Shown piece after piece: positions 1-27,293 of a stretch of DNA of 27,293 nt. The notes under the pieces were generated by a model. That model worked only from the letters and a program-made list of their open reading frames with translations, searched no databases and was not told the DNA's origin. The DNA comes from a virus. How positions within the stretch are numbered: the first letter of the stretch is position 1; every line of letters begins with the position of its first letter. The DNA lies in the IMG/VR virus record IMGVR_UViG_3300042945_002509, positions 1 through 27,293 of that record. One strand, 5' to 3'. The position numbers were made by a program, and so were the translations under genes.

Positions 1-1258
1 GCCTACGAGAACGGTAGCCGCTGCTCTTATAGTTAAAGACATACAGACTCTTACCGGCTGGGATTTTATACTCAAGATCATTACCAGAATTAATCTGATG
101 CTCCTTGCCGGTATCATCCTTCCAAGACGCACCAACACCCCAACCACCGGCCAATTCATTCATTGTATAATATAGACTAATGGCTTCCACCTTGGTTTTG
201 GCGGCGGCGATCTTTTTGGAGAATTCCTCTTTCATTTCCATATAGATGTCTTGAGTCTTTTGACGCAGGGTTTTAATAACCTGCTTCGTATACTGCAAGC
301 CTTCTCTGGAAACGTCCATTTCCAATTCACCAATACCAAAGTCTAGTTCAAGGTACAGACCGGAGTGAATGATCTCTCCGATAAAACTCTTCCAACTATC
401 AATATCGGCCTTTTGGAAAGCACGATTCCACTTCTGGATATGATCTGGAGTATCCTCTTTTTCCTGACCAACAATTTGTGCGGTATGCACAGGATATGCG
501 ATATTACCCATAATAGCCACAACACCGCTATCAATACGATGATAATTATTGGGATAATACTGACTATCGTTATTAAGTCTACAGACTCTCCATCCAGTAC
601 CACTAATCACAATATTGGTATTGCTATACTTATGATCTTGGAGATTTGGTGCAACTCCACCCTCTATAATAGGCTTCATTCGGAAATAATGAAAAATCCT
701 CATAGCCTTATTAGTAAACTCAGCAAAGTCCTGCTGCTTAACAGCAAAACTAATTTCCAGGCCGTTAGGTTCTTTTGTATCGGAAGTACTAAAAAGATTC
801 AGTGTAGGAACCCCGCTATCATCAATAGCAGCGATATACGTATACTTCTTGCCATTAAAATAAGAGGCAGTAGTAAAACTTTTTGTATATGCAAACGGAC
901 TCTTAGACCCTAGACCCAAGCACCCCACAAAATCATTGCTATCATTCTTATTTGAAGCACCGTAGGTAGTATACAGGTTCTCCATATCTCCCTGACTAAG
1001 ACCAGTGCCATAGTCTCGCACCATAAATGTGGGATTGGCAGCGGTAGGAAGAAATACCTTAAACGGATTTTTATTTCCGGCAGAAATATGGCTATCATAA
1101 GCATTGGTAGACAGTTCACGAATTGCAGCCATCACTTTGTCGGAATAGAGAGAATCCGACAAGATTTTAAACATTTTTGCGTTTTGTGAAATAGTAAACT
1201 GGCTTTCGGAAACAACGCCCCTATTGTGCGTTTCGATAGTCTTATCTGCAAGTTTCAT
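1..1258 (-). CDS. rIIA: rIIA-like GHKL ATPase, 3' end beyond window
   Basis: About 419 codons are read before the left edge cuts the gene off. The N-terminal GHKL/Bergerat ATP-binding boxes are clear: E48-L-S-T-N52-A-Y-D55 (N box), D82-Y-G-T-G86 (G1) and a glycine-rich GLGSKSPFAY stretch at about 115-124 (G2), the arrangement of the phage rIIA lysis-timing/exclusion protein. The start ATG follows a GGAGA Shine-Dalgarno 9 nt upstream and lies about 45 nt from a strong promoter at 1303-1331. Codon use is unlike the small neighbours: I count one AUA among roughly 28 Ile codons. The molecular role of rIIA (membrane-associated, needed against rex-type exclusion in T4) is family knowledge. The family call is firm; the function here is inferred. 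Confidence 0.88.
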   Translation of the reverse strand, partial: MKLADKTIETHNRGVVSESQFTISQNAKMFKILSDSLYSDKVMAAIRELSTNAYDSHISAGNKNPFKVFLPTAANPTFMVRDYGTGLSQGDMENLYTTYGASNKNDSNDFVGCLGLGSKSPFAYTKSFTTASYFNGKKYTYIAAIDDSGVPTLNLFSTSDTKEPNGLEISFAVKQQDFAEFTNKAMRIFHYFRMKPIIEGGVAPNLQDHKYSNTNIVISGTGWRVCRLNNDSQYYPNNYHRIDSGVVAIMGNIAYPVHTAQIVGQEKEDTPDHIQKWNRAFQKADIDSWKSFIGEIIHSGLYLELDFGIGELEMDVSREGLQYTKQVIKTLRQKTQDIYMEMKEEFSKKIAAAKTKVEAISLYYTMNELAGGWGVGASWKDDTGKEHQINSGNDLEYKIPAGKSLYVFNYKSSGYRSRR

Positions 1259-1302
1259 ATTTTTTGTTCTCCAAAATTGTTATCGATTCCTGTGATGTTC
1301 CA

Positions 1303-1331
1303 AGTATACCATCGGCAATCCTGCTTGTCAA
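1303..1331 (-). promoter_or_regulatory. sigma70-type promoter for rIIA
   Basis: On the minus strand TTGACA (1326-1331) is separated by 17 bp from TATACT (1303-1308), with a TG extended -10. CCGAT lies in the spacer, close to the -10 in this copy. Predicted +1 is near 1296. The initial transcript contains GGAACAT at the same offset as the promoter at 7530-7558. Confidence 0.85.
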
Positions 1332-1355
1332 CCTTTAGTGTTTCGCCGTATCGAA

Positions 1356-1595
1356 TTAACGAATGATCCTATTATTAATAGATAATATTCCAAGAATCAC
1401 AGATAACACACCAACATATCTAATAGCAGGAATTGGCAAAACAAAAAACCATAATCCAGAAAATATTGTGATTATAGATAATAATACCACAAGCCATGTG
1501 GGGACAAAAGAACATCCGCTAATAATAAAACAAAATGGGCCAGAAAGCAAGATAATCAAAAAAATAGCCGAAACCAATATTGCTAAACTAGCCAT
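1356..1595 (-). CDS. Small multi-pass membrane protein
   Basis: This 79-residue protein is almost entirely hydrophobic, with about three predicted transmembrane segments (roughly residues 5-27, 33-50 and 55-72) and a basic C-terminus (NNRIIR). Its ATG overlaps the stop of the upstream coiled-coil gene as TAATG, so the two are probably translationally coupled. I do not recognise a family. Possible roles include membrane remodelling or exclusion, but nothing in the sequence decides this. Confidence 0.7.
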   Translation of the reverse strand: MASLAILVSAIFLIILLSGPFCFIISGCSFVPTWLVVLLSIITIFSGLWFFVLPIPAIRYVGVLSVILGILSINNRIIR

Positions 1596-1912
1596 TAGAG
1601 AGACTCGTCGGTATCTTCATCATAATTATCTTCCCACTTATTAATATCTGGCAACCATCCCTCATTAGATTCATAGTCTTCGTCTATATCCTCGTCCATT
1701 GATTCGTCGTGATCTTCAATAAAAATAGTTAGAGCGCTTAGAATATCTATTACGCTGTCTATTTTAGTGGAAATGGTTTTTACTTCTTTATTGATAATAT
1801 CTATATTTTTTTGTAGATCAGATATCTCTTTTGAGAGCTTATTATCTACTTTGTGTATTTCTTTACTGCTTTTAACTACTTCTTTTATAATATTATCAAT
1901 ATCTTTGGACAC
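1595..1912 (-). CDS. Coiled-coil protein with acidic tail
   Basis: The 105-aa product has heptad-like Lys/Ile/Leu/Glu spacing over about residues 5-65, indicating a coiled coil, followed by a strongly acidic tail rich in Asp and Glu from about residue 67. It is followed at once (TAATG) by a small membrane protein, so the pair may be a membrane anchor with a cytosolic coiled-coil partner. No family recognised. Confidence 0.72.
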   Translation of the reverse strand: MSKDIDNIIKEVVKSSKEIHKVDNKLSKEISDLQKNIDIINKEVKTISTKIDSVIDILSALTIFIEDHDESMDEDIDEDYESNEGWLPDINKWEDNYDEDTDESL

Positions 1913-1921
1913 TATAATCTC

Positions 1922-2251
1922 CTAATTTAGTTTTTTGTATTCTTTAATGTCACCATTTGCTGCTATTTTTTTATCCTCGTAACTACTAGCCACTCGCCTG
2001 TAAAACTCTTGCTTTATATTCTCTAATACACCCGTTAACACCACAATCTTAGAATATGATGGGGTTCCCATTAAATTAGCGCAAACTCTACTAAAAACAT
2101 AATTAATATTTCCGGCGATACTGAGTATTTCATTATTGTCTAGTTCGTTTTTTTCAAATGGTTTATCGGATGCTGTATTTTTTAAGCATAAAATGAGTTC
2201 GCCTATACAGTCATCTAATTTATTCCTACTTGTCTCATCTACATATGGCAT
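1922..2251 (-). CDS. Conserved small phage protein (MPY...EFYRRV...YED type)
   Basis: 109 aa, predicted mostly helical. The N-terminal MPYVDETSR and the C-terminal block EFYRRVASSYEDKK followed by NGDI match a small family of unknown function widespread in phage genomes; I recall it as possibly DUF6899 but cannot verify the accession. The gene ends 9 nt before the next start, consistent with one operon. No catalytic motif is seen. Confidence 0.78.
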   Translation of the reverse strand: MPYVDETSRNKLDDCIGELILCLKNTASDKPFEKNELDNNEILSIAGNINYVFSRVCANLMGTPSYSKIVVLTGVLENIKQEFYRRVASSYEDKKIAANGDIKEYKKLN

Positions 2252-2253
2252 AT

Positions 2254-2766
2254 TTAAACCTCGCTACATCTACATTGATATTTATTACAATAGCCGCATT
2301 TAGGTCCGGGGGAATTCATACCCCAGGCATTAGCATATCCATCAAAACTCTCTTTGCCCGTGTCTATACATACTACTTTAGACTTTCCTTTGCGTTTAAT
2401 TAGACCAATATTGCTCCAATGACAATCCCAAAACTTTAGTCCTGTTTTTTGATAAATTTTTCCAACCAAATATTGAATCTGCCGCATACTAATTATAGTA
2501 CGGGGTTGTGGTACAAAAGCAATCTCAGTAACGTAACCCCAGCCGCTAACCTCATTAGAGTCTGAAAACTTTAACTGGCATAATTCAGTAAAAATTTTTG
2601 GGGCTAATTCATATAGACTCAGTTTTGTTTGTGTTGATGCTGCAAATATAGCCTTTTCTATACTATAAAATTCTTTAAATGCTAAATCAGGATTGTTTTT
2701 GATAGGATAAAATTGACAATAACCCCCTTCGTCATAATCTACTGAACTGTCTATAGTATATAGCAT
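2254..2766 (-). CDS. Protein-kinase/phosphotransferase-fold protein with zinc-knuckle tail
   Basis: 170 aa. WDCHWSNIG at 113-121 resembles the catalytic loop of protein-kinase-like and aminoglycoside-phosphotransferase folds (H/D-x-x-x-x-N), and CIDTG at 133-137 sits where a DFG-like metal-binding Asp would be. K23 and K31 are possible nucleotide-binding lysines. The tail carries C157, C160, C165 and C167, a likely small zinc site. At 170 aa it is much shorter than a full kinase, so it may be minimal or inactive. Phage kinase-like proteins can modify host proteins, but that is inference. Only 2 nt separate it from the next gene downstream. Confidence 0.6.
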   Translation of the reverse strand: MLYTIDSSVDYDEGGYCQFYPIKNNPDLAFKEFYSIEKAIFAASTQTKLSLYELAPKIFTELCQLKFSDSNEVSGWGYVTEIAFVPQPRTIISMRQIQYLVGKIYQKTGLKFWDCHWSNIGLIKRKGKSKVVCIDTGKESFDGYANAWGMNSPGPKCGYCNKYQCRCSEV

Positions 2767-2772
2767 AGTAAA

Positions 2773-3093
2773 TTAATAAGATATGATATCTATTGTTTCG
2801 CCAGTAATATCATATAAAAATTTTTTGGCATCATTAATATCGAAAAAGTCTCCTATAAATCTGGTTTTTTTAGGAGATTGATTTTTGTAAACCCCTACTA
2901 TTCTATAGAAGGCATCGTCATAAACATTAGTTTGATCTAAAAATTCTGTAGCCGTTCTAATTTCGCGTATTTCTGTACCAGAGTCGGGGGTTGTGTATTC
3001 TCTCATTGTGATTAATTCAAAATAAGATATTGGCGAAGCCGTGTTTTTATGTTCGACTATTGCTCTGCACAGTCTATTAATTTGGTTGTCCAT
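2773..3093 (-). CDS. Hypothetical protein, tandem paralogue of the gene upstream
   Basis: 106 aa from ATG at 3093; a GTG at 3111 would add six residues and is possible. It resembles the product of the adjacent upstream gene (3077-3406) in three blocks: ITMRE versus VTVRD, FYRIVGVYK versus YYQVIGSFK, and DAKKFLYDITGE versus DAILLVEYLSGE. The pair therefore looks like a tandem duplication. Start codon and upstream stop overlap by 17 nt. Function unknown. Confidence 0.75.
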   Translation of the reverse strand: MDNQINRLCRAIVEHKNTASPISYFELITMREYTTPDSGTEIREIRTATEFLDQTNVYDDAFYRIVGVYKNQSPKKTRFIGDFFDINDAKKFLYDITGETIDIISY

Positions 3094-3406
3094 TCTCCAT
3101 TTTTTCTCCACTTAAATACTCAACCAGTAATATAGCGTCCGTTAAACTATCTTTTTCAGTAATTACCATACTATTTTGACAAAAATCTAATTTAAAACTA
3201 CCAATAACTTGGTAATACGGTTCGCCATACTTGTCTCTGTCATATGTAAAATATTCATTTGTGTCGGAGATAATGTCTGAATAATACTCACCATCTTCTG
3301 CTTGCTTATCTCTAACTGTTACTATACAAAATTCACTAAAAGCACATCTAGTATTATGTTTATTGTAGCATCTGCCGAAATAAAGACGATTAGGTATTGC
3401 GACCAT
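3077..3406 (-). CDS. Hypothetical protein, tandem paralogue of the gene downstream
   Basis: 109 aa. An N-terminal cysteine cluster (C13, C21, C27) precedes a predicted beta-rich core with YYQVIGSFK and a C-terminal helix ending LVEYLSGEK. Three blocks match the downstream gene at 2773-3093. No family is recognised. The cysteine-bearing N-terminus is absent from the paralogue. Confidence 0.75.
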   Translation of the reverse strand: MVAIPNRLYFGRCYNKHNTRCAFSEFCIVTVRDKQAEDGEYYSDIISDTNEYFTYDRDKYGEPYYQVIGSFKLDFCQNSMVITEKDSLTDAILLVEYLSGEKMENGQPN

Positions 3407-3412
3407 GATATA

Positions 3413-3718
3413 TTATAGCGGCTTTTTAAATAATGGCACAACTGTATTTTGGTCATTAAATGGATTGTTTTGTATTCTTAGATCATATAAGTCTCCGCTG
3501 GAGTTTATACGAGCATAAGCAACTGGATGGTTTAGAGCATCTTCTAATTTGTGTAGCGTTTCAGATATTTCTAAACAATCACTAGTTTTACGAAGTTTTT
3601 TAAGTTCGTCTTTAGCGTTATTTACCCAAAAGAGATCAGCCCCAGCAGCCCAAGCAAAATCAATGAGCATATCTAAAGGATGAGCATTTTTTTCGTGACT
3701 AGAATTAGAGATTGTCAT
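3413..3718 (-). CDS. Conserved hypothetical phage protein
   Basis: 101 aa. The N-terminal half is predicted helical (LDMLIDFAWAAG onward) and the C-terminal half beta-rich, ending NTVVPLFKKPL, which resembles small phage proteins of unknown function. The ATG overlaps the upstream stop as ATGA, which supports translational coupling and this start. Confidence 0.75.
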   Translation of the reverse strand: MTISNSSHEKNAHPLDMLIDFAWAAGADLFWVNNAKDELKKLRKTSDCLEISETLHKLEDALNHPVAYARINSSGDLYDLRIQNNPFNDQNTVVPLFKKPL

Positions 3719-3930
3719 GCAAAGCCTATTTTTGTTTTTTCTGCAAGAGTGACTTCTATTTCTTTAGCGCTAAACACTTCGGTAGAATATGATCTGCCGT
3801 TCCACCACCCGCATTGATAATATATATTATTATCTCCACGGATATTTATTCCTACAATAGTTCCAAAAACATCTTCCGCTAATTTAACCTTACTACCGAT
3901 TTTGTGAACTTCAACAGCATTTTTGCTCAT
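3715..3930 (-). CDS. Small SH3-like beta-barrel protein
   Basis: 71 aa. The core GSKVKLAEDVFGTIVGI, followed by an IYYQCGWWNGRS strand pair, has the pattern of a small SH3/KOW-like barrel, a fold common among short phage proteins of unknown role. An AAGG element lies 7 nt upstream of ATG. The stop overlaps the next start (ATGA). Confidence 0.75.
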   Translation of the reverse strand: MSKNAVEVHKIGSKVKLAEDVFGTIVGINIRGDNNIYYQCGWWNGRSYSTEVFSAKEIEVTLAEKTKIGFA

Positions 3931-3941
3931 ATCATACCCTT

Positions 3942-4037
3942 TTATTTGATTAAATATTCTATTGTTGGACAGTATATAATACCTCCGACTACACTAACCA
4001 AAATTATGAGGTTGACTAATAATTGTGCGCCTCTCAT
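3942..4037 (-). CDS. Candidate 31-aa single-pass membrane peptide
   Basis: The frame encodes MRGAQLLVNLIILVSVVGG followed by IIYCPTIEYLIK, one hydrophobic helix. It fills the gap between two well-supported genes. No convincing Shine-Dalgarno precedes the ATG, so the call is tentative. Confidence 0.4.
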   Translation of the reverse strand: MRGAQLLVNLIILVSVVGGIIYCPTIEYLIK

Positions 4038-4080
4038 TATGGTTAATGTAGCCAGAGTATATTATATGAACGAACTAGTA

Positions 4081-4362
4081 TCAGCCGTTTGTGTGAGCCT
4101 TAAGACGAGCGACAATCTGAGCCATCTGCTCAACATTATCAACCGTCTTAGTAGGCTTCGCTCGCTCCATAGCGGGCAGTTCGATGCCCTTGGCTCTCAG
4201 AGCCTCCTTGGTACGAGCAAAACGAGCCATAGTACTAGCAATCTTTTGACCCGTCTTGTTTGCTATTTCAGCATAAGTCTTGCTAGAAAAAACAGCCTCA
4301 AGAAACTGCTCATCACTACAACGAACACGCTTCTGCTTTTCAACCGTAGTAACGTCTGCCAT
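4081..4362 (-). CDS. Putative helix-turn-helix DNA-binding protein
   Basis: 93 aa from the ATG preceded by GGAGG with 6-nt spacing; upstream in-frame codons lie in a structured leader and are not used. The segment SSKTYAEIANKTGQKIASTM (about residues 25-45) reads as a helix-turn-helix, followed by a basic helix and KGIELP, a layout seen in small phage DNA-binding proteins. It has its own promoter (4437-4465) and a hairpin leader at the predicted +1, which suggests an autonomously controlled, possibly autoregulated gene. DNA binding is inferred from pattern only. Confidence 0.7.
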   Translation of the reverse strand: MADVTTVEKQKRVRCSDEQFLEAVFSSKTYAEIANKTGQKIASTMARFARTKEALRAKGIELPAMERAKPTKTVDNVEQMAQIVARLKAHTNG

Positions 4363-4391
4363 AATCAACCTCCAAATCATTTCCAATGTTT

Positions 4392-4430
4392 GTCGAATGA
4401 GTCGGTTACGCAACCGAATACCCAATCGAC
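4392..4430 (-). promoter_or_regulatory. Structured 5' leader hairpin of the HTH gene
   Basis: The predicted +1 (7 nt past the -10) is the first G of this element. An outer stem GUCGA/UCGAC (4426-4430 with 4392-4396) encloses an inner UCGGUU-GCGU-AACCGA hairpin (inner core 4403-4416). It lies 29 nt upstream of the start codon and leaves the GGAGG free. It could stabilise the mRNA 5' end or act as a protein-binding site. Confidence 0.6.
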
Positions 4431-4436
4431 TTCTTC

Positions 4437-4465
4437 ATTCTACAACAGTGTATCGTCCTTGTCAA
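4437..4465 (-). promoter_or_regulatory. sigma70-type promoter for the HTH gene
   Basis: TTGACA (4460-4465), 17-bp spacer, TAGAAT (4437-4442) on the minus strand. CGATA lies four bases after the -35. Predicted +1 is 4430, the first base of the leader hairpin. Confidence 0.83.
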
Positions 4466-4509
4466 CAGCGTGTCTTGATTTTTTTTGTGCTAGTCCGATT
4501 TTTTTTAGA

Positions 4510-5367
4510 TTAGTCTACAAAAATACCGTCAAACTCACTTTTTAAAAAGTCTCTTAGTTCCTTGGCGTCGGGATGATTTAAAAGCGCGTCATAGAGCCTG
4601 TCCTGTTCTTTGTTATAGAACTCTGGCACTCCAGAACCGGCACCAAATACTCGTTCTGCCCTAATCAAGTTATATTTTATGAATCCTTTAAATTGATCGT
4701 TTGACTTCCAATAAATTGTATCGTTTTCTTTAACCGCCATAGCCAAAGCCACAGCATATATACTGAATTCTAAGCATCCAGAAACAGCATTGGTTTTTTC
4801 CAATTCGACTTTCTTTTTAAGATCGTCAATAGCACATTCTCCACCAAGTACATAACAATTCCATTCGTCTAAAATATATAAAGGAACATCATCCCAATAT
4901 TGAGTTTGATCCACCAAATATAGTTGATATCTAGATGATCTTAATATTTTGGGTATGTATTTGCTAATGTGTCTAATTTTAATATTTGGTTCTGGCAATA
5001 CTATAGCCTTGCCATTTAGACAATAAAAGACATTAACTGGTCTTTTCAGCAATGTCTTATATTCGTTCCTAAGTTCGTTGTGTATACCGTGTGCGGTTTC
5101 ATGCACATTAGTATATCTTCCGAGTTTATCTCCATACGGCTCTTGTTTAGAGTGATTTAGAACATCACAATAAACAGATTCGGGGGTTAAGCACCTATAT
5201 TCTGATACAGAAACGAAACTTAGAGATTGTTTTTTAGGTTTTTGTATTTCTGGAACTATTATCTTATCGGGTTCTATTAGAATATCCGGGGTTTGTTTCT
5301 GCTCTATATGAAAAAAACATAAAAAAGAAAGAAATATAAAAAATATTAGACTATTGATTGTATTCAT
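4510..5367 (-). CDS. Secreted HExxH zinc-metallopeptidase-like protein
   Basis: 285 aa. Residues 1-20 form a hydrophobic N-terminal signal peptide or anchor. H89-E-T-A-H93 is a zinc-peptidase HExxH motif, and the later LDEWNCYVLGGE segment supplies E168 and E177 as candidate third ligands in gluzincin style. Several Cys residues in the mature part fit an extracytoplasmic location. I recognise no named family. Exporting a protease-like protein is unusual for an accessory phage gene. The PspC gene lies directly upstream, so envelope action is plausible. Substrate and activity are unknown. Confidence 0.72.
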   Translation of the reverse strand: MNTINSLIFFIFLSFLCFFHIEQKQTPDILIEPDKIIVPEIQKPKKQSLSFVSVSEYRCLTPESVYCDVLNHSKQEPYGDKLGRYTNVHETAHGIHNELRNEYKTLLKRPVNVFYCLNGKAIVLPEPNIKIRHISKYIPKILRSSRYQLYLVDQTQYWDDVPLYILDEWNCYVLGGECAIDDLKKKVELEKTNAVSGCLEFSIYAVALAMAVKENDTIYWKSNDQFKGFIKYNLIRAERVFGAGSGVPEFYNKEQDRLYDALLNHPDAKELRDFLKSEFDGIFVD

Positions 5368-5449
5368 TTATATATTCCAGTAATTTATACTGTGTTTATT
5401 ATTTTAGCAATAATCTAATTAGATATTATATTTATTCTCCAAAATCACA

Positions 5450-5638
5450 CTAATCGTCTTGTGCTGGTAAAACTAAGGCTAGTATTAAATATGCCCAAAA
5501 TAAAATACTACCAGTAAAAATAGCTCCGGCAATAAATCCTATTCTTAGTATAGAGGGATCTATACCTGTTGATTCGGATAATCCTCCGCAGACTCCGAAT
5601 AGTATTCTTTTTTTATTACTTTTATGTAGTTGACTCAT
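5450..5638 (-). CDS. PspC-domain membrane protein
   Basis: 62 aa from the ATG preceded by AAGGAG with 5-nt spacing; another in-frame ATG two codons upstream is less well placed. The PspC signature is complete: a basic N-terminus, RILFGVCGGLSEST, then DPSILRIGFIAGA and one transmembrane helix ending LVLPAQ. In bacteria PspC domains belong to the phage-shock response, sensing or stabilising the inner membrane. A phage copy could modulate that response, but this is inferred. Confidence 0.9.
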   Translation of the reverse strand: MSQLHKSNKKRILFGVCGGLSESTGIDPSILRIGFIAGAIFTGSILFWAYLILALVLPAQDD

Positions 5639-5656
5639 AATCACTCCTTATTCAGT

Positions 5657-6019
5657 TTATGAAACAATACTAGAGATAAATCCGTCGCCGGGATTTGTTT
5701 CTGGTTCCTCAGTTGTTCCATTAGAATCATAATGATTAATGACGACTTTTATCATCATATATCCATCACGACCACTATCTATCGTATGTATCTCTGATAT
5801 TCTTCCTTTACCCCAAAAATTATCCCCAATATGTAGAAAAGGACCGCCCTCAAAATCTACATAGGTTAATACTGAAGGGTCTATCTCAAAACCCAATCTC
5901 CCATAATCACTTTCCCCTTCAATTAAGTATTCTTTATCGCTGATTTGGGTTATTGTTCTTTTTTGATTATATCTAGATTTAGTGTGCTGGCTCAAACCAA
6001 GCCTCGCTGTCGAGGACAT
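5657..6019 (-). CDS. Conserved hypothetical, beta-rich
   Basis: 120 aa. The basic N-terminus is followed by a beta-rich segment (EYLIEGESDYGRLGF, then FEGGPFLHIGDNFWGKGRI) and an acidic tail. The start at 6019 overlaps the upstream gene by 41 nt and has a poor Shine-Dalgarno, so true initiation may lie a few codons later. Resembles small phage proteins of unknown function. Confidence 0.65.
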   Translation of the reverse strand: MSSTARLGLSQHTKSRYNQKRTITQISDKEYLIEGESDYGRLGFEIDPSVLTYVDFEGGPFLHIGDNFWGKGRISEIHTIDSGRDGYMMIKVVINHYDSNGTTEEPETNPGDGFISSIVS

Positions 6020-6182
6020 AATCTTTATTTGATACTTGTGATGCTAGATTATTAAGAGCATCTTGCAATTTAGAATTTTCTGTCCTCAAAACATCAATAA
6101 TTTCATCGGCCTGTTGTAGTGCCTTGTGAAGATGATAAACTTTATTTGCTAATTCATCAGCGACATAATTTTTCATAATCAT
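5979..6182 (-). CDS. Small coiled-coil protein
   Basis: 67 aa, starting at the ATG 8 nt after GGAGG; the upstream ATG at 6197 has no ribosome-binding site. Residues about 12-52 form a heptad-patterned helix, followed by SEAWFEP near the C-terminus. Function unknown. Confidence 0.7.
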   Translation of the reverse strand: MIMKNYVADELANKVYHLHKALQQADEIIDVLRTENSKLQDALNNLASQVSNKDYVLDSEAWFEPAH

Positions 6183-6224
6183 ATGGGTGGCCTCCATAGT
6201 TTGGGGACTATATTATATACACCA

Positions 6225-6503
6225 TTATTTAACGGGCAAAGAGTTTAAAAACGTCTTTAACTCTTGAATTTGCTTATTATTGAGCATTATTTGATCTGTG
6301 TATGGTTTTTTATTAATCAGCACTTGATAGCAATATCTTATACGCTGCCATATTGACAGTTTATGCTTATAAGAAGCATGGTTTTCGTACATGGCTAACT
6401 CAGCACATTTAATTTGAGAATCATACTCTATAACTAGAACCTCACTATGACAATCACAGAGTAAAAAAATTAATTTATTGTCTTGAAATTTGGTAAGACC
6501 CAT
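6225..6503 (-). CDS. Conserved small phage protein
   Basis: 92 aa. A beta-rich N-terminus with CDCHSEVLVIEYD is followed by WQRIRYCYQVLINKKPYTD and a C-terminal LNNKQIQELKTFL helix. This pattern recurs in small phage proteins of unknown function. The C15/C17/H19 cluster could bind a metal. No enzymatic motif. Confidence 0.75.
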   Translation of the reverse strand: MGLTKFQDNKLIFLLCDCHSEVLVIEYDSQIKCAELAMYENHASYKHKLSIWQRIRYCYQVLINKKPYTDQIMLNNKQIQELKTFLNSLPVK

Positions 6504-6517
6504 TACCTAAATCACCT

Positions 6518-6691
6518 TTATTCTGAAATTTCTGTAAATTCTTCTGGGCTTAATCTATATATGATCTGGGAGCCCTCTCCATAAATTTCATATAGATGTG
6601 CATTTAAGCGTCTCAGTATATAACCATATTCTGTAATAGTATGACCGTTACCATCTTTAGTATTAATCAGAACTTTTACGCCTATTGACAT
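6518..6691 (-). CDS. Hypothetical protein
   Basis: 57 aa from the ATG at 6691, which has an AAGGAA element about 8 nt upstream; a longer form from 6724 lacks a ribosome-binding site and would lie within the upstream 43-codon gene. Predicted small beta-rich protein (VKVLINTKDG, YGYILRRLNAHLYEIYGEG). Overlaps the upstream gene by 29 nt. Confidence 0.62.
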   Translation of the reverse strand: MSIGVKVLINTKDGNGHTITEYGYILRRLNAHLYEIYGEGSQIIYRLSPEEFTEISE

Positions 6692-6794
6692 TTTTTGGTT
6701 CCTTTTTTCTAAAGATTCTGTCATAATTATCGTCCCATGTTTTTTGATCTACGCTTTTAGGACGACGCTTTGATCCTTTTCCATTTTGACTCAT
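6663..6794 (-). CDS. Small basic phage protein, GKGSxxRP...DRIF family
   Basis: A 43-codon gene beginning MSQNGKGSKRRP and containing WDDNYDRIF. This short family (GKGS..RP near the N-terminus, W/N-D-x-I-F later) is common in phages, with no known function. The ribosome-binding site GGAGG is contributed by the last codons of the upstream gene and the ATG follows its stop directly, so expression is probably coupled. Confidence 0.75.
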   Translation of the reverse strand: MSQNGKGSKRRPKSVDQKTWDDNYDRIFRKKEPKNVNRRKSSD

Positions 6795-7493
6795 TTATTC
6801 CTCCAAAACAAATGACCAGTAGCGACTATCTTCCTGCTTCTGAAGATCATCCCAATAAATCGAACGCGCAATATAAGAAGGGATTTTATTTTTACCGCAG
6901 TTAATCATCCAGTGACGCTCCATTTTCTTATATACGGCAGACCCAGCCTTACTCTTATTATACTTTAAAGACTCGACATCGTACAGGCGCAACTGATGAA
7001 TATCTCCGCACAGTACCCTTGCCTCATTAGGATGAATCATTTCAAGAGCAAAACTAATTTTTGCCAAACCAATACCGCTAATCTTATTGAGGATACTGTC
7101 TCGTTTCTTAACGTGATATTTCTTGGTAGTAAAATAAAAATCTTTAGGATTAGTCCAAAACTTTTGACTAAAATCCCAAATATAATTAGTGCGATTATTG
7201 TGTAAGCCTACGCCGGACTTGTGGAGTTTTTCAAGAAGAACTTCTTTGCTATCAATCCATTCGTTAAAATTCTTGATTGCGTTATAGCCCTTAACATTAC
7301 CCTGCCATGTTGTATGAACGGAGCAATAGGCAAACAGATAACGTCGAAAAATATCATCGTGATTTTGCGGACGCACACTCTCCCAATAGTCCTTATATGC
7401 AACAATCTTATCCTTGGGAAAGTTTTTAAAAAACTCATCAGCCTTAGACGTACTCATAACAACGGGCTTTTTCTCAACAACTGCTTCGCTCAT
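6795..7493 (-). CDS. Putative HhH-GPD-like DNA glycosylase
   Basis: 232 aa. A helix-hairpin-helix is visible at about residues 134-150 (ILNKISGIGLAKISFAL, GIG at 140-142), followed by D164 in LCGDIHQLRLYD, the position of the catalytic Asp in HhH-GPD base-excision glycosylases. The flanking regions are divergent and no Cys cluster for an Fe-S site is seen. It has its own promoter (7530-7558) and sits beside the DNA ligase, consistent with repair. Substrate base is unknown; a non-catalytic DNA-binding role is possible. Confidence 0.62.
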   Translation of the reverse strand: MSEAVVEKKPVVMSTSKADEFFKNFPKDKIVAYKDYWESVRPQNHDDIFRRYLFAYCSVHTTWQGNVKGYNAIKNFNEWIDSKEVLLEKLHKSGVGLHNNRTNYIWDFSQKFWTNPKDFYFTTKKYHVKKRDSILNKISGIGLAKISFALEMIHPNEARVLCGDIHQLRLYDVESLKYNKSKAGSAVYKKMERHWMINCGKNKIPSYIARSIYWDDLQKQEDSRYWSFVLEE

Positions 7494-7529
7494 GTTTGCT
7501 CCAATTTGTGTTCCAAAGTGTATGTTCCG

Positions 7530-7558
7530 ATTCTACACTAATGGTATCGGCTTGTCAA
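7530..7558 (-). promoter_or_regulatory. sigma70-type promoter for HhH gene
   Basis: TTGACA (7553-7558), 17-bp spacer with CCGATA two bases after the -35, TAGAAT (7530-7535). Predicted +1 near 7523. GGAACAT lies in the initial transcript as in the rIIA leader. The promoter falls between the ligase stop and the HhH start, so the two genes can be expressed separately. Confidence 0.85.
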
Positions 7559-7569
7559 GTATCGTTTCT

Positions 7570-8877
7570 TTAAACCGTTCTAGCAGCCCCATGTAGAATC
7601 TTGAATGTTGGGAATCTTAGGCTGATACCACCATCCTGATTCTCTGATTCACTAAAGTATTGTACAGTAATAATTTTTCCAAGAATCTTTTTGGGGTGCT
7701 TATGAAAGTCCTGTCTTTGTTCGATACTAAAGCCGCTGCCAACCCTAACGTCATACCCCTTGTGCTTAATAGTTACACAACTAAGCATAGTTTCTTCTGT
7801 TTCTTGACCATCTTTAACATAACGAAATGGCCCCATTTCAACATCAACGACCTCGTACTCATCATCAGAAAATGACTTATACTTCAATAAATCTTTTGAT
7901 CTTTTCCCCTTATATGGTTCGTCTGCTCTCAGCATTAGCCCTTCCCAACTATATTCATTAGACATAGACACCCATTCTTCAAAATGAGCATCATCTTTAA
8001 CTTTATCTTGAGCCAAAACACTCAAACACGGACAAGTATTGTCTCTCATTACTTCTCTAAGATTATTATATCTATGAGCAAACAGTTTGCCCTTAGTACC
8101 CTTTTGGCTATAGAATTCATCATGGCTAATCATGTCGAATATTTTATAGGATGGATTTGGAATAGTGTGGTCTTTCTTACGAAGTTCCTTCATAACTCCT
8201 TGAAAATCCTCATTACCATCTTCATCCACAAGACAAAGTTCACCATCGAATACTACGTTAGAAATACCCAAATTGCGTATACCGTCAGCAACAACAGAGA
8301 GAGTATCGAAAACCTTACCTGTTCTTGAAAAGAAAATGGTTTCGCCTTTACTATCCACAACCCCAATACACCTAGCACCATCAATTTTACGACTAACATA
8401 CCAACCATCCTTCCAATCTACAATTTTAGGTTCATATTTTTCAGCGAGCGCAACACTAAATGTCGGAATAAAATCTGGAATCGCTTTATTAATTAATTTA
8501 TCACCAGCACGAGTTTTTAGGTCTTTATCAATAATACAATGGATAAGTTCTTTATGCTCTGGATGAGAATCGACGAAACTATTTACCGCACCAATAGCAT
8601 CGTGACCAGTAATCTCTCTATTTTTAAGAGCATCAAGCAAATCAAAAATACTTTTATAAGCATGGCCTCTCAGATGAGATTTTTTCTTAAGATTATCACT
8701 TGTCACAAAATATTGCCAAGTTGGATGATAAGTATAAAGCAGAATATTCTTAATAAAGTTTGCACCAGCGCCATTACCAGAAACATAGTCTGTAATAATG
8801 TCTACTTTATCATTAGTGCTACTTGTAGCACGAAGATCACGAACAAAACCATCAAGATGTTCAAAACTATCGGTCAT
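7570..8877 (-). CDS. ATP-dependent DNA ligase
   Basis: 435 aa. Nucleotidyltransferase motifs are in order: motif I K164-I-D-G-A-R with the adenylated lysine, FDGELCLVDED (motif III), WEGLMLR (motif IV) and DLLKYK (motif V), preceded by an alpha-helical domain of about 150 residues and followed by an OB-fold region. It seals nicks in duplex DNA using ATP during replication, repair or recombination. GGAGG precedes the ATG by 8 nt and a dedicated promoter lies at 8905-8933. Length and layout fit phage replicative ligases of the T4/T7 superfamily. Confidence 0.95.
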   Translation of the reverse strand: MTDSFEHLDGFVRDLRATSSTNDKVDIITDYVSGNGAGANFIKNILLYTYHPTWQYFVTSDNLKKKSHLRGHAYKSIFDLLDALKNREITGHDAIGAVNSFVDSHPEHKELIHCIIDKDLKTRAGDKLINKAIPDFIPTFSVALAEKYEPKIVDWKDGWYVSRKIDGARCIGVVDSKGETIFFSRTGKVFDTLSVVADGIRNLGISNVVFDGELCLVDEDGNEDFQGVMKELRKKDHTIPNPSYKIFDMISHDEFYSQKGTKGKLFAHRYNNLREVMRDNTCPCLSVLAQDKVKDDAHFEEWVSMSNEYSWEGLMLRADEPYKGKRSKDLLKYKSFSDDEYEVVDVEMGPFRYVKDGQETEETMLSCVTIKHKGYDVRVGSGFSIEQRQDFHKHPKKILGKIITVQYFSESENQDGGISLRFPTFKILHGAARTV

Positions 8878-8904
8878 ACCAAAATCCTCCTGTGTTATCC
8901 TAAC

Positions 8905-8933
8905 ATTCTAGCATAGGCCAAGTGTCTTGTCAA
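8905..8933 (-). promoter_or_regulatory. sigma70-type promoter for DNA ligase
   Basis: TTGACA (8928-8933), 17-bp spacer, TAGAAT (8905-8910) with TG extended -10. The -35 box overlaps the last codons of the upstream gene (stop at 8930). Predicted +1 near 8898. Confidence 0.85.
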
Positions 8934-9151
8934 GTATCGTCAATTTGATTCCGTTTCTTGAACACCCTAGCCATAATCTGTATTAGGTCGCTACCCGCCG
9001 TTTGGTAAAATGCTGGACAAATAGCGTGAACAATTAATAGCGTTCCAGATAAAAAACAAATCAACGCATAAAAAACAGCAAACTTAAAATGCTGTAAATA
9101 CGACATTTTATTTTCTTCTAGATGTTCAATCCACCTTTTCTTTAAATTCAT
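8930..9151 (-). CDS. DUF6356-like small membrane protein
   Basis: 73 aa from the ATG at 9151 (AGAGG 10 nt upstream); 9169 is an alternative. The pattern WIEHLEENKMSYLQHFKFA, one hydrophobic helix with HAICPAFYQTAGSDLI, then a basic end, matches what I recall of DUF6356 (EH..s...YfeH..fA, then a membrane helix and P-F/A-F..TGS). Function unknown. It overlaps the upstream gene by 26 nt. Confidence 0.7.
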   Translation of the reverse strand: MNLKKRWIEHLEENKMSYLQHFKFAVFYALICFLSGTLLIVHAICPAFYQTAGSDLIQIMARVFKKRNQIDDT

Positions 9152-9779
9152 AAAAGTAAACCTCTTCATCGCTTTCGCTCACCCATCTACTGCCAGTATT
9201 TTCGCAACTGAATTCAAGTCCGAATACTTTCCAGTCTGGTTTCTTATCGAATTTTTTACTTATAAAAGATCCTCCATCCATCCACAAAACCCTGTTATTT
9301 GGTTGAATAAAATACTGCCCTCCCTCTCCTTCAAAAACATGACCGCACTTATGTCCAGCCGCTATTTCACCATAACCGTTTTGATACTGAGGACCAAAAC
9401 ACCAGTCAATAGTAAAGAGATATTTTGCTTTGTGTAGTCTCTTATTTTTTAGAAGAATATTCGCCGCTCTATTTTTAGTATATTGATCAATTTTTATACT
9501 AGCGTAATAACTCATACTATCCCATAATTGAATCCAGTCCAAAGGATAATCTGAGCCGCCACTTTCATTGGCCCTTAAATAGTGGATTGGGACTCTAGCG
9601 TGTTGACTGCCATACTCTGTCATAACAGAAAACAAACCACATCTTTGTGGAATACTTGTAAAGTTAAATACTTCTACTGGTATTCTGTCTGAGTTTATAT
9701 CGGGCTGTTTGTTGTATAGAAAATTCGTATCAAGATATGCTATAAAAATAGGGGTATCAAGATTTAGGTAGTTACTCAT
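9126..9779 (-). CDS. Conserved hypothetical phage protein
   Basis: 217 aa. Contains FTIDWCFGPQYQNGYGEIAAGHKCGHVF, then QPNNRVLWMDGGSFI and DWKVFGLEFSCE, a set of blocks I recognise from other phage hypotheticals but without known function. No transmembrane segment or signal peptide. The ATG overlaps the endonuclease VII stop (ATGA). Confidence 0.8.
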   Translation of the reverse strand: MSNYLNLDTPIFIAYLDTNFLYNKQPDINSDRIPVEVFNFTSIPQRCGLFSVMTEYGSQHARVPIHYLRANESGGSDYPLDWIQLWDSMSYYASIKIDQYTKNRAANILLKNKRLHKAKYLFTIDWCFGPQYQNGYGEIAAGHKCGHVFEGEGGQYFIQPNNRVLWMDGGSFISKKFDKKPDWKVFGLEFSCENTGSRWVSESDEEVYFYEFKEKVD

Positions 9780-10114
9780 TTAGACCTCGATAATAAATAG
9801 TTCATAGCATTAACTATACCAGATAAATTGTCTCCTAACTTTCCTATTCCGGTGTTACATCTATCACAAATCCAGCCTCTAAAACTATCATCCGTATGGT
9901 CATGATCCAATACCCATTTTATTGGTATCTTTTTGCAGCACTCACAAATCTCTGGTCTTGGTGGAGCCTCTTTGTGTAGTTTGCCTCTAATCTTGGAATG
10001 TTTTTTAACGCACTTTTTGCACCTACTGTCCAGTTTATCTTTGTACATACTGTGCTTAGGAAAACTTTTTCTGTTTTTCCTTTCGCCACAATATGAACAA
10101 ATTTTTCTTGGCAT
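9776..10114 (-). CDS. Recombination endonuclease VII-like nuclease
   Basis: 112 aa. Two zinc pairs (C6/C9 with C32/C35) precede the catalytic block with C57/C60, L69-D-H-D-H-T, R79-G-W-I-C83-D-R-C86-N-T-G and KLGDN, the T4 gp49/endonuclease VII His-Me fingers signature. T4 gp49 resolves Holliday junctions and branched DNA before packaging. At 112 aa it is shorter than T4 gp49 and lacks the C-terminal dimerisation region, a form often annotated in phages and possibly serving as a free-standing HNH nuclease. Confidence 0.87.
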   Translation of the reverse strand: MPRKICSYCGERKNRKSFPKHSMYKDKLDSRCKKCVKKHSKIRGKLHKEAPPRPEICECCKKIPIKWVLDHDHTDDSFRGWICDRCNTGIGKLGDNLSGIVNAMNYLLSRSK

Positions 10115-10119
10115 CTTAG

Positions 10120-10257
10120 TTACTTCTTTTTCTTTGCAACCTTCTTTTCTAGTTTATTCATTCTTTTTTCTAGAAGCCTAAGATATTCCATTTCTTTTTC
10201 GTGGTGTTTATTGTTTTCTTTTTGAGTTTTCTTAAATAATTTTTTCCATACGCTCAT
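10120..10257 (-). CDS. Small basic coiled-coil protein
   Basis: 45 aa starting MSVWKKLFKK with GGAG 7 nt upstream of ATG and ending in a Lys-rich tail. Residues about 19-40 have heptad spacing. Lies between the tmRNA and the endonuclease VII gene, just upstream of the latter. Could bind nucleic acid by charge; no family recognised. Confidence 0.68.
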   Translation of the reverse strand: MSVWKKLFKKTQKENNKHHEKEMEYLRLLEKRMNKLEKKVAKKKK

Positions 10258-10285
10258 TATTATTCTCCGTTATTGAAAGTTTAAG

Positions 10286-10639
10286 TGGACGAGGGGGCAT
10301 CGAAGCCCCGTCTTGCGATATTTCTAATTACATCTTCTACAAGTTTATTTTGTTCATAGGTTAAATAGGACGATAGAACAAACAAGATTCATTCCTATCT
10401 TACCAACTGCTCTTAACCTACAACCCGTTGGACATTGTAAGTGCAGAGGGATTTGACGACAGACTTTTGATCGCTACCCTCATTCGCAATCGCAGTCTGT
10501 TACCGCCCGTTTTTATTAGGCAGCAAGTGCTAACTGAGTTTTGCCAGTTAAAGCATTTGATCCAATTTTAAAGTGGCCTCAGATCAACCACTACTTGCTT
10601 ACATAATTTTCCATATCCAATCGATACCTTTACTCGCCC
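10286..10639 (-). ncRNA. ssrA: Transfer-messenger RNA (tmRNA)
   Basis: The 354-nt gene-free stretch folds as a one-piece tmRNA. The 5' GGGCGAG pairs with the 3' CUCGUCC as a 7-bp acceptor stem (one G-U), with discriminator A and no encoded CCA. After the acceptor, GGUAUCGAUUGG matches the conserved GGAUUCGACGGG region. The tag frame at 10516-10545 encodes GKTQLALAA then UAA UAA. PK1 is evident (GUGG/CCAC with UUGAUC/GAUCAA), as is PK2 (CAGACU/AGUCUG with GAGGG/CCCUC). The T arm GGGGC/GCCCC closes a 6-nt UUCGAU loop, one nucleotide short of canonical. It would act with host SmpB in trans-translation. No smpB is in the window. Confidence 0.93.
10516..10545 (-). other. tmRNA tag reading frame
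   Basis: The resume codon is probably GGC, preceded by UUAACU, giving the tag GKTQLALAA followed by tandem UAA codons. The LALAA end resembles ssrA degrons recognised by ClpXP. If the resume codon were one triplet earlier the tag would begin with Thr. Confidence 0.85.
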
Positions 10640-10647
10640 ATAGTTTT

Positions 10648-10653
10648 ATTATA
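10648..10653 (-). promoter_or_regulatory. Candidate -10 element for tmRNA
   Basis: A consensus TATAAT lies 8 nt upstream of the mature tmRNA 5' end, placing +1 about 2 nt ahead of it. The region 17 bp further up (10671-10676) reads only TTTCAA, so the -35 is weak. The box lies just past the stop of the gene at 10657-10884. Confidence 0.5.
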
Positions 10654-10656
10654 CCC

Positions 10657-10884
10657 CTAAATTTGATTTTTTGAAAGCCTATACAAATATTCTTTTTGAC
10701 TTAGCCACATATCATCATTTATTGAGTATGGCCCATGAGCCAAGGAATATATCTTTTTTCTTCCTCTATACGCTAATTTTAGCCAAAGGCTATCTCCGGT
10801 GATATAACAATATCGTTTAATAAAAGATAGTCTTAGATCCCAGACTCTATTCTTTAGAATTTTTTCAAGTATCATTTCCAGCAT
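10657..10884 (-). CDS. Hypothetical protein
   Basis: 75 aa, basic. CYITGDSLWLKLAYRG and WLSQKEYLYRL blocks resemble short phage proteins of unknown function. Overlaps the upstream gene by 20 nt; an ATG three codons downstream is an alternative start. Only 17 nt separate its stop from the tmRNA. Confidence 0.68.
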   Translation of the reverse strand: MLEMILEKILKNRVWDLRLSFIKRYCYITGDSLWLKLAYRGRKKIYSLAHGPYSINDDMWLSQKEYLYRLSKNQI

Positions 10885-11068
10885 TAATATCCGTATTAGA
10901 TAGATTTTTAATTTCTTCCATTAGTTTATGTAGTTCATAATCGTCAACCGGCATAATTATCCTAGCCAGTTCCATTCTAATCTGCTCCGCTCTTTGCCAT
11001 AATACTATGTTCAAACTAAAGGAGAAAACCAAAGATAGAAACAATAATACTATTATGGCGTTTTTCAT
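10865..11068 (-). CDS. Small single-pass membrane protein
   Basis: 67 aa. Residues 4-24 form a hydrophobic helix (possible uncleaved signal anchor), followed by a charged, probably helical, domain. AAGGA stands 5 nt before ATG. Placed directly after the tRNA gene. No family recognised. Confidence 0.72.
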   Translation of the reverse strand: MKNAIIVLLFLSLVFSFSLNIVLWQRAEQIRMELARIIMPVDDYELHKLMEEIKNLSNTDINAGNDT

Positions 11069-11093
11069 ATGATTCCTTTTAGAGATATTTAAA

Positions 11094-11167
11094 TCCGACT
11101 ACTAGGACTTGAACCTAGAACCTTGAAATTATGAGTTTCCTGCTCTAACCAATTGAGCTATAGTCGG
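11094..11167 (-). tRNA. tRNA with CAU anticodon, probably tRNA-Ile2 (lysidine)
   Basis: 74-nt cloverleaf: acceptor CCGACUA/UAGUCGG (7 bp) with discriminator A and no CCA; D arm GCUC/GAGC; anticodon loop CUCAUAA on a stem whose outer pair is G-A mismatched; T arm CUAGG/CCUAG with loop UUCAAGU. The paired C1-G72 argues against an initiator tRNA. The C5-G68 pair and the D-arm, anticodon-loop and UUCAAGU context resemble E. coli tRNA-Ile2. The adjacent lysidine synthetase (6 nt away) strongly favours Ile(AUA) over elongator Met. Identity is inferred, the fold is clear. Confidence 0.93.
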
Positions 11168-11173
11168 GTGATT

Positions 11174-11824
11174 TTATGCTGATTGATTAATGATTTCTGT
11201 TTCTAGTTGTAGAATTTTTCTTTTAGCGAATTTCTCTAGCGATAATTTGTGGTTATTCATTTCTGGAATAATATAATTGCGAATCCAATTCCGGCGACTG
11301 CCCTTTGGGGACAAGTTCGTTTCATCTTCAATAATATACCGTGTAAGGTTGTTTCTGTCAACATACTCCGCTAAATCTTTTTTTCTGGAAAGTAAAAACG
11401 GATGAGCGATAGAAAACGATCCAAAATTCGACACTAGTTCAAAAGGACGATGATGAGCATGGCCACGAAAACAGTTTAATAAATAACTCTCTACCCAATC
11501 GTTTAAATGATGTGCTGTTATAATCACTCCGTTAGTAGCCAGTTTGCTATAAAAATCCAGTCTGGCATTTCTACACTCTGCTTCTGTGGTCAAATTTTTT
11601 CCAACCCCTATATGTCCTTTCAATCCAATATCAGCACAAAACCCTAGGAATCTTTCCACCATAATAAGATTTTGTTTTCTTAAAGCATGGTTAAAGTGGA
11701 TAGGGATTAAATTATATCCTTTATTAAGCAAAAACATAAAACCAGCAACGCTATCAACGCCCATAGATACGGCAAAATGATAAGTTTTATCTTTAGGCAA
11801 AATCGTTCTGATAGTTCTAATCAT
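11174..11824 (-). CDS. tilS: tRNA(Ile)-lysidine synthetase-like PP-loop ATPase
   Basis: 216 aa, the catalytic domain alone. The PP-loop is S20-M-G-V-D-S25 (SGGxDS variant), followed by HFNHALR (43-49), ECRNARLDFY (83-92) and TAHHLNDWVESYLLNCFRG (103-121), all TilS-type motifs, then EDETNLS and RRNWIRNYIIP. TilS ligates lysine to C34 of tRNA-Ile(CAU), changing decoding from AUG to AUA. The tRNA-binding C-terminal domains of longer bacterial TilS are absent, and the second Gly of the PP-loop is Met. The tRNA substrate candidate lies 6 nt downstream in the same orientation. There is no strong Shine-Dalgarno before the ATG. Confidence 0.87.
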   Translation of the reverse strand: MIRTIRTILPKDKTYHFAVSMGVDSVAGFMFLLNKGYNLIPIHFNHALRKQNLIMVERFLGFCADIGLKGHIGVGKNLTTEAECRNARLDFYSKLATNGVIITAHHLNDWVESYLLNCFRGHAHHRPFELVSNFGSFSIAHPFLLSRKKDLAEYVDRNNLTRYIIEDETNLSPKGSRRNWIRNYIIPEMNNHKLSLEKFAKRKILQLETEIINQSA

Positions 11825-11847
11825 TATAGATTCTATATTGTCTATTT

Positions 11848-12027
11848 TTAGAGCAGTCCGAATACTTTCATCATAATAACAGAACTCATCAAAAGCCCTA
11901 CAATACTAGTAATGGTGCGAATGAGTTCAAATTTATGGTTGTGCTGATCGACCCACAACTCAAAACTATCCCTAAGTTTACCTTGTTTCTTAAGTTTATT
12001 GAGCCTTTTTTGGCTAAGTCTTTGCAT
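11848..12027 (-). CDS. Small protein with C-terminal membrane helix
   Basis: 59 aa. A basic N-terminus (MQRLSQKRLNKLKKQGK) precedes SFELWVDQHNHKFELIRT and one hydrophobic helix at about 37-59. The Shine-Dalgarno is weak, but length, placement between genes and membrane-protein composition support a real gene. Confidence 0.6.
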   Translation of the reverse strand: MQRLSQKRLNKLKKQGKLRDSFELWVDQHNHKFELIRTITSIVGLLMSSVIMMKVFGLL

Positions 12028-12029
12028 AA

Positions 12030-12197
12030 TTATATTTCTATTTGACTCTGCAATATTTCTATTTCTTTTTGATAATCCTCTATAGTCTTAATAAGCACCA
12101 AACATTGTCTGCAACAATCTGATAGCAAATATTCCTGTAGTTCATGTATCTTTTCTTTTAGGCGATTGATTTCCTTCTGTTGTGTGTCTTGGCTCAT
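12030..12197 (-). CDS. Small coiled-coil protein
   Basis: 55 aa from the ATG 6 nt after CGGAG; a longer frame from 12245 lacks such a site. Two heptad helices flank a CCRQC cluster (Cys 29, 30, 33). It overlaps the upstream gene by 56 nt in another frame. Function unknown. Confidence 0.65.
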   Translation of the reverse strand: MSQDTQQKEINRLKEKIHELQEYLLSDCCRQCLVLIKTIEDYQKEIEILQSQIEI

Positions 12198-12561
12198 TAG
12201 ATACTCCGTTGTCTCTGTTCTTTTGGTCGCTTTTGTTTTCATCAACCCAAAAAATCATATCGTTGGTTGCATCATCCCAAGCACATTCAACATAACCAGC
12301 AGCAGCAAGTCTAGCCAATCCTACGTTGTAAAATCGTGTTCTAATTTGATCAAATGTTTGATGATACGAGTCTTCATCAATAATGTAGTTATCATTATCA
12401 TCAAAACCAATAGCGTTCTCGTCAATTAGTTTATAAATCTGTTCGATTGTAATAAACTCGTCCAAATCTCCGTTGTCTTTTTCGCTAAATGATAGAGCAG
12501 CGTTTTTTCTCAAACTTTGTGCATAGCCTTCCAAATCATTAACAACATAAGTGTCGCTCAT
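12142..12561 (-). CDS. Acidic hypothetical protein
   Basis: 139 aa. Acidic, with a central helical region (FITIEQIYKLIDENAIG), a FYNVGLARLAAAGYVECAWDD block that reads like a small winged-helix end, and a basic, low-complexity tail. GGGG lies 7 nt before the ATG. No family named. Confidence 0.72.
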   Translation of the reverse strand: MSDTYVVNDLEGYAQSLRKNAALSFSEKDNGDLDEFITIEQIYKLIDENAIGFDDNDNYIIDEDSYHQTFDQIRTRFYNVGLARLAAAGYVECAWDDATNDMIFWVDENKSDQKNRDNGVSNEPRHTTEGNQSPKRKDT

Positions 12562-12576
12562 ATTTATACCCCAAAA

Positions 12577-12858
12577 CTATAAAAATTTTCTTACACCTTG
12601 ACCGTTTTTTGTATCGTTCGCCTTATCCAAGAGTCTGTCTATAGTGTTTTGTAAAGTCTGTTCGCCTCTAGGAAGCCATTTTTTATCTTCATATAATGCC
12701 GTTATGATCTGAGGTATCCAGTGTTGATAGGCTATATCAAATTCTTCTGGAAAATAATGCTTTAGTATTCTTTCTATATGGAATACAGAATTACTGATCT
12801 CGTCTCTATGATCTAGCAGTTTATTTAACTGATGTTTCTGTTCTGGGGTAAAACTCAC
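12577..12858 (-). CDS. Hypothetical helical protein, GTG start
   Basis: 93 aa. The GTG at 12858 overlaps the upstream stop as GTGA and has AAAGGA 9 nt upstream; a longer TTG frame from 12909 is less likely. Helical, with YFPEEFDIAYQHWIPQI in the middle. Function unknown. Confidence 0.7.
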   Translation of the reverse strand: MSFTPEQKHQLNKLLDHRDEISNSVFHIERILKHYFPEEFDIAYQHWIPQIITALYEDKKWLPRGEQTLQNTIDRLLDKANDTKNGQGVRKFL

Positions 12859-13268
12859 GATACTGGTTCCTTTGGCTTTAATTTCATCATTTTGTGCTTG
12901 GTTTTCCAAACGCCTGTTTCTTTATTTTGAATATCTCCATTCATCCAAATATGACAGAACCCGGCCTGCTTGTCAATGCCCCATGCCAGAATACCGTTTT
13001 CGTCCACTTTCTCCACAACAAAACGCCCGCGATAACCCATTGGAATGAATTCGCCCCTACTTACATAAAACGGGCCACCGGCAACCTTAACCCTATCACC
13101 CTTAACCAATTCTCTCCAATTAAAATCACGAATAATCTTTGTGTTTTTGGATTCCTTGCTCTTTGCCTTAAAAACAAATGGATGATTACAATTCTTACAC
13201 ATATATGCACGGGGGCCAGTAACAGTGCCGCACTTCTCACAAGCCTTCTTACCTTTACCAAGACCCAT
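12855..13268 (-). CDS. Zinc-ribbon plus SH3-like protein
   Basis: 137 aa. An N-terminal zinc ribbon (C10-x2-C13 and C23-x2-C26, ending NHPF) is followed by a basic linker and a WRELVKGDRVKVAGGPFYVS beta-barrel segment. This two-domain layout is common among phage proteins of unknown role and suggests nucleic-acid binding. GGAG precedes ATG by 10 nt. Its own promoter lies at 13310-13337. Confidence 0.78.
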   Translation of the reverse strand: MGLGKGKKACEKCGTVTGPRAYMCKNCNHPFVFKAKSKESKNTKIIRDFNWRELVKGDRVKVAGGPFYVSRGEFIPMGYRGRFVVEKVDENGILAWGIDKQAGFCHIWMNGDIQNKETGVWKTKHKMMKLKPKEPVS

Positions 13269-13309
13269 TTTTTAAAATCTCCTGAGTTTGAAGTTGTCGT
13301 TACAGGCTA

Positions 13310-13337
13310 AGTATAACACAGTTATCGGAGTTGTCAA
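13310..13337 (-). promoter_or_regulatory. sigma70-type promoter for zinc-ribbon gene
   Basis: TTGACA (13332-13337), 16-bp spacer with CCGATA three bases after the -35, TATACT (13310-13315) with TG extended -10. Predicted +1 near 13303. Confidence 0.83.
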
Positions 13338-13347
13338 GCGATAGTCT

Positions 13348-13782
13348 TTAAGAATTTCTGTGAGCCTCACAATGAGTTGAAATCCAACCTTTTTTATTGG
13401 CCTCCCCTTTATTTCCACAAACGTCGCAAATCTTATAACTCATGGCCTCTGCCATACTCACTAAACCTTCTATATATTTATCGCCACCACTAAAATAGAC
13501 CCTAAGACCACCATATTTTTCTTTTATTTGGTCAAAATGTACGGGAGAATAGTCTAAATCCTCCCCGTCGTTTTGTGTACCGAATTTATTTCTAATCTTT
13601 ACCCTTTCTGCTATATTTTCCTCATGCTGTTTAATCATCCAGCAAAGAGAAGATAGAATATCATACCAACCTTCTCCGCACTCTATGCCAAAACTCATAG
13701 GGCTTTGCATAGGAGTCTTGTCTTTGTTGACAAAAAGTTGTGGATATTTTTCGTATAATTTATTTTGTAGTTCGCTGTTCAT
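13348..13782 (-). CDS. Conserved phage protein with C-terminal zinc site
   Basis: 144 aa. FDQIKEKYGGLRVYFSGG followed by MAEAMSYKICDVCGNKG and a C/H pair near the end (HCEAH) form a pattern I recognise from many phage hypotheticals; the Cys/His set likely binds zinc. The N-terminal region (GIECGEGWYDILSSLCWMI) is also conserved in type. Function unknown. ATG overlaps the upstream stop (ATGA). Confidence 0.8.
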   Translation of the reverse strand: MNSELQNKLYEKYPQLFVNKDKTPMQSPMSFGIECGEGWYDILSSLCWMIKQHEENIAERVKIRNKFGTQNDGEDLDYSPVHFDQIKEKYGGLRVYFSGGDKYIEGLVSMAEAMSYKICDVCGNKGEANKKGWISTHCEAHRNS

Positions 13783-14027
13783 AGTCTTTGTTTCTTCTTG
13801 AGTTCTGGACTCTTATAATCCGGTTCAGGAATAATAGTGAGTTTACCGGGACTATAATGACAAAAATAACTTTGTTTAATCTTCCTTTTAATCAAATTGT
13901 TTTCTTCGATTTCAACATAGATATTAATGCGATAGCGGTTTTCAAAAACATTAATAATTTTAATCATCAGATAGTTTTTGGGCTTATCTACTTGCTTAAA
14001 CAATAAACTCTCAATCTCCAAATCCAT
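13779..14027 (-). CDS. Hypothetical beta-rich protein
   Basis: 82 aa with alternating hydrophobic strands (YLMIKIINVF, YRINIYVEIE) and a basic tail. Coupled on both sides: TAATG at its start and ATGA at its end. No family recognised. Confidence 0.7.
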   Translation of the reverse strand: MDLEIESLLFKQVDKPKNYLMIKIINVFENRYRINIYVEIEENNLIKRKIKQSYFCHYSPGKLTIIPEPDYKSPELKKKQRL

Positions 14028-14245
14028 TATCTAGCCCTCCGATTTGCTCTATGAAGAATACGAATAGTTTCTTTAGCGTTGCTTGGAACCATCACCAGTT
14101 GTGGGGCTGTTTTATGTTGGAAATCATTAAAACCCACAGCCCTATCCTCTATGCTACACTCTTTACAAATAATTTTACGTCCAGTCTCAGTTAAAAACTC
14201 ATACCGATCAATACCAACACAGTTTTTGCAATAGATACAGTTCAT
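14027..14245 (-). CDS. Small zinc-finger protein
   Basis: 72 aa. C3-x2-C6-x2-C9 near the N-terminus and C27-x2-C30 form a likely zinc site, followed by VGFNDFQHKTAPQLVMV and a basic RANRRAR end. The layout resembles small phage zinc-finger proteins of unknown role. GGAGG lies 6-7 nt before the ATG. A dedicated promoter sits at 14265-14292. Confidence 0.75.
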   Translation of the reverse strand: MNCIYCKNCVGIDRYEFLTETGRKIICKECSIEDRAVGFNDFQHKTAPQLVMVPSNAKETIRILHRANRRAR

Positions 14246-14264
14246 GGCAACCTCCGTTTAGCGG

Positions 14265-14292
14265 ATTATACCATTGTCATCGGCATTGTCAA
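14265..14292 (-). promoter_or_regulatory. Intragenic sigma70-type promoter
   Basis: TTGACA (14287-14292), 16-bp spacer with CCGATG three bases after the -35, TATAAT (14265-14270) with TG extended -10. It overlaps the last codons of the deaminase-like gene, so the zinc-finger gene and followers can be expressed independently. Confidence 0.87.
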
Positions 14293-14724
14293 TCCGTTTA
14301 CTTCAATTTTATTGCCAAAACTGTCACAAAAATTGCCATCGTCTGTGCTATAATAAATAGTGCTTAATCCCACAGCGTTAAGTAATTTACTACAGTTTTC
14401 ACAAGGTTTGCTACCTAAAATAAGTCCTTTTCTATTAATACGCATAACAACAACTGACCAATTAGGATCAATGGTATTATACATATCAAGTAGTTTAGAA
14501 ATAATACGAGATTCAGAATGATAATAGGGGAATTCCTTATATTTTGGAAGGTTAAAATTTTCACCAATCCTATACGCACCAGTATGCGTCTTAACCGGGT
14601 TATTTTGGGTGAAACAAATCATTTTCGTACCATCAAAGACAGAACAATAATGGTAACACCGAATCAACGGACTAGGATTCCAATGATTATATGACTTACG
14701 AATTGTCTTGTTTATTATCTTCAT
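14266..14724 (-). CDS. Cytidine/deoxycytidylate deaminase-superfamily protein
   Basis: 152 aa. H69-S-E71 with P107-C108-E-N-C111 forms the zinc-deaminase signature, with HSE in place of the usual H/C-A-E. Spacing and the following STIYYSTDDG strand fit dCMP or cytidine deaminases. dCMP deamination gives dUMP, the substrate of the ThyX encoded at 17809-18444, a plausible pathway link. Substrate is not decided by the sequence; a tRNA or nucleic-acid deaminase is a weaker alternative. Confidence 0.75.
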   Translation of the reverse strand: MKIINKTIRKSYNHWNPSPLIRCYHYCSVFDGTKMICFTQNNPVKTHTGAYRIGENFNLPKYKEFPYYHSESRIISKLLDMYNTIDPNWSVVVMRINRKGLILGSKPCENCSKLLNAVGLSTIYYSTDDGNFCDSFGNKIEVNGLTMPMTMV

Positions 14725-14878
14725 TATCTGTTATGTCCAATATATTTTGCTTAGTTTTGAGATAAATATCATCTGTCATTGGTTCTGGATACGATTGATT
14801 AACAGATGGTAGTGGAGTAAGAGTTACTCTCTTAGTTTGGGGGGCATCTGTTAATTTAATTTTTTTTGGCTCTTTCAT
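14696..14878 (-). CDS. Small polar, probably disordered protein
   Basis: 60 aa, rich in Lys, Thr, Pro, Asp and Asn with little hydrophobic core. GAGG lies 7 nt before the ATG. It overlaps the deaminase start by 29 nt. No family recognised. Confidence 0.65.
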   Translation of the reverse strand: MKEPKKIKLTDAPQTKRVTLTPLPSVNQSYPEPMTDDIYLKTKQNILDITDNEDNKQDNS

Positions 14879-14891
14879 TGTTCAACCTCTT

Positions 14892-15038
14892 TTATTTCGT
14901 CGCTATCATATACAAGCCCATATTAGCAAAAGCATAACCTGTATACGCTATACCGAGACCAGTATTTCCCTTTAGATATTGTTCTATAGCCACCCATGAA
15001 TATACGCATCCTGTTAATGCAATTAGCCATCCGCTCAT
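14892..15038 (-). CDS. Small two-pass membrane protein
   Basis: 48 aa starting MSGWLIALTG, with a first hydrophobic segment, an EQYLKGNTG turn and a second segment (AYTGYAFANMGLYMI). The Y..VA.EQ..KGN....A..GYA.AN.GL pattern recurs in small phage membrane proteins. AAAGGA lies about 10 nt upstream of the ATG. Confidence 0.72.
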   Translation of the reverse strand: MSGWLIALTGCVYSWVAIEQYLKGNTGLGIAYTGYAFANMGLYMIATK

Positions 15039-15074
15039 GTTATTAAAGTCCTTTTGGTGTATTTTATATTTTGT

Positions 15075-15131
15075 GGTATGTGCGAGATACCAAATCTACA
15101 ATATAATAATCAGAAAACGCTCTTTCTGCAA
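15075..15131 (-). promoter_or_regulatory. Candidate promoter and leader hairpin
   Basis: TTGCAG (15126-15131), 17 bp, TATTAT (15103-15108) on the minus strand is a weaker promoter match than the others here. The predicted leader begins with a GGTAT/ATACC hairpin (15075-15091, 7-nt loop). The promoter would serve the gene at 14892-15038 after the inverted HNH gene interrupts read-through. Confidence 0.4.
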
Positions 15132-15177
15132 TTACTCGCACTAATTGTTGTTTGGGCGTTTTTTGTTAGGTGTTCCG

Positions 15178-15759
15178 ATGGATTATACCAAAGTTTGTAA
15201 AGTTTGTCAAGAAAAATTGCCAGCAACGAGTGAATATTTTCATAAATCAAAAGGAGGTAAGTTTGGTTGTAGAAATCAATGCAAAAAATGTATTGCTAAT
15301 ACAACTGACCGAGAAGCAAGGAAAAAATATTATAGTCAATATTATCAAAAAAATAAAACCAAAGTAATAAAACATCAATTAGAATATATTAAAAACAATA
15401 GAGATAAAGTTAATAAAAGACATAATGATAAATATTATTCTGATATTAACTATAAAATGAAACATAATCTAAAAAGACGAATGAATAATGCTATCAAAGG
15501 ACACTTTAAAGATTGTTCAACTTTAAAATTATTAGGTTGTGATTTAGAAACCGTAAGAAAACATTTAGAATCTAAATTTACAGAAGGTATGAATTGGAAT
15601 AATTATGGTCAGTGGCATATAGATCATATTATGCCTTGTGCTAGTTTTGATCTAAGTGATCCAGAACAGCAGAGAAAATGTTTTCATTATACTAATTTGC
15701 AACCATTGTGGGCGAAAGAGAATATGCAAAAGAGGGATAAAGTTCCTGGTATTTTTTAA
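15178..15759 (+). CDS. Free-standing HNH homing-type endonuclease
   Basis: 193 aa from the ATG 6 nt after AGGTG. An N-terminal zinc ribbon (CKVC and, later, CKKC) precedes a basic helical linker rich in Lys/Asn/Tyr and the HNH core WHIDHIMPCASFDL with NLQPLWAKEN. It is the only plus-strand gene in the window and is especially A-rich, as expected of a recently gained mobile endonuclease. It ends tail-to-tail inside the uvdE gene with 68 bp of overlap. Homing activity is inferred from family and setting. Confidence 0.88.
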   Translation: MDYTKVCKVCQEKLPATSEYFHKSKGGKFGCRNQCKKCIANTTDREARKKYYSQYYQKNKTKVIKHQLEYIKNNRDKVNKRHNDKYYSDINYKMKHNLKRRMNNAIKGHFKDCSTLKLLGCDLETVRKHLESKFTEGMNWNNYGQWHIDHIMPCASFDLSDPEQQRKCFHYTNLQPLWAKENMQKRDKVPGIF

Positions 15760-16642
15760 TAGCAAGACACTTTTGTTTTATTTCAAAATCTAGATCGAAT
15801 TCTAGTCCGTAAGTATTAATAGGTTCTACTGCATACTCTGCGTGTTTGCGAGGATTATTGCCCGGTGCTGATTCGCTATAATGAAATAAAGGACGATTAC
15901 ATCCGGCAGTTAGCCATGTTTCGTGACAACGACGTATTGCAACTTCTTCGCTAAGATTATCTGGATGACATTTATGATGTAAATAATCGAATGTGATAGG
16001 TATTTGTGTAATAGGATGAAAAATATCAGTTAGTTGCTTAACGCTCCAGCAAGTAATCTTATCGTCACATTCTATTGTGATACGTTTTTGACAATTCTCG
16101 TCTAATTTTTTGAAATTGTTATAAAATCTGTGAGATATTTCTTCTCTAGTTCCGCTATTAGAATGTATATGAAAATTCATTGGCGATCTATGATCTGCTG
16201 GAAGTCCGATCCTATCAAAGAAACTACTGTAAAAATTAAGTTCTGTAATAGTTTTTTCAACAACTCTATCGGTAAGACTAGATAGGCTGTTAAACTCACT
16301 AGGATGGACAGAAACCCTAACTCCTGTATCTACAATAGTTTGTGAGATAATATCGAACTGGTCTTGAATATTGTCATAATTAGGCAAATCTTCTAATGAG
16401 ATATTAGCCTCGTCAAAAGTGATAAGAGGAAATAGATCACTACTAACTCTATAAACGTAGCCATTATCGCCGCAGAATTTGATTGTTTCATTAGTTACAA
16501 CCATGTTATTGTGAATACGATCACCAAGAATAGTTAACGCCTCTACTCTTGGAAGCGAAGAAAAACGCTTGTAGGTCATGGTTTGAAATCCATGCCCCTG
16601 TTCCTTAAGTTTTAAAGATATGCAACACAGACCGTAAGCCAT
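15692..16642 (-). CDS. uvdE: UV-damage endonuclease (UvdE family)
   Basis: 316 aa. Begins MAYGLCCISLKL and carries TIM-barrel UVDE blocks: YRVSSDLFPLIT, RVSVHPSEFNSL, MNFHIHSNSG, RITIECDDKITCW, ITFDYLHHKCH and FHYSESAPG. UVDE nicks DNA 5' of cyclobutane dimers and other lesions using metal ions held by His, Asp and Glu. AGGAG is 5 nt before ATG. The last roughly 23 codons overlap the convergent HNH gene and lie beyond the conserved core (which ends around FEIKQKCLAIKKYQE), so the tail may derive from that insertion. Confidence 0.9.
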   Translation of the reverse strand: MAYGLCCISLKLKEQGHGFQTMTYKRFSSLPRVEALTILGDRIHNNMVVTNETIKFCGDNGYVYRVSSDLFPLITFDEANISLEDLPNYDNIQDQFDIISQTIVDTGVRVSVHPSEFNSLSSLTDRVVEKTITELNFYSSFFDRIGLPADHRSPMNFHIHSNSGTREEISHRFYNNFKKLDENCQKRITIECDDKITCWSVKQLTDIFHPITQIPITFDYLHHKCHPDNLSEEVAIRRCHETWLTAGCNRPLFHYSESAPGNNPRKHAEYAVEPINTYGLEFDLDFEIKQKCLAIKKYQELYPSFAYSLSPTMVAN

Positions 16643-16663
16643 AGATTCTCCTAAGATAGCGTC

Positions 16664-16691
16664 AGTATACTAGGCTATCGGCATCTGTCAA
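16664..16691 (-). promoter_or_regulatory. sigma70-type promoter for uvdE
   Basis: TTGACA (16686-16691), 16-bp spacer with CCGATA four bases after the -35, TATACT (16664-16669). The -35 overlaps the stop of the upstream gene. Predicted +1 near 16657, 15 nt ahead of the start codon. Confidence 0.85.
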
Positions 16692-17338
16692 GACGATTCT
16701 TGAGTTTCTTCGTATTCTAGTAGGAGTGCCTCCCTCATAGGCTCTGTGATATTACTAGAATCTAAGTAGTAATCTAAATTAGTATTAAATTTATTAGGCA
16801 TATGATTAAGAACCCTTTCAGAATATATAGGATTCTTTGGTCTTTTTCGTAAAGAACGATTGATGTGATAATGAAACAAATATGCGTTTACAGCACGAAT
16901 ATATTTATCTAAGTCAATATCCTCTATAGGATTATTCTGTAATAGTTTTAATGCTTTCTTCTCACAATCATGTTCTAGTTCAATAATATCATGTAAACTT
17001 TGATCTATTTGATCGTCAGTATATGTACAATCTTTAATATCTTCTGAGTATTTAAGAGATGGAAAACTAATCCAATCAAATAGGATATCATAAGTAGACA
17101 TACTTTTATTCCATAATTCACGATCATGTTTCCACTGTAAATAATGACAGTATTCATGCACAAAAGTTTCAAAACCCATGTGATGATCTAGGGCCACCAC
17201 AAACTCTTTCTCCCCTTCTTCCGCACCAAACCACCCACCATAACCATCAAGATTTGTTTTTTTATGTAGCAACACAGAAAATCCATTGGCTAAAAGTTCT
17301 CTAGTACATTTTGTTATAAAATTTAATTTAGTGTCCAT
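16688..17338 (-). CDS. HExxH zinc-peptidase-like protein
   Basis: 216 aa. FVHEYCHYLQW (H61-E62-x-x-H65) and the downstream IELEHDCEKKAL (E122/E126) form a zincin-like pair resembling phage proteins annotated as putative metallopeptidases. No signal peptide, so probably cytoplasmic. The C-terminal half is helical and not recognised. Substrate unknown. The gene lies directly upstream of the uvdE promoter. Confidence 0.72.
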   Translation of the reverse strand: MDTKLNFITKCTRELLANGFSVLLHKKTNLDGYGGWFGAEEGEKEFVVALDHHMGFETFVHEYCHYLQWKHDRELWNKSMSTYDILFDWISFPSLKYSEDIKDCTYTDDQIDQSLHDIIELEHDCEKKALKLLQNNPIEDIDLDKYIRAVNAYLFHYHINRSLRKRPKNPIYSERVLNHMPNKFNTNLDYYLDSSNITEPMREALLLEYEETQESS

Positions 17339-17340
17339 AC

Positions 17341-17532
17341 TTATACTCTGTTTTCGGTAACGTCTATCGCAGAATAAATTCTCATAATTTTATGGGTGGG
17401 TTCAAAATATTGCTGAAAAGCCAGTTGTGCCTCTAATTCAGTTGTTGTAAAAAATGTTTCATGCAGTAAAATAGTTTGTTTATATTCATCGTTTTTTTCG
17501 TATCCCTGACCAGTAACCAAAAATTCTAGCAT
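17341..17532 (-). CDS. Small hypothetical protein
   Basis: 63 aa beginning MLEFLVTGQGY; the alternating strand-helix pattern suggests a small alpha/beta fold. ATG overlaps the stop of the upstream 52-aa gene as TAATG. No family recognised. Confidence 0.68.
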   Translation of the reverse strand: MLEFLVTGQGYEKNDEYKQTILLHETFFTTTELEAQLAFQQYFEPTHKIMRIYSAIDVTENRV

Positions 17533-17690
17533 TATATTTTTTCTTTCTTGTTATAGTTTTCTTGTCTCAGTTTATCTTCCTTCTGCATATAATAAGCCAT
17601 AGAAACCAAAAAGAATAACCCACCAAACAATACTACCAGCCCAACCAGTAGATATATGGCGAACAAAGATAGTACGAGATTGATTAACAT
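17532..17690 (-). CDS. Small membrane protein with charged tail
   Basis: 52 aa: one long or two short hydrophobic helices (about 3-35), then a Lys/Glu/Asn-rich tail. It begins 2 nt after the stop of the upstream 40-aa gene and overlaps the next start (TAATG), so it sits within a translationally coupled string. Confidence 0.68.
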   Translation of the reverse strand: MLINLVLSLFAIYLLVGLVVLFGGLFFLVSMAYYMQKEDKLRQENYNKKEKI

Positions 17691-17692
17691 AT

Positions 17693-17815
17693 CTAGTCTT
17701 TCGAGATTTTAAGGACAATTCCTAAAATAGTGAACATTATACAGCATATACCTATGAATACGAAAGGAAAAGCGAATAATATATCACTATATTCTGAGTA
17801 TTTTACTACTACCAT
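17693..17815 (-). CDS. Small single-pass membrane peptide
   Basis: 40 aa, hydrophobic from about residue 11 to 36. A strong GGAGG lies 7 nt before the ATG, inside the last thyX codons, and the frame overlaps the thyX stop. Four of its seven Ile codons are AUA. Confidence 0.7.
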   Translation of the reverse strand: MVVVKYSEYSDILFAFPFVFIGICCIMFTILGIVLKISKD

Positions 17816-18444
17816 CCCAAAGCCTCCGACGTTATTGGAAACTGCTGTTTAAAAATTTCTTTGGCTTCATTAGCGATTAACATATGTTCTTTCTGAGTGC
17901 CGTGGCTAGACCTAAGATCAATATAATGAACCCAAGATCTTATACTACCAGACATATAAAGCCTAGTAGGAGTAGCCAAAGGCAATATGAATCTAGCACA
18001 TTCTTTAGCAACTCCATCCGCTAACATTCCATCATATATAGATTTGGCTTTTGCGAAATGCTCTCTAATTTTAGTATTCCACTTAGACTTAATGGTATCT
18101 TCTATATCATTTATGCTATTTTGTCTATTTTTTGTGTCTTGTCTCCTTAGTTCAAATAACGGTATGTTATCAGATAAAAGAGTAGTATCTGCATATCTTT
18201 GGGAAAATTCTTGATAGGTGAAACTTCTATGTCTTAAAATTTGTGCGGCAATACCCCTGCTGGTTTCTATTTGCAGGGTCATAAAAGCCTGTTCAAATAT
18301 TGACCAATGCTGATGATCTATACAGTACTTCAATAGTTTGCTGTAGTTTTCATTATCTTGATTAGAGGGGTTACTAACCCTAGCACAATAAGATATTAGT
18401 TTTTCTGCGTCTGGAGTAGCACTGATGAATTTTACTGAGTTCAT
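17809..18444 (-). CDS. thyX: Flavin-dependent thymidylate synthase
   Basis: 211 aa. The ThyX signature R71-H-R-S-F-T-Y-Q-E-F-S81 (RHRx7S) is intact, and RSWVHYIDLRS near the C-terminus matches the family. ThyX methylates dUMP to dTMP with methylenetetrahydrofolate and FAD/NADPH, supplying thymidylate for phage DNA. GGGAAT precedes the ATG. Stop and start overlaps tie it to membrane-protein genes on both sides. Confidence 0.95.
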   Translation of the reverse strand: MNSVKFISATPDAEKLISYCARVSNPSNQDNENYSKLLKYCIDHQHWSIFEQAFMTLQIETSRGIAAQILRHRSFTYQEFSQRYADTTLLSDNIPLFELRRQDTKNRQNSINDIEDTIKSKWNTKIREHFAKAKSIYDGMLADGVAKECARFILPLATPTRLYMSGSIRSWVHYIDLRSSHGTQKEHMLIANEAKEIFKQQFPITSEALGW

Positions 18445-18623
18445 TTGGATTCCCTATTTTGAAAATATCTTGTTATTTTTTCCCATGCTGGCTTAAAAAA
18501 ATAGACAGCAACAAACCCAATAATCCCATTAATAGCAGAAGATAGTAGACCAGTAATAGTCAATGCTGGCAGACATTGTATTTTATTGTCTTTACTAGAG
18601 TGTTTATCAGTAGTCTGACACAT
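18441..18623 (-). CDS. Small phage membrane protein (FFKPaWekI type)
   Basis: 60 aa with a hydrophobic helix at about 20-42 and FFKPAWEKITRYFQ after it, a pattern recurring in small phage membrane proteins of unknown function. Its last bases overlap the thyX start (ATGA). Confidence 0.73.
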   Translation of the reverse strand: MCQTTDKHSSKDNKIQCLPALTITGLLSSAINGIIGFVAVYFFKPAWEKITRYFQNRESK

Positions 18624-18861
18624 TAAACTTTCCTATCGCTTTAGATTCTTGAAAGACTGCCTGATGCTCTGTCCATTTATTATTAGTAATACTATTATAG
18701 ATATCTTTCGCAAGTTTACTAACGCTTAATGAAACGCCGCTTACTTGAGGATCGTCTACTTTAGACCAATAATATGAATGTCCATTAACACTATCGTCTT
18801 TTTGTTTAACGGTTTCGTATCCTTTTTCTTTTGCCCACTTTTTTATTTCTGACCACAGCAT
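18607..18861 (-). CDS. Small conserved phage protein (WSEIKKWAKEKGY)
   Basis: 84 aa from the ATG 8 nt after GGAG; an upstream in-frame ATG at 18888 has no such site. WSEIKKWAKEKGYETVK then a YYWSKVDDP beta segment and a helical LAKDIYNSI tail recur in phage hypotheticals. Overlaps the next gene by 17 nt. Confidence 0.72.
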   Translation of the reverse strand: MLWSEIKKWAKEKGYETVKQKDDSVNGHSYYWSKVDDPQVSGVSLSVSKLAKDIYNSITNNKWTEHQAVFQESKAIGKFNVSDY

Positions 18862-19009
18862 TAATTTTTCTCCTAGATTCACTTTCATTATATAACTTGG
18901 TTCTTAATCTATCAATATCATTAATCTGATTTATATTTAATTGATGACCTTGGGCTAGGGCATAATTACAAATATGGATTAAGGTTTCATAATCATTAAG
19001 GGTCAACAT
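18806..19009 (-). CDS. Small helical protein with basic tail
   Basis: 67 aa from the ATG at 19009, chosen because it begins just after the upstream stop; a longer frame from 19111 would overlap the upstream gene by 92 nt. Predicted helical, ending in a basic stretch RNKKVGKRKRIRNR. Ribosome-binding site weak. Confidence 0.58.
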   Translation of the reverse strand: MLTLNDYETLIHICNYALAQGHQLNINQINDIDRLRTKLYNESESRRKINAVVRNKKVGKRKRIRNR

Positions 19010-19019
19010 ATCGGCCCAA

Positions 19020-19376
19020 CTATTTTTGCAGTTGCTCCTGTGCTGAGATATGTCTTTTATATTTGAATCCCTGAGAGAATCCGGCCATATAGGCTCGTTT
19101 AACAGAACCAAAAACAGAATAATCTTCTTGGTTTACTATGTTTCTATTTTTTATGGCCCAATCCACGAAACTTTTTTCCTCGTCGGATTCCTCTTCCAAA
19201 TTTTTTAGGTACAGATCACAATACTGATAGGTTTCTCTGTTTAGTCTTGTGTCTATAGTGCTAAATATAGTCATTTCTGGTGACTGCTTAAAAATAGACG
19301 TTATTACTAATTCGTCCATAAAAACATTATACACAACATCCCCAACCTTTAACGAGATAGCCTGATCTAGTCTCAT
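19020..19376 (-). CDS. Hypothetical protein
   Basis: 118 aa. Beta-rich N-terminal half (KVGDVVYNVFMDELVITSIF), acidic middle (EEESDEEKS) and a helical end with RAYMAGFSQGF. GAGG lies 7 nt upstream; ATGA overlap with the previous gene. No family recognised. Confidence 0.7.
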   Translation of the reverse strand: MRLDQAISLKVGDVVYNVFMDELVITSIFKQSPEMTIFSTIDTRLNRETYQYCDLYLKNLEEESDEEKSFVDWAIKNRNIVNQEDYSVFGSVKRAYMAGFSQGFKYKRHISAQEQLQK

Positions 19377-19606
19377 ATTGAGTCCTCAGTAATCTTAAAA
19401 CGATTAGCACAATTATCGTAAGCGTCCTCAAGACTGTCAGCAACTCTGAATTTCCATAGATCATCACTAGAATCTATATCCAAAGCGTCTATGTATTCCA
19501 CAAGATACTTTAAAATATGCTCAAGACCGACCTCATCAACAAGAGTTTTAATTTTTGGTTTATTCGTTAAATATCTGACTTCTTTCATAATTTCTTTCGT
19601 TTTCAT
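19373..19606 (-). CDS. Hypothetical acidic protein
   Basis: 77 aa. Helical N-terminus and DDLWKFRVADSLEDAYDNC near the C-terminus. ATGA overlaps at both ends place it in a coupled string. No family recognised. Confidence 0.7.
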   Translation of the reverse strand: MKTKEIMKEVRYLTNKPKIKTLVDEVGLEHILKYLVEYIDALDIDSSDDLWKFRVADSLEDAYDNCANRFKITEDSI

Positions 19607-19914
19607 TTTTTATACAGGTATGTTCCGGCCCAATCGCAATCGCTGAGTATTTGATTAAATTCTGTGATTAAACTATATCTCTTGTTTTTATACGGACTAC
19701 TCCAACTTGCTGCTTTATATACATCTCCATTTTGCTTGTCTACAAAAGCATGAACCGTATCTTGTTTAGTGTCTTGATAGGTCATCATTATTTTTATATA
19801 CCTTTTACCTACAGAATAGTGGAAATAAATATTTTGATTACCATAGGTTTGATTTTTCGCTTTGTTTTCTAAAGTGTCGCACCAAATATTTATCCTATCA
19901 TGGAGTTGTATCAT
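19603..19914 (-). CDS. Conserved phage protein (FVDK..GDVYKAASW type)
   Basis: 103 aa. The blocks YFHYSVGKRYIKIMM, AFVDKQNGDVYKAASW and GTYLYKK are ones I recognise from many unrelated phages; predicted small alpha/beta fold, function unknown. Its ATG overlaps the stop of a 30-codon frame (TAATG). Confidence 0.8.
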   Translation of the reverse strand: MIQLHDRINIWCDTLENKAKNQTYGNQNIYFHYSVGKRYIKIMMTYQDTKQDTVHAFVDKQNGDVYKAASWSSPYKNKRYSLITEFNQILSDCDWAGTYLYKK

Positions 19915-20006
19915 TAGGAAATACTTCCGATCAAATATCCTATTATAAATGAAATAAAAACAATAGAAAGACAGATACTAAGTCTTTTAGTGTTCACTCT
20001 GCTCAT
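19914..20006 (-). CDS. Candidate 30-aa membrane peptide
   Basis: MSRVNTKRLS then a hydrophobic helix to residue 30. TAATG coupling to the next gene supports translation. However the ATG lies only 4 nt after the -10 box, so the message would be leaderless from that promoter, or initiation would use the GTG three codons on. Confidence 0.45.
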   Translation of the reverse strand: MSRVNTKRLSICLSIVFISFIIGYLIGSIS

Positions 20007-20009
20007 GGT

Positions 20010-20038
20010 AGTATACCGTGTCTAGTTTGTTTTGTCAA
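20010..20038 (-). promoter_or_regulatory. sigma70-type promoter
   Basis: TTGACA (20033-20038), 17-bp spacer, TATACT (20010-20015). The -35 overlaps the stop codon of the gene at 20035-20217. It would start transcription near 20003 for the 19914-and-below gene set. No CCGAT element. Confidence 0.82.
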
Positions 20039-20217
20039 GGCTTTAGTTCTATTTTTGGTATATAGTCATCCACTGTATGCTCTATGGTTTTAATCTCTAA
20101 AACTAGTACAGCATCTATACTAGGGGATGTTTGTTGATGATTGTTAATTAACGACTGTATTTCTTGGCATATATATTCGCACTGTATTTGTTTATCAAGT
20201 CTAATGGCTTTCATCAT
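20035..20217 (-). CDS. Small hypothetical protein
   Basis: 60 aa, beginning MMKAIRLDKQIQCEYICQEI; predicted helix then strand. It is separated by 7 nt from the phosphoesterase stop. No family recognised; the two Met codons at the start are interchangeable. Confidence 0.62.
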   Translation of the reverse strand: MMKAIRLDKQIQCEYICQEIQSLINNHQQTSPSIDAVLVLEIKTIEHTVDDYIPKIELKP

Positions 20218-20224
20218 ATTATGT

Positions 20225-20800
20225 TCAATTCTTTTGTAGCCTTAATTCGGACATAATCTTTTGTATTTCTTTAAAACTCCAAGGTTGTCCGAATGGTTTA
20301 TTATAGTTGATGGTATTATCAACCCCAACGTCTAGAGTTAATCTAGTTGATGTTCTATCTTCATGGTCTAACTTTGAATGAACATGACCATAGAGCATCC
20401 ATGAGCCTTTATGACTAGCGGGCCATGATCTATGAGGATAATGACTCAAATATATTCTTTGGTTACAATATATAATTTCTTGAACATCATATAAAGAGGC
20501 GAAGCCGTTCATGTCAGCGGTTAGTTCGTCTAGATAATAATCTTTCTTTTTATTGTCATGGTTGCCAAAAATTAAATGTACATTTCGGCAATTTATTCTC
20601 AGGCGGTAGTTTAGGGGTTTTTGCCCCTTAAAGCAAAAATCTCCCAGTATATACAAAGAGTCATCCCGACCGACAACTTCGTTTATATTGTCGAGTATTA
20701 CCTGATCCATTATATGAACATTGTTAAATGGTCGCTCACAGTGATTGATTATATTATTGTGTCCGAAATGTGTGTCGGATATAAAATATATCATACTCAC
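20225..20800 (-). CDS. Calcineurin-like metallophosphoesterase
   Basis: 191 aa. Five metallophosphoesterase motifs are in order: FISDTHFGH, YILGDF, IFGNHDNK, LSHYPHRSW and LYGHVHS. They coordinate a two-metal centre that hydrolyses phosphomono- or diesters. The family is common in phages; substrate is not predictable. GGAG lies 9 nt before a GTG at 20800; the ATG two codons later (20794) is an alternative with a weaker AGAG. Confidence 0.9.
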   Translation of the reverse strand: MSMIYFISDTHFGHNNIINHCERPFNNVHIMDQVILDNINEVVGRDDSLYILGDFCFKGQKPLNYRLRINCRNVHLIFGNHDNKKKDYYLDELTADMNGFASLYDVQEIIYCNQRIYLSHYPHRSWPASHKGSWMLYGHVHSKLDHEDRTSTRLTLDVGVDNTINYNKPFGQPWSFKEIQKIMSELRLQKN

Positions 20801-20813
20801 TCTATTTGACTCC

Positions 20814-20969
20814 TTAGTTAAAGTACATCGTGTCTAGTTTCTTGATAAGATTGATATAAACTTCTGGTTTTTGATAGTTCTCATTATTTTCTGGATGATA
20901 ATCCAATTCTTTAAGTTTATCTTCTAGTAAATCTTGTAAAATTTCTATTTCTTGATTAGTAAGTTTCAT
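20814..20969 (-). CDS. Small helical protein
   Basis: 51 aa (MKLTNQEIEILQDLLEDKLK...), an amphipathic helix followed by a second helix near YINLIKKLDTMYFN. GGAAG lies 8 nt before ATG; its stop abuts the ribosome-binding site of the phosphoesterase. The TNQEIEILQ..L..ELKEL style is common in phage small proteins. Confidence 0.68.
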   Translation of the reverse strand: MKLTNQEIEILQDLLEDKLKELDYHPENNENYQKPEVYINLIKKLDTMYFN

Positions 20970-20971
20970 TT

Positions 20972-21208
20972 TTATTTCTTCCAACTTATACCATCATAAC
21001 GATAAGGATAATCATTGGGCCATTCTTTTTTCTCTGGCGCGTTACTATCTTTTGATTGATTTGGATTGAAATATTGTTGCCTCTCTAATCTTTCAACGCT
21101 TTTGATAAGTTCTTTAACCCTATATTCAAGATTCAGTAATGATCCTAATACAACGTCAATCTTTTGTTTTCGTTTTGGTTTATTTGTTTTGGCCTTTTTC
21201 TTCTTCAT
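20972..21208 (-). CDS. Small basic protein
   Basis: 78 aa. The N-terminus is extremely Lys-rich, followed by a helical segment (LLNLEYRVKELIKSVERLERQ) and a WPNDYPYRYDGISWKK tail. ATGA overlap with the upstream gene. Nucleic-acid binding by charge is possible; no family recognised. Confidence 0.68.
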   Translation of the reverse strand: MKKKKAKTNKPKRKQKIDVVLGSLLNLEYRVKELIKSVERLERQQYFNPNQSKDSNAPEKKEWPNDYPYRYDGISWKK

Positions 21209-21426
21209 TCTTTGTTCCTTTGTGAGACATTAGTAATAATTACCTGTATGCTATCAAAGACATGGTTATCCATACTGTCATACATACCGCTTCGTATGGG
21301 TTTATTTACGACCTTAAATTTAAAGGAATATTCTCCATCACCATGTTCTTTATAAAGATATTCGTAGAGTATATTTTTAATATCTTCTTCTGTTAGATCT
21401 ATTTCTTTTTTATTTTGTATTTTCAT
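21205..21426 (-). CDS. Hypothetical protein
   Basis: 73 aa with a helical start (DLTEEDIKNILYEYLYKEHG) and two beta strands (YSFKFKVVN, SIQVIITNV). Coupled by ATGA overlaps at both ends. Function unknown. Confidence 0.7.
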   Translation of the reverse strand: MKIQNKKEIDLTEEDIKNILYEYLYKEHGDGEYSFKFKVVNKPIRSGMYDSMDNHVFDSIQVIITNVSQRNKE

Positions 21427-21803
21427 ATTGGTTGTGTTCCATATAATTTTTCAACTAGCCAAACAGACTTATCTCCACTAAAATTCATATCAACACTTTT
21501 TCGTTCATTATAATCTAATTTCCAATAATGTTCAATACCAAACTTTTTCCATGTTGATAGATCATAATCAGTCATAGAAGTTCTATATGCTGAAGGTCTG
21601 CTATCATCATATAGGTGTTCAAAAACATCTCTCAAAATAACAATTTTAGTATTACTATCAAGACTATCCCAGTATAGACTAATCCAATCTTGAACTGCTC
21701 CCGGTACATAAGTATGGCGACCAAGAGCATATCGTAATGCTGCCACTACCATTATGCTTCCATTGGTATCACAATCAAATTTCTTTATTTTAGTTTTTGG
21801 CAT
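21423..21803 (-). CDS. Conserved phage protein (ALRYALGRHTYVPGAV)
   Basis: 126 aa. The block VVAALRYALGRHTYVPGAVQ is one I recognise in many phage hypotheticals; it is followed by a mostly helical region. No catalytic set can be named. The Shine-Dalgarno is weak; start taken as the first ATG after the previous gene. Confidence 0.77.
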   Translation of the reverse strand: MPKTKIKKFDCDTNGSIMVVAALRYALGRHTYVPGAVQDWISLYWDSLDSNTKIVILRDVFEHLYDDSRPSAYRTSMTDYDLSTWKKFGIEHYWKLDYNERKSVDMNFSGDKSVWLVEKLYGTQPI

Positions 21804-21835
21804 AACTCAATCTTGCTTGTTTAGGTTAGACAAAC

Positions 21836-21982
21836 TCATTCCTGCACCTTTGTTCCCATATCGTATGGGTATCCATCTTTGGGATCATCGCTATAAACAC
21901 CTTCATAATCATTATCCCACCAAGGAATTTTACTGTCTGGAAGATTCTCAGATTGTGATTCTTCGTTAATTTGAAAACTCAT
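21836..21982 (-). CDS. Small acidic protein
   Basis: 48 aa, acidic and aromatic (IPWWDNDYEGVYSDDPKDGY), probably poorly structured. Its ATG overlaps the stop of the upstream gene as ATGA. No family recognised. Confidence 0.62.
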   Translation of the reverse strand: MSFQINEESQSENLPDSKIPWWDNDYEGVYSDDPKDGYPYDMGTKVQE

Positions 21983-22206
21983 ATAGTTCTTTCTATAGAA
22001 TTTTTAGATTCATTGAAATTTCTTAATGTATCAATAATAGAAAACAAAGTATCTACATCAAATTCTTTCTCTGTGGGAGTAAATGTCCACCACTGTCTAT
22101 CTTTTTTTATGAAATAGCCATGTTCGCTTTTATAAATAGAGTCGCTCATTCTTTCAAGATGAGGGCCGTTACATTTCCACGGAGTAATACAGTTAGGACA
22201 TTCCAT
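21979..22206 (-). CDS. Small protein downstream of structured RNA copy 1
   Basis: 75 aa from the ATG at 22206 (MECPNCITPWKC...); in-frame codons further upstream fall inside the structured RNA and are not used. C3, C6 and C12 could bind metal. The message begins with the conserved RNA at 22229-22321, whose 3' stem ends 22 nt before the start codon. No good Shine-Dalgarno is visible. Function unknown. Confidence 0.68.
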   Translation of the reverse strand: MECPNCITPWKCNGPHLERMSDSIYKSEHGYFIKKDRQWWTFTPTEKEFDVDTLFSIIDTLRNFNESKNSIERTI

Positions 22207-22228
22207 AATTATTTCTATAAAAATTGAA

Positions 22229-22321
22229 GCGGCATTTCTCAGTCTTACACAGAATCCCGCCAAGAGTCTACGGAGTTGATTTAAGTTTGGATACCCGCGA
22301 CCAAACACCTTTCGGCTCAAC
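22229..22321 (-). ncRNA. Structured RNA element, copy 1
   Basis: 93 nt homologous to 25587-25677. It folds as an outer stem GUUGA/UCAAC enclosing a CC-GAAA-GG mini-hairpin and a hairpin GUUUGG/CCAAAC with loop UCGCGGGUAU. A conserved single-stranded UCCGUAGACUC follows, then a long hairpin with base GCGG/CCGC and AUU/AAU above a G-G mismatch. Copy 2 has the same folds with different stem bases (GGGA/UCCC and GCGA/UCGC) and identical loops, which is covariation. Its first base is exactly the predicted +1 of the promoter at 22328-22355. No match to a known class. Confidence 0.8.
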
Positions 22322-22932
22322 TATTCCACTATATCATAAGTTTCCAACTCGTCAAGACAAATAAACTTTGTTTGTCCATATTGTATGGTACGAGATTGAT
22401 GCCAATGACCAAAAAGCCATAAATCTGGTTCATGAATATTTAACAACTCATTTAGCGCCCAGCCAGTAGTATTCTCATATATTTTATCCCCAGGATTTAG
22501 CATCAATGCCGCTATGGTTTGAGGACAATCGTGAGTAATAACTATTTTGGGTTTTATGGCTCTATATAGTTCTCTAGCGTTCATAAACTGATCTACACTA
22601 ACCTGTTCATTTTCCCACCAACTAATTCCAATAGTACGATAATGCCTATCAATACTATATGCTCCACGATAATAGAAAAAATCTATTCCGTTAAAATTAT
22701 TTACATAGCCATAGTCAGTCAAAAAATGAGGATAATTCCAGCAAATATCATAGTTATCATGATTACCGCCAATAATAATATGTTTAGTATGGTCTACATT
22801 TTTCAGAGTATCATACTTAAAACCGAAATCTCCCAACTGAACAGTATATGGGTATCTTTCTGTCTCTCTGATAATTCTGTGATAACGCTCATACTTACCA
22901 TGAACATCACCTATAACAGTTACTTTACTCAT
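22321..22932 (-). CDS. Calcineurin-like metallophosphoesterase
   Basis: 203 aa. Motifs in order: VIGDVHGK, QLGDFG, IIGGNHDN, ITHDCPQT and LFGHWHQS, a complete two-metal phosphoesterase centre. It differs from the second phosphoesterase at 20225-20800 in spacing and sequence, so it is not a recent duplicate. Possible substrates include phosphodiesters, nucleotides and RNA 2',3'-phosphates; undetermined. Its stop codon's last base is the predicted +1 of the structured RNA. Confidence 0.9.
   Translation of the reverse strand: MSKVTVIGDVHGKYERYHRIIRETERYPYTVQLGDFGFKYDTLKNVDHTKHIIIGGNHDNYDICWNYPHFLTDYGYVNNFNGIDFFYYRGAYSIDRHYRTIGISWWENEQVSVDQFMNARELYRAIKPKIVITHDCPQTIAALMLNPGDKIYENTTGWALNELLNIHEPDLWLFGHWHQSRTIQYGQTKFICLDELETYDIVE
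22328..22355 (-). promoter_or_regulatory. Promoter for structured RNA copy 1
   Basis: TTGACG (22350-22355), 16-bp spacer, TATAGT (22328-22333) with TG extended -10, lying inside the 3' end of the phosphoesterase gene. Six nt separate the -10 from the first G of the RNA, the same distance as at copy 2. Confidence 0.75.
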
Positions 22933-23221
22933 TTTTGATTTTCTCTAGTTCCTCTATGGTTTCATTGCGTCTATGGTGCCATAGTCGGGCGAGTCCGGTT
23001 AAATTATCAGTATAATCCATATCATTCGGGTTGTCAAATACAAAATCGGCCAGACTCTCAGATAACTTTAAAACATCTTTTGGCGTTAGTCTATGCTCAC
23101 TATAGTCAGCGTAGGAATATACCCTAAGACAGAATGGCCTATCCTTAAGAAGAGGATTATGATGTAGTTCTATCAACAGATCATTATTTATCTCTATGGT
23201 CTGTTTTTTATATTCTGACAT
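22925..23221 (-). CDS. Hypothetical protein, possible paralogue of gene upstream
   Basis: 98 aa. PFCLRVYSYADYSEHRLTPKDVLKL followed by a helical tail resembles FFRVYNS...DYRITAEEV in the gene immediately upstream. AGGAAG lies 9 nt before the ATG. Function unknown. Confidence 0.7.
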   Translation of the reverse strand: MSEYKKQTIEINNDLLIELHHNPLLKDRPFCLRVYSYADYSEHRLTPKDVLKLSESLADFVFDNPNDMDYTDNLTGLARLWHHRRNETIEELEKIKNE

Positions 23222-23448
23222 TTGCGAGTTCTTCCTAATGCCTTGCTACTAAAGTCTAATTGTTTATTGTCCTCGTCCTCTATTAAGGCATTAAAATCGG
23301 ATAATAATTCTATCTCTACTTCCTCTGCTGTAATCCTATAATCTGTAAATATGTTTTTGTCTTTAGAATTATAGACCCTAAAGAAATATTTATTATCTAT
23401 TGGGCTATATAAAAGAAAACCTCTGATGCCTTTTGCTGAAATTTCCAT
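23194..23448 (-). CDS. Hypothetical protein, possible paralogue of gene downstream
   Basis: 84 aa. Beta strands (GFLLYSPIDNKYFFRVYNS), then DYRITAEEVEIELLSDFNALI. Overlaps the next gene by 28 nt and the previous one by the TAATG at its start. No family recognised. Confidence 0.7.
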   Translation of the reverse strand: MEISAKGIRGFLLYSPIDNKYFFRVYNSKDKNIFTDYRITAEEVEIELLSDFNALIEDEDNKQLDFSSKALGRTRKCQNIKNRP

Positions 23449-23735
23449 TATAGCATACCGTATTCTTGCCCTTGTAGCGGGTCTTTTTCATAAGGATAGT
23501 TAAATGGACCAAGATTTTGTTTACGCTTTTGCTTTATCCATGTAAGAGTATCGTCAAAACATTTGTCACAAATTTGAATATCAAACTTGATCCCGTCATA
23601 TTTTGATCCATAGCCCCATAATGCTTCTAGAGTAGCATACTCGCTGCCAATTTCTTCCACAGAACAAGAACTACCACAAATATCGCAATAAACTTTATCT
23701 TCAACTTTTTTTTCGATCTTCTTATATGTTTTCAT
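23448..23735 (-). CDS. Conserved phage zinc-finger protein
   Basis: 95 aa from ATG 23735, which has GGAAA about 7 nt upstream; a longer frame from 23756 is disfavoured. CDICGSSC and a later CDKCFDD give a four-Cys zinc site, with EYATLEALWGYGSKYDG between, a pattern I recognise in phage hypotheticals. TAATG coupling to the next gene. Confidence 0.78.
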   Translation of the reverse strand: MKTYKKIEKKVEDKVYCDICGSSCSVEEIGSEYATLEALWGYGSKYDGIKFDIQICDKCFDDTLTWIKQKRKQNLGPFNYPYEKDPLQGQEYGML

Positions 23736-24168
23736 CGAATATTTCCATATCGTCAAAGTTATAGGGCTCGACAGTCCAGCCTAGTTTTAATAGGTCTAGC
23801 CTTATCTCATCTGTAACAAAACCCTCACCAACAAAGCCATCGGTATTATGTCCTATGCCACTACAATACCAATCAATATAATCTCCTTTTTCATTTAGAT
23901 CAGCAACAATACCGCCAGCATATCTCCAAGAACAAGTCCATTCTTTTTTGTTTTGTAAAAATCTATTGTTACATAAAGCGGCGTATAAATTCTGGCTATA
24001 AACAGCACTATATTTACATTTATTGGCAATCCATTCAGAACCTCTTAAATCCCAACCTAGATCAGTGTCTTTTGGGGTTTCTTTCTGAGACAACATATGT
24101 TTTATTGAATCAAAATCATCTTGAGTAATATCTCCTTTATCCAGAGCCTTCTTATAGTGATTAGTCAT
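23722..24168 (-). CDS. Conserved phage protein (CSWRYAGGIVAD)
   Basis: 148 aa from the ATG 7 nt after GGGG; a longer form from 24204 would overlap the upstream gene. LYAALCNN, WTCSWRYAGGIVAD, GDYIDWYCSGIG and a LGW segment form a pattern widespread in phages, function unknown. Cys and Trp conservation hints at a compact enzyme or binding fold. Confidence 0.8.
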   Translation of the reverse strand: MTNHYKKALDKGDITQDDFDSIKHMLSQKETPKDTDLGWDLRGSEWIANKCKYSAVYSQNLYAALCNNRFLQNKKEWTCSWRYAGGIVADLNEKGDYIDWYCSGIGHNTDGFVGEGFVTDEIRLDLLKLGWTVEPYNFDDMEIFDENI

Positions 24169-24178
24169 AAAACTACCC

Positions 24179-24397
24179 CTATCGGGACTTGTGAAGTATT
24201 TCATGCCAATGTTTCTCTAGGTGGTTCATTGTGTCTAGTATTTTACGATCATTATAAAAACAGTCAAGATGAGAACCTGTGAGTTCTCTATATTTAGCGG
24301 GCCATACGTTATTTAAGCAATTCATAATATTCTGGCCTTCTCTAATACCTAAATGGTACTGGCTATCAATATAGTTTTTAAATTGCTGAAACGTCAT
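24179..24397 (-). CDS. Small conserved phage protein
   Basis: 72 aa from the ATG 8 nt after AGGG, immediately after the upstream stop. FKNYIDSQYHLGIREGQNIMN then GSHLDCFYND and a helical end recur in phage hypotheticals. No function known. Confidence 0.72.
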   Translation of the reverse strand: MTFQQFKNYIDSQYHLGIREGQNIMNCLNNVWPAKYRELTGSHLDCFYNDRKILDTMNHLEKHWHEILHKSR

Positions 24398-24398
24398 A

Positions 24399-24614
24399 TC
24401 AAATACCCTGTTGCTTAAAATATTCAACCATAATTCCTGCCGTATCTGGTACGCTATTCCCTCCCCAATAATATCTGGCAACAATATTTCTCATTTTATG
24501 AATTGTCGGGATATGTCCATATCTATCAGAGTATTTTTCTTCATACTCTGCTTTCATATACATTCCAACTAAATTAAAAAAATAGTTAACGCTTTCTTCT
24601 GCTTTCTGATTCAT
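24399..24614 (-). CDS. Small hypothetical protein
   Basis: 71 aa from the ATG overlapping the upstream stop as ATGA, with AGGAAG 9 nt upstream; a TTG two codons earlier is an unlikely start. Predicted helical with YWGGNSVPDTAGIMVEYF near the end. Confidence 0.68.
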   Translation of the reverse strand: MNQKAEESVNYFFNLVGMYMKAEYEEKYSDRYGHIPTIHKMRNIVARYYWGGNSVPDTAGIMVEYFKQQGI

Positions 24615-25342
24615 GTCCAAAGACTTCCTCTGATCTTAATGAGTTCGATAAGCATTTTAGTATCTTCTTTTTCATAATCGTCTTGCATTTTACTGATTTT
24701 TTTATAATAACTCTTGCCGTTCTTTTCCTCAGAGAAAACTTCATAAGGGTCTGGTCTATTATTTCTATTTTTCCACCAGTGATACAACTCTGTTGTTTTA
24801 CGAGCGGCACCTGCCTGCTCTGTTAGGTCGCCAAACCCCTTATCTCCCTTTCTAAAGCCATAGTCTTTATTATAGGTCAAACTACTAGCCCATTTTAAAT
24901 AATCAAGCCCTGCCTCAACACAGCGACCGTGAACAAATTTATACTTCTTTTCCTTATAACACTTGAATAAATGGGCATATTCTACTTCAACAAGATCAAC
25001 AAGTTCATTAAAAAGACCATGAATAATTCTATAATCTAAGTCATAGTAATTACCCGGCTTTAATCCGGTATTAAGACAATGAGTTTTGTCTATAAATCTA
25101 TTCCGAACATAAGCCTCTATAGTATAGTAAATATCACAGGGTGAATAAACTATATCCTGTAAACGATCAAGCAGTTTTTCTGCCACCCAATATCTATAAG
25201 GATGCTTAGTTTGAGCCTCTTTACGCCACTCATCCCAACCTTCCCATGCTAGTGCGTATGGTTTATTCGTGCCTCTAATCCAGTCTGCCAGACTAGAACA
25301 ACTCCAGTAGTTTATTCTACTTCTTTTACTTAATTTAAACAT
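24611..25342 (-). CDS. Conserved phage protein of unknown function
   Basis: 243 aa. The blocks INYWSCSSLADWIRGTNKP, WVAEKLLDRLQD, RNRFIDKTHCLNTG, HGLFNELVDLVEVEYAH and ELYHWWKNRNNRPDPYEV recur in a widespread family of phage hypotheticals. It is predicted helical and soluble. No catalytic signature can be named. The gene is well placed within its operon, 2 nt from the stop of the small gene upstream. Confidence 0.83.
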   Translation of the reverse strand: MFKLSKRSRINYWSCSSLADWIRGTNKPYALAWEGWDEWRKEAQTKHPYRYWVAEKLLDRLQDIVYSPCDIYYTIEAYVRNRFIDKTHCLNTGLKPGNYYDLDYRIIHGLFNELVDLVEVEYAHLFKCYKEKKYKFVHGRCVEAGLDYLKWASSLTYNKDYGFRKGDKGFGDLTEQAGAARKTTELYHWWKNRNNRPDPYEVFSEEKNGKSYYKKISKMQDDYEKEDTKMLIELIKIRGSLWT

Positions 25343-25343
25343 A

Positions 25344-25565
25344 TTAGTCTAGTTCCACATTGTGTTCATTTAATAGTCTATAAAACTCTTCACGAATTTT
25401 TTCAAGAGCATCATCGGCACTCTTAAAATCGTTATGATATTTTCGCCAACTTCTTAACTGGTTTGCAAAATCCCATAACATATTTTTTATTTTACCAGCA
25501 TTAATAGAGGTATCAAATTCTCTCTGTTCTTCTGGTAGATTGAATTGTAGTATCGCTTTTGGCAT
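25344..25565 (-). CDS. Small phage protein (LQFNLPEEQREF type)
   Basis: 73 aa from ATG 25565 (GGA 7 nt upstream); the ATG at 25577 has no ribosome-binding site. MPKAILQFNLPEEQREFDTSINAGK and a helical region with FANQLRSWRKY recur in phages (ILxFNLPEExeEF). It follows structured RNA copy 2 directly, so that RNA is its leader or is processed from it. Confidence 0.75.
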   Translation of the reverse strand: MPKAILQFNLPEEQREFDTSINAGKIKNMLWDFANQLRSWRKYHNDFKSADDALEKIREEFYRLLNEHNVELD

Positions 25566-25586
25566 TATTTTGTCCATATAAATGAA

Positions 25587-25677
25587 GCGAAATTTCTCAG
25601 TCTTACACAGAATCTCGCCAAGAGTCTACGGAAGTTGATTGTGGGAATACCCGCGATCCCGACCTTTCGGCATCAAC
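25587..25677 (-). ncRNA. Structured RNA element, copy 2
   Basis: 91 nt homologous to 22229-22321. It has outer stem GUUGAU/AUCAAC, CC-GAAA-GG hairpin, hairpin GGGA/UCCC with the same UCGCGGGUAU loop, conserved UCCGUAGACUC, and a terminal hairpin GCGA/UCGC with AUU/AAU above one G-U pair. The apical CUGUGUAAGACUGAGA is identical to copy 1. Stem changes relative to copy 1 preserve pairing. The predicted +1 of the promoter at 25684-25711 is the first G. The 3' end is set by the last stem; no intrinsic terminator follows. Confidence 0.8.
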
Positions 25678-25683
25678 TTTTTT

Positions 25684-25711
25684 ATGATACCACACCATCG
25701 GTATTTGTCAA
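25684..25711 (-). promoter_or_regulatory. Promoter for structured RNA copy 2
   Basis: TTGACA (25706-25711), 16-bp spacer with CCGATG four bases after the -35, TATCAT (25684-25689) with TG extended -10. Six nt separate the -10 from the RNA. The span 25712-25769 up to the next gene holds nothing else I can identify. Confidence 0.83.
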
Positions 25712-25769
25712 TAGTGGTCTTTAACAAAATAGGCGGCTATTCCATTTAAAATCACGACTATCAAGAACT

Positions 25770-26003
25770 TTAATCGTCTTGTCTTTGTAGACTTTCATTA
25801 TAATCATCGAGTCTAAAAGACTGTTTAAAAGTCTCAAAAGTATCATCGGTATGAAGTTCAATCAAAACGGCCAAACCCTCCAAAACATTAGCGAGTCTAT
25901 CATGGCTCATTTTATTTTCCAGCACGGCATTTGTTACAGACCGCAATTGATCTGCAAAAAGTGCTGTTTGATTAATCTTGTTTTCCAGATCGAATCTATC
26001 CAT
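25770..26003 (-). CDS. Small conserved phage protein
   Basis: 77 aa from the ATG 7 nt after AAGGAG; a longer frame from 26048 is not supported. MDRFDLENKINQT, then helical segments ending TFKQSFRLDDY, match a short phage family of unknown role. Overlaps the upstream gene by 8 nt. Confidence 0.75.
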   Translation of the reverse strand: MDRFDLENKINQTALFADQLRSVTNAVLENKMSHDRLANVLEGLAVLIELHTDDTFETFKQSFRLDDYNESLQRQDD

Positions 26004-26214
26004 TAGCAATCTCCTTTTCATATTCCTCAATATCTGTCTTAAACTCATCCGCTTGGCCTAAAACAACAGCAGCATGATACAAGATATGATCTCTGGGATC
26101 ACCACCGTCCTGAATAAATTCCTGATAACTAATTTGCTCACTATCACAATCAAAAATATATCTAGCACACTCCATAGCGGCTTCAGTATAATTCACTTCA
26201 GTTTGTGTACGCAT
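25996..26214 (-). CDS. Small conserved phage protein
   Basis: 72 aa. YQEFIQDGGDPRDHILYHAAVVLG and an acidic C-terminus match a short family common in phages. GGAG 8 nt before ATG. Function unknown. Confidence 0.75.
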   Translation of the reverse strand: MRTQTEVNYTEAAMECARYIFDCDSEQISYQEFIQDGGDPRDHILYHAAVVLGQADEFKTDIEEYEKEIANG

Positions 26215-26229
26215 ATTTATTGCTCCTAT

Positions 26230-26499
26230 TTAGGTAAGTTCCTTGATAATCTTGTTAAATTTATTTTGAATCTTCTTATTTTTCGGAGCATCGCAAAACC
26301 CAAGCCCCTTTTTTGTTTCTTCAACACTTTCGATAATGGGAGGTTCGTATTCGGTAGTTGTCCACTGACAATTCTTTTCAAAAAAAGTAAAGTCTAGTTC
26401 CCCAAGGCCATCGTGAATATCATCCTCGTTTTCAGCCTCAATAACAAAAGAAGTATTTTTAGCCTCAACATAATTCATAGTAACAAGATATTTAGGCAT
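26230..26499 (-). CDS. Hypothetical protein
   Basis: 89 aa. Strands YLVTMNYVEAKNTSFVIEAENEDD followed by an acidic stretch and basic helical tail. GGAG is 7 nt before ATG. Overlaps the ASCH gene by 8 nt. No family recognised. Confidence 0.7.
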   Translation of the reverse strand: MPKYLVTMNYVEAKNTSFVIEAENEDDIHDGLGELDFTFFEKNCQWTTTEYEPPIIESVEETKKGLGFCDAPKNKKIQNKFNKIIKELT

Positions 26500-26890
26500 G
26501 ATTTGTCTCCAAAAGAGTGATGTTGCTAGTAAACACTATACCTCGCCTTTGAGCAATGTCAATAGGTTTGAGAAACTTGACCACATTATGTACCGCCCAT
26601 CCATATTTCGGTTTTTTACCATTCCATCCGTATAGTTCATCACCATCTTCTACTTTGTGCTTATCATAATCACCAACCCAGTCCTGCTTAAATACATAAA
26701 GAAAACTGTGACTAAAAGTAATAGTCCCTATAATCCGAGCCTTAAACTTACCCCTCTTTCCCGGCGTTTCAATTAGTGCTAACTCAACACCTTCGTACTT
26801 TTTGGGCAAAGCATACGAGCGAGTTTCGACAGTTTTGGTGCCATTTATTAAAAGGCTAGACCAAGGGGCTTGAATATTTAAACCAGTCAT
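26492..26890 (-). CDS. ASCH-domain protein
   Basis: 132 aa. LNIQAPWSSLLINGTKTVETRSY carries the ASCH signature G-x-K-x-x-E-x-R (G17, K19, E22, R24), with PKYGWAVHNV as the later beta strand. ASCH/PUA-like domains bind RNA or modified nucleotides and are suspected in translation control or nucleotide repair; the role here is open. It could relate to the translation island at 10286-11824, but they are far apart. Confidence 0.85.
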   Translation of the reverse strand: MTGLNIQAPWSSLLINGTKTVETRSYALPKKYEGVELALIETPGKRGKFKARIIGTITFSHSFLYVFKQDWVGDYDKHKVEDGDELYGWNGKKPKYGWAVHNVVKFLKPIDIAQRRGIVFTSNITLLETNHA

Positions 26891-26896
26891 TCGTAA

Positions 26897-27163
26897 TCAA
26901 GGCGTGGCTTGACCAAAGTAAAAGTTAAGCAACAAATTTTTAGGATGCAGATTACTACTAAAACTTACGCTACCATCTTCATTTTCTGTCACAGATCCAT
27001 TATGAAGAATATGTCCTATTGCAAAATCATTCCTTAATAAGTGAAATTGAGACTGTTGATGAAACCAATTCCAATAATTATATTGAAAAGTATCTGAACC
27101 CACTGTGAGAGTTATCATAACAGTAGATTCTAGTTTAGATAACAAATAATCGTGGAAAGTCAT
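26897..27163 (-). CDS. Hypothetical protein
   Basis: 88 aa, beta-rich with many aromatics (YNYWNWFHQQSQFHLL). The ATG overlaps the stop of the preceding frame (ATGA). No family recognised. Confidence 0.68.
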   Translation of the reverse strand: MTFHDYLLSKLESTVMITLTVGSDTFQYNYWNWFHQQSQFHLLRNDFAIGHILHNGSVTENEDGSVSFSSNLHPKNLLLNFYFGQATP

Positions 27164-27285
27164 ACTGTAATCTCAATATGCCACTTATTACCGTGAAGTT
27201 CAGCAACAACCCCCATATTCAACTTAACAAGTTCAGAAACAATTTCAGCAAGTTTTTGAGTTTCGTTAAGATAAAGATAGATCAT
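27160..27285 (-). CDS. Small hypothetical protein near the window edge
   Basis: 41 aa from the ATG at 27285. A helix (NETQKLAEIVSELVKLN) is followed by two strands. The frame is open to the window edge, so the true start may lie outside. ATGA coupling to the next gene supports it. Confidence 0.6.
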   Translation of the reverse strand: MIYLYLNETQKLAEIVSELVKLNMGVVAELHGNKWHIEITV

Positions 27286-27293
27286 TTGTAATA

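Follow-up and report, generated by a model that had tools for sequence, protein, structure and literature searches.

Among bacteria and phages of Gram-positive hosts, the described 5′ stabilisers of mRNA are short hairpins or ribosome-binding stretches, and these are not known to have near-invariant, tertiary-looking loops. Each genome of phage HK022 has two putRNAs of ~70 nt, which are placed downstream of its early promoters and contain an RNA triplex in their first stem (PMC9378689). The class 1 xrRNAs of flaviviruses have a P1–P2–P3 junction in which the P3 loop can pair with downstream sequence and base triples have been proposed (PMC5760640, PMC7527734), and one viral xrRNA blocks the bacterial RNase J1 (PMC5760640).

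Here we describe a structured RNA of large uncultured phages that invites comparison with these systems. The window, the whole stretch of 27,293 nucleotides analysed from the IMG/VR record IMGVR_UViG_3300042945_002509, holds two copies of the element.

Two copies in the window and their homologues

The copies, their parts and their neighbours are as follows.

22229–22321, minus strand: copy 1 of the structured RNA, 93 nt
22275–22321, minus strand: copy 1, three-way junction (P1, 22321–22317/22279–22275; P2 with GAAA loop, 22316–22307; P3, 22306–22301/22290–22285)
22291–22300, minus strand: copy 1, loop L3, UCGCGGGUAU
22269–22273, minus strand: copy 1, CCGUA
22262–22268, minus strand: copy 1, joining segment J, GACUCUU
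22229–22260, minus strand: copy 1, 3′ hairpin P4/P5, GCGG..CCGC plus AUUCU/AGAAAU
22328–22355, minus strand: copy 1, promoter-like TTGACG-16-TATAGT, 6 nt ahead of the element and within the end of the metallophosphoesterase gene
22321–22932, minus strand: metallophosphoesterase gene (PF00149), upstream neighbour of copy 1
21979–22206, minus strand: gene that follows copy 1 first, encoding 75 aa, without NCBIfam match
25587–25677, minus strand: copy 2 of the structured RNA, 91 nt
25634–25677, minus strand: copy 2, three-way junction (P1, 25677–25672/25639–25634; P2 with GAAA loop, 25671–25669/25664–25662; P3, 25660–25657/25646–25643)
25647–25656, minus strand: copy 2, loop L3, UCGCGGGUAU, near-invariant across homologues
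25627–25631, minus strand: copy 2, CCGUA, candidate pseudoknot partner of the L3 GCGG
25620–25626, minus strand: copy 2, joining segment J, pyrimidine-rich GACUCUU, covarying with the P5 purine strand
25587–25618, minus strand: copy 2, 3′ hairpin P4/P5, GCGA..UCGC plus AUUCU/AGAAAU
25684–25711, minus strand: copy 2, promoter TTGACA-16-TATCAT, 6 nt ahead of the element
25344–25577, minus strand: gene that follows copy 2 first, encoding 77 aa, without NCBIfam match

The original prediction held that the two copies share their loops, that their stems differ and still pair, and that a small open reading frame follows shortly after each. Reading of the letters bears this out, with the next ATG lying 23 nt past the 3′ stem in copy 1 (22206) and 10 nt past it in copy 2 (25577). 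The closing helix P1 (GUUGA/UCAAC), absent from that prediction, makes the 5′ half of the element a three-way junction.

Homologues were sought in IMG/VR with a pattern taken from two loops, with looser patterns and with a covariance model; covarying homologues were found in other phage contigs. Copies occur in ~60 contigs (the core regular expression gives 60 copies, near-duplicate contigs included). The model matches 42/42 and 18/18 of the contigs tested, and copies kept out of its construction score with E of about 1e-12 to 1e-19. Exactly one credible copy is present in each of the 14 contigs of 180–381 kb, and two copies are found solely in the window and a sister contig. One copy per contig being the rule, a leader repeated many times per genome was rejected. 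Weak second matches at G029:10040 (E = 0.007) and at G049:50207 (31 bits), the latter in sequence without the conserved motifs, were taken as chance.

A DNA search of isolate phage records with copy 2 gave no match, and the element is absent from LR756511, which has the closest relative of the metallophosphoesterase. In 84,980 GTDB genomes there were 12 pattern matches, none of them convincing by the model (best 21 bits). The expectation that the element belongs to no known class agrees with a scan of the elements against Rfam 15, which at gathering and relaxed thresholds gave no credible match (best 11.8–14.9 bits against cut-offs of 35.6–55) and no family at the gathering cut-off; the Rfam matches inside the window are a phage tmRNA and one tRNA only. 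Literature searches did not find the motif described. On these comparisons, the element is an uncatalogued RNA family whose broad kind is that of a structured phage leader, the role as a leader being one that we infer.

The carriers G026 and G042 have unrelated terminases. That of G026 shows about 25% likeness to those of Bacillus Slash/SPbeta-type phages and of a Microcystis phage, and that of G042 is T4-type and 49% identical to that of the 595-kb LR756511. The element is conserved even between phages whose terminases are unrelated, and the genes around it turn over, which indicates that selection keeps the RNA itself. Most of the strong sigma70-type promoters of G026 and of G031 are gathered, all on one strand, in the region that contains the element, which we read as the early region; promoters occur there every 1–2 kb and predicted terminators are few. 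The window matches this region of G026, the tmRNA lying about 12–13 kb past the element in both.

Fold, covariation and conserved loops

The element consists of the three-way junction P1–P3, CCGUA just 3′ of P1 and then the variable P4/P5 hairpin. Folding energy alone is ordinary for the two window copies (z = 0.28 and −2.08), and the case therefore rests on comparison. Among 46 distinct aligned copies, standard pairs fill 96.2% of the cells in 21 pairs, and 17 of these pairs have two-sided compensatory changes, as against at most 8 of 21 in controls in which the partner strand was slid. The covariation score, from an alignment that was fitted to the structure, is 0.475 versus at most 0.132 in the slid controls; an unfitted alignment gives the same picture, with 0.342 versus at most 0.167. 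Compensatory changes are present in P1, P3, P4 and P5. A divergent copy, L221, has P1 as GUCU/AGAC, P2 as AGUC/GACU and P3 as AACGAA/UUCGUU, yet keeps UCGCGGGUAU and CCGUAGACUUU. In looser pattern scans, the GAAA loop of P2 was replaced by UUAA, ACAA, UCAA, UUCG, GUAA and others; P2 is thus a hairpin of structural character in which one loop can stand in for another. We take homology and covariation together as decisive for an element that exceeds chance, and the covarying structured RNA proposed from two copies is thus confirmed by its homologues on other contigs.

L3, UCGCGGGUAU, is near-invariant, with UAGCGGGUAU in L338 and L347 and a difference at the last base in a few copies; the CCGUA 3′ of P1 is likewise near-invariant. 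The GCGG of L3 is complementary to CCGU and a pseudoknot between them is plausible, on which covariation cannot judge because both sides are essentially invariant. The joining segment J was compared with the purine strand of P5 in two registers, with related sequence types in the shuffle statistics that are not independent. In the parallel, third-strand register, the observed value is 80 versus 70.5 ± 2.4 in shuffles (0/2000 reach it), and in antiparallel pairing it is 89 versus 78.8 ± 3.6 (0.35% reach it). Both registers exceed the shuffles, and J is a candidate third strand or alternative pairing partner of P5.

Promoters and neighbouring genes

A strong sigma70-type promoter (TTGACA/TATAAT-like) precedes the element with a gap of exactly 6 nt in 32 of 50 distinct contexts and of 7 nt in 2 further ones; a well-placed strong promoter is absent in the other 16. 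In both window copies, the first G lies 6 nt past a −10-like hexamer (TATAGT at 22333–22328 leading to 22321, TATCAT at 25689–25684 leading to 25677), with a 16-nt spacer from TTGACG in copy 1 and TTGACA in copy 2. The original claim, that each copy starts exactly at the +1 of its own promoter, survives as a 6-nt gap in both window copies and in 32/50 contexts overall, but 'always' is too strong. For copy 1, a promoter-driven start is itself doubtful; its hexamers are codons of a conserved stretch, ..LDELETYDIV.., with which the upstream gene ends. In some relatives (L027, L248 and L328), the element and these hexamers overlap. Overall, transcription is likely to start at the element in most copies. 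At the promoter threshold applied, just one of 18 strong promoters on the minus strand of the window runs into an element, and a general leader of all early promoters was therefore rejected. Because so many strong early promoters lack the element, it is no general requirement of early genes.

Upstream, a metallophosphoesterase gene directly precedes 51 of the 60 copies, and other genes do so in L011, L097, L317 and L322. The first G of copy 1 (22321) is the final base of the TAG stop codon of this gene. In copy 2, the element is duplicated together with its promoter and with sequence like the end of the metallophosphoesterase gene of L005, and promoter and leader therefore move as a cassette.

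Downstream, the first genes in 46 contexts fall into 22 unrelated families, mostly of small unknown proteins, so that the leader has been kept while genes were swapped. The AUG nevertheless lies 6–27 nt past the hairpin in 43 of 48 copies. By contrast, the distance from the tRNA and tmRNA genes of the same phages to the next AUG is scattered from 2 to 967, with 3/24 within 6–27 nt (Fisher p about 1e-10, relatedness ignored). This near-fixed spacing is the main evidence for a 5′ leader. The exceptions are L087, L093, L057, L322 and L325. In the L322/L372 copy, which lies in an intergenic stretch with a 28-bp hairpin behind it, a gene start is absent for 133 nt, and in L325 for 739 nt.

The original prediction offered a cis-acting leader, a riboswitch and a trans-acting RNA without choosing. 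A leader of small genes is supported, and a cis leader independent of the gene behind it is favoured, because the AUG distance is near-fixed, the genes are swapped and no conserved terminator or sequestration of the Shine-Dalgarno was seen. We consider it probable that the element is a cis leader of some kind, be it a barrier, a sensor or a put-like RNA.

Possible functions and comparison with described systems

The mechanism that we tentatively prefer, while allowing that it may well be wrong, is a barrier at the 5′ end. In most copies, transcription from a host-type promoter would begin with the first G of P1, and the RNA forms the P1–P2–P3 junction and then the P4/P5 hairpin, with the AUG of an unrelated small gene at a near-fixed distance. 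L3 would pair with CCGUA, and J may lie along P5, so that the RNA would be compact and its 5′ end buried. Such a fold could act mainly as barrier and spacer, shielding the message from 5′-end-dependent decay and keeping the ribosome-binding region open for the expression of any early gene behind it. In operon-internal copies without their own promoter, the element would halt decay arriving from upstream. The barrier is proposed because a junction with a loop-to-downstream pseudoknot has, in topology alone, the arrangement of an xrRNA, and an xrRNA can stop RNase J1. Against it, P1 at the likely +1 leaves no 5′ strand to thread an xrRNA-like ring, and L322/L372 and L325, with no nearby gene start, count against both barrier and leader. 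Moreover, near-invariant loops are unnecessary for simple stabilisers. A stronger version, in which the element is a portable, protein-free, tertiary-folded 5′ barrier, the counterpart in bacterial viruses of the xrRNAs and possibly with a pyrimidine third strand, which large phages would keep ahead of a changing early gene to shield its message from 5′-end-dependent decay by the host, is doubtful.

A sensing leader would also act in cis: the junction with L3 and CCGUA would be the binding site of a metabolite or protein, and J would pair either with the purine strand of P5 or elsewhere and so set expression of the early unit. The conserved 5′ domain with near-invariant loops, the variable 3′ hairpin close before the start codon and the covariation of J with the P5 purine strand all favour such a device. 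However, no conserved U-tract was found after the hairpin, where two or three U are usually followed by A, and an ordinary intrinsic terminator was rejected as the tract is too short in most copies. No conserved anti-Shine-Dalgarno sequence or sequestration of the Shine-Dalgarno was seen by inspection, and 22 unrelated first-gene families are unlike a metabolite switch. A classical riboswitch is disfavoured because both the conserved terminator and the sequestration are absent, and a sensing leader as a whole seems to us rather unlikely.

For a trans-acting or stand-alone RNA, such as an sRNA released from a 5′-UTR, the neighbours would be irrelevant. The turnover of downstream genes fits this, as do the single copy in every contig of at least 180 kb, the promoter that most copies have of their own and the intergenic copy of L322, with its strong hairpin behind and 133 nt without a gene. 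The short, near-fixed AUG distance in 43/48 copies is unlike that of tRNA and tmRNA genes, and no conserved terminator closes the element; we think this reading unlikely.

It is quite improbable that the element works as a put-like RNA, the nascent leader binding RNA polymerase and suppressing pausing or termination over the downstream unit. The likely +1 start in most copies and a possible three-stranded J/P5 recall the putRNAs of HK022, ~70 nt and downstream of early promoters (PMC9378689), but predicted terminators past the element are few and independent promoters many, a near-fixed AUG distance is not required for such a role and the two-stem-loop shape of put is unmatched. A DNA-level feature, for example an origin of replication whose primer RNA is structured, would suit the presence of a promoter and of one copy in each genome, but the covarying base pairs and the spacing to the AUG speak for RNA and for mRNA, the origin itself was rejected as G026 and G031 have no GC-skew extremum or coding-strand switch at the element, and we give the idea almost no credence.

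Knowledge of its role would reveal the way in which large phages govern their early messages with no regulation specific to single genes, and the element could become a portable tool, placed as leader before genes to be expressed in laboratory strains.

In comparison with described systems, the element resembles putL and putR of HK022 as a phage RNA of similar size that lies at or near the +1 of an early promoter and is indifferent to the gene that follows. The put RNAs, which suppress pausing and termination through the zinc-binding domain of RNA polymerase, have two long stem-loops, whereas the element has a covarying three-way junction and one hairpin, with a triplex merely suggested, and it keeps a near-fixed AUG distance with few terminators to read through. 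It shares with riboswitch leaders a conserved folded 5′ domain, a variable 3′ hairpin and a position in the 5′ UTR, but differs in its unrelated downstream genes and in having no Rfam match, conserved terminator or Shine-Dalgarno sequestration. As in the 5′ stabilisers of mRNA, a structured or bound 5′ end would shield any message behind it, and the near-invariant, tertiary-looking loops set the element apart from them. With the class 1 xrRNAs it has in common a three-way junction, here supported by covariation, and its L3 might pair with the downstream CCGU, to which it is complementary, both sides being essentially invariant; it differs in its bacterial host, in the absence of an Rfam match and in a P1 that stands at the likely +1 with no threaded 5′ strand. 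The resemblances to put RNA and to xrRNA are leads and do not make the element a member of either class.

Further features of the window

All 18 strong sigma70-type promoters of the window lie on the minus strand, and none was found on the plus strand at an equal threshold. The same strand carries:

10283-10639, minus strand: phage-encoded tmRNA (Rfam)
11094-11167, minus strand: tRNA with a CAU anticodon
11174-11824, minus strand: TilS-like protein (TIGR02432, E = 4.8e-24, just under the cut-off)

The tmRNA, which ARAGORN did not call, has a counterpart in a relative (L385, 16964-17318); the two Rfam matches score 88-92 bits. The tRNA adjoins the TilS-like gene, and the pair is possibly a phage-encoded tRNA-Ile2 together with its own lysidine synthetase.

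Features of the relatives

L372, 6562-6623: near-perfect 28-bp hairpin (-38.5 kcal/mol)
G026, about 130-150 kb (L383, L384): GC-rich, strongly skewed stretch (GC 0.42-0.44)
L395, 10940-11002: Pistol ribozyme (51 bits)

The hairpin lies about 20 nt downstream of the element in G044, at a locus where no gene directly follows the element. In the G026 stretch, long ORFs are few, strong promoters many and tRNAs scattered; Rfam accounts for nothing there except the tRNAs, and the stretch may hold further unknown RNAs. The Pistol ribozyme, from the 223-kb relative G031, sits within a tRNA-rich region.
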